The notes below the pieces were generated by a model. The model did not search any database. It was not told the DNA's origin and was given only the letters and a program-made list of their open reading frames with translations. From Crocinitomicaceae bacterium (lineage in GTDB: Bacteria; Bacteroidota; Bacteroidia; Flavobacteriales_D; Crocinitomicaceae), in NCBI GenBank assembly GCA_024639405.1, contig JAHEIL010000020.1, positions 1 through 64,000 of the forward strand: a DNA stretch of 64,000 nt, in the 5' to 3' direction. Of the stretch, positions 1 through 64,000 are shown piece by piece (the stretch's first letter is position 1; each line of letters opens with the position of its first letter). The translations under genes and the position numbers were made by a program.

Positions 1-1829
1 GATTTCGCTAAATTTCTTGGTTGATCTACATTACAACCTCTCATAACAGCAATGTGATAACTTAATAATTGCAATGGGATTGTTGCTAACAACGGTACTA
101 AATGTTCGTCTGTATCTGGAATTTCAATCACATGATCGGCCATCGCTTTAACATCTACATCTCCTTCAGTTACAATTGCAATAATTTTTCCTTTTCGTGC
201 TTTCACCTCTTGGATGTTGCTCACTACTTTCTCGTATGAAGTACCTTTTGTTGCAATCACAAAAACTGGCATTTCTTCGTCAATTAAGGCGATTGGACCA
301 TGTTTCATCTCTGCAGCTGGATAACCTTCTGCATGGATGTATGAAATCTCTTTCAATTTTAGAGCACCTTCTAATGCAACAGGGAATGAACTTCCTCTTC
401 CTAAATACAATGCATTTGTTGCATCTTTATAAACCTTAGCAATAGCTTCAATTTCTGCATTTCGCTCTAAAACACGTTTTACCTTTTCAGGTATCGCTTC
501 CAACTCAGACAACATTGTTCTGAATTTTGTTTCGCTTAATGTTCCTTTTTTATGAGCCAATGATAAAGCCATTAGCGTTAAAACTGTCACTTGAGCCGTA
601 AATGCTTTTGTTGATGCAACCCCAATTTCTGGTCCTGCATGCGTGTATGAACCCGCATCCGTAATTCTTGAAATCGAAGAACCTACTACATTACAAATCC
701 CTAATATTGTTGCGCCTTTCGATTTTGCTAATTCCAATGCTGCTAATGTATCAGCTGTTTCACCTGATTGAGATACTGCTATAACCACATCATTTTCGTT
801 AATGATGGGATTTCTGTATCTAAATTCTGAAGCATATTCAACTTCAACATTGATACGCGCTAAATCTTCAAATAAGTATTCTCCCACCAAACAAGCATGC
901 CAAGAAGTTCCACAAGCAATCATAATAATGCGTTGTGCATTGACCATTTTTTGTTCAAAATCTTTAACACCTCCTAAAGAAACCCAACCTTCTTCAGCAT
1001 TCAAACGACCTCTAAAACAATCTTGAATGGAACGTGGCTGTTCGTGGATTTCTTTCAACATGAAATGCTCGTATCCACCTTTTTCTAGGGCTTCTAATTG
1101 CAATTCCAATGCTTGAACATATGGTGGAATTTCTTGGTTTCTTAAATTGGTGATTTTTAAGCCATCGTTGATATCAACAACTGCAATTTCTTCATCTTCT
1201 AAATAGACAACACGGTTGGTATATTCTATAATTGGTGTTGCATCCGATGCCAAGTAAAAATCATTGTCATTTCCGATTCCGACAACCAATGGCGAACTTT
1301 TACGTGCAGCAATAAGTTGTGTTGGATTATCTTGTGATAAAACAACTATCGCGTAAGCACCAATAACATTTAACAAGGCTAAACGAACTGCTTCAGCTAA
1401 CGAAACTTGTTCGTTTTTTTGAATTTCAACAATCAAATGCACCAATACTTCAGTATCTGTTTGACTTTGAAAAACATATCCTCTTTTCGTTAGCTCCTCA
1501 CGAAGAGAATTATAATTTTCAATTATACCATTGTGAATCAAAGCTATTCTTCCATCTTCTGAGGAATGTGGATGTGCGTTAATGTCATTTGGCAAACCAT
1601 GTGTTGCCCAACGTGTGTGACCAATTCCTGCAAAACCAGAATGATCTTTTCCTTCTGTAAAGGCCTCCAAATTGGCAACTTTTCCTGAACGTTTAAAAAC
1701 ACGTAAAGAATCATTGTTTAATACTGCAACTCCTGCACTATCATATCCTCTATATTCTAATCGTTTTAAGCCTTTAACCACGATTGGGTAAGCTTCTTTT
1801 TTTCCAATATAAGCAACTATTCCACACAT
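1..1829 (-). CDS. glmS: Glutamine-fructose-6-phosphate aminotransferase (isomerizing), 3' end cut by the window
   Basis: Makes glucosamine-6-phosphate from fructose-6-phosphate and glutamine, the first committed step towards UDP-GlcNAc for peptidoglycan and LPS; cytoplasmic. Reading the minus strand from the ATG at 1829 gives MCGIVAYIGKKEAYPIVV, with the Ntn amidotransferase Cys2, then LEYRGYDSAGV and HTRWATHG of the glutaminase domain. Two SIS isomerase domains follow, with SQSGETADT in the first. The visible frame is 609 codons and ends RNLAK at the window edge. The family normally ends about NLAKSVTVE, so only a handful of residues and the stop are missing. It starts 5 bp after the stop of the DUF4270 gene and is the last visible gene of the leftward glgA-like/DUF4270/glmS operon. 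Identification is very secure. Confidence 0.96.
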   Translation of the reverse strand, partial: MCGIVAYIGKKEAYPIVVKGLKRLEYRGYDSAGVAVLNNDSLRVFKRSGKVANLEAFTEGKDHSGFAGIGHTRWATHGLPNDINAHPHSSEDGRIALIHNGIIENYNSLREELTKRGYVFQSQTDTEVLVHLIVEIQKNEQVSLAEAVRLALLNVIGAYAIVVLSQDNPTQLIAARKSSPLVVGIGNDNDFYLASDATPIIEYTNRVVYLEDEEIAVVDINDGLKITNLRNQEIPPYVQALELQLEALEKGGYEHFMLKEIHEQPRSIQDCFRGRLNAEEGWVSLGGVKDFEQKMVNAQRIIMIACGTSWHACLVGEYLFEDLARINVEVEYASEFRYRNPIINENDVVIAVSQSGETADTLAALELAKSKGATILGICNVVGSSISRITDAGSYTHAGPEIGVASTKAFTAQVTVLTLMALSLAHKKGTLSETKFRTMLSELEAIPEKVKRVLERNAEIEAIAKVYKDATNALYLGRGSSFPVALEGALKLKEISYIHAEGYPAAEMKHGPIALIDEEMPVFVIATKGTSYEKVVSNIQEVKARKGKIIAIVTEGDVDVKAMADHVIEIPDTDEHLVPLLATIPLQLLSYHIAVMRGCNVDQPRNLAK

Positions 1830-1834
1830 AATTA

Positions 1835-3139
1835 TTAAAATTCAGTATAGGTAACAATAAGTTTAGGTTTACTTTTATTTATGGTTTGTTGACCATTAAA
1901 AATAACACGTTCAGCTCCTGTGATAAAATATCGTGGAGAAACTAATAATTCATCTGTTGTAATTTCGCCTTTAATCAATGCTTGAATGTAATTTCTAGCG
2001 TCGATGGTATAACGTTTGTAGCTTTGATCGTAAATACCAAAAACACCAATACCCGACAATTGATTGTTAATTCTAATGGATGCTGATAATTCATTCGGAA
2101 TGCCATACGTAGCACCCATTTGGTATTGAATTGGCAATAAAATTTGTGCTTTGTGAATGACAATATTACTAGGTAAATTCTTTACACCATTCATTTTCAC
2201 AACAGCTCTTGTTTTAAATGCTTGCGCATAAAACTCTTTTTGTCCTGCAGCATGGTTGGCAATTACATTGGCAATTGGTTTGCCAGAATTATCAACCTCC
2301 ACGTGATTAAAATCTGCACATTCAGAATTAATTAAAAAATCGAAGCGCTTTTTATTTGAATCTTGCGTGTAATAAATGGTCATTTTTGACAAAGGATCGT
2401 TGATGTTGAAATAAAACACACCACCTGTTCCGCTTGCTTGTGGCGGATTGTTGACTTTAATTTTTAATCCTTTGAAATAATTTAAAAAATTTTCATTCGA
2501 AGCAAAATTTGTACCAGAAGATGCCGCTTCATTGATTAATTGTTGTGCCAACGTATTTCTTAAACGAATGCGTAATTGGGTATCAACTGTATCACTTCCA
2601 ATAACTGTACCACCTGTTGGCTTTGGTATGAATTGTTCGTAACCAGGCTCAACCAAATTTACATTATTAATCGTTTTTGACGTAAATGCATAATACGTAG
2701 AATCGATGTGTAAACTTTCAGTAATTTCATAAACTTCCAACGACTGTTGGTTAAATTTACCATAATAACCTGCATATTCCAATCCTAAAACAATCGAATC
2801 GACAGTAATAGTTGAAAGATCACCAAAATTCGGATTAATTCCTGATAAGCGCAATTGCGTGTAAAAACTTGCGTCAAACGTACCAAATTGAGGATCATTG
2901 TAAGAACCTAACAATGAGAATGCTGGGTTATCAGTGATGACAGAATCTTCAACAATTGTATAGGTTTCTAATGTAAATGTATCTACCTGATTGGCATTGA
3001 GTAAATCACTAGGGTCTAATGCATTTAAGCCTAAGACAGAATCTGCTTTGTTACAAGCACTCAATAAAAAAAAGAGAGATAAAAAAGTAGCGGAAAGTAT
3101 TCCAACTTTCCGCCATAATAGTTTATTCACTAAGTTCAT
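1835..3139 (-). CDS. DUF4270 family lipoprotein
   Basis: A Bacteroidota-specific exported lipoprotein of unknown biochemical role, 434 residues from the chosen start. The N terminus has a basic segment, a hydrophobic stretch and a lipobox LLSAC with Cys29, so it is predicted to be lipidated in the envelope. The segments DPSDLL and GSYNDPQFGTFDASFY resemble the start of DUF4270 proteins. The frame can extend to 3163, but the ATG at 3139 follows the stop of the upstream gene (3141-3143) by one base, a TAA-C-ATG junction that argues for translational coupling, so I use that start. It is sandwiched between a glycogen-synthase-like gene and glmS. That neighbourhood suggests an envelope or polysaccharide connection but does not prove one. 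Confidence 0.85.
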   Translation of the reverse strand: MNLVNKLLWRKVGILSATFLSLFFLLSACNKADSVLGLNALDPSDLLNANQVDTFTLETYTIVEDSVITDNPAFSLLGSYNDPQFGTFDASFYTQLRLSGINPNFGDLSTITVDSIVLGLEYAGYYGKFNQQSLEVYEITESLHIDSTYYAFTSKTINNVNLVEPGYEQFIPKPTGGTVIGSDTVDTQLRIRLRNTLAQQLINEAASSGTNFASNENFLNYFKGLKIKVNNPPQASGTGGVFYFNINDPLSKMTIYYTQDSNKKRFDFLINSECADFNHVEVDNSGKPIANVIANHAAGQKEFYAQAFKTRAVVKMNGVKNLPSNIVIHKAQILLPIQYQMGATYGIPNELSASIRINNQLSGIGVFGIYDQSYKRYTIDARNYIQALIKGEITTDELLVSPRYFITGAERVIFNGQQTINKSKPKLIVTYTEF

Positions 3140-3140
3140 G

Positions 3141-3962
3141 TTATATGAGAACAGTTTCTTCAATTACTTTATTAAAAAATTCAGACATTACTTTCGTTTG
3201 ATTTTCTTCAGCTACGTATTCTTGCTTCAAACACGTTGCTTCATCGTAAATCTTTTGTAATTCGGGAGTAATTGTTTCACTTGCAATGTTGATACCATCA
3301 GCATATTGAGCAATCACACGTGTGATATTTTCGTAACTTGTATCTTGCAATTGACTTACAACTTCATCATCGAATCCATCAAATTTAAGTTTATCTCCAA
3401 AACGAACATCCCAATTTTTGTTAAAGCCATCATCATAAATACTATAAACAACTTTCGTGTCAGCAAAATGTGGGTCTTTATTGTATAATTTCTTGATGTA
3501 CAAAGCCATTAAAGAAGTCATCCAACCGTGACAATGAATCACATCTGGCTGCCATCCTAATTTTTTAACAGTTTCTAAAACGCCTCTACAAAAGAACATT
3601 GAACGCTCATCATTATCCGCATAATCGTTTCCATCTTCGTCTGTTATGGTGTTTTTACGTTTGAAAAACTCGTCGTTATCAATGAAGTAAACTTGCATTC
3701 TAGCTGCAGAAATGGAAGCAACTTTTATGATTAAAGGATGATCATTGTCGTCAATGACTAAATTCATCCCTGAAAGACGAATCACTTCATGAAGCTGATG
3801 TCTGCGTTCATTTATACTGCCGAAACGTGGCGTAAATACGCGAATTTCTTTTCCTGCCTCTTGTATTCCTTGTGGTAATCTTCGTGCTGTGTTTGCTACT
3901 TCAGATTTAGGAAGAAATGGTGAGATTTCCTGCGACACAAAAAGTATTTTCTTTTTCCCCAT
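3141..3962 (-). CDS. Glycogen/starch synthase N-terminal-domain protein (half-size GT5-like)
   Basis: Resembles the N-terminal catalytic domain of GT5 glycogen synthases: KILFVSQEISPFLP at the start, VIHCHGWMTSLMALY matching the family's HxHDW-type motif near residue 145, and a Rossmann-like layout. The protein is only 273 residues, whereas full GlgA is about 480, so the C-terminal GT-B nucleotide-sugar-binding half is absent. The usual KTGGL loop that contacts ADP-glucose reads PKSEVAN here. Glycogen synthase activity is therefore doubtful. Half-length proteins of this kind are commonly labelled glycogen synthase in Flavobacteriales. It heads the operon with DUF4270 and glmS and diverges from panC across 104 bp. 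Family assignment is good; function is open. Confidence 0.8.
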   Translation of the reverse strand: MGKKKILFVSQEISPFLPKSEVANTARRLPQGIQEAGKEIRVFTPRFGSINERRHQLHEVIRLSGMNLVIDDNDHPLIIKVASISAARMQVYFIDNDEFFKRKNTITDEDGNDYADNDERSMFFCRGVLETVKKLGWQPDVIHCHGWMTSLMALYIKKLYNKDPHFADTKVVYSIYDDGFNKNWDVRFGDKLKFDGFDDEVVSQLQDTSYENITRVIAQYADGINIASETITPELQKIYDEATCLKQEYVAEENQTKVMSEFFNKVIEETVLI

Positions 3963-4066
3963 GAATTATAATATTCGTAAAATCAGTACAAAAATATAGA
4001 AAAAAAAGCGAAACTTCATCAAAAAGAAATAGTTTTGTCCCCTTAACAAGTTAATGTAACGAGAAA

Positions 4067-4903
4067 ATGAATGTCCATTACACCAGAAATAGTTTGCAAA
4101 TTGCCATTCGGGAAGCCAAATTACGAGGTGAAACAATTGGTTTTGTGCCTACAATGGGCGCATTACACGAAGGACATTTATCCTTAGTTCGAACAGCATT
4201 TGAACAAACAGATACGGTTGTGGTAAGTATCTTTGTCAATCCAACACAATTCAACAATCCTGCTGATTTAGCGCATTATCCACGGATGTTGGATGAAGAT
4301 ATGACCTTGCTTAATGACTTGGGAAATGTGTTGATTTTCGCTCCGACAACTGCTGAAATTTACCCGGAAAATGATCCGTTCAAAGCCATTGATTTAGAAG
4401 GAATGGATGCCGTTTTAGAAGGTGAATTTAGACCTGGACATTTTAAAGGTGTGGTGCATGTTGTATACAATTTGTTTAAAATCGTTGAACCTGATAAAGC
4501 ATTTTTTGGTAGAAAAGATTTTCAGCAAGTGGCGATTATTCAAAAAATGGTAGAAGTTCTTGACTTAGTTGTCGAAATTGTGCCATGTGAGACAACTCGA
4601 TCAGAAAGCGGATTAGCTCTCAGTAGCAGGAATTTACGCTTGTCAAACGAAGAATTAGAAGCTGCGTTGATTATTTTTCAAACCTTACAATTCATTCGTT
4701 CACTGCAACCACATAAAACACCCAAAGAAGCACAACAAGCAGCCGTGGATTTTTTCAATAAAGGAGCATTGAAATTGGAATACTTAGCCATCGTTGACAG
4801 TCAATCCTTGAAAGAACTAAACGATGAATGGTCCGATGAAGCAACATGCTGTATCGCTGCACATTGTGGCGAAGTTCGCTTAATCGACAACATGCAATTT
4901 TAA
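4067..4903 (+). CDS. panC: Pantoate-beta-alanine ligase (pantothenate synthetase)
   Basis: Condenses pantoate and beta-alanine with ATP to give pantothenate, the last step of vitamin B5 synthesis; cytoplasmic. 278 residues, the normal size. The nucleotidyltransferase signature is clear: FVPTMGALHEGHLSL with His34 and His37 of the HxGH motif, then VSIFVNPTQFN, FFGRKDFQQ and SGLALSSRN, which form the adenylate and pantoate sites. It is followed by panD, which supplies beta-alanine, and by rfaE2 on the same strand. The gene diverges from the glycogen-synthase-like gene, with 104 bp between the start codons available for both promoters. Confidence 0.97.
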   Translation: MNVHYTRNSLQIAIREAKLRGETIGFVPTMGALHEGHLSLVRTAFEQTDTVVVSIFVNPTQFNNPADLAHYPRMLDEDMTLLNDLGNVLIFAPTTAEIYPENDPFKAIDLEGMDAVLEGEFRPGHFKGVVHVVYNLFKIVEPDKAFFGRKDFQQVAIIQKMVEVLDLVVEIVPCETTRSESGLALSSRNLRLSNEELEAALIIFQTLQFIRSLQPHKTPKEAQQAAVDFFNKGALKLEYLAIVDSQSLKELNDEWSDEATCCIAAHCGEVRLIDNMQF

Positions 4904-4966
4904 GCGCTTTTAAAGAAAAAATTGATTTTTAAACAGCTTTTATTTTAGCACTAATTAAATTTCAAT

Positions 4967-4974
4967 TACATTTG
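4967..4974 (+). promoter_or_regulatory. Candidate -7 box TACATTTG ahead of panD
   Basis: TACATTTG matches the Bacteroidota -7 consensus TAnnTTTG and lies 17 bp before the panD ATG. I see no clean TTG -33 box at the expected spacing; TTTTAG is the nearest. panD could therefore have its own start in addition to readthrough from panC. Confidence 0.4.
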
Positions 4975-4991
4975 CGCCGAATATAGAGCAT

Positions 4992-5342
4992 ATGTTGATA
5001 CAAGTAGTAAAATCAAAAATTCACCGTGTAAAAGTTACACAAGCCGATCTAAATTATATTGGAAGTATTACCATTGATGAAACATTGATGAATGCCTCAA
5101 ATTTAATTGAAGGAGAGCGTGTTCAAATTGTCAACATAAACAATGGCGAACGATTTGAAACATACGTCATTAAAGGCGATAAAAATTCAGGTACAATTTG
5201 TTTGAATGGCCCTGCTGCTCGACGCGTTGCAACGGGTGATATCATCATCATTATCGGGTATGCTTTGATGGATTTTGAAGAAGCGAAAAACTTCAAACCC
5301 TCTTTAGTTTTTCCAGATGAAACAACCAATCGAATCGATTAA
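4992..5342 (+). CDS. panD: Aspartate 1-decarboxylase, pyruvoyl-dependent
   Basis: Decarboxylates L-aspartate to beta-alanine for pantothenate synthesis. 116 residues, typical for the proenzyme. The self-cleavage site is visible as YIGSITID, with Gly24-Ser25, where Ser25 becomes the pyruvoyl group. The [21 protein letters not shown] segment characteristic of the C-terminal half is also present. It lies 88 bp after panC, which consumes its product, and 10 bp before rfaE2. An activator such as PanM/PanZ is not visible nearby. Confidence 0.97.
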
Positions 5343-5352
5343 CACCAAATAA

Positions 5353-5868
5353 ATGAGCAGATTAGCCGCGCTTACGCACAAAATAACTGAACTTGAACAA
5401 GCCAAACGCCTTGTTGGAATTTGGCAAATGAAAGGACAAAAAGTTGTTTTTACCAACGGCTGTTTTGATATTTTACACAAAGGACATGTTGCATATCTAG
5501 CGAAAGCTGCAGCTTTAGGTGATCGTTTAGTTGTTGCTATTAATACCGATTCATCTGTACGCCAATTAGAAAAAGGTGCTAATCGTCCGATAAATTCTGA
5601 AGACGCAAGAGCTTTTGTATTAGCTGGTTTAGGTTTTGTCGACATGGTGCTTCTTTTTGATGAAAACACACCATTGACAGTTATTGAAGCTTTGCAACCA
5701 GACATACTTGCGAAAGGTGCTGACTACGATCCTTTAGAGAAAGATGCTACTTCTAAAAAATACATCGTTGGTTCAGATGTTATCCTCAAAAAAGGTGGAA
5801 CAGTCCATGCGATTGAATTTGAAGATGGATTTTCTACCACAGCAACCATCAGTAAAATAAATCAATAA
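5353..5868 (+). CDS. rfaE2: D-glycero-beta-D-manno-heptose 1-phosphate adenylyltransferase
   Basis: Transfers AMP to heptose-1-phosphate to make ADP-heptose for the LPS core. 171 residues, the stand-alone adenylyltransferase half of HldE. The nucleotidyltransferase motif GCFDILHKGH (residues 36-45) is intact, followed by VVAINTDSSVRQLEKG, ILAKGADY and GFSTTATISKI at the C terminus, all typical of RfaE domain II. The kinase domain (domain I) is absent here and should be encoded elsewhere. It follows panD by 10 bp, so it shares the pantothenate operon although the pathways differ. A GT9 heptosyltransferase-like gene at 21.5 kb could be a downstream user of ADP-heptose (inference). Confidence 0.93.
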   Translation: MSRLAALTHKITELEQAKRLVGIWQMKGQKVVFTNGCFDILHKGHVAYLAKAAALGDRLVVAINTDSSVRQLEKGANRPINSEDARAFVLAGLGFVDMVLLFDENTPLTVIEALQPDILAKGADYDPLEKDATSKKYIVGSDVILKKGGTVHAIEFEDGFSTTATISKINQ

Positions 5869-5874
5869 GATTTA

Positions 5875-5968
5875 GGGCGCTCGAGCAGGCTTTTGTTACA
5901 AGTCCTCCTCCTATACTCCAATAGCTATCGGAGTCGGTATGCAGGTTTTACACGTCAATCCTTAGCGC
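5875..5968. repeat. Short structured intergenic element, possible dispersed Bacteroidota-type repeat
   Basis: The whole gap between the convergent rfaE2 and gpmI genes is filled by a GC-richer block unlike its surroundings. It opens with GGGCGCT and closes with TTAGCGC, so the ends are partly complementary (GCGCT/AGCGC). In its centre, 5915-5934 is a 20-bp near-perfect palindrome (ACTCC ... GGAGT around ATAGCTAT). The layout (GGGCG start, palindrome with ATAGCTAT, CAATCCTTAGCGC end) resembles small dispersed non-coding repeats I recall from Bacteroidota genomes. I found no second copy by eye in this window. It could also act as a bidirectional terminator, but there is no T tract next to the palindrome. 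Confidence 0.5.
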
Positions 5969-5971
5969 AAT

Positions 5972-7486
5972 TTACAACAATGATTCTCCTGTCATTTCTA
6001 TCGGAGCAGCTATTCCCAATCTTCTTAAAATGGTAGGTGCAACATCGGCTAATATTCCATCTTTTAAGTGGCAATTTTTATCATTTGTTACTAAAACAAC
6101 TGGAACAGGATTCAACGAATGAGCTGTATTCGGTGAACCATCAGGATTAATGGCATAATCTGCATTGCCATGATCGGCAATTACTAAAAATTCGTACCCT
6201 TTTTTTAAACCAGCTGTAACCACATCTTTTAAACAAGAGTCAACAGTTTCAACTGCTTTTTGAATCGCTGTATACACTCCTGTATGCCCTACCATATCAG
6301 GATTGGCGAAATTTAAACAAAAGAAATTTGGCTGGTCTTTTTCGATACTTGCGATGATTTTGTCGCGCACAGAAAAAGCACTCATTTCTGGCTGTAAATC
6401 ATAAGTTGCAACTTTTGGTGAATCAACTAAAATCCGTTCTTCATTTGGAAAAACTTTTTCTCTTCCACCACTGAAAAAGAAAGTTACATGCGGGTATTTT
6501 TCTGTTTCAGCAATACGAACTTGTGAACGGTCTAATTTAGACAATACTTCGCCAAGGGTATTTTTAAGGTTATCTTTTTCAAAAATTACATGCACATTTT
6601 TAAACGTTGCATCGTAATTTGTCATGGTGTAATAGTTCAACTCCAACGCCTTCATTTCAAACTCAGGGAAATCCTTTTGCGTTAATGCCAACGAAATTTC
6701 GCGCGGTCGATCCGTTCTGAAATTAAAATTAATCACAACATCACCTGCAGCAATTGAAGTAATAGGCGAACCATTTTCAGTTAATACAATCGGCTCAATG
6801 AATTCATCTGTTACACCAGCAGCATAAGAAGCCTCAATCGCTTCTGATACAGAAGAATAAGAGACGCCTTTTCCATGCACTAACAAATCATATGCTTTTT
6901 TGATGCGTTCCCATCGGTTATCACGATCCATCGCAAAATAACGACCAATAATAGTTGCAATTTTACCTGAAGTTTGCTGCATGTCAACTTCTAATTCTTT
7001 CAAAAAATCCAAGCCACTTTTAGGATCACAATCTCTTCCATCAGTAAATGCATGAACATAAACATTTTGAATTCCTGCATCTTTAGCCATTTTACACAAG
7101 GCAACAACATGAGCTTGAGAGCTATGAACACCGCCTTTAGAAACCAAGCCCATTAAATGCAATTTTCCTTTTTCTTTGGCTTGTTGCATTGCTTGCACTA
7201 AGACAGGATGTTGGAAAAAATCTCCTTCCCGAATGGACTTATTGATACGCGTCAATTCTTGGTATACAATTCTTCCTGCTCCAATATTTAAATGACCTAC
7301 TTCAGAATTTCCCATTTGACCTTCAGGTAAACCAACATTTTCACCACTAGTTTGTAAAGTGGCATGCGGATAACTTTCCAATAAATGATCCATAAAAGGA
7401 GTTTTTGCATGAGCAATTGCATCTGATTCAGAGCCATTCCCAATACCCCAACCATCTAAAATAATTAATCCAAAATTCTTAGTCAT
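5972..7486 (-). CDS. gpmI: 2,3-bisphosphoglycerate-independent phosphoglycerate mutase
   Basis: Interconverts 3- and 2-phosphoglycerate in glycolysis/gluconeogenesis using two metal ions; cytoplasmic. 504 residues, standard length. Metal and catalytic motifs are intact: LIILDGWGIG with Asp11, MGNSEVGH with the phospho-Ser61, HAFTDGRD, the NFRTDRPRE arginine loop, NFANPDMVGHTG, and VIADHGNADYA near the C terminus, which completes the alkaline-phosphatase-type site. The start codon is one base from the stop of the upstream histidine kinase (TAA-G-ATG), so it is probably coupled to it. Confidence 0.97.
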   Translation of the reverse strand: MTKNFGLIILDGWGIGNGSESDAIAHAKTPFMDHLLESYPHATLQTSGENVGLPEGQMGNSEVGHLNIGAGRIVYQELTRINKSIREGDFFQHPVLVQAMQQAKEKGKLHLMGLVSKGGVHSSQAHVVALCKMAKDAGIQNVYVHAFTDGRDCDPKSGLDFLKELEVDMQQTSGKIATIIGRYFAMDRDNRWERIKKAYDLLVHGKGVSYSSVSEAIEASYAAGVTDEFIEPIVLTENGSPITSIAAGDVVINFNFRTDRPREISLALTQKDFPEFEMKALELNYYTMTNYDATFKNVHVIFEKDNLKNTLGEVLSKLDRSQVRIAETEKYPHVTFFFSGGREKVFPNEERILVDSPKVATYDLQPEMSAFSVRDKIIASIEKDQPNFFCLNFANPDMVGHTGVYTAIQKAVETVDSCLKDVVTAGLKKGYEFLVIADHGNADYAINPDGSPNTAHSLNPVPVVLVTNDKNCHLKDGILADVAPTILRRLGIAAPIEMTGESLL

Positions 7487-7487
7487 C

Positions 7488-8378
7488 TTATAAAGTTATT
7501 TCAAAAATTGCACCAGTTGGTGAATTCGAACGATACGTAATTTTACTTGCATGGATTTTAACCAATTGGTCCACAATAAACAATCCCAAACCGCTACCTT
7601 TTTGCTGCCGCGTTTCTTCATTTCCTGCACGGTAAAATTTTTGAAACATGGATTGTTGTGTCTCTAAATCTATTCCAGGACCATTATCTTTAATACCAAA
7701 AATGAGTTGTTGTTCTGTTTTTTTCAAATACAATTCAATAATAGCATTTTCACCAGCATATTTTAGTGCATTTTCGACTAAATTATTGCAAATTGTTTCA
7801 ATAATAAAAGCATCAACCGATGCTAACAAACCAGGTTCAATCGCTGCTTGAATAAATTCACGTTGATTTCTTTTGTGAATTTTCTCGATTATCTGATGAA
7901 ACATACCTCCCAAATCAACCGTACTTTTTGAAACAACAATTCCATTATTTTCTAATTGAGCTGCACTTAAAATATTGTTAATCATGGTTTCTAATCGATC
8001 ATTCTCTTGTATTGCTTTGTCGATAAAATTAGCGCGTTTCGATTCATCTAAACCATGTTTTTGTAACGTTTGTAAGTACAATTTGTTTGCGGAAAGAGGT
8101 GTTTTCAGTTCATGTGTAACCGATAACATGAAATTATTTTGACGCTTTGAGAGTTGCAATTCTTTTTTAATGGAAGAGCGAATCTTGGACAAACCGATTA
8201 ATAGAATGGTAAAGAAGACAAAGCCTTCACCTACAACCATTAAAATACGCTTTGTTACAAATTGTGAATCTTTATGCGAAGAAGCTGTTAATTCGATTAA
8301 ATGAAATCCCCACCAAGCAAATTGAAGAACAACATAAGCACCTAATAAATAAAAAATAAGAGCTGTTTGTTTTTTCAT
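7488..8378 (-). CDS. Membrane sensor histidine kinase (orphan, HisKA/HATPase_c)
   Basis: A 296-residue class I histidine kinase. Two predicted transmembrane helices (about 7-25 and 44-62) enclose a very short extracytoplasmic loop, so there is no room for a sizeable sensor domain and no HAMP domain is evident. The H-box is SVTHELKTPLSANKL with His89. The N-box NNLVENALKYAG, G1 DNGPGID and G2 GSGLGLFIV are all present, so it should be an active kinase. No response regulator is adjacent. It lies between a purF-like gene (17 bp upstream) and gpmI (one base downstream), an unusual metabolic setting. The partner regulator and the signal cannot be told from sequence. Confidence 0.92.
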   Translation of the reverse strand: MKKQTALIFYLLGAYVVLQFAWWGFHLIELTASSHKDSQFVTKRILMVVGEGFVFFTILLIGLSKIRSSIKKELQLSKRQNNFMLSVTHELKTPLSANKLYLQTLQKHGLDESKRANFIDKAIQENDRLETMINNILSAAQLENNGIVVSKSTVDLGGMFHQIIEKIHKRNQREFIQAAIEPGLLASVDAFIIETICNNLVENALKYAGENAIIELYLKKTEQQLIFGIKDNGPGIDLETQQSMFQKFYRAGNEETRQQKGSGLGLFIVDQLVKIHASKITYRSNSPTGAIFEITL

Positions 8379-8395
8379 GGTAGAGAAAATTTAAA

Positions 8396-10297
8396 TCAAT
8401 AAGCGCGTTCGTTTTTGCCTTCCATCCAATTTACAAATGCTTTGTTTACCACTTTGTTTCCTCCTGGAGTTGGATAATTTCCTGTAAAATACCAATCTCC
8501 TAAGTTTTTTGGACAAGCTTGGTGTAAATTTTCAACCGTTTGGTAGATAATTTTAACTTTTGCCTTAATCGTTGGAGGAGTCAATAATTGAGCAATTTTA
8601 TCCGAAACTTCTTGATCCGTAAATGGAGCGTATATTTCTTTTACGTAATTTTTAATTTGTTCTTTCGGTAAATCAATTTGAGCTTTACATTTTTGATAAA
8701 CTTCGTCAATGATGGCTGTTTTACCTTGGTCTTTTAATAAACTAATTGCTGCTTCAAATGCGATAAAATCACCCATTTTTGCCATGTCAATTCCATAACA
8801 ATCTGGGAAACGAATTTGAGGTGCAGAAGAAACAACAACAATGGTTTTTGGATCTAAACGGTCCAAAATTCTTAAAATACTTTGCTTTAAAGTTGTTCCA
8901 CGAACAATCGAATCATCTATGATTACTAAATTATCTTGGTTACGTTTTACACTTCCGTATGTAATGTCGTAAACATGTGCAACTAAATCATCACGAGAAT
9001 CATCTTGCGTAATAAACGTTCTTAATTTCGCATCCTTGATGGCGATTTTTTCAATGCGCGCACGTTGGTATATAATTTCGTGTAATTTCTCTTCCGTTAT
9101 GTTTGATCCTAATGCTTTAATTGCATTGAATTTACGGTCATTTAAATAATCTTCTAAGCCTTTGATCATTCCATAAAATGAAACTTCAGCTGTATTTGGT
9201 ATAAATGAAAAAACTGAATTATCTAAATCGTGTCCAATTGCATCTAAAACTTGAGGAACAACATTTTTCCCCAACATTTTTCGTTCGTTGTAAATTTCAA
9301 GGTCATTTCCTCTTGAAAAATAGATGCGCTCAAAAGAACATTTTAACGCTTCTTCTGGTTCATTAATTAACGTTTCTTTTACGCTACCGTTTTTACGAAT
9401 GATTAATGCGTGACCTGGGGTCAATTCTTGAATCTGCTCACTTTTTAAATTAAACGCTGTTTGAATCACAGGACGTTCAGAAGCGACTACACAAACCTCG
9501 TCGTCTTCATACCAATAAGCTGGACGAATACCTGAAGGATCTCTCATCACAAAAGCATCTCCGTGGCCAAATAATCCAGCCATTGCGTAACCGCCATCCC
9601 AATCTGAAGATGCGCGTTTCAATATTTTTTCAATGTCAATGCGCTCTTCAATTTTAGCATAAATCTCAGGGTTTGAATAACCTTGTGGCTTTAATTCATT
9701 GTAAAGTGCTTCGTTTTCTTGGTCTAAAAAGTGACCTATTTTTTCTAAAACTGTAACTGTGTCTGATTTTTCTTTTGGATGTTGACCAATTTCAACTAAC
9801 ACATCAAATAACTCATCAACATTTGTCAAGTTAAAATTACCAGCAACCACCAAATTTCTTGTTATCCAATTGTTTTGGCGCAAGAATGGGTGACAACTTT
9901 CGATTGAATTTCTTCCAAATGTTCCGTAGCGCAAATGCCCTAAAAATAATTCTCCTGTAAAACCTACATTCTTTTTTAGAAAGTCAACATCTTTTAAATG
10001 CGCAGGATTTTCTTCCCCAACTTGTTTAAAACGGTTGTTGATTTGATCAAAAATATCCTGAATTGGTTTGCTGTCAATCGAACGTAAACGAGAAATATAA
10101 CGTTCACCAGCATCCATGTTGAATTTAATGTTCGCAACACCAGCGCCATCTTGACCACGATTGTGTTGTTTTTCCATTAAAAGATGAAGTTTACTTAGTC
10201 CGTAAAATGCCGTTCCATACTTGTCGAAGTAATACTGAAGAGGTTTTTTTAATCGAATAAGTGCAATTCCGCACTCGTGTTTTATTGCATCGCTCAT
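8396..10297 (-). CDS. purF: Amidophosphoribosyltransferase-family protein (long PurF paralogue type)
   Basis: Glutamine PRPP amidotransferase family: transfers glutamine amide nitrogen to PRPP, the first step of purine synthesis. The N terminus is MSDAIKHECGIALIRL, so the expected Ntn nucleophile is Cys9 and would need removal of an eight-residue leader. RGQDGAG and GHLRYGTFG of the glutaminase domain follow. The PRPP loop VIIDDSIVRGTT sits near residue 455. At 633 residues it is 130-160 residues longer than ordinary PurF (about 470-510), with the extra length between the glutaminase and PRPP motifs and at the C terminus (PTPGGNKVVNKAF). Bacteroidota often carry such a long form, sometimes beside a shorter PurF, so whether this is the main enzyme or a paralogue is uncertain. 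First gene of a leftward run with the kinase and gpmI. Confidence 0.85.
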   Translation of the reverse strand: MSDAIKHECGIALIRLKKPLQYYFDKYGTAFYGLSKLHLLMEKQHNRGQDGAGVANIKFNMDAGERYISRLRSIDSKPIQDIFDQINNRFKQVGEENPAHLKDVDFLKKNVGFTGELFLGHLRYGTFGRNSIESCHPFLRQNNWITRNLVVAGNFNLTNVDELFDVLVEIGQHPKEKSDTVTVLEKIGHFLDQENEALYNELKPQGYSNPEIYAKIEERIDIEKILKRASSDWDGGYAMAGLFGHGDAFVMRDPSGIRPAYWYEDDEVCVVASERPVIQTAFNLKSEQIQELTPGHALIIRKNGSVKETLINEPEEALKCSFERIYFSRGNDLEIYNERKMLGKNVVPQVLDAIGHDLDNSVFSFIPNTAEVSFYGMIKGLEDYLNDRKFNAIKALGSNITEEKLHEIIYQRARIEKIAIKDAKLRTFITQDDSRDDLVAHVYDITYGSVKRNQDNLVIIDDSIVRGTTLKQSILRILDRLDPKTIVVVSSAPQIRFPDCYGIDMAKMGDFIAFEAAISLLKDQGKTAIIDEVYQKCKAQIDLPKEQIKNYVKEIYAPFTDQEVSDKIAQLLTPPTIKAKVKIIYQTVENLHQACPKNLGDWYFTGNYPTPGGNKVVNKAFVNWMEGKNERAY

Positions 10298-10320
10298 GCT
10301 AACCTTGGATATTTGAAGTG

Positions 10321-10328
10321 CAAATTTA
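10321..10328 (-). promoter_or_regulatory. Candidate -7 box TAAATTTG ahead of purF-like gene
   Basis: On the minus strand TAAATTTG matches TAnnTTTG, 23 bp upstream of the ATG at 10297. The expected -33 TTG is not obvious about 19 bp further up, so this rests on the -7 match and its position. Confidence 0.4.
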
Positions 10329-10435
10329 AGGTTTTATTTACTGAAATAAAGAAAAAATTGAGAAACTTTTCAATTGTTTAAGCAACCTTTTTTACTGTTA
10401 ATCTGTTATTGTATTGAGATAGTGAGTTTTTGTTG

Positions 10436-10463
10436 TTGATTCGATGAAAATTCATTAAATTCG
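10436..10463 (+). promoter_or_regulatory. Candidate promoter TTG-N17-TAAATTCG for the large secreted protein
   Basis: TTG at 10436-10438 and TAAATTCG at 10456-10463 have acceptable Bacteroidota spacing and lie immediately before the ATG at 10473. The -7 box differs from TAnnTTTG at one position. Confidence 0.35.
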
Positions 10464-10472
10464 TTACAGAAT

Positions 10473-13400
10473 ATGAAAAAAATTGGCCTGTTACTTTTGT
10501 ACTTATTCGTTTCTTTTTTTGGAAACGCACAAGAAGAAACGTGGATTCATCCAAACAAAGGGCAATGGGATTCGTCTATATCAAGTAAAGTTGAATTAAA
10601 TCAAGGAGAATTATTAGTTGGAAAAAAAGGATTTGCCTATTTTTTGCACGATGCAAAATCGAAACACCAACATACAATTCATGAAGAAAATCATTTAGAT
10701 GATACCCTTTTCAAAACTCAAACTATTTTAAAACAGTTTATTAATGCTAATTGGACAAATGAAATTAACTATGAAAACCCATCAAGTTGGTATAAAAATT
10801 ATTTTTTAGGAAATGATACTACTAAATGGAAATCAGCTATTCACAGTTATTCAACAGCAAATTACAAATCGATTTATCCAGGTATTGATGCCGTTTTAAC
10901 AGGAAAAAACAAGCAAATACAATATACATTTTTACTACAACCAAATGCAGATCCTAGTTTGCTAGTTGCCGAATTTTCCGGTGCTAATTCAATCGTAATT
11001 TCTGATGAAGGAAACTTAGTGATAACCCATCGTTTTGGAACGATAACTGAATCAAAACCACTTGCATGGACTGAGAAGAATGGTGTGAAACAAGAGGTAG
11101 AAATTGAATTTCAGTTAATCAACAACTTACTTTCATTTGGTTTTCCGAATGATTACGACCATTCTGCTACTTTAACCATTGACCCATTTTTAGTTTTCTC
11201 ATCTTTTACAGGAGCAACAGCTGATAACTGGGGCATGACAGCTACGCCAGATGCTAATGGTAATTTATACGCTGGAGGAATCGTTTTTACTGGAATTGGT
11301 TCCTACCCTACTACAGCAGGTGCATTTGATTTAACGATCAATGGAGGATATAATTACAATTATGTGTTTAATGGTGCAACGTTTTCTATGACAGGTTTTG
11401 ATGTTGCCATTTCTAAATTTAACACCAACGGAACCAGTTTAATTTATTCTACTTATCTGGGTGGTGCTGGAAATGAAGCGCCGCATAGTTTAGTCGTTGA
11501 TTCGCTGAATAATTTATATGTATTTGGTGTTACAGGCTCTAATAATTTTCCAACAAATAATGGTTGTTACGATAACACGTTTAATGGTGGGCCAGTTATT
11601 GCGGAGAATGAATTAGGTTACAATGGTACTGACTTATTTATTTCACGTTTCAACGCTGCTGGATCAGCATTAATTGCATCAACTTATATCGGAGGAACAG
11701 GAACTGATGGCGTGAATATAGGTGCATTGAATTACAATTACGGTGATCCATTTAGAGGTGAAATCATAACTAAAGATAATTTTGTTTATGTTACAACCAG
11801 TACGCAATCTACTGATTTCCCTACGGTTGGTGCGAGTCAAGTTGCGCTTAATGGAGATCAAGATGCAATAATATTAAAAATGAATACTGGTTTATCCAAT
11901 TTGATTTGGTCAACATATTTCGGAGGAAGCCAATTGGAATCTGGCAATTCTATTCAATTAGCCACAAATGGAAATGTTTATGTAACTGGTGGAACAAATT
12001 CCTCGAATTTACCTGTAATAGCAGGAAATGACCTGACATTTAATGGTGGTGTGTCTGATGGATTTTTAGTGAAATTGAATGGCGCAACTTCCACACAATT
12101 AGCAGGAACTTATATTGGTCAAGGAGAATACGACCAATCCTTCTTTGTACAATTAGACTTAGATGACAATGTATATGTATACGGACAAACAGAGACAGCA
12201 TGGCCGATTTCCCCAGGAAAATATGGCAATTCAAATGCTGGTCAATTTATTCGGAAATATTCAAATAATCTTCAAACAATTCTTTGGACAACAATGATTG
12301 GTGCAGGAACTGGTCATCCAGAAATTTCTCCTACCGCTTTTTTAGTATCCAATTGTTATGAGATTTACATTTCTGGTTGGGGTGGAACAATTAATACATT
12401 GTATAGTAATCAAGCTCAATATAGTTCAACAAATAATTTCCCAACAACACCAGATGGCTATCAACTAACAACGAATGGTTCCAACTTTTACATTGCAGTT
12501 TTAGGACCAAATGCAACAACATTGAAATACGGAACTTATTTTGGAGGTGCAAATTCTAGTTTTAATCATGTTGATGGAGGAACAAGTCGATTTGATAAAA
12601 CAGGAAGAATTTACCATGCTGTCTGTGCAGCGTGTGGTGGTAATGATTTTGGATTCACGACAACGCCAAGTGCTTGGTCGCCACAAAACCCCAGTTCTAA
12701 TTGTAATTTAGCTGCTTTTAAATTTGAATTGAATGTGATTGACGCTTTAGTGAACAATCCAGCACCTTTAATTTGTATTCCTGCACCTGTGATTTTTTCT
12801 AATAATAGCACAAATGGAAATTCATTTTTTTGGGACTTTGGAGATGGTTCTTCTTCTAATCAATTAAATCCTTCACACAATTATACTGTTGCTGGAAATT
12901 ATACCATCACGCTGATTGTTGCTGATTCAAATGGATGTTTTACCCCAGATACAACAACCTTTGATATTTCGATTGGTTCATTTCAAGGAGGCGTTGTGCA
13001 ACCAAATGGCGCAATATGTCCAGGTGAAACGTTTCAATTAGAAGCTTACGGAGGGGCCGTATATGAGTGGTCACCCGCAAATCTAGTTAGTGATGCATTT
13101 ATTTCTAATCCAACAACCAACATCAATCAAACGACAACTTTTACAGTTATTATTTCAGACAGTTGTGGAGTTGATACTTTACAAACGACTGTTGTAGTTT
13201 TCAATGATAATTATTCTACATCAAATGACACCTCTGTTTGTATCGGAAATTCTGTTCAATTAATTGCCAGTGGAGGAGGTACATATAATTGGACACCTTC
13301 AAATACACTTTCAAATGGAACAATTTCAAATCCAATTGCAACACCTACTAATTCAACAACTTATAATGTAACTATAACATCTCCAAATGGTTGTGTTTAT

Positions 13401-14387
13401 TCAGATTCTGTAAATGTAAATGTGTTTTTTGATTTACCTGTTCCAGTTTTAATCGACACTTTAAATATCTGTAAAAACACAAGTGGATCAATTAACGCAT
13501 CTGGTGCTGATGAATATTTATGGTATCCTAACACATCAATAAATACTACAATAGGAACTAGTGTAATTGTTAATCCTCCAAATGATATCACGTATTATTG
13601 TGACTTTACGAATGCATGTGGAACATTAACAGATAGTGTCTACATTGATGTAATATTCCCTGCAATTGTTGCTGGAAATGACACTACAATTTGTTTAGGT
13701 GACTATGCTAATCTTTGGGCATCAGGTGCCATAACATATCAATGGATTCCGGCTTCAAGTATAAATTCACCAACTGCAAGTTCAGTAATTGCAAATCCAA
13801 CTCAAACAACCACCTACAATGTGATTGGAACGGATGCTAATGGTTGTGTAGATACAGCTTATGTCACAGTAAATTTATTTCCAACAGCCTTTGTCCAAAC
13901 AAATCCAGATGTATATGCTATTCCTGGAGACGAGATTCAATTAAACGCAATTTCTACCACACCGGGAAATTATACTTGGTCACCTAGCACTTATTTAAGC
14001 TGTATAAATTGCCAAAATCCATTCACTTTTACGGAACAAGAAATCACTTATACAGTTGAGTATACAGATCAAAATGGATGTAAAGCGAAAGACAACGTCA
14101 CAATTTACTTTGAGCCTTTAGTTTACATTCCAAATACATTTACACCTAATGACGATGAAAACAACCAGGTGTTTTCAATCACTGCATATAATGTTCAATG
14201 GTTTGAATTAATTATATACAATCGTTGGGGAGAAGAGTTATATCAAATGACATCAACTTCAGACTTTTGGGACGGAACATATAAAGGCTATAAATGCCAA
14301 GATGGCACCTATATTTGGAAATTAACTTACAAAGATTTAAAGAATTACATTACCGAACAAAACGGTCATATCAATTTAATTAGATAA
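10473..14387 (+). CDS. Secreted SBBP-repeat / PKD protein with type IX (CHU_C) C-terminal domain
   Basis: A 1304-residue exported protein, probably a surface or adhesin-like product of the type IX secretion system. A signal peptide ends near FFGNAQ (about residue 19). The first half has repeated units of the form STYLGG / STYFGG followed by DSLNNLYVFGVT-like strands, the SBBP beta-propeller pattern. A PKD domain with SFFWDFGDGSSSNQLNPSH follows around 775-835. Several Ig-like repeats come next, each of the form C-PG / L-ASGG-Y-W-P followed by N-P-TTYNV and NGC. The last 85 residues or so (from YIPNTFTPNDDENN, with LIIYNRWGEELY, FWDGTYKG and DGTYIWKLTY) form the gliding-motility-associated C-terminal domain. 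The ligand or substrate is unknown. Its stop overlaps the stop of the convergent dioxygenase gene by 8 bp. Confidence 0.93.
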   Translation: MKKIGLLLLYLFVSFFGNAQEETWIHPNKGQWDSSISSKVELNQGELLVGKKGFAYFLHDAKSKHQHTIHEENHLDDTLFKTQTILKQFINANWTNEINYENPSSWYKNYFLGNDTTKWKSAIHSYSTANYKSIYPGIDAVLTGKNKQIQYTFLLQPNADPSLLVAEFSGANSIVISDEGNLVITHRFGTITESKPLAWTEKNGVKQEVEIEFQLINNLLSFGFPNDYDHSATLTIDPFLVFSSFTGATADNWGMTATPDANGNLYAGGIVFTGIGSYPTTAGAFDLTINGGYNYNYVFNGATFSMTGFDVAISKFNTNGTSLIYSTYLGGAGNEAPHSLVVDSLNNLYVFGVTGSNNFPTNNGCYDNTFNGGPVIAENELGYNGTDLFISRFNAAGSALIASTYIGGTGTDGVNIGALNYNYGDPFRGEIITKDNFVYVTTSTQSTDFPTVGASQVALNGDQDAIILKMNTGLSNLIWSTYFGGSQLESGNSIQLATNGNVYVTGGTNSSNLPVIAGNDLTFNGGVSDGFLVKLNGATSTQLAGTYIGQGEYDQSFFVQLDLDDNVYVYGQTETAWPISPGKYGNSNAGQFIRKYSNNLQTILWTTMIGAGTGHPEISPTAFLVSNCYEIYISGWGGTINTLYSNQAQYSSTNNFPTTPDGYQLTTNGSNFYIAVLGPNATTLKYGTYFGGANSSFNHVDGGTSRFDKTGRIYHAVCAACGGNDFGFTTTPSAWSPQNPSSNCNLAAFKFELNVIDALVNNPAPLICIPAPVIFSNNSTNGNSFFWDFGDGSSSNQLNPSHNYTVAGNYTITLIVADSNGCFTPDTTTFDISIGSFQGGVVQPNGAICPGETFQLEAYGGAVYEWSPANLVSDAFISNPTTNINQTTTFTVIISDSCGVDTLQTTVVVFNDNYSTSNDTSVCIGNSVQLIASGGGTYNWTPSNTLSNGTISNPIATPTNSTTYNVTITSPNGCVYSDSVNVNVFFDLPVPVLIDTLNICKNTSGSINASGADEYLWYPNTSINTTIGTSVIVNPPNDITYYCDFTNACGTLTDSVYIDVIFPAIVAGNDTTICLGDYANLWASGAITYQWIPASSINSPTASSVIANPTQTTTYNVIGTDANGCVDTAYVTVNLFPTAFVQTNPDVYAIPGDEIQLNAISTTPGNYTWSPSTYLSCINCQNPFTFTEQEITYTVEYTDQNGCKAKDNVTIYFEPLVYIPNTFTPNDDENNQVFSITAYNVQWFELIIYNRWGEELYQMTSTSDFWDGTYKGYKCQDGTYIWKLTYKDLKNYITEQNGHINLIR

Positions 14388-14904
14388 ATTTTTCATCCGC
14401 TTCCATTACATGACCACAAGATTTACAAGTCCTTAATGCTTCAGAAGTATAATATTCTTTAAATCTCGGTAAAAAATCATTTTCAATATTTGATAATGGA
14501 AAACGGTATTCGTGTAATTTGTTGTTACATTTTTCACAAAACCACATTAAGCCATCCATTAAATCTGTTCCTTTTCTAACTTTTTCAATAACTAATCCAA
14601 CTGTATTTGGACCACGCATTGGAGAATGTGGCGTATTTCCAGGTAACAAGAACATTTCGCCTTCTTTAATGACGATATCTTTAGCTTTGCCTTCATGTTG
14701 CACTCGAACTGTAATTTCCCCTTCCAATTGGTAGAATAATTCTTCGCTTTCATTGAAATGGTAATCTTTACGCGCATTTGGTCCACCAACTACCATTACA
14801 ATAAAATCGCCGGCTTCTTTGTAAAGATTTTTATTTCCAACCGGTGGTTTTAGAATATCACGGTTTTCATCAATCCATTTCTGTAAATTAAAAGGTGCTA
14901 ACAT
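14380..14904 (-). CDS. nbaC: 3-hydroxyanthranilate 3,4-dioxygenase
   Basis: Opens the ring of 3-hydroxyanthranilate in the kynurenine route, giving the precursor of quinolinate for NAD synthesis. 174 residues, the bacterial cupin form. The iron ligands fit His49, Glu55 and His93 (DYHFNESEELFYQ and PGNTPHSP). A C-terminal rubredoxin-like metal site is visible as two CxxC pairs, Cys123/Cys126 and Cys160/Cys163, typical of bacterial enzymes. No other kynurenine-pathway gene is in the window. The gene ends inside the end of the convergent secreted-protein gene (8-bp overlap). Some annotations call the gene haaO rather than nbaC. Confidence 0.95.
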   Translation of the reverse strand: MLAPFNLQKWIDENRDILKPPVGNKNLYKEAGDFIVMVVGGPNARKDYHFNESEELFYQLEGEITVRVQHEGKAKDIVIKEGEMFLLPGNTPHSPMRGPNTVGLVIEKVRKGTDLMDGLMWFCEKCNNKLHEYRFPLSNIENDFLPRFKEYYTSEALRTCKSCGHVMEADEKFI

Positions 14905-15003
14905 ATCTACTAATTTTTAGGTAAATATACTAAGAATGTTCAAATTCAATTTGAAAAGTATTGTTTTCCATTTTATCGATAATGATTCGAAATAAGTGAA
15001 AGC

Positions 15004-15038
15004 AAAAAAAAAGGACACTTAACGTGTCCTTTTAATTT
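15004..15038 (-). terminator. Rho-independent terminator of hppA
   Basis: Inverted repeat AGGACAC (15012-15018) / GTGTCCT (15024-15030) with a 5-nt loop. Flanking A and T runs extend the stem and give a long T tract when read on the minus strand. It lies just after the hppA stop at 15053. Confidence 0.85.
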
Positions 15039-15052
15039 TATAATAATGAGAT

Positions 15053-17518
15053 TTAGTGTTTCCCTTTTTCAGAGCAACAAGCTTTTTTCTCTCCTTTACA
15101 TTCTGATTTACCAATGAATTTACCATCAGCTCCAAAATGTGCTAAACACATTTCTTTTTCTTCTTTTGTACAACCTTTTTCGTCACACATTTTAGCGCAC
15201 TCTTCTTTTGTCATTTTAGCACACTCTGTCATATCACATTTACCAATCATTGTTTGACCAGCAGCATGTGGGTGACAAACTTTCATGTCTGCAGAACATT
15301 CCATTTTAGCAGGACATTCTTTTTTATCAGCTGAATGACCATTTCCTAAGATTGGAGCGATAACTAAACCAATTAAACATGTTAATTTAATTAAGATGTT
15401 CATTGAAGGACCAGAAGTGTCTTTAAATGGATCTCCAACTGTATCTCCAGTTACTGCAGCTTTGTGAGCGTCAGAACCTTTGTACGTCATTTCACCATTA
15501 ATTTCTACACCTGCTTCAAAAGATTTTTTAGCGTTATCCCAAGCACCACCAGCATTGTTTTGGAACACAGCCCATAAAACACCTGATACTGTAACACCCG
15601 CCATATAACCACCTAACATTTCTGCTATCAATTGGTTATTATCTCCGTATACTAATTTACCTAATAATACAATTGCAATAGGGAAACCAATCGTTAAGAT
15701 TCCTGGCAACATCATTTCACGTAATGCAGCTTTCGTAGAAATTTCAACACATTTACCGTATTCTGGTTTACCAGTTCCTTCCATAATTCCTGGAATTTCT
15801 TTGAACTGACGACGAACTTCATATACCATATCCATGGCTGCTTTACCAACTGAATTCATTGCTAATGCAGAGAATACAACTGGAATCATACCACCAACAA
15901 ATAACATCGCTAAAACTGGTGCTTTGAAGATGTTAATACCGTCAATACCTGTAAAAGTAACGTATGCAGCAAATAAAGCCAAAGATGTTAACGCTGCAGA
16001 AGCAATCGCAAAACCTTTACCTGTTGCAGCTGTTGTGTTACCAACTGAATCCAAAATATCTGTACGTGTACGAACTTCTTTAGGTAGCTCACTCATCTCA
16101 GCGATACCACCTGCATTATCAGAAATAGGTCCGAAAGCATCAATTGCTAATTGCATTGCCGTTGTAGCCATCATAGCTGAAGCAGCTAAAGCAACACCGT
16201 AAAAACCAGCTAAACCATAAGATGCCCAAATCGCAGCAGCAAATAACAAGACTGTTGGGAATGTTGAAATCATCCCAGTAGCTAAACCTGCAATTACATT
16301 AGTTCCTGCACCTGTTGAAGATTTTTGAACGATTTTCAAAACTGGCTTAGTTCCCAATCCAGTGTAGTATTCTGTTACAGATGAAATAACACCTCCTACA
16401 ACCAATCCAACGATTGTTGCATAAAATACTCGCATCGATGAAATATCTTTAATTCCTTCACCGAAGAAATTCATTTTCATTGTTGCAGGCAACATATAAT
16501 CTACTAATACATAACAAGAAATAGCAGTTAAAACGATAGAAACCCAGTTACCGATGTTTAAAGCACCTTGTACTTGTTTTTCTTTTGCTGAATCACTTTT
16601 AATTTTCACCAACATTGTTCCGATAATTGAAAATAAAATTCCAAAACCAGCAATCGCCATTGGTAATAAAATTGGTCCGATACCACCAAAACCTTCTTTG
16701 ACGATGTCACCACCCATATCTTTAATTACATAGTTTCCAAGAACCATCGCAGCTAAAACTGTTGCAACATACGAACCAAATAAATCGGCACCCATTCCTG
16801 CAACGTCACCTACGTTATCTCCTACGTTATCTGCAATTGTAGCAGGATTACGAGGATCATCTTCTGGAATTCCAGCTTCTACTTTACCAACTAAATCAGC
16901 ACCTACGTCTGCAGCTTTTGTATAAATACCACCACCAACACGTGCAAACAATGCAATCGATTCAGCACCTAAAGAGAATCCAGCTAATGTTTCAAGAACG
17001 ATTGTCATTTTATCTGTTCCATCAACACCCCAAACTCCTCCCATGAAGAATTGGAAGAAAATAATAAAGAAAGCTGTTAAACCTAAAACTGCTAAACCTG
17101 CAACACCTAATCCCATTACTGTTCCACCACCGAAAGAAACTTTCAATGCTTGTGGTAAACTAGTTCGAGCTGCTTGCGTTGTTCTAACATTTGTTTTGGT
17201 AGCGATTTTCATCCCCATGTTTCCTGCCAATGCAGAAAAAATAGCACCAAATACAAACGCAACAATAATTAATATGTGTGTAGTTGGTACAACAAATGAA
17301 ATACCTGCTAAAACAATACTTGCACCTACAACAAAAATTGCTAACAATCTATATTCTGCTTTTAAGAAAGCCAATGCTCCTTCATAAATGTAATCTGAAA
17401 TTTCTTTCATTTTACCATCTCCAGCGTCTTGCTTTAAAACCCAAGCACGCTTAGCCCACATGAAAAGTAGACCAATAATTGCCATAACAATTGGCACATA
17501 AATCATCATTGATTCCAT
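15053..17518 (-). CDS. hppA: Membrane-bound cation-pumping pyrophosphatase with a cysteine-rich C-terminal extension
   Basis: An integral membrane pyrophosphatase that couples PPi hydrolysis to Na+ and/or H+ export. 821 residues with about 16 hydrophobic helices. Signature motifs DVGADLVGKVE, PEDDPRNPATIADNVGDN and VGDVAGMGADLFGSY are intact. GNTTAATGKGFAI has Ala where K+-independent enzymes have Lys, so this is the K+-dependent class, whose members include Na+ pumps. After the last helix (SMNILIKLTCLIGLVIAP) there is an unusual hydrophilic tail of about 90 residues with 12 cysteines in patterns such as KKECPAKMECSADMKVCHPH, TECAKMTKEECAKMC and KKACCSEKGKH. In this family the C terminus is expected outside the cytoplasm, so the tail may be a periplasmic metal- or thiol-active module (inference). 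Monocistronic, with its own promoter and terminator. Confidence 0.96.
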   Translation of the reverse strand: MESMMIYVPIVMAIIGLLFMWAKRAWVLKQDAGDGKMKEISDYIYEGALAFLKAEYRLLAIFVVGASIVLAGISFVVPTTHILIIVAFVFGAIFSALAGNMGMKIATKTNVRTTQAARTSLPQALKVSFGGGTVMGLGVAGLAVLGLTAFFIIFFQFFMGGVWGVDGTDKMTIVLETLAGFSLGAESIALFARVGGGIYTKAADVGADLVGKVEAGIPEDDPRNPATIADNVGDNVGDVAGMGADLFGSYVATVLAAMVLGNYVIKDMGGDIVKEGFGGIGPILLPMAIAGFGILFSIIGTMLVKIKSDSAKEKQVQGALNIGNWVSIVLTAISCYVLVDYMLPATMKMNFFGEGIKDISSMRVFYATIVGLVVGGVISSVTEYYTGLGTKPVLKIVQKSSTGAGTNVIAGLATGMISTFPTVLLFAAAIWASYGLAGFYGVALAASAMMATTAMQLAIDAFGPISDNAGGIAEMSELPKEVRTRTDILDSVGNTTAATGKGFAIASAALTSLALFAAYVTFTGIDGINIFKAPVLAMLFVGGMIPVVFSALAMNSVGKAAMDMVYEVRRQFKEIPGIMEGTGKPEYGKCVEISTKAALREMMLPGILTIGFPIAIVLLGKLVYGDNNQLIAEMLGGYMAGVTVSGVLWAVFQNNAGGAWDNAKKSFEAGVEINGEMTYKGSDAHKAAVTGDTVGDPFKDTSGPSMNILIKLTCLIGLVIAPILGNGHSADKKECPAKMECSADMKVCHPHAAGQTMIGKCDMTECAKMTKEECAKMCDEKGCTKEEKEMCLAHFGADGKFIGKSECKGEKKACCSEKGKH

Positions 17519-17552
17519 AAATCTAATATTAATTTTAAATTATAGTAGGGCG

Positions 17553-17583
17553 CAAAAGTATAAGAATCCGCTAATATGTGCAA
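17553..17583 (-). promoter_or_regulatory. Promoter of hppA: TTG-N20-TACTTTTG
   Basis: On the minus strand a TTG (17581-17583) is followed after 20 bp by TACTTTTG (17553-17560), which matches the Bacteroidota -33/-7 pattern. The start codon at 17518 lies about 35 bp downstream. This is the best-formed promoter I see in the window. Confidence 0.6.
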
Positions 17584-17642
17584 GTATGTAACTTAATATT
17601 ATTCAATTGCAGCTATATTTTAAAGACATTAAAAGTATTAAA

Positions 17643-17681
17643 AGAGAAAAAACCCTTATTACTAAAAGCTTACAAGGGTTT
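17643..17681 (-). terminator. Rho-independent terminator of thioredoxin gene
   Basis: AAACCCTT (17650-17657) pairs with AAGGGTTT (17674-17681) across a 16-nt loop. On the minus strand the stem is followed by a T run. It lies about 50 bp past the thioredoxin stop. Confidence 0.65.
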
Positions 17682-17731
17682 AACGAACGATAATAATTTA
17701 GCAATAATTTTTTTTAATATTGCATTAATTA

Positions 17732-18028
17732 TTAAATACTTGACTTTATTTTGTTTTTTAGTGTAGACAAATCCATCCCACCACTTTGTCGCCACACTAT
17801 CTCTCCTTTTTTGAATAAAACAAATGTGGGTACTCCTCTTACTTTAAATTTAGCAGCTACTTCTTGATTTTTGTCAACGTCAATTTTTAAAACACGAACT
17901 TGAGAACCCATTTCAGCTTTTAATTTATCTAAAACTGGGCTCATTGCTTGACAAGGTCCACACCATGTCGCAAAGAAATCTACTAATGTCGGTGTTTCTG
18001 ATTTTACGATGTCGCTAAATTTTCCCAT
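17732..18028 (-). CDS. trxA: Thioredoxin family protein
   Basis: A 98-residue cytoplasmic dithiol-disulfide oxidoreductase. The active site is FFATWCGPCQAMSP with Cys23 and Cys26, and the cis-proline loop is VRGVPTFVLFKKG. There is no signal peptide or transmembrane helix, so it is a soluble thioredoxin rather than an exported TlpA-like protein. It is slightly shorter than E. coli TrxA (about 108) but complete. It diverges from the LtaS-like gene, has a TACCTTTG box upstream, and is followed by its own stem-loop. Confidence 0.93.
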   Translation of the reverse strand: MGKFSDIVKSETPTLVDFFATWCGPCQAMSPVLDKLKAEMGSQVRVLKIDVDKNQEVAAKFKVRGVPTFVLFKKGEIVWRQSGGMDLSTLKNKIKSSI

Positions 18029-18044
18029 ATTGAATCATTTTTGC

Positions 18045-18052
18045 AAAGGTAA
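18045..18052 (-). promoter_or_regulatory. Candidate -7 box TACCTTTG for thioredoxin
   Basis: TACCTTTG on the minus strand fits TAnnTTTG and lies 17 bp upstream of the trxA ATG. A matching -33 TTG at standard spacing is not clear. Confidence 0.4.
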
Positions 18053-18133
18053 AGTTTTAATCCAATTTCATTTGTAACACACGTTACTTTTAAAGTTGTA
18101 CTTATATATATGTAATTATCAAATGCAGGTTAT

Positions 18134-18141
18134 TATCTTTG
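18134..18141 (+). promoter_or_regulatory. Candidate -7 box TATCTTTG for the LtaS-like operon
   Basis: TATCTTTG fits TAnnTTTG and ends 5 bp before the ATG at 18146, which would give a very short or leaderless transcript. It shares the 117-bp divergent region with the trxA box on the other strand. Confidence 0.4.
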
Positions 18142-18145
18142 CAAG

Positions 18146-20020
18146 ATGCAAACAGTAAAAAATACGCTCATCACATCATTAAAATTTCTCATTTTTTGGG
18201 TGATTGTTTTTGATTTTGAACGGTTGATCTTTACGTTTCACAACTCGAACTCTATTGGGAAAATCAGTTTTTCAGAATGGCTGTATACCTTTCTTGCATC
18301 ATTGCGTCTAGACTTAGCAACAGGAGCATTATTAAGTATACTTCCACTTTTAATGTACGCAATCCATCAACTCGTTAATTCAGTTATAACAAAAAAATTA
18401 TTTTACATCATCTTTTTCATTGAAATAATAATTTGTGCTCTCATTCATGGTGGAGAAATCAATGCCTATACAGAATGGAACCATAAATTGACAACACGCG
18501 TTTTTACCCATTTATTGAATCCAGGTGAAGTTGTAAGAACCGCTGATTATAGCATGACCATCTGGTTTGTAATTTATACATTACTTGAATCTTTTTTAGG
18601 ATATAAATTAATGCGTTTAATCTTTAAGGATATTCAACCAATTTCTACTACTAAAAAATGGTTGAATATTCCATTAATCATTTTTACATTTTCTCTTTTT
18701 AGTGGAATATTTGTGTTGATTGGTCGGGGTGGAACCCAACAAATCCCTATAAATATTGATTCAGCATACTTTTCAAAAAATTACATTTCCAACGATTTAT
18801 CTGTTAATTCAGTTTACTTTTTTGCAAAAAGCTTCTCCTTGTATCTAAAAAGTGAAAACAAAATCAATTTCCCAATTATTGATGAGAAAACAAGCAAAAA
18901 AGAATTAAAGGATTTATTTACGTATCCACTTGAACATTCGAATTATGTGTTCTCAGAAAAGCGTCCAAATTTTGTATTTATCGTAATGGAAAGTTGGACG
19001 GCGAATGCGATTGGTTGTATTTCAAAAAACAAAAGTGCAACTCCCAATTTTGATGCATTAACAAAAAATGGAATTCTGTTTTCTAATATTTATGCCACTG
19101 GGGGTACTTCTGAAATTGGAAACGCGAGTATTTTTAGTGGCTACCCAGCTCTACCCGAAATTTCTATTACGATGCAGCCCGATAAACATCGTAAAATTCC
19201 TTCGTTGAATCAAGAACTTAAACAATGGAACTATACGAGTCATTATTTATTTAGTGGTGATTTAAAGTATGGAAATATCGGTGGGTTTTTTACAGATCAT
19301 GGATTCGATACAGTTGAAGATGAAGTAGATTTTCCAAAAAATTTACCCCATGGAAAATTAAACTATTATGATTCTGACCTTTATAAGTTTTTTCTAAAAA
19401 AAATAAACGCAACAAAAGCACCATTTTTACAATGCGCATTTACTGGTAGCACGCATTCTCCATACGATTATCCTAAAAAAGGAAAGGAAAAATGGACAGG
19501 AAGTGAAGCGGATTTCATGAATTCAATGGTTTATGCTGATCAATGCTTGGCAAAATTTATGCAAGATTGTAAAAAACAAGCGTGGTATAAAAACACCGTT
19601 TTTGTGTTGGTTGCTGATCATGGTCATGCCTCACCTTCATTGGAAAATCCAAATTTAGGCGGTTATTTCCATATTCCATTGTTGTTTTTTGGTGAACCTA
19701 TTAAACAAGAAATGCGAGGAAAAGTAATCCCAACATTGGGGTCACAAGCAGATATTGTTCGCACCTTACTGTATCAATTGGGTGGCGATTATCAAAAATT
19801 TGAATGGGCAAAAGACTTGTTAAATCCAGCTTGTCCTCAGTTTGCATTACATACAATTAACCGAGGTTATGGATGGATCACACCAAAAGGAAATTTCTCC
19901 TATCACATGGATGCAAAAAATTATCCTGATTTAACCTTTTCAAAAGCACAATTGAAACAAGAAGAAAAACGTTGTCATTCTTATATGTCATTGATTTATA
20001 ATGCTTATAAAAAATTATAA
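18146..20020 (+). CDS. LtaS-like membrane phosphotransferase / sulfatase-fold protein
   Basis: An inner-membrane protein of 624 residues with about five N-terminal transmembrane helices, followed by an extracytoplasmic alkaline-phosphatase-fold domain. It resembles the LTA synthase family, which transfers phosphoglycerol or related head groups from phospholipids. Metal and nucleophile motifs are visible: FVFIVMESW (Glu near residue 281), ATGGTSEIGN with the probable nucleophile Thr, FTGSTHSPYDYP, and VADHGHASP near the C terminus. Gram-negative Bacteroidota lack lipoteichoic acid, so the acceptor is more likely a lipid, glycan or LPS part. It is coupled to the GT22-like gene (TAA-T-ATG), which in turn overlaps a GT9 gene. 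That suggests a glycolipid-decorating cassette. Confidence 0.87.
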   Translation: MQTVKNTLITSLKFLIFWVIVFDFERLIFTFHNSNSIGKISFSEWLYTFLASLRLDLATGALLSILPLLMYAIHQLVNSVITKKLFYIIFFIEIIICALIHGGEINAYTEWNHKLTTRVFTHLLNPGEVVRTADYSMTIWFVIYTLLESFLGYKLMRLIFKDIQPISTTKKWLNIPLIIFTFSLFSGIFVLIGRGGTQQIPINIDSAYFSKNYISNDLSVNSVYFFAKSFSLYLKSENKINFPIIDEKTSKKELKDLFTYPLEHSNYVFSEKRPNFVFIVMESWTANAIGCISKNKSATPNFDALTKNGILFSNIYATGGTSEIGNASIFSGYPALPEISITMQPDKHRKIPSLNQELKQWNYTSHYLFSGDLKYGNIGGFFTDHGFDTVEDEVDFPKNLPHGKLNYYDSDLYKFFLKKINATKAPFLQCAFTGSTHSPYDYPKKGKEKWTGSEADFMNSMVYADQCLAKFMQDCKKQAWYKNTVFVLVADHGHASPSLENPNLGGYFHIPLLFFGEPIKQEMRGKVIPTLGSQADIVRTLLYQLGGDYQKFEWAKDLLNPACPQFALHTINRGYGWITPKGNFSYHMDAKNYPDLTFSKAQLKQEEKRCHSYMSLIYNAYKKL

Positions 20021-20021
20021 T

Positions 20022-21515
20022 ATGTTTAAAAAGTTAGATTTAGAGAATTACAAAGTCATCTTATTTGCAGCATTGATTGCACGATTAATTGCCGTAGTTT
20101 TTTCTCAAGGTTACGGAATGCACGATGATCATTTTCTAATTATTGAATCGTCAAGCTCGTGGGCAAATGGAACTGACTACAATGATTGGTTGCCTTGGTC
20201 TAAAGGAAATGATGGTCACCCAGAAGGACATAGTTTTTCTTATGTAGGACTCAATTATTGCTACTTTGCAATTATGAAATTGATTGGATTCTCTGATCCG
20301 AAAGTGTTAATGCTATTCAATCGATTGATTCATGCGCTTGCCTCATTAGTAGTTGTTTGGTACGGAATGAAAATCGCTGAAAAAATTAGTACACGAAAAA
20401 ATGCTGTTACAATTGGATGGATCTTGGCTTTGTTGTGGGTAATGCCCAACCTTTCTGTTCGGAATTTAGTTGAAATTGCTGCAGTTCCTTTTTTAGTATT
20501 TGGAACGTGGATGCTTGTTAAAGGCTCAAAATCATCTTATTTATTAATAGGTGGGCTATTTATTGGAATGGCCGTTTCGTTTCGCTATCAAATAGGTGTT
20601 TTTGCGATTGGACTTGCAATTGTTTATTTGTTCAAAAAAGAATTAAAATCCTTTTTCCTGTTTTCATTGGGAACATGTATTACCTTTATTTTAACACAAG
20701 GTTTGGTAGATGGATTAATATGGGGCTATCCGTTTGCAGAATTGATGGCATACGTAACATACAACATGAAAGAAGGTACGCAATACTTACCCAATTCAAA
20801 TTATGGCATGTATTTTTATGTGTTGGCTGGATGTCTTCTTTTTCCATTAGGAATTTTAATGCTGATTGGATTTTTTAAAGCTGCTAGAAAATTTCCTTTA
20901 ATTTTTACTCCAACAATAGTATTTATATTGTTTCACACTTTTTACCCAAATAGACAAGAACGTTTTGTTTTAAGTATTTTGCCTTACTTTATTATTCTTG
21001 GTGTTATTGGAATTTCAAAATTCAAAGAAGGTAGTTTCTTTAAACGAATTGAAAAATTCTCCTATAGAGCTTTTTGGGTACTTAACATCCCATTATTGAT
21101 AGTTGCTTCAACAATGTATTCGAAACAATCAAGGGTTGAAAGCATGTATTTTTTGTCGAAGAACAAAACTGAAACTAAATTCATTTTAGCTGAAGGTAGT
21201 GCCACAGGAAATCTATCAATGCTCCCTAAATTTTATGCAAACAATTGGAGTTTAAACATATTTGAAATCACAGATATCAATCAATTAAAATCATATAATG
21301 TTCCTCCTATATTTGATTTTATCTATTTTTTTGATGAGAAAATGCTAGCAGAAAGGATCGAATTTTACAAAAAAATGTATCCTCACATGCAGCTCGCTAA
21401 AAAATGTAACCCAAGTTTTATGGATGCGCTTTTACACAAAATAAATCCAAGAAATTCAAATGAATACATAGAAATTTGGAAAACAAATTATCAGTTTAAT
21501 AAAGTAAATAAATGA
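20022..21515 (+). CDS. GT-C glycosyltransferase, GT22/mannosyltransferase-like
   Basis: A polytopic membrane protein of 497 residues with about ten hydrophobic helices. The segment GYGMHDDHF near residue 35 carries the acidic pair expected in the first periplasmic loop of GT-C enzymes. The motif FHTFYPNRQERFVLSILPYF around residue 305 closely resembles the H-x-x-Y-P-x-x-x-E-R-F signature of the ALG9/PIG-B (GT22) mannosyltransferases, which use a polyprenyl-linked sugar. I start at 20022 because that ATG follows the previous stop by one base; the frame could begin at 20001. Donor and acceptor are unknown. It overlaps the GT9 gene by 4 bp, so these gene products probably act on the same glycan. 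Confidence 0.82.
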   Translation: MFKKLDLENYKVILFAALIARLIAVVFSQGYGMHDDHFLIIESSSSWANGTDYNDWLPWSKGNDGHPEGHSFSYVGLNYCYFAIMKLIGFSDPKVLMLFNRLIHALASLVVVWYGMKIAEKISTRKNAVTIGWILALLWVMPNLSVRNLVEIAAVPFLVFGTWMLVKGSKSSYLLIGGLFIGMAVSFRYQIGVFAIGLAIVYLFKKELKSFFLFSLGTCITFILTQGLVDGLIWGYPFAELMAYVTYNMKEGTQYLPNSNYGMYFYVLAGCLLFPLGILMLIGFFKAARKFPLIFTPTIVFILFHTFYPNRQERFVLSILPYFIILGVIGISKFKEGSFFKRIEKFSYRAFWVLNIPLLIVASTMYSKQSRVESMYFLSKNKTETKFILAEGSATGNLSMLPKFYANNWSLNIFEITDINQLKSYNVPPIFDFIYFFDEKMLAERIEFYKKMYPHMQLAKKCNPSFMDALLHKINPRNSNEYIEIWKTNYQFNKVNK

Positions 21516-22504
21516 AAATATTAATCGTCCGTTTTAGTTCTATTGGAGATGTTGTTTTAACATCACCAGTTATTCGTGCGCTTAAAAAACAAATTCCTAC
21601 TTGTGAAATTCATTACATTACAAAAGAAAACAATCGAGAAATTCTTGCTGATAATCCATACATAGATCAACTTTTTACCATTCAAAAAACAATTACTGAA
21701 TGTCTCGACAAATTAAAAGCGCAGCACTACGATTATCTAATTGATTTACATAAAAACACGCGAACACTTTCCTTAAAAAAACAATTGGATGTTCCCTACT
21801 TAACATTTCCAAAATTAAACATTGAAAAGTGGCTTTTGGTAAATTTTAAATGGAATAGAATGCCCAATATACATATTGTTGATCGCTATTTCAAAGCAGT
21901 TGAATCACTTGGTGTGAAAAATGATCAATTGCCTTGTGACTATTTTATACCAGAAAAAGAACAAGTTCAAACAGAAAAATTATTGAACGTTCATCCAAAA
22001 TCATATTTAACGATCGCAATTGGTGCGCAATTCGCAACAAAACGAATGAATTTTGAATTGTTGGAAAAAATCATTGCTCCTTTAACATTTCCGATTGTAC
22101 TTGTTGGTGGACCAACTGATGTCAATTTTGCGCACAAACTCATTCAACGGTTTCCTGAAAAACAACTGATTTCAGCATGTGGAAATTATACATTAAGCCA
22201 ATCAGCTAGTATTGTTCAGCAAGCCAAAGCTATTCTAACAAATGATACAGGATTAATGCACATTGCATCTTGTTTTGAAATTGCAACAATTAGTGTGTGG
22301 GGAAATACTGTTCCAGCTTTAGGTATGTATCCATATTTTCCTCGAATTCAAAACGCATATAGCATCCACGAAGTGGCTAATTTAAGATGTAGACCCTGTT
22401 CAAAAATAGGATTTCAAAAATGTCCTAAAAAACATTTTTCGTGCATGAATGATCAAAATGTAACTGAAATTTTAGCTTCAATTGAAGAAAAAATGAATGG
22501 TTAA
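21512..22504 (+). CDS. Glycosyltransferase family 9 (heptosyltransferase-like)
   Basis: 330 residues; cytoplasmic GT-B enzyme of the ADP-heptose:LPS heptosyltransferase family. It opens with MKILIVRFSSIGDVVLTSPV, the classic GT9 N terminus. ILTNDTGLMHIASCFEIATISVWG in the C-terminal domain holds the DTG-x-x-H nucleotide-sugar-binding motif. A CRPCSKIGFQKCPKKHFSC segment near the C terminus has four cysteines, a feature of some GT9 proteins. The start codon overlaps the preceding stop (ATGA). The stop shares TTAA with the convergent thioesterase gene. ADP-heptose could come from rfaE2 at 5.4 kb (inference). Confidence 0.92.
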   Translation: MKILIVRFSSIGDVVLTSPVIRALKKQIPTCEIHYITKENNREILADNPYIDQLFTIQKTITECLDKLKAQHYDYLIDLHKNTRTLSLKKQLDVPYLTFPKLNIEKWLLVNFKWNRMPNIHIVDRYFKAVESLGVKNDQLPCDYFIPEKEQVQTEKLLNVHPKSYLTIAIGAQFATKRMNFELLEKIIAPLTFPIVLVGGPTDVNFAHKLIQRFPEKQLISACGNYTLSQSASIVQQAKAILTNDTGLMHIASCFEIATISVWGNTVPALGMYPYFPRIQNAYSIHEVANLRCRPCSKIGFQKCPKKHFSCMNDQNVTEILASIEEKMNG

Positions 22505-23019
22505 TCCTCTAAAAATAATTTCTTCAACTCTGTTGCATCACTCGCTTTCATTCTTCCAGCTAAAATCAATGCCAACTGTTTTCTTCGCAATGCACCTTCG
22601 TAACGCATGATCTCTTCTTCTGTTTCTGGCACTAATTCAGGAACTTGAATCGGTCCACCATTTTGATCCACTGCAACAAACGTATAAATCGCTTCATTGC
22701 ATTTTTCACGACTACCAGTAACCGGATTTTCAACAAATACATCTACAAAAACTTCCATAGAAGAATTGAAAGCACGAGATACTTTTGCTTCTAAAGTGAC
22801 AATAGATGCATGATTAATTGGCTTTTGAAAAGAAACATTATTCACAGAAGCTGTAACGACAACACGTTTTGAATGACGTTGAGCAGAAACACTCGCAATT
22901 ACATCCATCCATGCCAATAATTGTCCCCCAAATAAATTTCCGAGCGTATTCGTATCGTTTGGCAATACAATCTCTGTCGTGATTGCTAAGGTTTGTTGTG
23001 CGGTGTTACTCTTTGTCAT
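22501..23019 (-). CDS. Acyl-CoA thioesterase, hotdog fold (YciA/BACH-like)
   Basis: Hydrolyses acyl-CoA thioesters; cytoplasmic. 172 residues with one hotdog domain. The family segment LPNDTNTLGNLFGGQLLAW carries the Asn/Asp and GG motif of YciA-type enzymes. NNVSFQKPINHASIVTLEAKV follows, then VFVENPVTGSREKCNEAIYTFVA. It stands alone on the minus strand and overlaps the stop of the GT9 gene by 4 bp. Chain-length preference cannot be read from sequence. Confidence 0.93.
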   Translation of the reverse strand: MTKSNTAQQTLAITTEIVLPNDTNTLGNLFGGQLLAWMDVIASVSAQRHSKRVVVTASVNNVSFQKPINHASIVTLEAKVSRAFNSSMEVFVDVFVENPVTGSREKCNEAIYTFVAVDQNGGPIQVPELVPETEEEIMRYEGALRRKQLALILAGRMKASDATELKKLFLED

Positions 23020-23069
23020 GCTCTTAATTTTTTACAAAATTACAACTATTGTCGGAATTTGTTCAATAA

Positions 23070-23390
23070 TTAAGCGCGTATCTGTTTCAAGGTGTTGAAT
23101 TCTTGCAAAACTGATAAATCAATTTGACTGTCCATTAAATTTGAACCATCCAATAAAAATAATTTCAATTGATTGGCACTGTGAATGGTTTCAAATAACT
23201 CGGCAACCTCTAAATACGGATTCAATTTTTGTAATTGATTCAATAAAACATTCAATTGCGTGGAAGTTAGATTCATTTTTGTATCAAAATGCAAATGATC
23301 ACGGTTCACTGTTCCCGATAATGTAATTTCATTCGTTGCTGATAAAACGATAATATCTTTTAACTGCATTGTTTCTGTAAATCTTTTCAT
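23070..23390 (-). CDS. Hypothetical protein, 106 residues
   Basis: I do not recognise the family. The product is soluble, with no signal peptide and no transmembrane helix. It has a beta-rich first half (LKDIIVLSATNEITLSGTVN) and a leucine-rich, probably helical middle (STQLNVLLNQLQKLNPYLEV). Base composition matches its neighbours and it begins with ATG. It sits between the thioesterase and pepP with a 33-bp palindrome 32 bp upstream of its start, which supports a real, regulated transcript. The alternative is a spurious frame, but no better one covers this stretch. Confidence 0.55.
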   Translation of the reverse strand: MKRFTETMQLKDIIVLSATNEITLSGTVNRDHLHFDTKMNLTSTQLNVLLNQLQKLNPYLEVAELFETIHSANQLKLFLLDGSNLMDSQIDLSVLQEFNTLKQIRA

Positions 23391-23422
23391 CTCTATTATT
23401 TTTTGAACAACACAAAGTTCCT

Positions 23423-23455
23423 ATATCAGATCGTAAACAATTTACGTTCTGATAT
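23423..23455. promoter_or_regulatory. 33-bp near-perfect palindrome in the divergent pepP / hypothetical intergenic region
   Basis: Two 15-nt arms (ATATCAGATCGTAAA and TTTACGTTCTGATAT) flank CAA; they are complementary at 14 of 15 positions. The site lies between two divergent starts, 32 bp from one and 72 bp from the other. An operator for a dimeric regulator is therefore as plausible as a terminator. The + strand side runs into TATTATTTT, but no rightward gene ends just upstream. Confidence 0.5.
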
Positions 23456-23527
23456 TATTTTCCATTTTTTCTAAAGTATCATTCAAAATTCTTAACTTCA
23501 ACCCAATTATTTACAAGAACACACACG

Positions 23528-24823
23528 ATGAAATACGATCGAATTGACAAACAATTATATTGCTCAAACCGCGCGAAGTTTGTAGCACAAATGAATGAAA
23601 AAGCACTTGCTGTATTCAATTCCAACGACATTTTCCCAATTAGCGCAGACAGTACGATGCCTTTCCAACAACACCGCGATATTCTAGCATTAACAGGTGT
23701 TGATCAAGAAGAAAGTATATTGGTTTTATTTCCATCTGCTTCCAATCCTGCACACCGAGAAGTTTTATTTTTAAAAGAAACAAATGAAACTATCGCAGTT
23801 TGGGAAGGTGAAAAATTAACGAAAGAAGCAGCATTTGCAACATCCGGCATTAAAACTGTTTATTGGTTACAACAATTTCCAACAATCTTCAAACAATTAA
23901 TGGCAGAAGCGTCAAGCGTTTATATCAATACTAACGAACATTTAAGAGCATCTACAGAAGTTGAAACCCGAGAAGATCGTTTCATAAAAAAATTAAAAAT
24001 TGATTATCCAGCGCACAATTACTTGAAAAGTGCGCCCATCATGCACAAAATCCGTTCAATAAAAGACGCAATCGAAATTGATTTAATGCAACGTGCGTGT
24101 AAAATTACTGAAGCTGGTGTTCGACGCATCTTGCCATTTATCAAACCTGGCGTATGGGAATATGAAATTGAAGCTGAGTTTGCTCATGAGTTTTTACGCA
24201 ATCGCTCGAAAGGGTTTGCCTACACTCCAATCATTGCTTCAGGTAAAAATGCGTGTGTATTGCATTACATTGAAAACAACCAACAATGTAAAGATGGTGA
24301 TGTGATTTTACTAGATGTTGGGGCAGAATACGCGAATTATTCTTCTGACTTAACACGATGTATTCCTGTAAATGGAAAATTTACACCTAGGCAAAAAGAA
24401 GTGTACAACGCTGTATTAAATGTAAAAAAAGAAGCTGAAAAATTATTAGTTCCTGGAACAATGATGGCTGAATACCACAAAGAAGTGGGTAAATTGATGG
24501 AAGCGCAACTGTTGAACTTAAAATTAATTGATCAAACGGATATTAAAAATCAAAATCCTGAGTGGCCTGCATACAAAAAGTACTTTATGCATGGAACCTC
24601 TCACTTTTTAGGTTTAGATACACACGACGTTGGTTTGTGGCACGAACCAATTCAAGCTGGAATGGTATTCACGTGTGAACCTGGAATCTATATTCCTGAA
24701 GAAGGTTTAGGGATTCGCTTGGAAGATGACTTAGTTGTTCAAGCTTCTGGTCAACCATTTAATTTAATGAAAGACATTCCATTGGAAGCAGAAGAAATTG
24801 AAGAATTAATGAATACGCATTAA
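23528..24823 (+). CDS. pepP: Xaa-Pro aminopeptidase (aminopeptidase P family)
   Basis: A cytoplasmic metallopeptidase (M24B) that removes N-terminal residues before proline. 431 residues with the N-terminal AMP_N creatinase-like domain (FPISADSTMPFQQHRDIL) and a pita-bread catalytic domain. Metal ligands are visible: LLDVGAEYANYSSDLTR (two Asp), the HGTSHFLGLDTHDVG histidine, CEPGIYIPEEGLG (Glu) and IRLEDDLVV (Glu). It is followed after 3 bp by an alpha/beta hydrolase gene. Confidence 0.95.
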   Translation: MKYDRIDKQLYCSNRAKFVAQMNEKALAVFNSNDIFPISADSTMPFQQHRDILALTGVDQEESILVLFPSASNPAHREVLFLKETNETIAVWEGEKLTKEAAFATSGIKTVYWLQQFPTIFKQLMAEASSVYINTNEHLRASTEVETREDRFIKKLKIDYPAHNYLKSAPIMHKIRSIKDAIEIDLMQRACKITEAGVRRILPFIKPGVWEYEIEAEFAHEFLRNRSKGFAYTPIIASGKNACVLHYIENNQQCKDGDVILLDVGAEYANYSSDLTRCIPVNGKFTPRQKEVYNAVLNVKKEAEKLLVPGTMMAEYHKEVGKLMEAQLLNLKLIDQTDIKNQNPEWPAYKKYFMHGTSHFLGLDTHDVGLWHEPIQAGMVFTCEPGIYIPEEGLGIRLEDDLVVQASGQPFNLMKDIPLEAEEIEELMNTH

Positions 24824-24826
24824 AAA

Positions 24827-25579
24827 ATGCATGACTTATTAAATTACAGGGTGTTTGGAAACGGACACCCTGTTGTATTTCTTCACGGATTCTTAGAAGA
24901 TGTAAGCATGTGGGAATTTGTAACATCCCAACAAATTCCTTTTCAAGCCATTTGCATTGACCTTCCAGGACACGGATTGTCGCAATTAACAGATGATTCA
25001 CCTTCCTTAGCATTTATGGCTGATGAAGTATTAAAAGTTCTAGATTTTTTGAAAATCTCTGATTTTCATATAGTTGGACATTCAATGGGTGGCTACGTTG
25101 CTTTACTTATTAAAGAAAAAAGAATTGATTGCCGGAAAATTGTTTTATTAAATTCTAACTTTTGGGAAGATACTCCAGAAAAAAAACTAGATCGAATACG
25201 TGTTGCAGACATTGTTTTTCAAGCTAAAGAATTGTTTTTAAATGTCGCAATTCCAGGACTCTTTTACCGCTACTCTCCTGATGAACCAGCTGTAAAAGCT
25301 TTGCGGAAAATTGCTGATCAATGTCGCCCTGAAGCAATTGCATATGCTGCATTAGCGATGCGTGAACGGAAACATCAGTTACAAACGCTGCTAAACTTCC
25401 CAAGTGATTTTTTAATTCTTCAAGGTGAATATGATCCGCTGATTACAAAAGAAAAAATGGATGAAGAATTGAAAGGATTAGCAATCAAAATAGTTGAAAT
25501 AAAAAACGCTGGTCACATGGCTCATACTGAAAACCCATCCGACACAGCGTTGTTGTTGATTGATTTTTTAACTGATTAA
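24827..25579 (+). CDS. Alpha/beta hydrolase
   Basis: 250-residue soluble alpha/beta hydrolase. VVFLHGFLEDVSMWE supplies the oxyanion-hole HG motif, VGHSMGGYVA the nucleophile elbow with Ser86, LILQGEYDPLI the acidic residue, and IKNAGHMAHTENP the histidine. The closest general type is the MenH/BioH/3-oxoadipate-enol-lactonase-like group, but the substrate cannot be assigned. No lid insertion typical of lipases is obvious. Very likely co-transcribed with pepP, only 3 bp away. Confidence 0.9.
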   Translation: MHDLLNYRVFGNGHPVVFLHGFLEDVSMWEFVTSQQIPFQAICIDLPGHGLSQLTDDSPSLAFMADEVLKVLDFLKISDFHIVGHSMGGYVALLIKEKRIDCRKIVLLNSNFWEDTPEKKLDRIRVADIVFQAKELFLNVAIPGLFYRYSPDEPAVKALRKIADQCRPEAIAYAALAMRERKHQLQTLLNFPSDFLILQGEYDPLITKEKMDEELKGLAIKIVEIKNAGHMAHTENPSDTALLLIDFLTD

Positions 25580-25867
25580 TTCCCTGTATCATTAAAAATC
25601 CACAGATGAATAATTGGTTGGTGTAGTCTTGTTTTCATAATTTTTAGCATTAATTGTAAGTTCTGTTTATTTATTTCGAATTTATTGGAAATCATTGGAT
25701 GAATTCTTAAAATGATTTAAACAGCACATTCAATTTATTCTTCTATCAAATTATTGATTTTATCGGTTGATTTTGTACTTTTAACTGCGTTTATTTTTGA
25801 TGCAATCAAACTAGAAACACATATATTTAGTGGAAGAGAATCAACTCCACTACTAAAAAATAAAACG

Positions 25868-26647
25868 ATGAAATTAAGAGCCTTAGTAATTGATGATGAA
25901 GAATTTGCGAGAAAAAACCTCATCATGTTATTGGAAGAATATTGTCCAGATGTCGAAGTAATTGGCGAAGCATCTAAAAAAAGTCAAGCCAAAGCACTCA
26001 TCGAAGCGTCCAAACCTGATGTCATCTTTTTAGACATTCGAATGCCCTCTGGTTCGGAAGGATTTGAATTATTGGATGAAATTGAAGAAAAAGATTTTCA
26101 AGTTGTTTTTGTTACTGCATTTAAAGATTATGCCATACGAGCATTCAATGCTAACGCTGTTTATTACATTTTAAAGCCAATCGATATTGAAGAATTACAG
26201 ACGGCTGTTGAAAAAGTAATGGGTACCAAAAAAATCTTTGAAGAAGATCCGGAAAATTTCTCAACTTATTTTCAATCTTTACGCCACTTATCAGACGCTT
26301 TATTACGCAATAAACAATCCAATCGTATTGCGATTAGTCACACAAAAGGGTTAAAAATTATTGAAGACGATACAATTACCCATTTAGAAGCAAGTGGCAA
26401 CTGCACTACTATTTATTTCAAAGAAGGAAATCGCTATTTGGACACGCGCACGCTTAAAACCTATGAAAGTATTTTAGACCCAACGAAATTTTTTAGGGTA
26501 CATAAATCACATATCATCAATTTAACGTTACTAGTTGAATACGTCAGTGAAGATGGCCATTTTGCAGTCTTAAAAAATGGTTTGCGGATTCCTGTTGCAC
26601 GCAATCGTGTGGCTGACTTTGTTAAATTACTGAAAGATTCGAAATGA
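25868..26647 (+). CDS. LytTR-family response regulator
   Basis: 259-residue two-component response regulator. The receiver domain starts MKLRALVIDDEEFARKN with Asp9/Asp10 and has the phospho-acceptor Asp56 in VIFLDIRMP, then VFVTAFKDYAIRAF and YYILKPID. The C-terminal half is a LytTR DNA-binding domain (ITHLEASGNCTTIYF, FFRVHKSHIINL, RIPVARNRV). The open frame extends back to 25754, but that adds 38 unrelated residues. The ATG at 25868 begins the receiver exactly and is preceded by AAAACG, so I use it. The stop overlaps the start of the partner kinase (ATGA). The 288 bp upstream hold no gene. Confidence 0.93.
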   Translation: MKLRALVIDDEEFARKNLIMLLEEYCPDVEVIGEASKKSQAKALIEASKPDVIFLDIRMPSGSEGFELLDEIEEKDFQVVFVTAFKDYAIRAFNANAVYYILKPIDIEELQTAVEKVMGTKKIFEEDPENFSTYFQSLRHLSDALLRNKQSNRIAISHTKGLKIIEDDTITHLEASGNCTTIYFKEGNRYLDTRTLKTYESILDPTKFFRVHKSHIINLTLLVEYVSEDGHFAVLKNGLRIPVARNRVADFVKLLKDSK

Positions 26648-29625
26648 TAAAATGGCTAAGTTTTCTTTGTTTATTGCTGACGTTTTCATTGAAAACACAA
26701 GGCCAATATTATTCTTTCTTAAATTTTTCTACAGCACAAGGTTTACCTCAGTCGCAAGTGACAGCCATAGATCAAGATGTTAATGGGTATTTATGGGTAG
26801 GAACACTGGGAGGAGTAACACGATTCAACGGAAAAGAATTTGTTACTTATACTTCGCAAAATGGTCTGTTAAACAACCGAATAAATTGTCTCAAATTCAT
26901 GGATCAACAACTATGGATTGGACATGAAGGTGGTATTTCGATTATTGAAAAAAATAACATTAAAACTGTAAAATTTACAAAACCATATAACAATGCTGTT
27001 GTTGTAAAAATTATAAAATTCAAACAACATTATCTTGTTGCAACGAATAATAACGGACTTTTTGAAATCAAACAACAACATCTAATTCCGATTCAATTCT
27101 CAGATCAACACATTCAAATCGCTGGAAATCTTAAATTAAATATAAAACAATTTGAAGATCAATCAATTAGGGATTTAGTAATCTTCAAAAATCAACTTAT
27201 AATCGCAACAAATGATGCGTTATTTTTTACGAAAAATTTGAGAAAATTTGAGAAACTAAACTCAAACCTCACCATTTCAAGCATGTCTGTATTGAAAAAT
27301 ACGATTGCTATTACTACTTTTTCAAACGGTTTGTATTTATTGAATCCTTCCTCTAAACTACTAACAAAAATAAAAGGAATTAACCCTGAAGATATCCTGG
27401 TAAATTGTATCTCTGATAATGAAAATAACACATTATGGGTTGCCGCAAACAACGGGATATACAAAATAGTGAATGGTAAAATCTCTTTAAAACTGAACAA
27501 AGAAAATGGCCTTCAATCTGAAAGTATCCGAACGCTCTTCAAAGATCAAACAGGGAAAATTTGGATGGGAACAGAAGGAAAAGGTCTCTTTCAATTCATA
27601 GGAGAAAAAATCGTTCATTACAACACCAATAATGGATTGACCTCAGATTTGATCTTATCAATCAACAAAGACAAAGACAATAAATTTTGGATTGGGACCT
27701 TAGAAAATGGAGTGGATGTTTTATCAAAAAACAACATACAACATGCGTACAATTTTGAGAATAGCAATACTGTTTGGACAAGTTTATTGGATGTAGATCA
27801 AAAAAATTGGTTTGGTACAAACTTTGGACTTATTGCGGTTTCAAAAACAGGTAAACAACAAGGTTATTTCAAGGAAAACGGCTTGCCAAGTGACAAGATT
27901 TCTGTACTTTATTCCGATGGGTTAAATTCTTTCTTTGTGGGAGGATACAACGGAGTTTCTCACTATAAAAACGGGCGTTTTACACGACTAAAATGCAAGG
28001 AAAAAATCACAGTTCGTTCGATTTGTAAATTTTCAAACAGTTATTTTTGTGCAACAGACAAGGGACTTTTTGTTATTAAAAACAAGGAATTAAAACGTTG
28101 GAATAATTGGGACAAAACATGTTATTCACTATGTGTTGATTATCAAAAGAGGTTATGGGTTGGAACAGAAAATGGGTTGTTTTACATTGTTAAAAATCAA
28201 TTGAAACGCTTTAATTTTTCCAAAACACCAGCATCTAACTTTATCAATTTTTTAAATTTTTCCAATCACCAATTATATGTTGGAACAAACAATGGTGTTT
28301 TTGTCATTTCTGCAATGGAACATCCCGAAATGCTTGTGAAAAATTATGGTTTAGCAGAGGGAATTGTTGACCTTGAAACAAATATGAATGCAAGTTATGT
28401 GGCTAAAAATGGGAAGTTTTGGTTTGGAACCCCATCAGGATTGGTTAGTCTTACGATGGAGAAAATTATCAAAAATAAGGAGCAGCCGCAACTTTCATTG
28501 AAATCGATTTTAATTAATTTCCAAACGAATTTATTTGATAATTTTTCATCCAACTTTACTTCAATTAAAAAACCGATTCAATTGAATCTAGCATACAATA
28601 AAAACAACATTACAATTGAAATGGATGGAATTTCATTGTCAAATTACACAAAACTTTCCTATCAGTTCTTGTTGGAAGGTCAAGATGAAAATTGGACACC
28701 TTTAACACCCAATTCAACCATAACTTACAGTGGACTAAGTGCAGGAGATTATCGCTTTTTTGCCCGAGCAATCGATCAAAATGGCAATGTTTCGAACGTG
28801 ATTACAATTCCTATTACCATCCAGCAAGCATTCTATAAAACGTACTGGTTTATTTCTTTAGTTGTTCTACTTATCAGTTTTGTCGTCTACAAATTAATCA
28901 AACTTCGAATTGAACGCGAACGTGAAAAAAATGAAAATGAACGTTTAAGCTATAAAGCAAAATTAAATAGCTTGGAACAAAAATCATTGAATGCAAGTAT
29001 GAACCGTCATTTCATATTTAATTCCTTGAATTCGATTCAGTATTTCATCAACACACAAGACCGAAAATCAGCCAATCAATTTTTAACCAATTTTGCGCAA
29101 TTGATTCGGAAAAACTTGGATTCTTCTGAAGAAGGAAACATGGTTACGTTAGCACAAGAGATTGAACGCATTAACTTGTATTTAAGTTTAGAACAGATGC
29201 GCTTCAATAAACGTTTTGTATATTCCATTGATTGTCCTGATGAAATTGACCAAGAGGCTATTATTATCCCTGCAATGATGTTGCAACCATTCATTGAGAA
29301 TAGCATCATTCATGGGATATTGCCCAATGAGGAAAAAGAAGGGAGAATTACAGTAACTTTTTCCATTGAACAACCTTCTACATTGGTGATTCAGATTGAC
29401 GACAATGGTGTTGGAATTGAACACAGTATGAATAGCAAAGTGAAATACGATGGCGACCACAAATCGCAAGGTATGGAAATAACGTCCAAACGAATTGATT
29501 TATTGAAAATGATTTCAAGTAACAAATTTGACCTTATTGGTCCTGTACAATTAGAAGATGAAAACCGTTTAATCAATGGAACGCGCGTTACACTCAAATT
29601 TTACATAGAACATTTGGAAAACTAA
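26644..29625 (+). CDS. Two-component regulator propeller histidine kinase (LytS-type kinase domain)
   Basis: 993-residue membrane sensor kinase. A signal-like N terminus ends near LKTQGQYYS. It is followed by an extracytoplasmic beta-propeller of reg_prop repeats (DVNGYLWVGTLGGVTRFNG, ENNTLWVAANNGIYKI, QTGKIWMGTEGKGLFQF and more), then a Y_Y_Y domain (LSYQFLLEGQDENW, SAGDYRFFARAIDQNGNVS) and one transmembrane helix around residue 735-755. A coiled linker leads to the His_kinase domain with MNRHFIFNSLNSIQYF (His near residue 789) and a HATPase with QIDDNGVGIE. This architecture belongs to LytTR-coupled kinases of Bacteroidota rather than the hybrid carbohydrate sensors. Overlaps its response regulator by 4 bp. 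Confidence 0.94.
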   Translation: MIKWLSFLCLLLTFSLKTQGQYYSFLNFSTAQGLPQSQVTAIDQDVNGYLWVGTLGGVTRFNGKEFVTYTSQNGLLNNRINCLKFMDQQLWIGHEGGISIIEKNNIKTVKFTKPYNNAVVVKIIKFKQHYLVATNNNGLFEIKQQHLIPIQFSDQHIQIAGNLKLNIKQFEDQSIRDLVIFKNQLIIATNDALFFTKNLRKFEKLNSNLTISSMSVLKNTIAITTFSNGLYLLNPSSKLLTKIKGINPEDILVNCISDNENNTLWVAANNGIYKIVNGKISLKLNKENGLQSESIRTLFKDQTGKIWMGTEGKGLFQFIGEKIVHYNTNNGLTSDLILSINKDKDNKFWIGTLENGVDVLSKNNIQHAYNFENSNTVWTSLLDVDQKNWFGTNFGLIAVSKTGKQQGYFKENGLPSDKISVLYSDGLNSFFVGGYNGVSHYKNGRFTRLKCKEKITVRSICKFSNSYFCATDKGLFVIKNKELKRWNNWDKTCYSLCVDYQKRLWVGTENGLFYIVKNQLKRFNFSKTPASNFINFLNFSNHQLYVGTNNGVFVISAMEHPEMLVKNYGLAEGIVDLETNMNASYVAKNGKFWFGTPSGLVSLTMEKIIKNKEQPQLSLKSILINFQTNLFDNFSSNFTSIKKPIQLNLAYNKNNITIEMDGISLSNYTKLSYQFLLEGQDENWTPLTPNSTITYSGLSAGDYRFFARAIDQNGNVSNVITIPITIQQAFYKTYWFISLVVLLISFVVYKLIKLRIEREREKNENERLSYKAKLNSLEQKSLNASMNRHFIFNSLNSIQYFINTQDRKSANQFLTNFAQLIRKNLDSSEEGNMVTLAQEIERINLYLSLEQMRFNKRFVYSIDCPDEIDQEAIIIPAMMLQPFIENSIIHGILPNEEKEGRITVTFSIEQPSTLVIQIDDNGVGIEHSMNSKVKYDGDHKSQGMEITSKRIDLLKMISSNKFDLIGPVQLEDENRLINGTRVTLKFYIEHLEN

Positions 29626-29665
29626 AATAAATAATTTACTTTCGTTTTAATTAATTGTGTCAACT

Positions 29666-29887
29666 ATGAAAAAATTAATAAGTTTTGCGATTCTAGCTTT
29701 GGTTTTAACTGTAACAAGTTGCCAAAAAGAAACGATTGTACCTAATACAGTTGAAGAAAATCGCTTAAAATCAACACCAGTTTTTGTAAATACGAATACT
29801 GAGAATACAAGTGACGCAACTTCTGATGGTGACATTACGGATCCAAATTACGATCCTGAACGCTACAAACGCAAGAAAAAAATGTAA
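29666..29887 (+). CDS. Small lipoprotein, 73 residues
   Basis: The product starts MKKLISFAILALVLTVTSC, a signal peptide with a lipobox ending in Cys19. A short hydrophilic tail follows, rich in Asn, Thr and Asp and ending in a Lys/Arg cluster (YKRKKKM). A GTG nine bases upstream could also start the frame, but ATG is the better choice. It lies 40 bp after the histidine kinase stop and directly before a terminator, so it is probably the last gene of that operon or a short independent transcript. I do not recognise a family. A role as an accessory to the sensor is speculation. Confidence 0.65.
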   Translation: MKKLISFAILALVLTVTSCQKETIVPNTVEENRLKSTPVFVNTNTENTSDATSDGDITDPNYDPERYKRKKKM

Positions 29888-29895
29888 CAATATAG

Positions 29896-29928
29896 TAAAA
29901 GCCTCACTGATGTGAGGCTTTTTTTTGC
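29896..29928 (+). terminator. Rho-independent terminator after the kinase/lipoprotein operon
   Basis: AAAAGCCTCAC (29897-29907) pairs perfectly with GTGAGGCTTTT (29912-29922) around a TGAT loop and is followed by more T residues. Confidence 0.9.
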
Positions 29929-30048
29929 GCTACTATTTTTAGAATCAATCAAAAAACCACACACTAAATCAAGCATACCACTCACAATTTTCAACTATTT
30001 AATTCATGATTATTGCGTAAATTCAACAAACAAGTTCATACTACTGCA

Positions 30049-31581
30049 ATGGAAGAAAAAAACAAATTGGTTAAAGACGATTTATTTGAATTGATTCAAT
30101 CGCTCACAAAATCTGAAAAACGTTACTTTAAAATTTATGCCTCTCGTCATATTATTGGTGAAGAAAAAAAATCAATACTTTTATTTGATTACTTAGATAA
30201 ACAAGCCACTTACAACCACCAAAAAACAATCGACTATTGCAAAAGTTTCATTAAAATGAAACAATTTTCAATTTCTAAAAATCGCTTATATACGTTTATT
30301 CTAAGTGCGTTAGATTTGTATTATGCTACAGCAACAATAGAAGCTCAAATCTATAAATTGTTGCATGCGTTTGAAATATTGTTCCGTAAATCACTGTATG
30401 CTCAATGTGCTAAAACCATTCAGAAAGCTGAAAAATTAGCTGAAAAACATGGGCTAATTCAACTTTTCCCAGAAATACAAAAACAACAAAAACGTTTGTT
30501 TGAAACAAAAAATCATACCGTTTTATCATTAAAAATGATTGATGCCATTCAGGCTAAAGACGCAGAGATTGCTCATGAAAATAATTTATATACGCAATTA
30601 TGGACACTAAAGAGCAAATTGTTTTATCAAATTGCAACAAAAGGGAATGCACGTACAACTGAAGAAATAGCTAGTTATCATGCTTTGCTTCAACAACTTC
30701 CAGCATTATCAGAAATAAAAGGAAGTGAAAACACCTATCTTTTCCACCATATCAAAAGTGCATGTGCTTTTGCATTGAGTGATTTTTTAGCTTCATTTTC
30801 ACATGTAAAAATTTTGATTGAACTCTTGGAAGCTCCAATTAAAATGGATGAAAAGAATACAAATCGGTATATCGCATTATTGTCCAATGCAATTCATTTA
30901 GCAGAGAAATTAGGAGAACAGAATTTAGCATCAAATTACTTACAACGCCTAAATAATTTACGTAATAATGAATTGGTTGTACATGCTGAAGATCTTCAAT
31001 TAAAATTAGTTGCTACAACTATAAGTATAAAATTAAATCTTTACATTCAACGCGGAGAAATTGACAGAGCAGAACGTATGATCACTTCTATCAAAGAAGA
31101 ATTGGAACGTTTTAAGGATAAAATGGCCTTGCCCAAAAAAGCCTATATTCTATTTAAAATAGCCGTAATTCATTTAGTGAAAGGCAACTATTCTCTCGCA
31201 TTAAAAGAAATCAATACTCTTTTGTCTTTACCTGGAATAGAACACGTTGAAACATTGTTTTCGCATGCTCAGTTGTTAGCAATATTAGTGCATTTGGAAT
31301 TGAAACACAACGATTTACTCGCCTACTCCCTTAAAAACACGCAACGTTATTTAAAAACAAGGCAACGCTTATTTGCTTTTGAAACCGTTTTTCTGAAAAA
31401 TATCACATCCATTTTAAAAGCACCGAATAGTATTGATGCGGAAGAACGTTGGGATCAATTGTTCCAAGATCTTTCAAAAATCGAATATACCAGTGATGAA
31501 TTAGAATTGTTTGATTTTCTGAAATGGGCCGAAGCAAAAAAAGGAAATTTAACGGCAATTTCAGTATTTCAAACCAATTAA
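30049..31581 (+). CDS. Conserved Bacteroidota hypothetical protein with helical repeats (KSEKRYFK type)
   Basis: 510-residue soluble protein, predicted almost entirely alpha-helical with TPR-like alternation of Ala, Leu and aromatic residues (RKSLYAQCAKTIQKAEKLAE, KGNYSLALKEINTLL). The N terminus DLFELIQSLTKSEKRYFKIY is the most distinctive part and recurs in unnamed Bacteroidota proteins I recall. There is no signal peptide and no catalytic motif. The frame can start at a TTG at 30013, but the ATG at 30049 is a more natural start. Likely a protein-interaction scaffold; function unknown. The stop shares TTAA with the convergent thiL gene. Confidence 0.8.
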   Translation: MEEKNKLVKDDLFELIQSLTKSEKRYFKIYASRHIIGEEKKSILLFDYLDKQATYNHQKTIDYCKSFIKMKQFSISKNRLYTFILSALDLYYATATIEAQIYKLLHAFEILFRKSLYAQCAKTIQKAEKLAEKHGLIQLFPEIQKQQKRLFETKNHTVLSLKMIDAIQAKDAEIAHENNLYTQLWTLKSKLFYQIATKGNARTTEEIASYHALLQQLPALSEIKGSENTYLFHHIKSACAFALSDFLASFSHVKILIELLEAPIKMDEKNTNRYIALLSNAIHLAEKLGEQNLASNYLQRLNNLRNNELVVHAEDLQLKLVATTISIKLNLYIQRGEIDRAERMITSIKEELERFKDKMALPKKAYILFKIAVIHLVKGNYSLALKEINTLLSLPGIEHVETLFSHAQLLAILVHLELKHNDLLAYSLKNTQRYLKTRQRLFAFETVFLKNITSILKAPNSIDAEERWDQLFQDLSKIEYTSDELELFDFLKWAEAKKGNLTAISVFQTN

Positions 31582-32609
31582 AAATGCTTCCAGCCTTGTG
31601 CTTTTAAAGTAATTGCTGAACCGTTTTTGTCGACGTAGTAGATTCCATCATTTTCATTCGTGATGTGTCCAATAACCGTCATGTGCGGATTGCCTTTGAT
31701 TTTATCAAAATCTTTTTGATCGATGGTGAACAATAATTCGTAATCTTCACCACCGTTGAGAGCGCAGGTGTTTGGATCTAAATTGAAATCGATTGCAGTC
31801 ATGGATGTTTTAGCATCGATTGGCACTTTCTCATCGTACACATGACAACCTACTTTACTTGCTTTACACAAGTGTAAAATTTCAGAAGCCAAGCCATCGG
31901 AAATATCAATCATTGCCGTTGGTTTCACCTCTAATTCTTTCAAATAACCGATGATATCTTTGCGTGCTTCTGGTTTTAATTGTCGTTCAATAATGTAATC
32001 GTGACCATCTAAATCTGGCTGAATGGATGGATTTGCTTTAAAGACTTCTTTTTCGCGCTCCAACACTTGTAACCCCATGTATGCGGCGCCTAAATCGCCT
32101 GTTACAACCAATAAATCGTATTCTTTTGCACCTGAACGATACACCACATCCTCTTTTTTGGCCGTACCTAAAACAGTTACATTGATCACCAATCCTGAAG
32201 TTGAAGAAGTGGTATCGCCACCTACTAAATCAACGCCGTAATTCGTACAAGCCAAGTGAATTCCTTCGTATAATTCTTCTAACGCTTCTAATGGAAAACG
32301 ACTCGAAACAGCTAAAGAAACAGTGATTTGTTGCGCTATTCCGTTCATCGCACAGATATCAGAAACATTCACTGCAACAGCTTTGTAGCCCAAATGTTTT
32401 AATGGCATGTACATCAAATTAAAATGTATGCCTTCCACCAACATATCTGTTGAAATCAATTGAACAGTATCCTCCGAAACTTGAATCACAGCGGCATCAT
32501 CACCAACACCAACGAGCGAATTTTCATTTTTCAATTCAAAGTTTTTAGTCAATTGATCAATTAAACCAAATTCCCCTAAATCACTAATATCTGTTGTTTT
32601 CTCGCTCAT
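31578..32609 (-). CDS. thiL: Thiamine-monophosphate kinase
   Basis: Phosphorylates thiamine monophosphate to the cofactor thiamine diphosphate. 343 residues of the PurM/AIRS-like ATP-grasp-free fold. The N-terminal SLVGVGDDAAVI holds metal-binding acidic residues. ISTDMLVEGIHF and AVNVSDICAMNG follow, then MIDISDGLASEILHL and NGGEDYELLFTI, all family hallmarks. It is the last of a leftward run with the small membrane protein and the nitroreductase. No other thiamine gene and no TPP riboswitch is visible here. Confidence 0.95.
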   Translation of the reverse strand: MSEKTTDISDLGEFGLIDQLTKNFELKNENSLVGVGDDAAVIQVSEDTVQLISTDMLVEGIHFNLMYMPLKHLGYKAVAVNVSDICAMNGIAQQITVSLAVSSRFPLEALEELYEGIHLACTNYGVDLVGGDTTSSTSGLVINVTVLGTAKKEDVVYRSGAKEYDLLVVTGDLGAAYMGLQVLEREKEVFKANPSIQPDLDGHDYIIERQLKPEARKDIIGYLKELEVKPTAMIDISDGLASEILHLCKASKVGCHVYDEKVPIDAKTSMTAIDFNLDPNTCALNGGEDYELLFTIDQKDFDKIKGNPHMTVIGHITNENDGIYYVDKNGSAITLKAQGWKHF

Positions 32610-32641
32610 GGTATTTTTTTTGTAAAGTTACGAATAACTTA

Positions 32642-33064
32642 TTAATTGATTTTTCTTCTTTTTGCTACTAACCATTTTGCTAAAAACATCATTGGGAAAT
32701 ACGCAACAACTAAATCTAACACATTGAACCAAATTGGAGCTGGTAAAACAGAAACCATGTATGCTCCTCCAAAAAAGAATAAGCCTGCAACGAAAAAACT
32801 GTAAAAATTACTGCGCTCTTTCATTAATATCGTCACAATCAATACTGCGATGAATGTTCCAAAAGCATGCGCTAAAAATGGAAATATAAAATGTTTCGCC
32901 TCCATGAATGGCATCGCTGCAATCAATCCTTTTTCAGTTGTAAGGTCAAAGCCTTTCGGCATAGAAATAATTGTTGGACCAATATTAATCAAGGCCATGT
33001 TCACATTTGCACCAACAAAAATGGCAACAATAAAAATTAAACTATTGATAAGTGCTCTTTTCAT
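32642..33064 (-). CDS. Hypothetical four-helix membrane protein, 140 residues
   Basis: Small integral membrane protein with four predicted helices (about 5-25, 60-80, 85-105 and 110-130) and a KRRKIN C terminus expected in the cytoplasm. The loop after helix 1 contains PKGFDLTTEKGLIAAMP, and helix 2 begins with conserved-looking polar residues EAKHFIFPFLAHAFGTF including two histidines. I recall such proteins as unnamed in Bacteroidota. It lies between the nitroreductase (17 bp) and thiL (32 bp) on the same strand. No function assigned. Confidence 0.75.
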   Translation of the reverse strand: MKRALINSLIFIVAIFVGANVNMALINIGPTIISMPKGFDLTTEKGLIAAMPFMEAKHFIFPFLAHAFGTFIAVLIVTILMKERSNFYSFFVAGLFFFGGAYMVSVLPAPIWFNVLDLVVAYFPMMFLAKWLVAKRRKIN

Positions 33065-33081
33065 ATGTGTAGATTTTACGT

Positions 33082-33804
33082 TTACAATTTAATGACTACT
33101 TCTTCTGATGGTACACGGAAACGCTCGCCCCAAATTCCTTTTTCTGTTCCTTTTCCAACGGCTACGACCATATTAATTTCTGCTTTACGCGGTAATTTTA
33201 ATGCGCGTTTCAAACGTAGTTCATCGAAACCTTCCAATGGACAAGAATGAAATCCTTCAGCTGCAATACCCAACATAAACGTTTGTGCAGCTAACGCACA
33301 TGATTTATGAGTAACGATTCGAATAGAAGCTTTACCACCTAATCTGAAAAATGGCTTTGTCAAACCTCCAAAAAAACTGATCGTTCTTCTAACGAAAGTC
33401 ATTAAGCCAAAAGGATCATTCGCATAAACCATTGGAACTAACTTAGAATAATACATCAATTGGTTTTTCTGCATTTTATTAGGCTCACCTGTTACTGTTT
33501 TTTGAACGTTTTCTAAATTCCACTTAGCTCTTTTTTTATAAAAATCTCTTCGTGTAACAAAGACTACTAGATGTTTCGCAGTCTTTGCAGCACTTTGATT
33601 CAAACACAAGGGTGCAATTTCTGCTAATTTCTCTGGAGATGCGATCCAATAAAACTCCCACAATTGCATGTTACTACTATTCGGTGACAATTGTGCGTGT
33701 TCTAATACTGTTGCGATAACTTCATCCGGCACTAAGGTGTTTTCATCAAATACTCTGTTGCTTCTTCTAAACTGAACGATTTCTTTAAAGGCGTTGGATT
33801 GCAT
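33082..33804 (-). CDS. Nitroreductase family protein
   Basis: 240-residue FMN-dependent oxidoreductase family. The N-terminal IVQFRRSNRVFDENTLVPDE matches the R-R-S-x-R motif that binds FMN phosphate. HAQLSPNSSNMQLWEFY is the substrate/FMN loop. SCALAAQTFMLGIAAEGFHSCPLEGFDE fits the typical second FMN motif, and VVAVGKGTEKG closes the domain. Substrate is unknown; members reduce nitro groups, quinones or flavin-bound substrates. Soluble, with no signal peptide. A terminator (33831-33862) separates it from superoxide dismutase upstream. Confidence 0.88.
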   Translation of the reverse strand: MQSNAFKEIVQFRRSNRVFDENTLVPDEVIATVLEHAQLSPNSSNMQLWEFYWIASPEKLAEIAPLCLNQSAAKTAKHLVVFVTRRDFYKKRAKWNLENVQKTVTGEPNKMQKNQLMYYSKLVPMVYANDPFGLMTFVRRTISFFGGLTKPFFRLGGKASIRIVTHKSCALAAQTFMLGIAAEGFHSCPLEGFDELRLKRALKLPRKAEINMVVAVGKGTEKGIWGERFRVPSEEVVIKL

Positions 33805-33830
33805 AATTTAATTAAAAATGTATAAAACTA

Positions 33831-33862
33831 AAAAAGGTCGCCTACAGACGTGACGACCTTTG
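33831..33862 (-). terminator. Rho-independent terminator of superoxide dismutase gene
   Basis: AAAGGTCG (33834-33841) pairs with CGACCTTT (33855-33862) across a 13-nt loop. On the minus strand it is followed by TTTTTTAG. It lies 17 bp past the sod stop. Confidence 0.75.
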
Positions 33863-33878
33863 TGTTATTGCTAGTATA

Positions 33879-34478
33879 TTATTTTGCAGCTGCAAACTTT
33901 TGAGCAACGAAATCCCAATTAATCACATTAAAAAATGCGTTGATGTAATCAGGACGACGATTTTGGTAATGCAAGTAATAAGCATGTTCCCAAACATCCA
34001 TCGCTAAAATTGCTGTTCCTTTGCAACCTTCGCCCATCACTGGATTATCTTGATTTGGTGTAGAACAAACTTCTAATTTTCCATTTGTAACACACAACCA
34101 AGCCCAACCAGAACCAAAACGAGTAGCGCCAGCTTTTGCGAACTCCGCTTTAAACGCTTCAAACGTTCCAAAAGCATCGTTAATTGCTTGTAATAATTGC
34201 CCTGTTGGTTCGCCTCCACCTTTTGGGCTCATACATTCCCAAAATAAATTATGGTTCCAAAAACCACCTCCATTGTTTCTAACGGCAGGTTTATCTTTAC
34301 AGTTTTGTAAAATTTCTTCAATTGTTTTTCCTTCTAAATCAGTTCCTGCAATAGCAGCATTTAGATTTGTAATGTATGCTTGATGGTGTTTTGAATGATG
34401 GATTTCCATTGTTCTAGCATCGATATGTGGCTCTAAAGCGTCATATGCATACGGTAATTTTGGTAATTCGAAAGCCAT
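33879..34478 (-). CDS. sodA: Superoxide dismutase, Fe/Mn family
   Basis: Disproportionates superoxide to peroxide and oxygen in the cytoplasm; no signal peptide. 199 residues. The four metal ligands fit His27, His76, Asp161 and His165 ([33 protein letters not shown]). The residue before FWNHN is Gly and a Gln lies in PNQDNPVMG (Gln143). This is the pattern of Mn-dependent or cambialistic enzymes rather than strict Fe-SOD, which has Gln at the first site. Metal choice still needs measurement. Single gene with its own terminator. Confidence 0.95.
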
Positions 34479-34549
34479 AATTTATGTATTTAGTTACTAT
34501 TATTTTGAATGATTCAAAATTAGAAATTTTTCTGAATCTAAATTGTTAA

Positions 34550-35839
34550 TTAATGTTGTTTTATTGCTTGGTATTTTTTCTCGTAACGTTGATATAAATC
34601 CGATTGGAAATTGGATGTTGGTACAAATGAACCATTGATTAAAATCATTGAAACTTGATTGGTGCGCATGTCCAATGCATTTCCTATAGATACAAATAAA
34701 CTTGCATATTTACCTGGCTCAATACTTCCATATTTTTCTGATACTCCGATGATTTTACAAGCATTCAATGAAATACTTTGAATGGCTTCTTCTTCTGTTA
34801 AACCATAAGCCATTGCTGTTCCTGCTTGAAAAGGTAAATTGCGAGCATTCATAGCTTCCATGTCGCCTTCATTTTGCAAACAAAATAGCACCCCTTCTTT
34901 TTGTAACAATGCTGGTAATCGAAAAGGCAAATCAATCGGGTCGTCTTCATTTTCAGGTAAACTGTGAGTTCTGCCAAGCATTACCGGGATGTTTGCATCT
35001 TTCAATTTGCGTGCTATCAGATGGCTATCGTAACCGCCAACAATCACTGGGAAAGGAATGTCAAAAAAGTGAACAAACTCAATAATATCAATTAATTGTT
35101 GAATTTCATTGGCATGAAAATAAATTCTTTTTTCAGCTGACAAACAGGGTATCATTGCATTTAAACGTAAATCATTTTTAAGTTCATTCTCGTTTTTTTG
35201 ATACGCTTTTACTAAATTAAAAAATGCATATAATTCTTCTTTTTGTTGTTGGTAATTTTTACTTTTAGATTTGTTAATCGCATCTTCGTTCCAGGTTCCT
35301 TGTATACTTTCGGGCCAATTTAGATGAACACCATCATCTTTAAAGATTGTGGCATCTTCCCAATTCCATCCGCTCATTGCCATTATAGAAGATGTTCCAG
35401 AAATTCTCCCACCACGCGGTGTCACTTGTGCGAAAAGCACCCCGTTTGTTCGAACCGTACTAATTACTTTAGATTCTGCATTGAATGCAATTTGAGAACG
35501 AATGTGCGGATTTAAATACCCAACTTCTTGAAAATCTCGTGTTGCCCGAACGGCATCAATCTCTGTGATTCCCAAAGTAGAATTCGGAGCAATGAATGCA
35601 GGATAAACATGTTGCCCTTTTAAATCGATAATGGTGTCCCATTCTGATTTATTATAAGTGCTAGAAAGTGCATTCTTTACAAAGTCGATCTTGCCATTTC
35701 GAATGCCAATTAAAGCAGTTTCAACAACTGTGCCATTCCCTTGGTGTAAAAAGCCATTTACCAATAGAATTGTTTGACTTTTCTGACTAAATACAGCGCC
35801 TATTATAAGGCAGCATACAACCAATAATTTATTTTTCAT
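34550..35839 (-). CDS. Exported amidohydrolase-family protein, probable pseudoenzyme
   Basis: 429 residues with a signal peptide ending near GAVFSQ. The fold follows the imidazolonepropionase-like amidohydrolases: AL-IRNGKIDFV, then KGQHVYPAFIAPNSTLG, and the closing SISLNACKIIGVSEKYGSIEPGKYASLFV. The metal-binding HxH, expected where HVYPAFIAPNSTLG stands (normally H-x-H after ID), is absent. The late catalytic Asp region reads FCLQNEGDMEA. It therefore probably does not bind the usual metal pair. It lies 9 bp after a 1000-residue protein with two more amidohydrolase domains on the same strand; the two may form a complex (inference). Confidence 0.83.
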   Translation of the reverse strand: MKNKLLVVCCLIIGAVFSQKSQTILLVNGFLHQGNGTVVETALIGIRNGKIDFVKNALSSTYNKSEWDTIIDLKGQHVYPAFIAPNSTLGITEIDAVRATRDFQEVGYLNPHIRSQIAFNAESKVISTVRTNGVLFAQVTPRGGRISGTSSIMAMSGWNWEDATIFKDDGVHLNWPESIQGTWNEDAINKSKSKNYQQQKEELYAFFNLVKAYQKNENELKNDLRLNAMIPCLSAEKRIYFHANEIQQLIDIIEFVHFFDIPFPVIVGGYDSHLIARKLKDANIPVMLGRTHSLPENEDDPIDLPFRLPALLQKEGVLFCLQNEGDMEAMNARNLPFQAGTAMAYGLTEEEAIQSISLNACKIIGVSEKYGSIEPGKYASLFVSIGNALDMRTNQVSMILINGSFVPTSNFQSDLYQRYEKKYQAIKQH

Positions 35840-35848
35840 AGTTCTCTT

Positions 35849-38800
35849 TTAATGACTGTTTTCGGATTCAGATCCTTCTTCTCCAAGTGTATCACAATGA
35901 AAATGTTTGCTTTTCTTTTTAACAAAAGGTTTTGCAGTTCCTGATTCTTTTTGTTCAGCTAACAATTTGTTTATAATTCGTGCGCGTTCTCGAGTGTTTC
36001 TTTCTCTTAACTCTTGATCACGTTTTGCATCAAAATAGATTATTCCATCAATGATTGTTGTTTGAACTTTCGCTTCGATACTTAAAGGATTCGCTGACCA
36101 AATTACAACATCTGCATCTTTGCCTACTTTTAAACTACCCATTCGATCGTCTAAGTGCAATAGCTTTGCTGGATTTAACGTCACCATTTTCCAAGCATCT
36201 TCTTCAGACATTCCACCATATTTAACCGATTTAGCTGCTTCTTGGTTTAATCTTCGACCCATCTCAGCGTCATCTGAATTAATCGCAACAGTTAATCCTT
36301 GTGCAGCCATCATTGCCGCATTATATGGGATCGCATCATTTACCTCAAATTTATAGGCCCACCAATCTGAAAAAGTAGAAGCCCCAACTCCATGTTTTAA
36401 TAATTTATCAGCCAGTTTATACCCTTCTAAAATGTGTGTAAATGTATTGATTTTGAAACCCATTGAATCTGCAACATGCATTAACATGTTGATTTCTGAC
36501 TGCACATATGAATGGCACGTTATATTGCGTTGCCCATTTAAAATTTCTACCAGTACATCTAATTCCAAATCTTTGCGTGGTTGTTCTCCGTTACTTTTTC
36601 CATTTTTGAATGCATTCCATTCATTTTGGTAGCTTTTGGCACGGTTAAAACCATCAATAAAAACTTGCTCCACTCCCATTCTTGTTTGTGGGAAACGATT
36701 CGAATTATAATCACCCCAATTGGATTGTTTCACATTTTCACCCAAGGCACATTTGATAAATTTTGGCGCATTTGGAATCAGCAATTCGTCTGGATGATTA
36801 ACTCCCCATTTTAATTTAATCAAAGCTGATTGTCCACCAATTGGGTTGGCTGAGCCATGCAATAATTGTGCAGCTGTAACTCCACCAGCTAACTGACGGT
36901 AAATATTGATATCATCCGATTGTAAAACTTCTCCGATATTCACTTCAGCGGTAATTGCTTGGCCTCCTTCATTCACTCCTTTATCAATTGCAATGTGTGA
37001 ATGTTCATCAATAATTCCTGAAGTTACATGCATTCCTTTGGCATTGATAACACGAGGATTTAGCGGGCGAGCATACGAACGAGCTGCTGATTGAGAACCT
37101 ACAAATTTTAGTTTACCATTTTCAATGACAAGGGTTGCATCTTTTAAAACACCTTCTTTTTCATTGGTCCAAACAGTAGCATTTTCGATAATTATTGTTT
37201 CTTTTTGTGGTGTTTTTTCAGCTCCATACGCTAAATTCGGAAACCAAATTGAGCCAATATCAAGTGAGTCTTCTGGTAATTTTTTGGGACTATCTTCTGG
37301 CAATTTTTGTTTTTCATTTCGAATAGCAGACCATTTAACCCACGTTCCATCCGCCAATGTTCCATCTCCTTCTAAAACACCTAATTTTTCATTTATTTTT
37401 CCATGGAGATTTAAACTTCCTTTAACTTTCAATGCTGAAGTATTGAATTGAAGCGTTAAATCCTTATCAACTACTTGGATGAAAATTGGTTTTGAAATAG
37501 AATCTGAGACCTTTATATTCGCCGTATATTTCCCTTCTTTTTCACTAATTTCGATTGGAAAAGAATGATCATCTATTAGTAAATTAAACTTCCCTCCTAT
37601 TTTAGCTGATTCTTGTCGATCCAATATTACTTGTTGACCCAAATCCCATTTTTCTAGTAAAACGGAAGTTTCAACAAATGGGTTTTTTGTATAGATTAAA
37701 AAACTTGCTTTTTTCCCATTTTCTAACGTTCCAATTTGTTGATCAATTTTCAACATTTTAGCTGGTTGAAGTGTCAAGGCACTCAATGCAGTTTCCAATG
37801 GCAACCCTCTTTTAATCGCCAATTGAATGTTTTTCCAAAATTGTTCGGGTGTTTTTATTCCAGCACTTGTAAAACAAATATCTAGACCATTTTGAGCCAA
37901 AATCGCAGGATTAGAAGGCGCCAATTCCCAATTTTTTAAATCACTTAATGGAATTTGACGTGCAACATACGGATCTTTTACATCATACTGTTCAGGAAAA
38001 TTGAGGGGTAGAACAATTGTAGATTTTAAGGATTTTAATTGAGTTCCAAGTTCATATTCATTTCCAGCTCCAATAAAATTAAAAGATAAATTAAATTCAT
38101 TGGCAATTTTAGTCGCTCGCAAAATTTCTAACTTATCGTTCGCTTGAAAAATAATTGGAAGGTCATTGAGTTGGTTGTAACGTTCTAAACTACTAGAATA
38201 TTCTTTCTCCTTCGCCGTTCTATACCAATTCGCATCCAAGAAAAACTGGCGCAACAATGCAATTGAACCCATTTGTGAAGAAGGGTAATTCACTTGAGAA
38301 GTTCCTTTATTAAATGAGAAAAATTGACCTACTGTTGGAAGTACAATAGGTGTTCGCTGCTTCGATGTGCTTGTAGAAACCAATAAACCTGTTCCTCTCA
38401 CAATACCATCATTTAGGTGTGAAACAGCAAATCCAAATCCCATTTTATGTAATTCTTGCAAGCCTTTTTCATCAATTGAATACTGATTAGAAGCTGAAAA
38501 TTCTGGGTGAATTGATGGATTCCAATAAGCACCTTTTTCAGGACTGTTATTTGTAGGTTTAGCAATACCGATAGAAGTATTTACTTCAATAAATGTAGGG
38601 AAAATAAACTTTCCTTCACAATTGATTTCGTAAGCTCCTTTCGGAATACTATTGTTCTTTTTTACAGCAAAGATTTGTTCGTCTTTTAAAATAATGCATG
38701 CATCCTTTAAAACTTCTGTTGGAGAAACGAAAATTGTTGCATGCGTCAAAGCGATGAAGTTCGGCTTTGAATTTTGAACACCATTCATTGGTTTTATCTG

Positions 38801-38851
38801 AGCGAAAAAAGAAAATGGCAATACAAAAAATAGAAATAGTATGTTTTTCAT
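35849..38851 (-). CDS. Exported tandem amidohydrolase (degenerate N-terminal plus apparently intact C-terminal domain)
   Basis: 1000 residues from the chosen start. The signal peptide is MKNILFLFFVLPFSFFAQ; the frame could extend ten residues upstream, but the ATG at 38851 begins the signal peptide properly. The N-terminal amidohydrolase half has CEGKFIFPTFIEVNTSIGIA where a metal-binding HxH is expected, so that site is lost. After a beta-rich linker, the C-terminal half has MHVTSGIIDEHSHIAIDKG with HxH intact, ITCHSYVQSEINML, INTFTHILEGYKLADKLLKHG and AINSDDAEMGRRLN with the catalytic Asp. It ends GKDADVVIWSANPLSIEAK. Substrate unknown; related proteins are called imidazolonepropionase-like hydrolases or prolidases. 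First gene of a two-gene operon with the 429-residue homologue. Confidence 0.88.
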   Translation of the reverse strand: MKNILFLFFVLPFSFFAQIKPMNGVQNSKPNFIALTHATIFVSPTEVLKDACIILKDEQIFAVKKNNSIPKGAYEINCEGKFIFPTFIEVNTSIGIAKPTNNSPEKGAYWNPSIHPEFSASNQYSIDEKGLQELHKMGFGFAVSHLNDGIVRGTGLLVSTSTSKQRTPIVLPTVGQFFSFNKGTSQVNYPSSQMGSIALLRQFFLDANWYRTAKEKEYSSSLERYNQLNDLPIIFQANDKLEILRATKIANEFNLSFNFIGAGNEYELGTQLKSLKSTIVLPLNFPEQYDVKDPYVARQIPLSDLKNWELAPSNPAILAQNGLDICFTSAGIKTPEQFWKNIQLAIKRGLPLETALSALTLQPAKMLKIDQQIGTLENGKKASFLIYTKNPFVETSVLLEKWDLGQQVILDRQESAKIGGKFNLLIDDHSFPIEISEKEGKYTANIKVSDSISKPIFIQVVDKDLTLQFNTSALKVKGSLNLHGKINEKLGVLEGDGTLADGTWVKWSAIRNEKQKLPEDSPKKLPEDSLDIGSIWFPNLAYGAEKTPQKETIIIENATVWTNEKEGVLKDATLVIENGKLKFVGSQSAARSYARPLNPRVINAKGMHVTSGIIDEHSHIAIDKGVNEGGQAITAEVNIGEVLQSDDINIYRQLAGGVTAAQLLHGSANPIGGQSALIKLKWGVNHPDELLIPNAPKFIKCALGENVKQSNWGDYNSNRFPQTRMGVEQVFIDGFNRAKSYQNEWNAFKNGKSNGEQPRKDLELDVLVEILNGQRNITCHSYVQSEINMLMHVADSMGFKINTFTHILEGYKLADKLLKHGVGASTFSDWWAYKFEVNDAIPYNAAMMAAQGLTVAINSDDAEMGRRLNQEAAKSVKYGGMSEEDAWKMVTLNPAKLLHLDDRMGSLKVGKDADVVIWSANPLSIEAKVQTTIIDGIIYFDAKRDQELRERNTRERARIINKLLAEQKESGTAKPFVKKKSKHFHCDTLGEEGSESENSH

Positions 38852-38958
38852 AGCAAAATAATTCAGCGTGAATTTAAGCAATTTTTTAAAGTCTTTATTA
38901 CACCTAATTATTTGTTTGTTATAAATCTAAATAAGTGTATTTTTGTAAAAAAAAGATT

Positions 38959-39387
38959 ATGTTACACGCACACTCAGGTTTAAGATGGTTAGCATTGGCA
39001 TTATTAGTTGTTGCTATCATCAATGCTTTAAGTAATAAAAGCAAAAATACATACCTAAAAAAGGACAAAATGATCAATTTGTTCGCGATGGTTACCTTAC
39101 ACATTCAAGTAACAATTGGAATTGTTGTTGCCTTTTTATCAGGGAAAATTAATTACAGCGCTGGATGGATGAAAAATCCACTTTACCGTTTCTTCGGAAT
39201 GGAGCATATTTTATTGATGGTTTGTGCTGCAGTAATAATTACTATAGGACGTAAAAAAGCAGAAAAAATAGAAAATTTAGCTCAACGTAATTCTAAAATT
39301 GCCGTTTGGTACACTATTGTGTTAATTTTAATATTAGCCGGAATTCCTTGGCCATTTAGAACTGCATTAGGAGGATCATGGTTCTAA
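38959..39387 (+). CDS. Four-helix membrane protein, possible b-type haem protein
   Basis: 142 residues with four hydrophobic helices. Histidines placed at helix ends or within helices (MLHAHSGLRWLALAL, MVTLHIQVTIGIV, FGMEHILLMV) suggest haem coordination, as in small Bacteroidota cytochrome-b-like proteins; this is inferred from pattern only. A GTG upstream (38935) extends the frame by eight residues of poor quality, so I start at the ATG. The gene overlaps the next one, a c-type cytochrome lipoprotein, by 10 bp, which supports an electron-transfer role for the pair. Confidence 0.75.
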   Translation: MLHAHSGLRWLALALLVVAIINALSNKSKNTYLKKDKMINLFAMVTLHIQVTIGIVVAFLSGKINYSAGWMKNPLYRFFGMEHILLMVCAAVIITIGRKKAEKIENLAQRNSKIAVWYTIVLILILAGIPWPFRTALGGSWF

Positions 39388-39704
39388 AAAAATCTGTTTT
39401 ATTTTTAGGTTTAGTCGCACAAGCTTGTAGTTCTTCACCTGAAATAAATAAGCAAGATTCAGTAGAGAACTCAGTTGCTACTGGCAAAAATCTTTATACA
39501 TTGAATTGCAGTTCATGTCATGGAGCAGATGGAAAATTAGGTTTGTCTGGCGCAAAAGATTTAACACAATCTGTGCTTTCTGATAAACAGCGACTTGATA
39601 TTATTACAAATGGTAAAAATGCAATGCCCTCTATGAAAGAAGCGTTGGGGTCAACACAAAACATACAATCCGTTGCAGACTACGTTAAAAGTTTGAAAAA
39701 ATAA
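39378..39704 (+). CDS. c-type cytochrome lipoprotein
   Basis: 108-residue monohaem cytochrome c. Hydrophobic N terminus with a lipobox-like VAQAC (Cys17) followed by SSSPE, so probably lipid-anchored in the envelope. Haem attachment motif CSSCHG; the likely axial Met lies in KNAMPSMKEALG. The C-terminal helix SVADYVKSL is typical of class I cytochromes. Overlaps the membrane protein gene by 10 bp and is followed 2 bp later by hflX. Electron donor and acceptor unknown. Confidence 0.87.
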   Translation: MVLKKSVLFLGLVAQACSSSPEINKQDSVENSVATGKNLYTLNCSSCHGADGKLGLSGAKDLTQSVLSDKQRLDIITNGKNAMPSMKEALGSTQNIQSVADYVKSLKK

Positions 39705-39706
39705 AC

Positions 39707-40906
39707 ATGCAAGAAGGACACGTTACCGTTGATGAAGTAGAAGAAATATGTGTCTTAGTCGGTGTGGTCACACCCGAAATAAAAGAAGATACAGCTCAAG
39801 AATATTTAGATGAATTAGAATTTTTAGCAGAAACTGCAGGTGCAATAACGCAAAAAAAGTTTTTGCAAAAGCTTCCGATGGCACATCCTAGAACTTATGT
39901 TGGTAAAGGAAAGATTCAAGAAATAAAAGATTATATTAAAGAAAACGGAATTGAATTAGTCATATTTGATGATGAACTTTCACCCTCTCAATTACGAAAT
40001 ATTGAACGTGAGTTAGAATGCAAAATTTTAGATCGCAACATTTTAATTTTAGATATTTTTGCAAGTAGAGCTAGAACATCACATGCGAAAACGCAAGTTG
40101 AATTAGCCCAATTACAATACATGTTGCCACGCTTAACAAGAATGTGGACACACCTTGAAAGACAAAAAGGGGGTATTGGGTTGAGAGGTCCAGGTGAATC
40201 TCAAATTGAATCCGATCGTCGCATCATTCAAATGCGTATTTCCTTGATGAAAGAAAAATTAAAGGAAATTGACAAACAAATGTCTGTTCAACGAGGAAAC
40301 CGTGGCCAATTGGTGCGCGTTGCACTTGTTGGGTACACGAATGTTGGAAAAAGTACATTGATGAATTTACTGTCAAAATCCGATGTTTTTGCTGAAAATA
40401 AATTATTTGCCACTTTAGATACCACAGTTCGCAAAGTAGTAATTGAAAATTTACCGTTTTTGTTAACTGATACAGTTGGATTCATTCGTAAATTACCTAA
40501 TCAATTAGTAGAGTCGTTTAAATCAACCTTAGATGAAGTTCGGGAAGCAGATTTATTAGTTCATGTTTTAGATATTTCACATGCTAACTTTGAAGATCAA
40601 TATGAAGTGGTAAATGAAACACTTAGTGAGCTTGATAAAACAGAGAAACCTGTAATTCTAGTATTTAATAAAATTGACGCTTATGTTCCAGTTGAACAAA
40701 TGGAAGATGATCCCAATCCAAAACAAGTTGAGCATTACTCCTTAGAAGAATTGAAAAAAACTTGGATGTCCAAATTAAATGGAACAACTTGTGTTTTTAT
40801 ATCTGCGCAAGACAAAGAAAACATTGAAGAATTAAAAGACGTTATTTACAAAGAAGTGCAGCGTATTTTTAAAATTCGATATCCGTACAATAACTTTTTA
40901 TATTAA
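39707..40906 (+). CDS. hflX: Ribosome-associated GTPase HflX
   Basis: 399-residue GTPase that splits or rescues stalled ribosomes, notably after heat shock. The HflX-specific N-terminal domain includes HPRTYVGKGKIQEIK and the glycine-rich loop GGIGLRGPGESQIESDRR (from residue 156). The G domain has G1 GYTNVGKS (209-216), G3 DTVGFIRKLP and G4 NKID. SAQDKENIEEL is the G5 region. Normal length. It shares an operon with the cytochrome pair and ends before a strong shared terminator. Confidence 0.95.
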   Translation: MQEGHVTVDEVEEICVLVGVVTPEIKEDTAQEYLDELEFLAETAGAITQKKFLQKLPMAHPRTYVGKGKIQEIKDYIKENGIELVIFDDELSPSQLRNIERELECKILDRNILILDIFASRARTSHAKTQVELAQLQYMLPRLTRMWTHLERQKGGIGLRGPGESQIESDRRIIQMRISLMKEKLKEIDKQMSVQRGNRGQLVRVALVGYTNVGKSTLMNLLSKSDVFAENKLFATLDTTVRKVVIENLPFLLTDTVGFIRKLPNQLVESFKSTLDEVREADLLVHVLDISHANFEDQYEVVNETLSELDKTEKPVILVFNKIDAYVPVEQMEDDPNPKQVEHYSLEELKKTWMSKLNGTTCVFISAQDKENIEELKDVIYKEVQRIFKIRYPYNNFLY

Positions 40907-40922
40907 AAACTATTTAATACAT

Positions 40923-40955
40923 AAAAAAAGGCGAACTCTAGTTCGCCTTTTTAAT
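40923..40955. terminator. Bidirectional terminator between hflX and the convergent secreted protein
   Basis: AAAAAGGCGAAC (40925-40936) pairs perfectly with GTTCGCCTTTTT (40941-40952) around TCTA. A runs on the left and T runs on the right make it usable from both strands. Confidence 0.9.
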
Positions 40956-40975
40956 TTTCTATTTTTCTATAATAA

Positions 40976-43234
40976 TCATCTCACTAATTGTAAGAATCCT
41001 TCACCTTCAACCTGTTGGTTATTAGGACCATAAACCGTGTATTTGTAAAAATATACTCCTTCTATGGCATCTGATCCATTTTGTGCTTTACCATTCCAAG
41101 CTGGGTTTAAACTTGAACCTTCAAACATTTTGTGGCCCCATCTATTCAAAATAGTTAATTCAATATTTGTTGCGTTTTTTGTTGATATAAAGAAAACATC
41201 ATTAGCTCCATCTCCATCTGGCGTAAACACGTTTGGTGCTTCTGCAGAAGGGAAAGGGTACGTACATGAGCCATCATCAACAGTTGCTGCTGAGTTATAA
41301 TTTGTAGCAGATGGATCAGTACAACCACAAATGTTAACTGTAATTGCAACCTCCATAGTATCAGAACATGTAGGACTTTGAGAAGCAATTAATTGAATTG
41401 TTCCAGAAGCATTAAATGTTTGATTAATTGGATCTAAATTAGTAACAGTTGTACTATTACCATTTCCAAAATTCCATGCATATGTAGTTGTATTTTGGCT
41501 TGAATTAGAAATCGTTACATTTAACGGAGAACATCCACTTGTTGTAGAAACAGTAAAGTTTGCTACTGGAGGATTCATGATGTCTACAAAAACACTATCT
41601 TCTACTGTACAAACAGCATCTTCAACATGAATATAGTACCACCCTGAAGGGATTTGATCCCAAACTGAAGCTGTTGGACCATTGTTTCCGGCTGCATTAG
41701 TCCATTGGTAATAAACGCCATGTTGCGGAGTTGTTGTTTGTCCTTGAATCATTGCAGAAACGTATCCTGTTGGGTCACATGTTGCAGGACCCATTAGTAT
41801 AGTATCTACAATTAAAGTTTGATTTAATGTTATTGTCACAGTATCAACAGCAGAATAACCACATGAATTTGTTGCTGTAACAATATAGTTTAATGTTCCT
41901 GTTAATGCATTTTGAACTGTTGGGAAATAAGCTGTTGTTCCTGTCTGTCCACCTTGCCAATTGTATGTAAATGGGGGGAATAATCCTGTTGCTGTTGCTG
42001 TTACTAAAACAGAATCATTAATACACTTAACTAACTTATCTGTTTCAACAATATTAATTGGAATAGTGTCTACAATGTAGAGAGTACCCTTTGATACGAT
42101 TGTATCACCACATTGTGAAATCGTAGTAACAGTAATTTCAACATATTCATTGTTGTCTGAAATGTTATCTTGTATCGGATTAATATTTAATGTAATGGTA
42201 TCTTCTCCGGGTAAAAAAGTCAATGGGTTTGGCAACGTATTATAATCAACACCTGCAATTGCTGTTCCTGCAATTGAATAATTAATTATTAACGTGTCAT
42301 TAATTTGAGCTTCAGGACGAATAAAAGAAATATTCGCTTGCGTACAACCTTCATAAACATTAGTGTCTCCAGCTACAGTTGGAGCAACATTCACTTGAAC
42401 AGCCTCCGAACTAAATGAATTAGCTTGTAAAAATACACCTGAATCAAACGCTTGATCACTTACATTACAAATAGCTAACTTAATGTGGTACGTTTGTCCA
42501 CATTGTACAGATGCATTTGCAGAAAGTAAAACCGTTGTTCCATCATATTGAATTGCAGAACCATAAGCTGCACCATTTAGGTTATTATTGTAGTAAGTTG
42601 GATTCTGCGTTGGATTAACCGTATTAATTGTTACGGGAATAGTTGTTCCTGGAATAACAGCTAAGGTTTGCCCCCCATTTGGATAACCAGCTAATACATA
42701 AGGGCCCGAAATTCCTGGCCCCCATAAAAAGAAACCGAATGCATCATTAAAACTTGAATTGGCATATTCTGGATATTCATCAGAACCAAACATGTATTTA
42801 AAAGAAATCGTATCACCAGCGGGTACAAAATCAAATTCTAACACAACACCATTTGTTGGAAGAGGTGTTGTTCCTGGAATAATTGCATTTAAATGAGGGT
42901 CAGTCGCTACACTTGGAGTAGCAGGAGAATTTGCTGTAAAACTACCACTAGAATTAGGGCCAACTGCACCAGATCCATTTCCAGTAGTCAATAAAACACC
43001 TGATTGAATTGGAAAAGAAGTTGTTCCTGCATTGAAGTATGTAATATTAGGGTAAACATTATTTGCACTAAATGGAACACCATTTACTGAAATATTTGAA
43101 GCTGTAACACCAAATCCCATTAATACATTTTGTACCAATTGCGTGGCTGTTTGGGTATTTGAAACTGTTATCTGTGCAAACAGATACATACTTGTAAATA
43201 ATGCTGAAATGGATAATAGTAATTTCTTTTTCAT
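40976..43234 (-). CDS. Secreted choice-of-anchor L / PKD protein with type IX (CHU_C) C-terminal domain
   Basis: 752 residues. Signal peptide MKKKLLLSISALFTSMYLFAQ. The choice-of-anchor L domain spans roughly 25-260 (NVLMGFGVTASNISVNG, GVLLTTGNGSGAVGPN, FDFVPAGDTISFKYMFGSDEYPEY, FGFFLWGPG). A Calx-beta-like stretch follows (AGVDYNTLPNPLTFLPGEDT). A PKD domain (TTYAWNFGNGNST) lies around 560-625. Next is a small cysteine-bounded motif starting GCTDPSATNYN and ending DDGSC, around 632-653. The CHU_C domain (APNVFTPDGDGANDVFF, LTILNRWGHKMFEG) occupies the last 90 residues. Probably exported through the type IX system and held on the surface; ligand unknown. Convergent with hflX and sharing its terminator. 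Confidence 0.93.
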   Translation of the reverse strand: MKKKLLLSISALFTSMYLFAQITVSNTQTATQLVQNVLMGFGVTASNISVNGVPFSANNVYPNITYFNAGTTSFPIQSGVLLTTGNGSGAVGPNSSGSFTANSPATPSVATDPHLNAIIPGTTPLPTNGVVLEFDFVPAGDTISFKYMFGSDEYPEYANSSFNDAFGFFLWGPGISGPYVLAGYPNGGQTLAVIPGTTIPVTINTVNPTQNPTYYNNNLNGAAYGSAIQYDGTTVLLSANASVQCGQTYHIKLAICNVSDQAFDSGVFLQANSFSSEAVQVNVAPTVAGDTNVYEGCTQANISFIRPEAQINDTLIINYSIAGTAIAGVDYNTLPNPLTFLPGEDTITLNINPIQDNISDNNEYVEITVTTISQCGDTIVSKGTLYIVDTIPINIVETDKLVKCINDSVLVTATATGLFPPFTYNWQGGQTGTTAYFPTVQNALTGTLNYIVTATNSCGYSAVDTVTITLNQTLIVDTILMGPATCDPTGYVSAMIQGQTTTPQHGVYYQWTNAAGNNGPTASVWDQIPSGWYYIHVEDAVCTVEDSVFVDIMNPPVANFTVSTTSGCSPLNVTISNSSQNTTTYAWNFGNGNSTTVTNLDPINQTFNASGTIQLIASQSPTCSDTMEVAITVNICGCTDPSATNYNSAATVDDGSCTYPFPSAEAPNVFTPDGDGANDVFFISTKNATNIELTILNRWGHKMFEGSSLNPAWNGKAQNGSDAIEGVYFYKYTVYGPNNQQVEGEGFLQLVR

Positions 43235-43366
43235 TTTCGTTTTATTTTGTAAACTAAAATTTAAGACTAAATATTCTTAAATTAAGTTGCACGAATTTGA
43301 CTATTTTTTTTGAATTAACCAACTTTAATTGCGAATTTTGACAAGAAATCTGTGAAAAATTACAAT

Positions 43367-44758
43367 ATGAAAAATAGTCAATTATACATTCAAACTAATA
43401 AAGAGAAATTTTTAAACGAATTAATCGATTTATTAAAAATACCTTCTGTTTCTGCTGATCCAACTTTTTCAACGGCTGTCAACCAAACAGCTGAATTAGT
43501 TGCAAATCATTTGAAAATACTAGGTGTTGATAAGGTGGAAGTATGTGAAACAGCTGGCTACCCAATTGTATATGGTGAAAAAATAATAGACAAAAATTTA
43601 CCAACAATCTTAGTTTATGGGCATTACGATGTTCAACCAGCAGACCCTATTGAATTATGGACCAACCCAGCATTCGAACCTGTAGTAAAAGCAACAGAAA
43701 TTCATCCTAATGGTGCAATCTTTGCACGTGGTGCGTGTGATGACAAAGGACAAATGTTCATGCATGTAAAAGCTGTTGAAGCGATGTTGGCAAGCAATGA
43801 ATTACCGTGTAACGTAAAATTCATGATTGAAGGTGAAGAAGAAGTTGGAAGTGAAAATCTTGGGATTTTTGTAAAAAACAACGTTGAAAAATTAAAAGCG
43901 GATGTCATCTTAGTTTCAGACACAGGAATGTTGGCAAACGATGTTCCATCAATTACAACAGGCTTAAGAGGTTTGAGTTATGTGGAAGTTGAAGTAACTG
44001 GACCTAACCGAGATTTGCATTCAGGATTATATGGAGGATGTGTGGCAAATCCAATCAATACATTGGCGAAAATGATTGCTTCGTTGCACGATGAAAACAA
44101 CAAAATCACCATCCCTGGCTTCTACGATAAAGTAGTAGATCTTTCTGACGAAGAGCGTACTGAAATGGCAAAAGCACCTTTTTCAAATGAAAAGTACTGC
44201 AAAGCTCTTGATATCAATGAAGTTATGGGTGAAAATGGCTATTCAACAATGGAACGTGGTTCAATTCGTCCAACCTTGGATGTCAACGGAATTTGGGGTG
44301 GATATACAGGTGAAGGCGCCAAAACTGTAATTGCTTCTAAAGCATTTGCGAAAATCTCTATGCGATTAGTACCTGACCAAGATCCTGTTGAGATTACTGA
44401 ATTGTTTAAAAATCATTTCGAGAAAATTGCACCAAATAGTGTTAAAGTAACTGTAAAACCTCATCATGGTGGAGAAGCAGCTGTTACTCCGATTGATTCA
44501 ATCGGTTACAAAGCTGCTGCCTTAGCTTATGAACAAACATTCGGGAAAAAACCGATACCTGTTAGAAGTGGTGGAAGTATTCCTATTGTTGCAATGTTTG
44601 AAAAAGTACTTGGTTTGAAAACAATATTAATGGGGTTTGGCTTGGATAGTGATGCTATTCATTCTCCTAATGAACATTTTGGCTTATTTAATTTCTACAA
44701 AGGAATTGAGACGATCCCTTATTTCTATCATCACTTTACTGAATTATCAAAAAAATGA
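43367..44758 (+). CDS. M20 family dipeptidase
   Basis: 463-residue zinc dipeptidase of the CNDP-like M20 group. Metal and catalytic motifs: VYGHYDVQPADP (His, Asp), FARGACDDKGQ (bridging Asp), EGEEEVGSENL (catalytic Glu plus Glu ligand), and the C-terminal DAIHSPNEHFGL (His). The lid domain includes GPNRDLHSGLYGG with the substrate-carboxylate His. No signal peptide, so cytoplasmic. A GTG five codons upstream (43352) is an alternative start; I prefer the ATG. Overlaps the LEA14-like gene by 4 bp. Confidence 0.93.
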   Translation: MKNSQLYIQTNKEKFLNELIDLLKIPSVSADPTFSTAVNQTAELVANHLKILGVDKVEVCETAGYPIVYGEKIIDKNLPTILVYGHYDVQPADPIELWTNPAFEPVVKATEIHPNGAIFARGACDDKGQMFMHVKAVEAMLASNELPCNVKFMIEGEEEVGSENLGIFVKNNVEKLKADVILVSDTGMLANDVPSITTGLRGLSYVEVEVTGPNRDLHSGLYGGCVANPINTLAKMIASLHDENNKITIPGFYDKVVDLSDEERTEMAKAPFSNEKYCKALDINEVMGENGYSTMERGSIRPTLDVNGIWGGYTGEGAKTVIASKAFAKISMRLVPDQDPVEITELFKNHFEKIAPNSVKVTVKPHHGGEAAVTPIDSIGYKAAALAYEQTFGKKPIPVRSGGSIPIVAMFEKVLGLKTILMGFGLDSDAIHSPNEHFGLFNFYKGIETIPYFYHHFTELSKK

Positions 44759-45255
44759 GGTTAAGTTTTATTAGTGTAATTGTTTCACTTCTTGTATTAA
44801 TTTCAAGTTGCAGTTCTTTCAAAGAACCAATCATAAAAGGAAGTGATGATTTTAAACTCACACAATTTGAAGGGAAAAAAATATCATTTTCTTTAGCCTT
44901 AGTGATTGAAAATAACAATTGGTATGCATTGAAAATAAAACCAAGTAACGTTGATCTTTACCTTGAAGACAAATTAATTGGTAAGCTGCATCTATTGGAA
45001 AAAGTATCAATTCCATCTAAGAAAACAAGTGAAGTAGTCGTTCCTGCTCAAATTGAATTAGCCGATGGCGCAATGATTTCATTGTTTAAAATCATAACTA
45101 AAGATGAAGTAGCATTACGTTTAAATGGAAAGGTTAAAGGAGGTGTTTTGTTCGTTTATAAAAATTTTCACGTCGATGAAAAATGGAATGTACCAACAAA
45201 TTTCTTAAAATTGGATAAATTAAAATTAGGTGGGATTTTTGGACTGGAAAAATAA
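44755..45255 (+). CDS. LEA14-like lipoprotein
   Basis: 166-residue exported lipoprotein. Signal peptide with lipobox LISSC (Cys19). The body alternates beta strands typical of the LEA type 2/WHy fold (FSLALVIENNNWYALKIKPS, VDLYLEDKLIGKLHL, VALRLNGKVKGGVLF). Proteins of this class bind or stabilise partners; no enzymatic residues are seen. It overlaps the dipeptidase stop (ATGA) and is itself overlapped by 26 bp by the following gene. Confidence 0.78.
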   Translation: MRLSFISVIVSLLVLISSCSSFKEPIIKGSDDFKLTQFEGKKISFSLALVIENNNWYALKIKPSNVDLYLEDKLIGKLHLLEKVSIPSKKTSEVVVPAQIELADGAMISLFKIITKDEVALRLNGKVKGGVLFVYKNFHVDEKWNVPTNFLKLDKLKLGGIFGLEK

Positions 45256-45826
45256 ATTACCCGATTTTGAGTTAACGAAAGGAGAAATCTCCTCTCTTTT
45301 GTTGCAAAAAGGGATTCATACATTTCACGAAGCCTGTGTTTATGTTTCTGAACTTCCATATCGCAGAACTAAAAACAGAGATGATTTAACTGCTATTATA
45401 AATGAAAATGGTGGGACATGTTCTTCTAAACATGGCTTATTAGGTCAAATTTGCGTTGAAAATGGGTGTGAAAAAATCGAATTGATTGCTGGTGTATTTT
45501 TAATGAGTGGCGAAACACATCCATCCATTGAAACTATATTAGAGGCGAATAATTTATCCATATTACCTGAAATGCATTGTTACTTAAGGTTCAAGGGTGA
45601 ACGTTTTGATTTTACAAGTCCACATGCAAATTTTGAAAAAATTGCTTCCAAAATCGTTCGTGAACAATGGATTGAACCGCATCAAGTTGGCGATTGGAAA
45701 GTGAAAATTCACCAAAGTTATTTGGAAAGCTGGCTCGAACGGAATCCTCAAATTCACTATACGCTAGAACAATTGTGGGAAATCCGAGAAAAATGTATTG
45801 AAGAATTTAGTGCCTCAGGATTCTAA
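45230..45826 (+). CDS. Hypothetical protein, possible transglutaminase-like cysteine protein
   Basis: 198 residues starting at a GTG inside the previous gene; the exact start is uncertain (a TTG lies three codons further in). I do not recognise a named family. The segment NENGGTCSSKHGLL has a cysteine (Cys64) in the setting seen in transglutaminase-like folds. His116 in EMHCYLRFKG and Asp127 in ERFDFTSPH have the order and spacing of a Cys-His-Asp triad. No signal peptide. Overlaps the convergent murF-alr gene by 12 bp at the stops. The catalytic assignment is inference. Confidence 0.65.
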   Translation: MGFLDWKNKLPDFELTKGEISSLLLQKGIHTFHEACVYVSELPYRRTKNRDDLTAIINENGGTCSSKHGLLGQICVENGCEKIELIAGVFLMSGETHPSIETILEANNLSILPEMHCYLRFKGERFDFTSPHANFEKIASKIVREQWIEPHQVGDWKVKIHQSYLESWLERNPQIHYTLEQLWEIREKCIEEFSASGF

Positions 45827-48118
45827 GTAAATTTTATGCACACGTTTCGAGATGCTCGTCATTACTTCATAAGGTATGGTATTCATCTTTTCAGCTAATT
45901 GTTGTAAACTTTGATTTTTACCAATAATTTCAACTGCTGTTCCTTCGTTTACGTCCAACTTACCTAAATCAATCATAATCATATCCATGCAGATTCGACC
46001 GACAATCGGACAACTTATATTATTGACAAAAACACACCCAACTCCATTGCTTAACGTTCTTTTTAAACCGTCAGCATAACCAATAGGGACAATGCCAATT
46101 TTCATATCATTCGGGGCGATAAATGTACGGCTGTAACCTACACTCTCACCCTTTTTCACTTTCTTCACTTGTGAAAGAGCGCTTTTCCATTGTAAAACAG
46201 GAGCTAATTTTCGCTGAGTTGCAGGATCAGAAGTAACACCAAACATGCCTATTCCAATGCGTACCATTTCAAATTGTGCCGAAGGAAAATGAGCAATTCC
46301 CTCAGAATTCAATGCATGTCGGTCAAATTGATATGGAATTGCTTGACTTAATAACTGAACAGCTTTTGAAAATTGTTGTAATTGGTATTCCGTAAATCGT
46401 TTATCTCTTCGATTATCAGCATCCGCTAAATGGGTATAAACAGATTGAATTTTAAGCTCAGGCTGTGCATTTAACACTTCACAAACGGCAGGAATCTCCT
46501 CCAAATCAAAGCCCAAACGTTTCATTCCAGTGTCAATTTTTAAATGTACTGGAAACCCAGATTTACCATGAAAAATTAATTCTTTTACAAAAGTATCGAG
46601 CTGATGAAAAGAATAAATTGCAGGCTCTAATTGATATTGAATACAATCTTCAAAACCTTCAGTTTCAGCATTCATAACTAAAATGGGCGTTTCAATTCCT
46701 TGTTTTCTTAATTCAACTCCTTCATCTGCATAGGCAACACCTAAATAATCGACGCCATTCAATGCTAGGAATTGAGCAATTTTCTCTACTCCAGAACCAT
46801 ACGATTGCGCTTTTACCATCGCCAACATTTTTGTTGATGGCCGTAACTTTGATTTAAATACTTGAATGTTATTTTTCAAGGCATTTAAATCAACCTCAAG
46901 AACCGTCTTATGATTTTTTAATCTGAATTGTCGCGCAATGCGTTGCATGTCCGACTTACGTGTCCCTTTAATTAAAATAATCGCGTCGTGAAACGAAGAT
47001 TGAACAACTTCTGTTGGCTTTAAGATAAAAAACTCATCTGGTTCAAATGATTCAATCAATTGCTGAATCTGCGAACGCTTGTATTCGTTCTCTTCGTCAA
47101 GTCCTATAATTACGATTCGTTTCTTGTTTTGTGCTTTTTGAACTTGAAATTCTAATGAATAAGTTAAGGCATCAATGTCAAGATTATAAGTGTCATTGAT
47201 AATTGTAGTATTATTTATTCCTTCAAAAATTTCCATGCGCATCGCCAACTGTGGAAGAGAAGCAGCGCGCTCTTTTAACGTTATAATATCTTTCAAAAAT
47301 AGCTTTGCAACGGCAAGTGCTAATAATCCATTTGTTTGATTGACTTTATCTGTAAACGGCAACCATTTAGCTTCTAGACTCATGAAATCAAGCGGTATTT
47401 GCGAGCCATTTGTAGCCTTTAAAACTTCCTTTGATAATGGAATATTATCTGGAAAAATTGATGTAAGAATTGAATCAAATAAGGTTAATTTTTCTTGTAA
47501 TAAAGCTTCAGAAGAGGTGAAATTTTCTAAATGTGAACTTCCAAAAGAAGTCATTACACCAATTGTAGGTTGAACAATTTCTTTTAAGCGTTGCATTTCT
47601 CCAGGATGAGAAATACCGACTTCAATAATTGCAAGATCACATTGTTCATTTAATTCCAAAAGAGATAAGGCAACACCCAATTGTGAATTATAACTTTTGG
47701 GGCTTCTAATAATTCTAAATGTTGGACTTAATAAATGATAAATCCATTCTTTTACTGTAGTTTTTCCTGCGCTTCCGGTAATTGCAATGATTGGATACGC
47801 AAATTTAGCACGATGAAATTTAGCTAATTCTTGTAAAGCAAATAAGGTATCTTTTACTACACAAAAATGGGCGGTTGGAAATTCATATTTCCACTTTTCT
47901 TCAGAAACAACAAAATGTCTTACCCCTTTTTCAAAGGCAGCTTGAATAAAAGAATGGCCATTTCTGTATTCACCGATTAAAGCAAAAAACAAGGTGTTTT
48001 TACCCTCTACGATTTTACGAGAATCATATGCAACTTGCGTAATCATTTCAGAGGAAATTGAAGCAGAATCGCTCTTGATTACCTTATTAATTTCAGAATA
48101 TGTGTAAGCTAATTTCAA
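45815..48118 (-). CDS. murF-alr: Bifunctional UDP-MurNAc-tripeptide:D-Ala-D-Ala ligase / alanine racemase
   Basis: A fusion typical of Bacteroidota that both makes D-alanine and adds D-Ala-D-Ala to the muropeptide precursor. The MurF half has AYDSRKI near the N terminus, the P-loop TGSAGKTTVKEW, NSQLGVALSL, IIEVGISHPGEM, SFGSSHLENF and INDTYNLDIDAL. The Alr half starts near EVDLNALKNN, with the PLP lysine in MVKAQSYGSG (about residue 436), then KIDTGMKRLGF, VGYSRTF and GRICMDMIMIDL. I start at a TTG (48118) that overlaps the tdk stop as TTGA; a GTG at 48139 would add seven residues. The ligase part is short (about 405 residues against 452 in E. coli MurF), mainly in the central domain. Confidence 0.9.
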   Translation of the reverse strand: MKLAYTYSEINKVIKSDSASISSEMITQVAYDSRKIVEGKNTLFFALIGEYRNGHSFIQAAFEKGVRHFVVSEEKWKYEFPTAHFCVVKDTLFALQELAKFHRAKFAYPIIAITGSAGKTTVKEWIYHLLSPTFRIIRSPKSYNSQLGVALSLLELNEQCDLAIIEVGISHPGEMQRLKEIVQPTIGVMTSFGSSHLENFTSSEALLQEKLTLFDSILTSIFPDNIPLSKEVLKATNGSQIPLDFMSLEAKWLPFTDKVNQTNGLLALAVAKLFLKDIITLKERAASLPQLAMRMEIFEGINNTTIINDTYNLDIDALTYSLEFQVQKAQNKKRIVIIGLDEENEYKRSQIQQLIESFEPDEFFILKPTEVVQSSFHDAIILIKGTRKSDMQRIARQFRLKNHKTVLEVDLNALKNNIQVFKSKLRPSTKMLAMVKAQSYGSGVEKIAQFLALNGVDYLGVAYADEGVELRKQGIETPILVMNAETEGFEDCIQYQLEPAIYSFHQLDTFVKELIFHGKSGFPVHLKIDTGMKRLGFDLEEIPAVCEVLNAQPELKIQSVYTHLADADNRRDKRFTEYQLQQFSKAVQLLSQAIPYQFDRHALNSEGIAHFPSAQFEMVRIGIGMFGVTSDPATQRKLAPVLQWKSALSQVKKVKKGESVGYSRTFIAPNDMKIGIVPIGYADGLKRTLSNGVGCVFVNNISCPIVGRICMDMIMIDLGKLDVNEGTAVEIIGKNQSLQQLAEKMNTIPYEVMTSISKRVHKIYLES

Positions 48119-48690
48119 TCGTTTATTTTTGTGTAACACGTTCTACATAGAGGCTGGTACTTTTCAATAGCGCCAACAACAACTTGACCTTCTTCTTGTG
48201 ATATTCTGTGTGAATAATGTGCTAAGTTACCACAAGACACGCATATAGCATGAACTTTTGTGACATATTCTGCAATGGCTAATAATTCAGGCATGGGTCC
48301 AAAAGGAACTCCTAAATAATCCATGTCTAAACCGGCAAGAATTACACGAACACCTTTATCTGCTAATTGGTTGCAAACAGTAACTATTCCTTTATCAAAA
48401 AATTGTGCCTCATCTATTGCTATCACTTTTTCATCTGTCCAACTTGTTACTATTTCAGATGAATCTTTAACAGGAATCGCTTGAATACTTGTTCCTTGGT
48501 GACTTACAATATTTGATGCGTGATAACGGTCATCAATAATTGGTTTGAATAACAACATTTTTTGATTGGCAAATTGTGCGCGTTTCATTCTTCGAATTAA
48601 TTCTTCTGTCTTTCCAGAAAACATAGATCCACAAATGACTTCAACCCAACCATTTTGCCTTCTTTCACTCGGAAATTGTTCTAAAAACAT
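48115..48690 (-). CDS. tdk: Thymidine kinase
   Basis: Phosphorylates thymidine with ATP in pyrimidine salvage; type II enzyme. 191 residues. P-loop GSMFSGKTEELIRR (residues 21-28 for the core), VIAIDEAQFFD with the catalytic Glu, and the lasso loop with a zinc site made by CVSCG and CRTC near the C terminus. It begins with an ordinary ATG, and its stop overlaps the murF-alr start, so the two are expected to be co-translated. Confidence 0.95.
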   Translation of the reverse strand: MFLEQFPSERRQNGWVEVICGSMFSGKTEELIRRMKRAQFANQKMLLFKPIIDDRYHASNIVSHQGTSIQAIPVKDSSEIVTSWTDEKVIAIDEAQFFDKGIVTVCNQLADKGVRVILAGLDMDYLGVPFGPMPELLAIAEYVTKVHAICVSCGNLAHYSHRISQEEGQVVVGAIEKYQPLCRTCYTKIND

Positions 48691-48786
48691 GCCTTATTAT
48701 TCATTAATGTTATTAACATTCTTTCGAAGAGAAAAAACGTATCCTATTTGTAAATCATTTCAACTTGAATCGTAACTTTACACTTG

Positions 48787-48794
48787 TAAATTTG
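48787..48794 (+). promoter_or_regulatory. Candidate -7 box TAAATTTG ahead of the acidic-protein operon
   Basis: TAAATTTG matches TAnnTTTG in the divergent region between tdk and the acidic gene. A second partial match, CAACTTTG, lies closer to the start (ending at 48831). Either could serve. Confidence 0.3.
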
Positions 48795-48860
48795 AAAAAA
48801 GTTGTTTAATTTCATAAAGTTAGCAACTTTGTTAGAATGTTGAAATTGATACGCAAAAAT

Positions 48861-49799
48861 ATGACAAATTTAAATACCTTGGAAACAACCTTAAAAGCAA
48901 TTGAATATGCAATCAATGCATTGAAAAACGGGCAATTAACTGAAGAGGAATTAGCTCAGTTTGTTGAAGATTCAAAAGAACTTTACGAAAAAGCGATTGT
49001 GTTGCGCTACAAAGCATACGAGGAGAAAGTATTTGGAACAAGCAAACAAACTACTCAAATAGAAGAAAAATCTCCTGCTATCTCAGAAGATGTAGCTATA
49101 GAAACTGCTCCTGAAAAAGAAGAAGCAGCACCTTCATTTGAATTTGGTTTATTTGAGTCAATCAATGAAACAGTAGAAGAAGAACCTACAATAGTAGTTG
49201 AAGAAGAACTAGCAGAAGAAAATGAAATGGATTTTGAGCAAGCATCTATCTTTGAATCTGAAGCTTCTGCCATAGAAATACCAGTTTCAGAATTACCAAT
49301 AGAATTGGAATTAGAAGTGATGGCACCTTCGATTGAGACAGTTGAAGCAACTCAAAACGAAATTCAAATTGAAGAAGAAGATGAATTTATTCCACAACAG
49401 TTTATTCAAGATGAAATTGAGGAAGATGAGCCAGTAGTGGAAGAATATTCTACAGAGCCGTACTTAAAAACTGTTGATTCAAACGAAAGTAATGCTGATA
49501 CATCACTGCTTGCTTCACAAATAACTGCTTTAAGTATGCGCGCTGCTAATCATGCAGGGATGATGAAATTGGAAACTTTGATCGGTTCTTTTGGCTTAAA
49601 CGAACGTTTACAATACATCAATGAATTGTTTGATGGTTCAAGTGAAGGATTTTCAGAAGCAATAAAAGCTATTGATCACTCAGTAGATCTTCATCAAGCA
49701 ATCAATAAAATTGCTGGATTTGCCGCTCAACACCAATGGGATTTAGAGAGTGAAACAGTAGAAGATTTCATTGTAAAAGTAAAAAGACGTTATGCTTAA
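48861..49799 (+). CDS. Hypothetical acidic protein with conserved C-terminal helical domain
   Basis: 312 residues from the ATG at 48861; an ATG at 48837 would add eight basic or hydrophobic residues but lies within 10 bp of a promoter-like box. The N terminus is a helical unit (NTLETTLKAIEYAINALKNG). The middle, roughly 70-220, is low-complexity and very rich in Glu. The last 85 residues form a compact helical domain (LETLIGSFGLNERLQYINEL to VEDFIVKVKRRYA) that I recall as a conserved end in unnamed Bacteroidota proteins. No signal peptide. Its stop overlaps the M28 peptidase start by 8 bp. Function unknown; a flexible linker joining two binding domains is the simplest reading. Confidence 0.72.
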   Translation: MTNLNTLETTLKAIEYAINALKNGQLTEEELAQFVEDSKELYEKAIVLRYKAYEEKVFGTSKQTTQIEEKSPAISEDVAIETAPEKEEAAPSFEFGLFESINETVEEEPTIVVEEELAEENEMDFEQASIFESEASAIEIPVSELPIELELEVMAPSIETVEATQNEIQIEEEDEFIPQQFIQDEIEEDEPVVEEYSTEPYLKTVDSNESNADTSLLASQITALSMRAANHAGMMKLETLIGSFGLNERLQYINELFDGSSEGFSEAIKAIDHSVDLHQAINKIAGFAAQHQWDLESETVEDFIVKVKRRYA

Positions 49800-51060
49800 A
49801 CTTGTTTTATGTTGTATTCTAAGTTATTCGTTTGCTGGCTTTGCCCAATTAAACGATGCGAGGAGAATAACTAAAACATTGTGTTCTGAAGAATTTCACG
49901 GAAGAGGATACGTGAATAACGGAGTTGAAATTGCCAGTCAATTTATCGCAAAAGAATTTAAGAAGATTGGAGCGAAACCAATTAAACGAAACTATTATCA
50001 AGCATTTCAACATGCCGTAAATACATTTCCTGGTGAGATGCTTGTTAAACAAAATGAACGAGTATTAAAACCAGGAACTCATTTCATTGTCGATTCTAAA
50101 AGTGGTGGTGGAAAATTCGATCTTTATCCAAACAAAATAACAATTGCAACTGCTTTAAATAAGCAATTACTTGAAGAAGAACTTAAAAAAATGTTCCTTG
50201 AAAAAAAGTTCAATGCCATTTCTTTTAATAGTTCTCATCTTTCTTTGGATACCTTGAAAAAATTGGAAACCCTGAAAGATGAACTCGCCCATTTTATTCC
50301 AGTAATTGAAATTGTACAATCAAAATTCACATGGTCAGTTGCTTCAGAACAGCTACAATTTCCAATCATTCAACTACACGATTCTGTTTATCAACAAAAT
50401 GCACATTATACAATACATATAGAAGCTATTGAATTGCCAAATTTCACTTCTAAAAATGTCATTGCTTATCTACCAGGAAAAAATAAAAAGTTAGCGCCTT
50501 TTGTCTTTACAGCGCATTACGACCATTTAGGAAGGATGGGTTCTGAAACTTATTTTCCAGGTGCAAATGACAATGCCAGTGGTGTTGCAATGTTACTAGA
50601 AATTGCACGTTATTTCAAAGCAAATAAACCAGAAAGAAGTATTTATTTTATTGCTTTTGCTGGTGAAGAAGCGGGCTTATTAGGTTCAAAACATTTTGTT
50701 GAGCATCCGCTGATTCCGCTTAAAAACATTGGCTTTTTAATGAATGTAGATATTATGGGTAGTGGTGAAGATGGCGTCACCATTGTAAATGCCACCTTGT
50801 TTGAGAAAGCGTTTAAACAACTAGTAGCAATTAATGAAGAACAACACTTTTTAAAAACTATTAAATCAAGAGGGCCAGCTGCCAATTCAGATCATTATTG
50901 GTTTACAAAAGCAGGTGTGCCTGCATTTTTCATGTATACTATGGGTCCGAATAAAAATTACCACGATGTATTCGATACATTTGATGCGTTAAGTTTTAAT
51001 GAATTTAATGACATCCACCAAATACTCATTCAATTTTGCCAACACTTTAAAACAAATTAA
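49792..51060 (+). CDS. Exported M28 family metallopeptidase
   Basis: 422 residues. Signal peptide MLKLVLCCILSYSFAGFAQ, so envelope-located or secreted. The two-zinc aminopeptidase site is complete: VFTAHYDHLGRMG (His, Asp), GANDNASGVAMLLE (bridging Asp), FAGEEAGLLGSKHF (catalytic Glu plus ligand Glu), NVDIMGSGED (Asp), and SDHYWFTKAGVPAFFM with the last His. Typical of exported Bacteroidota peptidases. It overlaps the acidic-protein gene by 8 bp and precedes the DUF2480 gene by 2 bp. Confidence 0.93.
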   Translation: MLKLVLCCILSYSFAGFAQLNDARRITKTLCSEEFHGRGYVNNGVEIASQFIAKEFKKIGAKPIKRNYYQAFQHAVNTFPGEMLVKQNERVLKPGTHFIVDSKSGGGKFDLYPNKITIATALNKQLLEEELKKMFLEKKFNAISFNSSHLSLDTLKKLETLKDELAHFIPVIEIVQSKFTWSVASEQLQFPIIQLHDSVYQQNAHYTIHIEAIELPNFTSKNVIAYLPGKNKKLAPFVFTAHYDHLGRMGSETYFPGANDNASGVAMLLEIARYFKANKPERSIYFIAFAGEEAGLLGSKHFVEHPLIPLKNIGFLMNVDIMGSGEDGVTIVNATLFEKAFKQLVAINEEQHFLKTIKSRGPAANSDHYWFTKAGVPAFFMYTMGPNKNYHDVFDTFDALSFNEFNDIHQILIQFCQHFKTN

Positions 51061-51062
51061 CC

Positions 51063-51563
51063 ATGGAAATTGTAAACAAAGTTGCGGAAAGCGGACTGAT
51101 TCAACTAGATTTAGCGGATTTCAAGCCGAAAATTGAAATAGTAGATTTAGATATAGCTCCACAATTATGGGAAGGTTTAATTCTAAAAGAAAAAGATTTT
51201 AGAACTTGGATTGGTTCAAATGATTGGACAATGTATGATGGCAAAGCAGTTTGTGTGTATTGTTCTGTTGATGCAATTATTCCTACATGGGCATATATGT
51301 TGGTCGCTTCTAAATTAATTGGGAAAGCACATACTATTGAAATCGGAAATCGAATAGAACTTGAAAAAACATTGATTAAAAACGCTATTCAATCCCTTGA
51401 TTTGAATCAATTCAATGAGGGAAAAATCATTATCAAAGGTTGCTCTGATATTGCTTCGCCATCGTTTGCTATGGTTGAATTGATGAAACTTCTACAACCA
51501 ATTGTAAAAAGTATCATGTATGGAGAACCCTGCTCTACCGTTCCAATTTATAAGAGAAAATAA
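51063..51563 (+). CDS. DUF2480 family protein
   Basis: 166-residue soluble Bacteroidota protein of unknown function. Recognisable by LIQLDLADFKPKIEIVDLDI at the N terminus, LKEKDFRTWIGSNDWTMYDGK, VYCSVDAIIPTWAYMLVASKL, and the end GCSDIASPSFAMVELMKLLQP. In other Bacteroidota it often sits near Fe-S assembly or peptidase genes, from memory. Conserved Cys residues (VYCS, GCSD) might matter. It shares a base with the stop/start junction of the DUF1398 gene. Confidence 0.85.
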   Translation: MEIVNKVAESGLIQLDLADFKPKIEIVDLDIAPQLWEGLILKEKDFRTWIGSNDWTMYDGKAVCVYCSVDAIIPTWAYMLVASKLIGKAHTIEIGNRIELEKTLIKNAIQSLDLNQFNEGKIIIKGCSDIASPSFAMVELMKLLQPIVKSIMYGEPCSTVPIYKRK

Positions 51564-51955
51564 TGTTTACAAAAGAAGATTTAATACTTGCACATAGTAA
51601 AGTAAAAACTGGTGTTGACTTCCCTAACTACATACAAGATTGTAAAAAATTAGGTGTTATTTATTACGAAACGTTTGTTCAAGATGGACGATCAATTTTC
51701 GTTGGCAAAAACAACTACTCAGTAACACTATTGCCTAAATATGAGAGAATTAATATTGCTTCAAAATTAGAAATTGAACAGTTTAAAAAGAATTTGCAGG
51801 AGCATCAAAAAGGAGCTACAGATTTCATACAGTTTTGCAAAGATTGTTCTGAAACAGGCATCGAGAAGTGGAAAATTGACCTTTGCGAAATGAATTGCAC
51901 GTATCTTGATATAGCTGGAAACGAAGTGTTAATAGAACAAATTCCATTATCATGA
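51563..51955 (+). CDS. DUF1398 family protein
   Basis: 130 residues matching the YbcV-like DUF1398 pattern: TGVDFPNYIQDCKKLGVIYY, then a short beta unit, and ATDFIQFCKDCSETGIEKWK with DLCEMNCTYLDIAGNEV at the end. No signal peptide and no known activity. It overlaps both neighbours (1 bp with DUF2480, 4 bp with DUF2200), so translation is probably coupled. Confidence 0.85.
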   Translation: MFTKEDLILAHSKVKTGVDFPNYIQDCKKLGVIYYETFVQDGRSIFVGKNNYSVTLLPKYERINIASKLEIEQFKKNLQEHQKGATDFIQFCKDCSETGIEKWKIDLCEMNCTYLDIAGNEVLIEQIPLS

Positions 51956-52317
51956 ATACTAGTCCTGAACATAACAGAAAGTTTGAAAAAATGATTGTAG
52001 GACAAATTTATCCTTTGTACCTACAAAAAATAAGTAAAAAAGGGCGGACAAAAGAAGAGTTGGATTTTGTGATCACTTGGTTGACAGGATTTGACTCTAA
52101 ACAAATAAAAAGCTATTGCGCAGAAAACATTACGTTTAAGACGTTTTTTGAGTTAGCAACCATAAACAACAAAGCTAAATTCATAAAAGGTTCAATTTGT
52201 GGTTATAAAATTGAAACTTTGTTAAATCCATTGACTAAAAATGTACGAATATTAGATAAACTTGTTGATGATTTAGCAAAGGGAAAATCATTGGAAAAAA
52301 TCACAAATCCAACCTAA
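51952..52317 (+). CDS. DUF2200 family protein
   Basis: 121 residues matching DUF2200: KMIVGQIYPLYLQKISKKGR, TKEELDFVITWLTGFD, the ITFKTFFELA segment, IKGSICGYKIE and ILDKLVDDLAKGKSLEKI. Small soluble protein of unknown role. Start overlaps the previous stop (ATGA). It ends 2 bp from the stop of the convergent deacetylase gene. Confidence 0.87.
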   Translation: MNTSPEHNRKFEKMIVGQIYPLYLQKISKKGRTKEELDFVITWLTGFDSKQIKSYCAENITFKTFFELATINNKAKFIKGSICGYKIETLLNPLTKNVRILDKLVDDLAKGKSLEKITNPT

Positions 52318-52319
52318 AA

Positions 52320-52934
52320 TCAATCCGGTAGGATATTGAAATTTAGTTGCTTTTCTTGGATGATTTTTAATATTTCTGGTAAAAGTACTTTCAGTCGATC
52401 CTTTGACTTTTTGTTATCATGAAAGACGAGAATGTCACCAGCTTTAATATGCTTTTTGGCTTTATCCAAAATTGTTTCAATTGAGACAGTTGGATCGTAA
52501 TCATAAGAAAGCCAAGTCCACATAACAATCGTGAATTTCATCTTTAAATAAGCTGTTTGCTTGGGTGTAATTCTACCGTATGGCGGTCTAAACAATCGTG
52601 AGTGAATTAATTCCTGCGCGTCTTCAATAGATGTAACGTACTTTTCGAAACTTGTATGAGTTCCTTTGTTGTGCTGCATGGTATGGTTGCCAACTTGATG
52701 CCCCTCATCAAGCATACGTTGATAAATATCCGGATAATTTTTTACATTTTGACCGACACAAAAAAATGTAGCCTTAATTTGATTTTTCGCCAATAAATCT
52801 AATACCCACGGAGTTATTTCCGGGTCAGGACCATCGTCAAATGTCAAATAAACAACAGGGTATTTACGCGAAAAACCCCACGTTTTCTTTGGAAAAATCC
52901 ATTTAGAAAAACGTGGGATTTTATAAATTTTCAT
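52320..52934 (-). CDS. Polysaccharide deacetylase (NodB/CE4 family)
   Basis: 204 residues. The metal-dependent deacetylase motifs are complete: TFDDGPDPE (Asp33, Asp34), GNHTMQHNKG (His84, His88), RPPYGR (residues 116-121), and DILVFHDNKKS with the C-terminal His. There is no convincing signal peptide, though an N-terminal basic/aromatic segment is present. The substrate is probably an N-acetylated glycan or peptidoglycan. It follows the GT117 gene by 7 bp on the same strand, so a shared glycan pathway is plausible. Confidence 0.9.
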   Translation of the reverse strand: MKIYKIPRFSKWIFPKKTWGFSRKYPVVYLTFDDGPDPEITPWVLDLLAKNQIKATFFCVGQNVKNYPDIYQRMLDEGHQVGNHTMQHNKGTHTSFEKYVTSIEDAQELIHSRLFRPPYGRITPKQTAYLKMKFTIVMWTWLSYDYDPTVSIETILDKAKKHIKAGDILVFHDNKKSKDRLKVLLPEILKIIQEKQLNFNILPD

Positions 52935-52941
52935 TCAACGA

Positions 52942-55900
52942 TTATTGAATTACAGTATCACTTGTTGGCATTTGTTGCATCATTTGCTGAACATTCATAG
53001 GCGCTCCGCTTGCTGCCGCTGGAGCTGGCTTTCCTTTTTTCAAGCCATATTGCACGGCGATTGCATCCAAATAATCTTTGAGTGCAAACAAACGATTCGC
53101 ATATTTTCCAGCACTTGAACCTGGTCGTGTACTTTCGCCATTATCAGCCGCTAATTCTTCCAATCCTCTGTATATTTCTGGGAAAACAGATGTATACAAT
53201 TCTTTGATTTTAGCTTGCGTACGTTTCGCCAAAGCACTATTTTGACTTCCGAATTCCTGGTCAATTGCTGTTAAATGCAAGTTAAAATAAGCATCTAATG
53301 CAGCATACAAATCTTTTGTATTATCTGGATTTGATGCAATTGCTGGAGTAGTTTTAGCAAAATAATTTAAGGTTGATTCCAAATGAGCCGCAACAATTAA
53401 TCCTAATTTTTCAGCTTCCACTTTCTTACCTGCTTTGTATAATATTTTTACGTAATCATGTAAAATACCATCTTTGTATGCATTTAATTCAGCACCACCA
53501 TTATTGTACTTCGTTCTGGTGTCAGTTTGCGGTTCACCGTAATCAATTACAACATCAGCTGGCATAACTTTCAACGAATGCATAATTAATTTTGCCGCTT
53601 TCGATTTATATGAAGCAATTCTACTATCAGCGCCAGACAAAGATTTCTCCAAATTATTTGCACGATCATTTTGACCAGCTTTACGCATCAATGGTAAATT
53701 AATTTTACAATTCTCAACATTTGCAGCCTCTTGCTCTGCTTTTGAAATGTAATAATCAGCTAAAGCAGCAAAGTGCATTCTATATTGAGAAGTATGTCGT
53801 CTTGTGTAGTAATCAGTTAATACATTTGGATTTGACATCGCACCATAATGGTATGTTGACATTAAATTGGTGTACATTTTATCAGAGAAATGATTGTTTA
53901 AATCTTTCAATGGAGATAATTCGTAAACCAACCCATTTTGCTTCACATATCCTTTCATGTACAATGAAATTGAAACATCTGATCCGCCAGGACTCGAGAA
54001 ATAAATTCCTCGTTTCCAATCATTATTCGCAAGAATATCCAACATCATTACTTGTTCTCTTGTTAATGCGCGCTCTTCAAAATTGAATTTCAATTCATCC
54101 AAACAAGCATTCTTTTGAGCTGCAGTGATGATTCCAGATTTAACTGCATTTTCTTTATTCACTGGTAAAACAAAACCTGTTGTTGGGAAAATACGCACTT
54201 TATTTTGCCCATCAAACGATACGATATTTTTATCATCTCTAACAAAACTCATCGCTTCTTTTATGTTTGCAAAATCCCATGGTTTTTCAAATTCCATGAT
54301 TAAATTTTGAAATTCTTGCGCTTTTCCTTCAGGGAAAGTTACAACACCACTTTGAACACTTGACAATAATTCGAATGCCGCAGCATATTTTTTATAAATT
54401 GTTTCAACTATATCTTTTCCAGTATTGCTTCCTAAATCTGTTTTCAATTCTTCTACTCTTCCAGCAACATTTGGCTGAGTTGAAGAAACACCTGCTAACA
54501 TTGTCGATGCTTGAATATTAAAGTTATTAATAGAATTGGCTACCAAAGCTTGATTGCTTTTTACACGCATTGAAATCACTTTATTCAAGACATCTTCACC
54601 AGCATTCAAATAGAACATTTCAAATAAATTTGAAAAGACAACTTGATCTGTACTACCAGCAAACATCAAAATTTGATCTTCAGTAAATTTGATTGGTAAC
54701 GGATCTGAATCGTAAGCACGCATTTTCATTTGATCAGTATACCAATCCGTTTGCATCAAAGAAAGGTTACAAACTCTTACATCTGTTCTTTTTTCTTCTA
54801 CTTCTTGCAAATACCATAATGGGAATGTATCGTTATCACCATTCGTAAATAATATACCATTGTTCTCACATGATTCTAGGTAATTGAATGCAAGATCATG
54901 TGCAGAAGTTTTTAATGAACGATTGTGGTCATCAAATCCTTGCATTCCCATAATCAATGGAACAAACAAGCCCAATCCACCAGCTAAAATTGCTCCATAC
55001 GAATCATTTTTAAGTTGTTTTCTTAGCAACATCATGAGCCCCAAAAGCGCCGCTGTAATTCCTGCAATAATTAACCAAGATACAGTAGTTGGCATTCCTA
55101 CTTCAGCACCTAAATCGGCAAAGAAGAATAAAACCAATCCGCCCAAAAGCACATAAATCACTTTCATTAGATCTGCCTTTTTGAAGCGCATGAATGCATC
55201 ATACAATCCATAAATTCCAATTCCAATCCACATTGCAAAGAAATAGAAAGAACCTGCCAACGCATAATCACGTTCTCTCGGTTCAAAAGGTTTTGGATTT
55301 AGATAAATAATAATTGCAACACCTGTAAACAAGAACGCTAAAAATAAAACAAATGCATCTTTAGGCGCTCTGTAGAAATGGAAAAATAAACCAATTAAAC
55401 CTAAAATTAAAGGTAAATAGAAGAATTTATTGTTTGCTGGATTATTGGTTGTATAATCTGGTGCATTTGTTTGATCTCCTAATCGATCATTATCGATTGC
55501 AGAAAAACCTGAAATCCAGTTTCCTCGCATGTTGTCTCCATGACCTTGAATGTCATTTTGACGACCAGCAAAGTTCCACATGAAATAACGCCAGTACATC
55601 CAATCCACTTGGTAAGATAAGAAGAAACGGAAGTTTTCTCCAGCTGTAGGCAATCGTTTTCCATCTTTCCCTTTTTCAGTTATCGCATCATCATTTGCAT
55701 CGTAGCCAGACCATTTAGCATATCCATCTATGCGCTGTTGTTCTTGATTCCAATACATTCTTGGGAAAAACATATTTTGCGCATAGGTTGGAACAGCATT
55801 GATTCGTTCTGTTTCGTTGGACTCAAAGTACTTTTCTTCCACAGAACCACCATTATCAGCTGCATACTTTCTAGCTCTTGCTTCATCTTTAAAAGCTTTT

Positions 55901-57060
55901 AATGTTGCTTCACCTTTCGTTACAACAAATCTTCTTAACAAGAAAGGAGATCGGTCATCCCATAATTCACGTTCATTTTCAGTAGAATTCCACGCTGGGC
56001 CATACAACAATGGAGCTGAACCGTATTGTTCACGCTTTAAATAAGCATGTAATGTAACTAAATTCTCAGGATCGTTTTCATCTAAGGGCGTATTTGCATT
56101 AGATCGAATTACAATAACTGCAAACGAACCGTAACCAATTAACAAGAAAATTAAACCCATAATGGCGTTGTACAAAATCGTTTTTCCTTTTTTACGGGCG
56201 TAACGAATACCCCAAACCAAAGCGATAATTAATGCTCCAAAAAAGAAAATTGTTCCTGCGAAAAAAGGTAAGCCTATACTATTTACAAATGCAATTTCAA
56301 AAGAAGATGCTAATGAAATAGAACCTGCTATAACTGCCTCTTGAATAAATCCAAGGATAAATATGGATAAAATACCCGTTAACAAAATGCCTTTTAAATC
56401 TGTTACTTCTTTGTGTCGGAAATAAATAACAAAACAAATTGCTGGCACAACAAGAATTCCTAATAAATGGACCCCAATTGCCAATCCTAATAAAAACATA
56501 ATTAATAACAACCAACGATTTGGTGCGTAATCAGCAGATAACATACCATGTTTTATGGCAGCCATTTCCTCGTCCCACTTAAGAATTGCCCAAAAGATAA
56601 CCGCTGTAAACAATGATGACATTGCGTAAACCTCACCCTCAACAGCTGAAAACCAAAAAGATTCAGAGAAAGCATAAGCCAACGAACCTATAAATCCACT
56701 TGCTAAAATTGCAATAATATCTGCTTTAGTTGGTTCTTCTTTTCCTTTAACAGTCATTTTTTTAACCAACAATGTGATCGACCAAAACATGAATAAGATG
56801 GTCAATGAACTAGAAATAGCAGACAAACGGTTGATCCAAATGGCTACATTTTCAGGTGCAGCAAAAAACGAAAACAATCTTCCCAAAATCATAAATAAAG
56901 GAGCTCCAGGAGGATGCCCTACTTCTAATTTATATGCAGCGGTTATGTATTCCCCGCAATCCCATAAACTTACCGTATCTTCAATGGTCATGAAGTAAAC
57001 AATGGTTGCAATTAAAAAGACAAACCAACCAAGATATACGTTCAATTTTTTGTAATTCAT
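52942..57060 (-). CDS. DUF2723 / GT117 family membrane glycosyltransferase-like protein
   Basis: 1372-residue polytopic membrane protein. The N-terminal GT-C-like part has VSLWDCGEYITAAYKLEVGH with Asp34 and Glu37 in the first extracytoplasmic loop, the DUF2723 hallmark, and many helices up to about residue 330. Further helices follow around 550-720, after FYFFAMWIGIGIYG and before GNDDTFPLWYLQEVEEKR-like sequence. The last 600 residues are soluble and mostly helical. The end PAPAAASGAPMNVQQMMQQM is low-complexity. Members are large POMT-like proteins of Bacteroidota proposed to transfer sugars to envelope or secreted proteins. Upstream region 57061-57249 separates it from tRNA-Gln. Confidence 0.9.
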   Translation of the reverse strand: MNYKKLNVYLGWFVFLIATIVYFMTIEDTVSLWDCGEYITAAYKLEVGHPPGAPLFMILGRLFSFFAAPENVAIWINRLSAISSSLTILFMFWSITLLVKKMTVKGKEEPTKADIIAILASGFIGSLAYAFSESFWFSAVEGEVYAMSSLFTAVIFWAILKWDEEMAAIKHGMLSADYAPNRWLLLIMFLLGLAIGVHLLGILVVPAICFVIYFRHKEVTDLKGILLTGILSIFILGFIQEAVIAGSISLASSFEIAFVNSIGLPFFAGTIFFFGALIIALVWGIRYARKKGKTILYNAIMGLIFLLIGYGSFAVIVIRSNANTPLDENDPENLVTLHAYLKREQYGSAPLLYGPAWNSTENERELWDDRSPFLLRRFVVTKGEATLKAFKDEARARKYAADNGGSVEEKYFESNETERINAVPTYAQNMFFPRMYWNQEQQRIDGYAKWSGYDANDDAITEKGKDGKRLPTAGENFRFFLSYQVDWMYWRYFMWNFAGRQNDIQGHGDNMRGNWISGFSAIDNDRLGDQTNAPDYTTNNPANNKFFYLPLILGLIGLFFHFYRAPKDAFVLFLAFLFTGVAIIIYLNPKPFEPRERDYALAGSFYFFAMWIGIGIYGLYDAFMRFKKADLMKVIYVLLGGLVLFFFADLGAEVGMPTTVSWLIIAGITAALLGLMMLLRKQLKNDSYGAILAGGLGLFVPLIMGMQGFDDHNRSLKTSAHDLAFNYLESCENNGILFTNGDNDTFPLWYLQEVEEKRTDVRVCNLSLMQTDWYTDQMKMRAYDSDPLPIKFTEDQILMFAGSTDQVVFSNLFEMFYLNAGEDVLNKVISMRVKSNQALVANSINNFNIQASTMLAGVSSTQPNVAGRVEELKTDLGSNTGKDIVETIYKKYAAAFELLSSVQSGVVTFPEGKAQEFQNLIMEFEKPWDFANIKEAMSFVRDDKNIVSFDGQNKVRIFPTTGFVLPVNKENAVKSGIITAAQKNACLDELKFNFEERALTREQVMMLDILANNDWKRGIYFSSPGGSDVSISLYMKGYVKQNGLVYELSPLKDLNNHFSDKMYTNLMSTYHYGAMSNPNVLTDYYTRRHTSQYRMHFAALADYYISKAEQEAANVENCKINLPLMRKAGQNDRANNLEKSLSGADSRIASYKSKAAKLIMHSLKVMPADVVIDYGEPQTDTRTKYNNGGAELNAYKDGILHDYVKILYKAGKKVEAEKLGLIVAAHLESTLNYFAKTTPAIASNPDNTKDLYAALDAYFNLHLTAIDQEFGSQNSALAKRTQAKIKELYTSVFPEIYRGLEELAADNGESTRPGSSAGKYANRLFALKDYLDAIAVQYGLKKGKPAPAAASGAPMNVQQMMQQMPTSDTVIQ

Positions 57061-57249
57061 GTTTTATTGTTTTAAGTTTTCGTCAAAAATGACCGCCACT
57101 TTAAATTGTAGCGATGCGAATTTAAAAATATATCCGCACCTTTCCTTTCATTCGGTGTGAAAAAATGCCAAAAAATTTAAATTTTATTCTTGAACGAAAA
57201 AAATAATTAAACTTTTTTTGTTTTTTTCGCACAAATTAATTTTTGTTAT

Positions 57250-57257
57250 TATATTTG
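57250..57257 (+). promoter_or_regulatory. Candidate -7 box TATATTTG for tRNA-Gln
   Basis: TATATTTG fits TAnnTTTG and lies 11 bp before the mature tRNA start. A TTTG at 57217-57220 is 29 bp upstream, too far for a standard -33 box. Confidence 0.4.
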
Positions 57258-57268
57258 CACCCACAAAA

Positions 57269-57341
57269 TGGCCCATGGTGTAACTGGCAACACGTCGGTT
57301 TTTGGTACCGAAGAGTCTAGGTTCGAGCCCTAGTGGGCCAA
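57269..57341 (+). tRNA. tRNA-Gln (anticodon TTG)
   Basis: Acceptor arms TGGCCCA (57269-57275) and TGGGCCA (57334-57340) pair fully. The anticodon arm is TCGGT-TTTTGGT-ACCGA, giving anticodon TTG. The T arm CTAGG-TTCGAGC-CCTAG has a perfect 5-bp stem. The discriminator is A at 57341 and CCA is not encoded. 73 nt long, with a strong terminator just downstream. Confidence 0.96.
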
Positions 57342-57352
57342 CTCTTTAAAAC

Positions 57353-57384
57353 AAAAAAAGCTTCTCAATGAGAAGCTTTTTTTT
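57353..57384. terminator. Bidirectional terminator between tRNA-Gln and nifU-like gene
   Basis: AAAAAGCTTCTC (ending 57366) pairs with GAGAAGCTTTTT (57370 on) around an AAT loop, with A and T runs on either side. It serves the rightward tRNA and the leftward mrp operon, whose last stop is at 57401. Confidence 0.88.
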
Positions 57385-57400
57385 ATTCTATTATTTTTAA

Positions 57401-57661
57401 TTAATTGACTGTTTGTTCATTAAATGATTCTACACCTTTAATTTCGGGGCAAGAACTTTTTAATGCTTCTTCTAATCCAGCTTTTAAAGTCATCACACTC
57501 ATTGAGCAATCGCTGCAAGCTCCTAATAAACGAACACGTACGATGCCATTTTCAGTAATATCAACCAATTCCATATCTCCGCCATCGTCATGCAAAAAAG
57601 GACGAAGTTGTTCGATCGCAAAATTTACTTTTTCAAGCACTAACTCTTTTTCTGATTTCAT
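57401..57661 (-). CDS. NifU C-terminal-domain protein (Fe-S carrier)
   Basis: 86-residue NifU-like domain protein that binds a transient Fe-S cluster through GACSDCSM (Cys49, Cys52). The family core LRPFLHDDGGDMELVDITEN is clear. I use the ATG at 57661, one base after the Mrp stop (TAA-G-ATG); the frame extends to 57697 inside mrp, but that part is lysine-rich and unrelated. Coupled with the Mrp ATPase, another Fe-S carrier, so both likely work in cluster delivery. Confidence 0.93.
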   Translation of the reverse strand: MKSEKELVLEKVNFAIEQLRPFLHDDGGDMELVDITENGIVRVRLLGACSDCSMSVMTLKAGLEEALKSSCPEIKGVESFNEQTVN

Positions 57662-57662
57662 C

Positions 57663-58730
57663 TTAGTTTTTTTTAACTGCTTTGACTTTTTCAACAAATG
57701 TTGTTACAATTTCATCGAATGCTGTTGAAATAGGTGTGTTTTCTTGGAATACTGCAGGACGGCCTAAATCACCTGCTTCACGAACACTTTGGACCAATGG
57801 AATATGCCCTAAAAACGGTACATTCATTCCTTCAGCTAAGTTTTTAGCACCATCTCTACCGAAAATATAATACTTGTTTTCTGGCAATTCTAATGGGGTA
57901 AACCAAGCCATGTTTTCTAAGATTCCAGCTACTGGAACATTAATCGATTCCATTTGGAACATGTTTACGCCTCTTCTTGCATCTGCTAAAGCTACCTCTT
58001 GAGGAGTTGAAACAATCACAACACAATCTAAAGGAACCGTTTGAACCAAAGACAAATGAATGTCACCTGTACCTGGAGGTAAATCAATTAACAAATAATC
58101 TAATTCACCCCAATAAGCGTCTGTAAATAATTGTGTTAAAGCTTTTGCTGCCATTGGACCTCTCCAAACAACTGCATTGTCTTGTTCCGTAAAAAATCCA
58201 ATTGATAAAATTTTAATGCCATAGCTCATGACTGGATTGATCATAGCTGTTCCTTCTACATCAATCATTTCCGGACGTTCTTTCACCACATCAAACATGG
58301 TTGGCATTGAAGGGCCGTAAATATCCGCATCAACTATTCCAACTCTGTAACCCGCTTTTGCTAAACCTCCAGCTAAGTTTGCTGTTACTGTTGATTTTCC
58401 AACACCTCCTTTTCCAGAAGCAATTGCAACGATGTTTTTAACATCTGGCAAAATTTTACGTCTTACCTTTTGAGCTTCAGCTGGAATTCCTTTTACGTCA
58501 CATGTAACTGAAATGTCTTTCCCAAACACTCTTTTCAAATTAAATGCAACTGCTTCTTGCATGCGTTTTCGTGCATGCAATGCTGGGTTTGAAACATTTA
58601 CTACGACATCAATTGAAGTAGCTGAAAATTGGATATCTTCCACTAAATTTAGTGAAACTATGTCTTTTTTTAAATCCGGTTCAATAATTGTACCTAAGAC
58701 ATTAATTATTTGTTCGCGATCTATTACCAT
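57663..58730 (-). CDS. mrp: Mrp/NBP35 family Fe-S carrier ATPase
   Basis: 355 residues. The N-terminal MIP18-like (DUF59) domain (INVLGTIIEPDLKKDIVSL) is followed by a P-loop ATPase domain with the deviant Walker A GKGGVGKST (residues 106-114), VDADIYGPSMPTMFD, LLIDLPPGTGD, and PENKYYIFGRDGAKNLAEG. It carries Fe-S clusters to apoproteins. The ATG at 58730 is chosen; an upstream ATG at 58748 would add six residues. Coupled to the NifU-like gene downstream. Confidence 0.94.
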   Translation of the reverse strand: MVIDREQIINVLGTIIEPDLKKDIVSLNLVEDIQFSATSIDVVVNVSNPALHARKRMQEAVAFNLKRVFGKDISVTCDVKGIPAEAQKVRRKILPDVKNIVAIASGKGGVGKSTVTANLAGGLAKAGYRVGIVDADIYGPSMPTMFDVVKERPEMIDVEGTAMINPVMSYGIKILSIGFFTEQDNAVVWRGPMAAKALTQLFTDAYWGELDYLLIDLPPGTGDIHLSLVQTVPLDCVVIVSTPQEVALADARRGVNMFQMESINVPVAGILENMAWFTPLELPENKYYIFGRDGAKNLAEGMNVPFLGHIPLVQSVREAGDLGRPAVFQENTPISTAFDEIVTTFVEKVKAVKKN

Positions 58731-58778
58731 CGCTACAAAATTAATCAAAAGAAAATGAAAGAATGAAAAAAATGATTT

Positions 58779-59372
58779 TTATTGTTTCGTTTTTAATGGT
58801 TTAAATGATTTGATCGATTTTGCAATCCAACGAACCATTTCTTTATCATTTCCATCGTCTGAATTTCTTAATTCGTAACTAATACCGTCGATAATTTGTT
58901 CTGCATATACATGGTAACTAACATGTTCTACTCCTACTTTAGAAGAAGCATTGTTAATGCCTTTTACTTTTAATTTTTTCTCATAAACTATGATGTTTTT
59001 TTCGTTCACCAAGTAGTTTATTTCAAACCAATCTTTATTATTTAACTCTTTCTTTTTAGCTTCAACCAAGTTTTTATTGTTGCCAAAATCTTCCATGTGA
59101 ATTAAAAATTTTTCTCCAATTTTTAGATCCCATCTAAAATCATTTTCAACATGATTAATTTCTACTTCAGTTGATGAGCCAATGTCTGCTGTTTCATCGG
59201 GAACCATTATCATAGCGGGCAAAGCATATTGCTTAAGATGAACACCTTTATACTCGTAGTAATCATTATCAAAGTAAGTGATTTCTTGACTTTTTTCTTC
59301 TGTAGTAGTGTGGCATGACGCTAAAATTAAAAACGAAGACACAAGAAATAGTAATAAATGTTTTAAATTCAT
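58779..59372 (-). CDS. Hypothetical lipoprotein, 197 residues
   Basis: Signal peptide with lipobox LILASC (Cys20). The body mixes beta strands and charged turns (STEVEINHVENDFRWDLKIG, DWFEINYLVNEKNIIVYEKK) and a recognisable C-terminal stretch GNDKEMVRWIAKSIKSFKPL. I do not recognise a named family; it looks like a typical Bacteroidota envelope lipoprotein with no enzymatic motif. It lies upstream of mrp on the same strand (48 bp to the chosen start), so co-transcription is possible but no functional link is evident. Confidence 0.75.
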   Translation of the reverse strand: MNLKHLLLFLVSSFLILASCHTTTEEKSQEITYFDNDYYEYKGVHLKQYALPAMIMVPDETADIGSSTEVEINHVENDFRWDLKIGEKFLIHMEDFGNNKNLVEAKKKELNNKDWFEINYLVNEKNIIVYEKKLKVKGINNASSKVGVEHVSYHVYAEQIIDGISYELRNSDDGNDKEMVRWIAKSIKSFKPLKTKQ

Positions 59373-59496
59373 ATATTAATTATATAGAGTTGTTCGTTTT
59401 GAAAATACGTGTTATCCAAAAAAAAGTTACGTTAATTAAAACAATTATACTTTTTAAATGTTAACTTAAAATAAGATACAAATTAATAAAAGATAA

Positions 59497-60363
59497 ATGG
59501 CAGAATACGGTATAAAAGACTTAGAGATTCTATCTGGAATAAAAGCTCATACTATCCGTATTTGGGAAAAACGCTACAATTTAATCGCGCCCAACCGAAC
59601 AGATACACAAATTAGAAAGTATACTGATGAAGAGCTGAGAGAATTATTGTCGATTTCTATTTTATACAATAACCAGGTGAAAATATCGAAAATTGCTGAT
59701 ATGACACCAAGGGAACGGTATGAAAAAGTGAACGAATTAAGGACCAAGACAGCAAATAATAATGAACAAAAACTAATCTTATCTCTTATTGATTTAGATG
59801 AAATTAGTTTTAAAAATATCATTCAAAATAGCATCGATGAAATTGGTTTAGAATCCACATTTACCACAGTCTTAATTCCTTTTTTAGATAGAATAGGTGT
59901 GATGTATATTGTCGGTTCGATAAATCCAGCACAAGAACATTTTATCTCAACCTTAATTCGTCAAAAAATTATTGCTGAAATTGATAAACTTGAAATTCCA
60001 TCCTCCAATGAAGCACCCATTTTGTTGTATTTGCCAGAACATGAATGGCACGAATTAAGCTTGTTGTTTTACCAATTTACATTGCGTAAAAAAGGTATCA
60101 ATACAGTTTATTTTGGGCAAAGTCTTCCCTATGATTCATTGATTGAAAGTATCCATTTCTTAAAACCAAAAGCTATATTAACTTCATGGTTGACTGCCAT
60201 AGAAGAACAATTTATTATTGATTACTTCAATCAATTGAAAAAAGAAATTGGTTCTACTTTAATTATTGCTGGAGGATATCAAATCAACTTACATTATTCG
60301 AAAATTAATAATAACGTCAATCAAATTAAATCACTCGATGATTTGATTGCAAATATTAGTTAA
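59497..60363 (+). CDS. MerR-family regulator with B12-binding-like domain (CarH/LitR type)
   Basis: 288 residues. The winged-helix MerR domain occupies about 1-70 (YGIKDLEILSGIKAHTIRIW, EKRYNLIAPNRTDTQIRKYT). A four-helix cap follows, with NPAQEHFISTLIRQ carrying the EH pair (147-148). A Rossmann-like domain then has LPEHEWHELSLLFYQF with His185 in the place of the lower cobalamin ligand, plus INTVYFGQSLP. CarH proteins use adenosylcobalamin to sense light and often control carotenoid genes. Here the DxHxxG core reads EWHELS and the cap Trp is replaced (VMYIVG), so B12 binding is not certain. Overlaps the convergent barrel gene by 8 bp. Confidence 0.87.
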   Translation: MAEYGIKDLEILSGIKAHTIRIWEKRYNLIAPNRTDTQIRKYTDEELRELLSISILYNNQVKISKIADMTPRERYEKVNELRTKTANNNEQKLILSLIDLDEISFKNIIQNSIDEIGLESTFTTVLIPFLDRIGVMYIVGSINPAQEHFISTLIRQKIIAEIDKLEIPSSNEAPILLYLPEHEWHELSLLFYQFTLRKKGINTVYFGQSLPYDSLIESIHFLKPKAILTSWLTAIEEQFIIDYFNQLKKEIGSTLIIAGGYQINLHYSKINNNVNQIKSLDDLIANIS

Positions 60364-61444
60364 AAACATAACTTACATTTGCTATTGTTGACCAATTGTT
60401 TAAAGTTGAAAAATCTACAATTTTAGAATTACTATGCGAATATTTCCCTTCCAAACGAACAACTAATTTTTTAAAGATCCAATAGTCAAAATTTGCGGAA
60501 CAAACAATCATTTTTCTAGTAGAACTAGCACCTTCAAAAGGAATAATTGTGTTATAAGGATCGTGAACATATTCAATCCTACCTGCATATTTTATGTGTT
60601 TTGAATGTTCTTTTTGAACAATTAAGACCAAAACTTTCCAATTAGATGTTTGGTTGTTACGCCTATCAAAACCAAGATCAAACCCACCTGTAACATTGAT
60701 TTTAGAAGTTGATTTAAACTGAAAATAAAAATTATGATAGTTTCTTAAATATGGAGTTAAGTCATTTATTTTCCCAATAAAATTACTGTAATTAAACAAC
60801 CATTTTTTAGATGGTGTATAATTAAGTTGAAGTCCAATAGAAGGAGAAAAAGATGGTGTTTTAGAAGCGATGCGTTGCCAACCATTTAATGCCAACAAAT
60901 TGACAGACCATTTTTCTGAAGGATGGCTATAATTTAATTTAATACCTGTTTCATAATACGGTGAATTTTCAGCTAACACACTTCTTGAAAGCGTCTGACA
61001 ATCTGTGTTTAACGCGCTTTCAAACCCAATATGAGAAGGAAGAATTCCCGCATCTAGCCAAATTTCATGTTTTTTTGAAACTTTCATTCCAACAGATGCT
61101 TCGTTTATGAATTGAAGTAAATCAGGTTCGTTTGAATAATTATACTGGGCATAATTCCCTGAATGAAAAGCTAAATTTGCACGCTTGTTTTTATAAAGAT
61201 AGGCCGTTTTAAAATAAATTAAATTGAAGTTTAACTCATTGTTCCGCTTGTAATTATAACTAAAAGAAGGTTTCAAATGCTTATTTGAGGAAAAATCATG
61301 GCTGAAATAGGCATCTACTAAAAATGAAAATTTTAATTTCTGTATAGAATCTTTTTTATTGTTCAATGAATCTTTTTGAGCAAAAGATTTAAAAGGTAAT
61401 AAAACTAAAAAAAGGATGCTATTTAATAAAACTATTTGTTTCAC
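60356..61444 (-). CDS. Outer-membrane beta-barrel protein (putative porin, BBP2-like)
   Basis: 362 residues starting at a GTG two bases after the preceding stop (TAG-CT-GTG). Signal peptide ends near LPFKSFAQ. The body alternates aromatic residues as expected of barrel strands (KRNNELNFNLIYFKTAYLY, NYAQYNYSN, ASVGMKVSKKHEIWLDAGIL) and ends in YVFN, a terminal aromatic strand recognised for outer-membrane insertion. PSHIGFESALNTDCQTLSRS is typical of BBP2-type putative porins in Bacteroidota. Substrate unknown. In an operon with lipB and a small hypothetical gene. Confidence 0.82.
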   Translation of the reverse strand: MKQIVLLNSILFLVLLPFKSFAQKDSLNNKKDSIQKLKFSFLVDAYFSHDFSSNKHLKPSFSYNYKRNNELNFNLIYFKTAYLYKNKRANLAFHSGNYAQYNYSNEPDLLQFINEASVGMKVSKKHEIWLDAGILPSHIGFESALNTDCQTLSRSVLAENSPYYETGIKLNYSHPSEKWSVNLLALNGWQRIASKTPSFSPSIGLQLNYTPSKKWLFNYSNFIGKINDLTPYLRNYHNFYFQFKSTSKINVTGGFDLGFDRRNNQTSNWKVLVLIVQKEHSKHIKYAGRIEYVHDPYNTIIPFEGASSTRKMIVCSANFDYWIFKKLVVRLEGKYSHSNSKIVDFSTLNNWSTIANVSYVFN

Positions 61445-61446
61445 AG

Positions 61447-61875
61447 CTATTTTAATAATGAACCTTTAAAACCTAATAATGGTATGAGTTCCATTTTTAA
61501 TGGATCTATTGTTCCAGCTGGAAAGACAAATTTTTTGTCAAATAAATCATCATTGACCCAAAAACTAATCCAAAACTCATTGTCAATAGCAAAAACTTCT
61601 TCCATCATTGGTTCAATTTTTGCTGCTTCATTCGGCAACAAAACTTCCAAGGAATGTCTTAATGTTGCGGTTTTTAATTGCTCGCCAGACTGAGGGTTTT
61701 TTCCATAGCCAGTAACTGAAATGATTATTCCTTCCATAATGTCGTCTCTTAAATTCAAGAGATAGGCATTGTAAATAAATTCATTGTTTTCTGAAAGTTC
61801 TTGAACGACAGCTACTGCTACGTTTTCAACTATTGGTCCTGTTAATCCTTCTTTCATTCTATTGATTATTTCCAA
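61447..61875 (-). CDS. Conserved hypothetical protein, 142 residues
   Basis: Soluble alpha/beta protein without signal peptide or recognised motif. It has a hydrophobic VAVAVVQEL strand, YNAYLLNLRDDIMEGIIISV, a central RHSLEVLLPNEAAKIEPM segment, and an aromatic end with FWISFWVNDDLFDKKFVFP. I recall similar unnamed proteins next to lipB in Bacteroidota, but cannot give a function. The ATG at 61875 overlaps the lipB stop by 10 bp; an ATG at 61857 is an alternative. Confidence 0.75.
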   Translation of the reverse strand: MEIINRMKEGLTGPIVENVAVAVVQELSENNEFIYNAYLLNLRDDIMEGIIISVTGYGKNPQSGEQLKTATLRHSLEVLLPNEAAKIEPMMEEVFAIDNEFWISFWVNDDLFDKKFVFPAGTIDPLKMELIPLLGFKGSLLK

Positions 61876-62570
61876 TCTGTTAACTCAAATTCAAAGAGTT
61901 GAGCTAATTTGTTTTTTAAAACACTTGAAACTTCTTTGATATCCAATTCTCGCCCCAATTCTTGCTGCATAGATGTTACTGCTTTATCATCGATCCCACA
62001 TGGAATAATGTGTGAAAAATAATTCAGATCAGAATTGACATTAAAACCGATTCCATGCATGGTAACCCAGCGCGAGCTTTTCACGCCTAATGCACAGATT
62101 TTTCGGGCTTTTGGTGTGTCACCTTCAATCCAAACACCTGTTAAACCTTCAACTCGACCACCAATAATTCCAAAATCAGCCAATGTCTGTATCACGGCTT
62201 CTTCTAAAAAACGCATGTACTTGTGAATGTCTGTAAAAAAATGGTCTAAATCAAAAATTGGATATGCAACTAATTGACCAGGCCCATGATAAGTGATGTC
62301 TCCGCCTCGATTAATTTTATAAAAAGTTGCTTCTTCTTGCTCTAATTCCAATTCATTGAGTAATAAATTGGATTCGCTTCCACTTTTACCCAATGTATAA
62401 ACATGAGGGTGCTCGCAAAATAACAAGTAATTTTTGGTTTGTAATGATTGATCTCCGTTACGGATTTGAATTTTTTCTTGAATCGTATTGTTAAAAATAG
62501 TTTCTTGAAAATCCCAAGCCTCCTTATAATCAATAAGTCCTAAATCTCTGAAATATACAAGAGGTTGCAT
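61866..62570 (-). CDS. lipB: Lipoyl(octanoyl) transferase
   Basis: Moves octanoyl from ACP to lipoyl domains of 2-oxoacid dehydrogenases and GcvH, the first step of lipoate synthesis. 234 residues from the second ATG (62570); an ATG at 62573 is equally possible. Motifs: CEHPHVYTLGKSG, RGGDITYHGPGQLVAYP, LGVKSSRWVTMHGIGFNV with the catalytic Lys, and FSHIIPCGI with the nucleophile Cys. lipA is not in the window. First gene of the operon with the small hypothetical and the barrel gene. Confidence 0.95.
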   Translation of the reverse strand: MQPLVYFRDLGLIDYKEAWDFQETIFNNTIQEKIQIRNGDQSLQTKNYLLFCEHPHVYTLGKSGSESNLLLNELELEQEEATFYKINRGGDITYHGPGQLVAYPIFDLDHFFTDIHKYMRFLEEAVIQTLADFGIIGGRVEGLTGVWIEGDTPKARKICALGVKSSRWVTMHGIGFNVNSDLNYFSHIIPCGIDDKAVTSMQQELGRELDIKEVSSVLKNKLAQLFEFELTDWK

Positions 62571-62573
62571 CAA

Positions 62574-62923
62574 TTTTTAATTAAAATTTGCTTATTTATT
62601 TTTCATATTATCAATCACACAAGTGGTATTGATGTCGTCAACTGGTAATGGTAAGATTGTTTTTTAGTAATTACAAATGAATTTAAAATATTCTTTGAAA
62701 TTACTTGTATTAATTTCACCACATTTACCAATGAATAACGCTGTAAATATACTTATTAAAAAAATGACGATTTCTAATAATTATACTTTTTTTGAGTTTT
62801 AGACAGAATTTGTACAGATTTTAAAAAGATTTTTTCTAACCAGCAACTTTTTATTGGTTTTAAACGTATATTCGTAGTGAGTTTTTCTTGATTTGGTGAA
62901 ACTTTACTTAAAAATTACAAAAA
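62574..62923. other. 350-bp intergenic region between lipB and the rightward lipoprotein
   Basis: No open frame of note on either strand and no tRNA or stable RNA that I can fold by eye. Very AT-rich. On the + strand TATATTCG at 62867-62874 is a weak -7 candidate about 50 bp before the lipoprotein start, and the leader runs to the ATG at 62924. The half next to lipB must hold its promoter, but I cannot point to a convincing box. Confidence 0.4.
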
Positions 62924-63565
62924 ATGAGACAATTAAAATTTGGAGTATTTTCCTTACTAACAGCAGTTTTCTGCTTATCTTCTTGTATTGAACACGAGGT
63001 TATTCCTGCTCCAACTTCAACTGTGAAATTAGATTGCAATTTTACTGGAACAATAAACAACACAGACGTTCAATTTACAAAAAATGTAAACGGCTATTAT
63101 TGTTATCAATCTAAAGCAAAATTATTGTTACCACCGCCACAATTATCAAGTGCTACGTATTATGCAGCAATGATTTCAGATCAAACTCCAGTGATGGTTC
63201 AAATTGGCATGGGAAGTGTATTGTGGGATCAAAGCACAACAACAGATCCAACTTTGTCAATCTTTAACAACTTCTTTTTGACGAACTTATCACCTTCTTA
63301 TTCTAACTTAGGTGCAGCAGGTTTTGAAGTGACTTACAGAGATATAAATGGAAACATCTGGAAATCAGATGCGCTTTCACCAAATGCTCAAAATGTAGCT
63401 TTTTCGCAAGTAAAACAAGCATCAGATGCTTTGGGTGATTATTCAAAATTTGTTTGTGATTTCAATTGTTATGTTTATCATTTAGATACTACAGATCCAG
63501 CAAATCCTGTTTTACAATCCTTAAAATTTGAAAATGCAAAGTTTCAAGGTTGGTTCAAACGATAA
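62924..63565 (+). CDS. Hypothetical lipoprotein, 213 residues
   Basis: Exported lipoprotein: signal peptide MRQLKFGVFSLLTAVFCLSS followed by Cys21 (lipobox LSSC). The mature part is beta-rich with repeated aromatic and polar strands (LDCNFTGTINNTDVQFTKNV, GFEVTYRDINGNIWKSDAL, FVCDFNCYVYHLDTTDPANP) and ends KFQGWFKR. The opening LDCNFTGTINN resembles the first strand of other Bacteroidota lipoproteins of unknown role. No enzymatic motif. Single gene with a terminator directly downstream. Confidence 0.78.
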   Translation: MRQLKFGVFSLLTAVFCLSSCIEHEVIPAPTSTVKLDCNFTGTINNTDVQFTKNVNGYYCYQSKAKLLLPPPQLSSATYYAAMISDQTPVMVQIGMGSVLWDQSTTTDPTLSIFNNFFLTNLSPSYSNLGAAGFEVTYRDINGNIWKSDALSPNAQNVAFSQVKQASDALGDYSKFVCDFNCYVYHLDTTDPANPVLQSLKFENAKFQGWFKR

Positions 63566-63568
63566 TAT

Positions 63569-63598
63569 AAAAAAAGCTGATTATTCAGCTTTTTTTAT
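63569..63598 (+). terminator. Rho-independent terminator of the 213-residue lipoprotein gene
   Basis: AAAAAGCTGA (63571-63580) pairs with TCAGCTTTTT (63585-63594) around TTAT, followed by further T residues. Confidence 0.85.
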
Positions 63599-63610
63599 TG
63601 CATAAAGTTT

Positions 63611-64000
63611 ATGAGTCATCGACTTAAAATAGCAATCATTGGTGATTACAATTTCACATTTAATTCGCACCAAGCGACTAACTTAGCATTGGACCATGCT
63701 GAACATTTCTTAGAAATAGACGTCAATTATTATTGGGTTAAACTAAATGAAGCTGCTCAACAAAAAACAAGCTATTTTGATCAATTTGATGGAGTTTGGA
63801 TTGCGCCAGGAATTGTACAAAATGCATTTTTCTTAAATGGAATTATTCGTTTATTAATGAACTCTAAATCACCCGTTTTAATTACTGGCGAAGGCTATAA
63901 ACAATTGTTGGAAGTGTTAATCAATTCTTTTCAGTTGAATACACAGGGAGAAAAATTAATTTCAGATAATTTAATTGAAGGCAATCATTTTGAGCGCGTT
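63611..64000 (+). CDS. CTP-synthase C-terminal-related glutamine amidotransferase-like protein, 3' end cut by the window
   Basis: The first 130 codons are visible, starting MSHRLKIAIIGDYNFTFNSH and running off the window edge. The opening (IAIIGDYN, HQATNLALDHA, YYWVKLNE) and DGVWIAPGIVQNAFFLNGI fit the stand-alone class I amidotransferase family related to the C-terminal domain of CTP synthase. The residue that should be the Cys nucleophile falls in SPVLITGEGYKQ (87-98), where canonical proteins have a GTCGG-like elbow, so no cysteine is present there. Either the alignment is off by a loop or the protein is not a glutaminase. The C-terminal His/Glu pair would lie beyond the window. Confidence 0.6.
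   Translation, partial: MSHRLKIAIIGDYNFTFNSHQATNLALDHAEHFLEIDVNYYWVKLNEAAQQKTSYFDQFDGVWIAPGIVQNAFFLNGIIRLLMNSKSPVLITGEGYKQLLEVLINSFQLNTQGEKLISDNLIEGNHFERV

Follow-up and report, generated by a model that had tools for sequence, protein, structure and literature searches.

What might a Gram-negative bacterium make with an enzyme resembling LtaS, the LTA synthase of Gram-positive bacteria, encoded directly beside two glycosyltransferases? We addressed this question for a locus of a Crocinitomicaceae bacterium, lying in a 64,000-nucleotide stretch of contig JAHEIL010000020.1, the whole of which is referred to as the window. The original prediction described a three-gene envelope cassette for assembling and decorating a glycolipid or LPS core. 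This interpretation was partly supported: the parts of the trio are real and mostly ordinary, and the twist lies in the donor lipid of the LtaS-like enzyme.

Three tightly coupled genes and their proposed pathway

At positions 18146-22504 of the window, the ORF listing contained three ORFs on the + strand, all with intact frames and joined by the predicted TAA-T-ATG and ATGA junctions (Table 1). Since the frames are intact and orthologues exist, these are not chance ORFs. Both flanking genes lie on the - strand, and the + strand run therefore comprises these three genes only. The GT22 gene has an alternative in-frame ATG at 20001, which would give a product of 504 aa. The LtaS-like, GT22-like and GT9 family assignments held, with matches to PF00884, PF03901 and PF01075.

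Table 1 Genes and junctions of the locus, in window coordinates.
Feature	Position	Strand	Details
Stand-alone HldE C-terminal (ADP-heptose adenylyltransferase) domain gene	5353..5868	+	177.9 bits, cut-off 181.5
Thioredoxin-like gene, divergent from the trio	17732..18028	-	label is our own reading
LtaS/OpgB-fold phosphotransferase gene	18146..20020	+	624 aa; PF00884 1.2e-35
TAA-T-ATG junction of LtaS-like and GT22 genes	20018..20024	+	stop TAA 20018-20020, T, ATG at 20022
GT22 ALG9/ALG12-like GT-C membrane glycosyltransferase gene	20022..21515	+	497 aa; PF03901 1.5e-12, PF13231 7.1e-6
ATGA overlap of GT22 and GT9 genes	21512..21515	+	read from sequence
GT9 heptosyltransferase-like gene	21512..22504	+	330 aa; PF01075 5.2e-18
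4HBT (YciA-like) thioesterase gene, convergent with GT9	22501..23019	-	Pfam

The spacing of the three genes suggests that they are co-transcribed. Promoter-like and terminator-like sites at the locus were no more common than in shuffled sequences (24 vs 26.0 expected and 2 vs 2.9 expected, respectively), and these scans together with a repeat scan yielded nothing usable. We also considered whether the trio is a horizontal island and rejected this, because its GC content (0.31-0.34) is close to that of its surroundings (0.32-0.37) and gives no sign of recent foreign origin.

Our main reading, to which we assign a probability of about 0.42, is that the trio forms an operon for an envelope glycan, with the LPS core as its most likely target. 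The explanations weighed below overlap, so that their odds do not sum to one. In the proposed pathway, the GT9 enzyme probably adds heptose, supplied as ADP-heptose, to the core at the cytoplasmic face. After export, the GT22 enzyme, whose type we consider very likely, would use a polyprenyl-phosphate donor to attach a hexose at the periplasmic face, mannose being the probable sugar. The LtaS-like enzyme, in the periplasm, would form an intermediate at a metal-bound threonine and pass a phospho-head-group on to the glycan or to a lipid nearby, with release of diacylglycerol. Our data cover gene structure and order, families, predicted folds, conserved residues and pathway gene content, and from these the substrates, the acceptor and the membrane sides are inferred.

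The glycosyltransferases and a possible heptose supply

The GT9 protein scored 65.7 bits against PF01075 (gathering score 22). It resembles the LPS heptosyltransferases WaaC and WaaF in its Pfam family, its catalytic Asp and Lys (equivalent to D13 and K192) and its D-T-G-x-x-H motif, in which the heptosyltransferase signature D(T/S)(G/A)XXH reads DTGLMH. It differs from them in falling below every listed NCBIfam heptosyltransferase equivalog cut-off (types I, II and III; 87.6/185.3, 79.3/134.6 and 78.8/170.2 bits). The protein has no Glu at the position aligned with WaaC Glu222; in a published comparison, D13 and H266 were the sole residues common to all the heptosyltransferases compared.

Candidate genes for the supply of the donor sugar were found as well. 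gmhA was above its cut-off in the host genome (G000) and in 114 of 149 genomes, and the window itself contains an HldE-II-like gene scoring just under its cut-off, which is a possible donor-sugar partner of GT9. KdsB, of the Kdo pathway, was also above its cut-off. Together with the signature residues, gmhA and the HldE-like gene strengthen the heptosyltransferase-like reading made earlier. With GT9 orthologues defined by a best E below 1e-45, a GT9 orthologue and a strong HldE-II match were both found in 117 genomes, GT9 without HldE-II in 2 (G019, G108), HldE-II without GT9 in 9 (G015, G018, G023, G045, G067, G097, G101, G129, G131) and neither in 21. Among the nine, the contig ends before GT9 in G015 and G018, and G023 has a partial GT9 that is treated as absent here but as present in the family count below. 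The 21 sampled genomes with neither belong to two families (f3 and f13), so that the joint absence may reflect only one or two loss events. In four genomes (G117, G126, G130 and G141), gmhA was just below its cut-off and the GT9 orthologue was absent. GT9 looks like the old, near-universal core member of the trio.

The GT22 protein scored 47.9 bits against PF03901 (gathering score 23.8) and is predicted to have a GT-C fold. Its model aligned with ALG12 over 445 residues (Z 25.0, rmsd 4.2) and with ALG9 at Z 21.5. It shares with these dolichyl-phosphate-mannose mannosyltransferases the Pfam family, the full-length fold and an acidic pair in the first loop, and differs from them in being bacterial and only 12-15% identical. 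The pair, D35-D36, was invariant across 20 sequences and lies in a span (30-37) where the model has pLDDT <50; we assume that the acidic pair of the first loop has a functional role in GT22 enzymes. The predicted fold fits an enzyme using a polyprenyl-phosphate sugar, which agrees with that part of the earlier call of a polyprenyl-sugar-dependent mannosyltransferase; mannose itself remains the probable sugar.

The LtaS-like enzyme and its donor lipid

LtaS has five TM helices, and its catalytic metal site consists of Glu, Thr and Asp-His. The predicted model of the LtaS-like protein (pLDDT 77) has five long N-terminal helices, which we read as TM helices from the predicted secondary structure, followed by an alkaline-phosphatase-superfamily domain that is probably periplasmic. 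E282, T321, S322, H437, D491 and H492 were invariant across 27 sequences, T321 being located from its motif, as the ungapped profile alignment is apparently shifted there by ~3 residues. The protein is thus like LtaS and LtaP (LTA synthase and primase) in the fold of the extracytoplasmic domain, in the invariant Glu, Thr-Ser and Asp-His and in the five-helix membrane part of its model.

Among solved structures, the protein is closest to VP1736 of Vibrio parahaemolyticus (PDB 3lxq), an alkaline-phosphatase-superfamily member annotated "uncharacterized protein". It was the best match in both sequence and structure (1.6e-37; Z 40.3 and rmsd 3.3 vs Z 35.8-37.0 for LtaS/LtaP) and differs in having 22% identity over the 370 aligned residues. 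We found no paper on VP1736 or 3LXQ in the open-licence literature. When E. coli proteins were compared with the family profile, OpgB (phosphoglycerol transferase I) scored 48.9 bits, YejM 22.8 and EptA 7.0. The original prediction had treated an LtaS-like enzyme in a Gram-negative as noteworthy; it is not in itself unusual, since E. coli has the related OpgB and YejM and the nearest structure known is from Vibrio. OpgB, which scored highest of these E. coli proteins, differs in its 22% identity over 210 residues, and the LtaS-like protein misses the OpgB equivalog cut-offs (NF009027, 45/572; NF003000, 24.9/574). A sulfatase was rejected: the formylglycine motif of type I sulfatases is (C/S)-x-P-S-x-R, and the corresponding site, TSEIGNAS, has no Cys and no Arg, so that this motif is missing.

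The match to LtaS in fold and catalytic residues did not extend to the pocket. In the profile alignment, the pocket His and Arg of LtaP are matched by F369 and I378. Neither residue varied among the 27 sequences, and I378 lies in a stretch (372-378) where the model has pLDDT <50. The His and Arg of the LtaS pocket are presumably the residues that bind glycerol phosphate. The score against the NCBIfam LtaS family NF053595 was 30 bits, below the cut-off of 970.

We then asked which lipid could serve as donor. In profile searches of draft genomes, pgsA was above its cut-off in 0 of 149, the host genome being 98% complete. The sole PF01066 (CDP-alcohol phosphatidyltransferase) protein found in the host was PssA (110.6 bits, cut-off 107). 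Weak pgsA matches occurred in 130 of 149 genomes, and in the host this match is the PssA protein. In a few relatives (e.g. G083, G044 and G107), another weak match of ~200 residues spans the full range and could be a divergent synthase, and in G013 pgsA matched an 88-residue fragment (86 bits) where a contig ends. The failure to find a phosphatidylglycerol-phosphate synthase makes the glycolipid assembly proposed earlier unlikely in the LTA sense. With no phosphatidylglycerol (PG) route found and the LtaS pocket residues changed, a PG-dependent LTA synthase is disfavoured, and the LtaS-like enzyme is probably not one.

These data also bear on whether the protein is a true LtaS/OpgB-type glycerophosphotransferase, with PG as its substrate and, as its product in this Gram-negative, either a glycan decorated with glycerol phosphate or a polymer akin to LTA. 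The catalytic residues, the fold and the order of the E. coli scores, with OpgB well ahead of YejM and EptA, speak for such an enzyme, but the missing PG synthesis gene, the invariant Phe and Ile in the pocket and the low LtaS family score make it distinctly improbable. Because no PG route was found, PE is the likeliest donor and phosphoethanolamine the likeliest group transferred, a proposal to which we give even odds. A precedent for the proposed chemistry only, the transfer of phosphoethanolamine to an envelope glycolipid in Bacteroidota, is EptA of Capnocytophaga canimorsus, a lipid A phosphoethanolamine transferase according to the accessible part of one report (PMC4730577). The E. coli EptA scored only 7.0 bits with the family profile, vs 48.9 for OpgB, a score with which shared chemistry would still be compatible.

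The one line of evidence tying the LtaS-like enzyme to LPS is gene neighbourhood, and we weighed two other acceptors. The enzyme, perhaps with GT22, might decorate the general protein O-glycan of Bacteroidota, for example with a phospho-group in the periplasm. The O-glycan of P. gingivalis bears glycerol phosphate, whose late addition was inferred in the accessible text of one study (PMC8729774), and the part of a 2025 review available to us gives as not known whether O-glycan modifications are made on sugar donors or after assembly (PMC12871550). Periplasmic enzymes would be compatible with a late step. However, a gene linked to a heptosyltransferase-like GT9 is more suggestive of LPS, and glycerol phosphate needs a donor that seems absent from the genome, which leaves this possibility unlikely.

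Alternatively, the enzyme could be a lipid head-group exchanger, which would take phosphoethanolamine (or phosphoglycerol) off a phospholipid and place it on a ceramide or amino-acid lipid, with the diacylglycerol recycled by a kinase. P. gingivalis contains dihydroceramides carrying phosphoethanolamine or phosphoglycerol, along with a phosphoglycerol dipeptide lipid, as stated in the accessible part of PMC10757044. In the host genome, the gene of an LtaS-like paralogue overlaps a YegS/DgkB-like lipid kinase gene (PF00781, PF19279), and the pair was present in 19 of 20 relatives' loci chosen by us. The kinase is above its Pfam cut-off and just under that of NCBIfam TIGR00147 (116.2 vs 118.65). 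However, it adjoins the paralogue and not the window gene, adjacency across the phylum was rare (3 of 42 paralogue-bearing genomes among the matches listed; G000, G249 and G169), and the glycosyltransferase neighbours of the window gene are left unexplained. We regard this reading as quite unlikely. The coupling bears on a published question, as the accessible part of PMC12280919 describes it as undetermined which lipid BT4322, the DgkB homologue of B. thetaiotaomicron, uses as substrate.

Beside the LPS-core reading of the trio, we put forward a broader and tentative idea, which we hold to be possible. In Crocinitomicaceae and related Flavobacteriales with no detectable PG synthase, LtaS/OpgB-fold enzymes may have switched donor to PE or a ceramide/amino-lipid counterpart. 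One copy would accompany LPS-core sugar enzymes, as in the window, while the other would be paired with a kinase of YegS/DgkB type by which the diacylglycerol cycle is closed, amounting to an LTA-like lipid-consumption cycle in a Gram-negative without LTA. If an LtaS-fold enzyme does work without PG, the label "LtaS-like" would no longer imply glycerophosphate transfer in these Bacteroidota, and there would be named candidates for a missing enzyme class that places phospho-head-groups on LPS, protein O-glycans or ceramides.

Distribution and history of the trio

All three genes were found in 40 of 90 Crocinitomicaceae genomes. They were together in 16, from two genera, and no adjacency was seen in 21 of the 40; genes were counted as adjacent when on the same contig and strand and <2000 bp apart (<600 for LtaS-GT9). 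Left out of this count were weak second GT22 matches (G052, G044 and G079), the second segment wherever a match was split, a short piece of GT22 on G001 C15, LtaS matches near 25-30% identity, which represent the paralogue, and every genome from outside Crocinitomicaceae. Draft contig ends may conceal some adjacencies (e.g. in G032 and G052); in the single-contig genome G081, the three genes lie far apart. A conserved functional trio was rejected as a general rule, and the trio is a local arrangement, not a conserved system. Scattering of the genes in relatives, which the original prediction had named as evidence against itself, was observed for the trio as a unit. The open-licence literature (titles and abstract starts) offered no account of the trio or of a characterised Bacteroidota LtaS-like enzyme among the matches listed.

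The GT9-4HBT pair recurred in many examined loci of the order, and in one (L108) a thioredoxin gene, GT9, a 178-aa ORF and 4HBT stand without the LtaS-like and GT22 genes. The thioredoxin-GT9-4HBT arrangement looks ancestral. Among the family genomes, the LtaS-like gene was not seen beside GT9 outside three genera (g1, g10 and g18). In the LtaS-family tree, which has low support at several deep nodes, some members lacking GT22 branch within groups of trio members (G021 beside G005; L054 beside G012), suggesting that GT22 was lost repeatedly. Both the LtaS-like gene and, after it, GT22 seem to have joined GT9 at a later stage as accessory genes.

A further possibility is that the trio consists of functionally unrelated neighbours, inserted beside an old GT9-thioesterase locus and co-transcribed with no shared product. 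The missing adjacency in over half of the three-gene genomes fits this account, as do the 7 genomes, out of 26 in the genus, that keep LtaS and GT9 coupled but lack GT22, which is thus dispensable. Scattered LtaS and GT22 copies had no shared pathway-suggesting neighbours in the examined loci; Pfam scans of some of the neighbours showed housekeeping genes (RlmN-type, Mur ligase/alanine racemase, peptidyl-prolyl isomerase and asparagine synthase), and the remainder were judged by eye. On the other hand, all three products are envelope enzymes, and two genera, as well as public MAG loci, share the LtaS-GT22-GT9 order, with gaps mostly <50 bp. We therefore consider chance neighbours doubtful, though a serious competitor to a shared role in the envelope. 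In G034, an extra gene lies inside the LtaS-GT22-GT9 run, and in both G034 and G048 a PMT_2-family membrane protein is encoded immediately after GT22, which also speaks against unrelated neighbours.

Gene structure and distribution of the cassette

The original prediction described a three-gene envelope cassette at 18146-22504 of the window. This description proved sound: the region holds three intact genes on the plus strand, linked by 1-bp and -4-bp junctions, and the families assigned to them (LtaS-like, GT22-like and GT9) were right. The genome of the window (G000) is a draft assembly of 2.63 Mb, 98% complete and divided among 52 contigs. Upstream of the cassette, a membrane H+ pyrophosphatase is extended at its C terminus by about 100 residues rich in Cys and Lys.

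Coordinates of the features in the window, its genome and compared loci
Feature	Coordinates	Strand	Details
HldE C-terminal domain, stand-alone (ADP-heptose adenylyltransferase)	window 5353-5868		177.9 bits (cut-off 181.5)
Membrane H+ pyrophosphatase	window 15053-17518		PF03030, residues 14-720
Thioredoxin-like gene		divergent	upstream of the trio; label is our own reading of the sequence
Gene 1, LtaS-like	window 18146-20020	+	624 aa; sulfatase/alkaline-phosphatase-superfamily domain PF00884
Gene 2, GT22	window 20022-21515	+	497 aa; PF03901; weaker PMT_2 match
Gene 3, GT9	window 21512-22504	+	330 aa; PF01075
YciA-like 4HBT thioesterase		convergent	downstream of the trio
Paralogue and YegS/DgkB-like kinase pair	L110:8246-11016 (G000:C16 about 44245-47015)
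kdsB matches	G000:C20:1230-1931; G000:C7:1230-1931
PMT_2-family membrane protein	L060:3558-4979		cluster c64

For each of the three proteins, we tabulated the best match in 90 genomes of the window's family, among 149 genomes searched, with weak second matches, split segments, a small fragment and paralogue matches set aside. The LtaS-like gene was found in 64 of the 90, GT22 in 49, GT9 in 86, and all three in 40. The trio lay together in 16 of these 40 genomes (12 of the 26 from the window's genus and 4 of 4 from genus g10), counting one in which it is split across two contigs (G014) and one with an extra gene between GT22 and GT9 (G034). No adjacency was seen in 21 of the 40. A few contig ends could conceal one, but in G081, whose genome is a single contig, over 600 kb separates the genes. 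The window's genus has LtaS-GT9 without GT22 in 7 of 26 genomes, and genus g18 in 2 of 4. Among 23 public loci found via the LtaS-like protein, GT22 was directly next in 16, GT9 in 3, and neither in 4, some of which are near contig ends. These counts show that the cassette is a local arrangement and its middle gene dispensable. An envelope role remains plausible from the original interpretation; the trio as a unit was too strong a claim, as the genes are scattered in relatives, the outcome that the original prediction itself named as refuting.

In the cluster table, many of the loci fetched from the order have GT9 next to a convergent 4HBT gene. Locus L108 of genome G061 has the order thioredoxin-like gene, GT9, 178-aa ORF, 4HBT; the LtaS-like and GT22 genes are absent from this locus and had no match elsewhere in that genome. 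This suggested that GT9 was there first and that the other two joined later. In a tree of 27 LtaS-like proteins, in which several deep nodes are weak, members without GT22 branch from among those of the trio, a pattern consistent with GT22 having been lost repeatedly.

Directly after GT22, loci from two genera (L060 and L090, from G034 and G048) encode a PMT_2-family membrane protein (Pfam 36.9 bits versus 26.1), for which an NCBIfam search gave no match. Close relatives of gene 1 in public records came from MAGs titled Crocinitomicaceae, Flavobacteriales, Fluviicola or similar, and some titles name unlikely taxa. Seven MAG records (L035, L042, L044, L046, L047, L052, and L053), with LtaS-like orthologues 53-67% identical, are titled Chitinophaga pinensis, Actinomyces viscosus or Chryseobacterium gleum and look mislabelled.

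The LtaS-like enzyme and its possible donor lipid

In the model of the LtaS-like protein (pLDDT 77, pTM 0.72), five long N-terminal helices, which we interpret as transmembrane, precede a C-terminal domain. This domain aligned best with 3lxq (Z 40.3), followed by Listeria, Bacillus, and Staphylococcus LtaS/LtaP (Z 35.8-37.0), with YejM below these (Z about 30). On E. coli proteins, the family profile scored 48.9 bits for OpgB, 22.8 for YejM, and 7.0 for EptA. The metal-site residues are invariant in the family, and the formylglycine motif is absent from the protein. In the profile alignment, the pocket His and Arg of LtaP line up with F369 and I378 (a low-confidence loop in the model), both invariant across the family.

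LtaS and OpgB draw glycerophosphate from phosphatidylglycerol. None of the 149 genomes had a pgsA (TIGR00560) match above the cut-off, versus 6 of 14 control genomes, although weak matches exist. The single CDP-alcohol phosphatidyltransferase (PF01066) found in G000 is PssA (TIGR00473, 110.6 bits; cut-off 107). PE is the likeliest available donor, and we therefore infer phosphoethanolamine transfer, a chemistry with a Bacteroidota precedent in Capnocytophaga EptA (excerpt of PMC4730577). The trio consists of enzymes of known types, and what deserves a test is the combination of an LtaS fold with an apparent lack of phosphatidylglycerol.

The glycosyltransferases and the heptose pathway

Over nearly its full length, the AlphaFold model of GT22 (pLDDT 74, pTM 0.77) aligned with chicken ALG12 (Z 25.0, rmsd 4.2, 445 residues); ArnT, ALG9, and other GT-C enzymes aligned as well. 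With D35-D36 also invariant in 20 sequences, GT22 most likely works on the periplasmic side and depends on a polyprenyl-phosphate sugar.

Aligned with E. coli WaaC and WaaF, GT9 retains the catalytic Asp, Lys, and D-T-G-x-x-H signature described for GT9 heptosyltransferases (excerpt of PMC3559599). Against the NCBIfam heptosyltransferase equivalogs, it was under every cut-off among the matches listed. G000 encodes GmhA, above its cut-off, and KdsB. The HldE-like ORF lacks a kinase domain and lies directly after panC (PF02569) and panD (PF02261). Of 149 genomes, 117 had both a GT9 orthologue (best E <1e-45) and a strong HldE-II match (>130 bits), 2 had only GT9, 9 had only HldE-II, and 21 had neither. 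The Fisher value of 1.6e-16 overstates this evidence: families f3 and f13 supply all 21, with every genome sampled from them included, and the independent losses may number one or two. The two kdsB matches share the same coordinates on different contigs; the segment was perhaps duplicated or assembled twice.

A paralogue paired with a lipid kinase

G000 carries another LtaS-like gene, 27% identical to the window gene, which overlaps the gene of a lipid kinase of the YegS/DgkB type (PF00781, PF19279). In 20 further loci, hand-chosen among paralogue matches, the pair was found in 19, including family f4; in the exception, G046, the kinase is located elsewhere. Of 198 genomes sampled across the phylum, 42 had a paralogue-type match (E to 1e-20) and 150 a kinase match, with adjacency in 3 of the 42 among the matches listed. 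A diacylglycerol-recycling kinase fits a head-group transferase of any head group. For BT4322, the DgkB homologue of B. thetaiotaomicron, the lipid substrate was not determined according to an excerpt of PMC12280919.

In genus g14, each of the three genomes sampled (G057:C51, G071:C41, and G038:C12) has gmhA 72-86 bp upstream of the paralogue by match coordinates, which further links the heptose pathway to the LtaS-like enzyme family.
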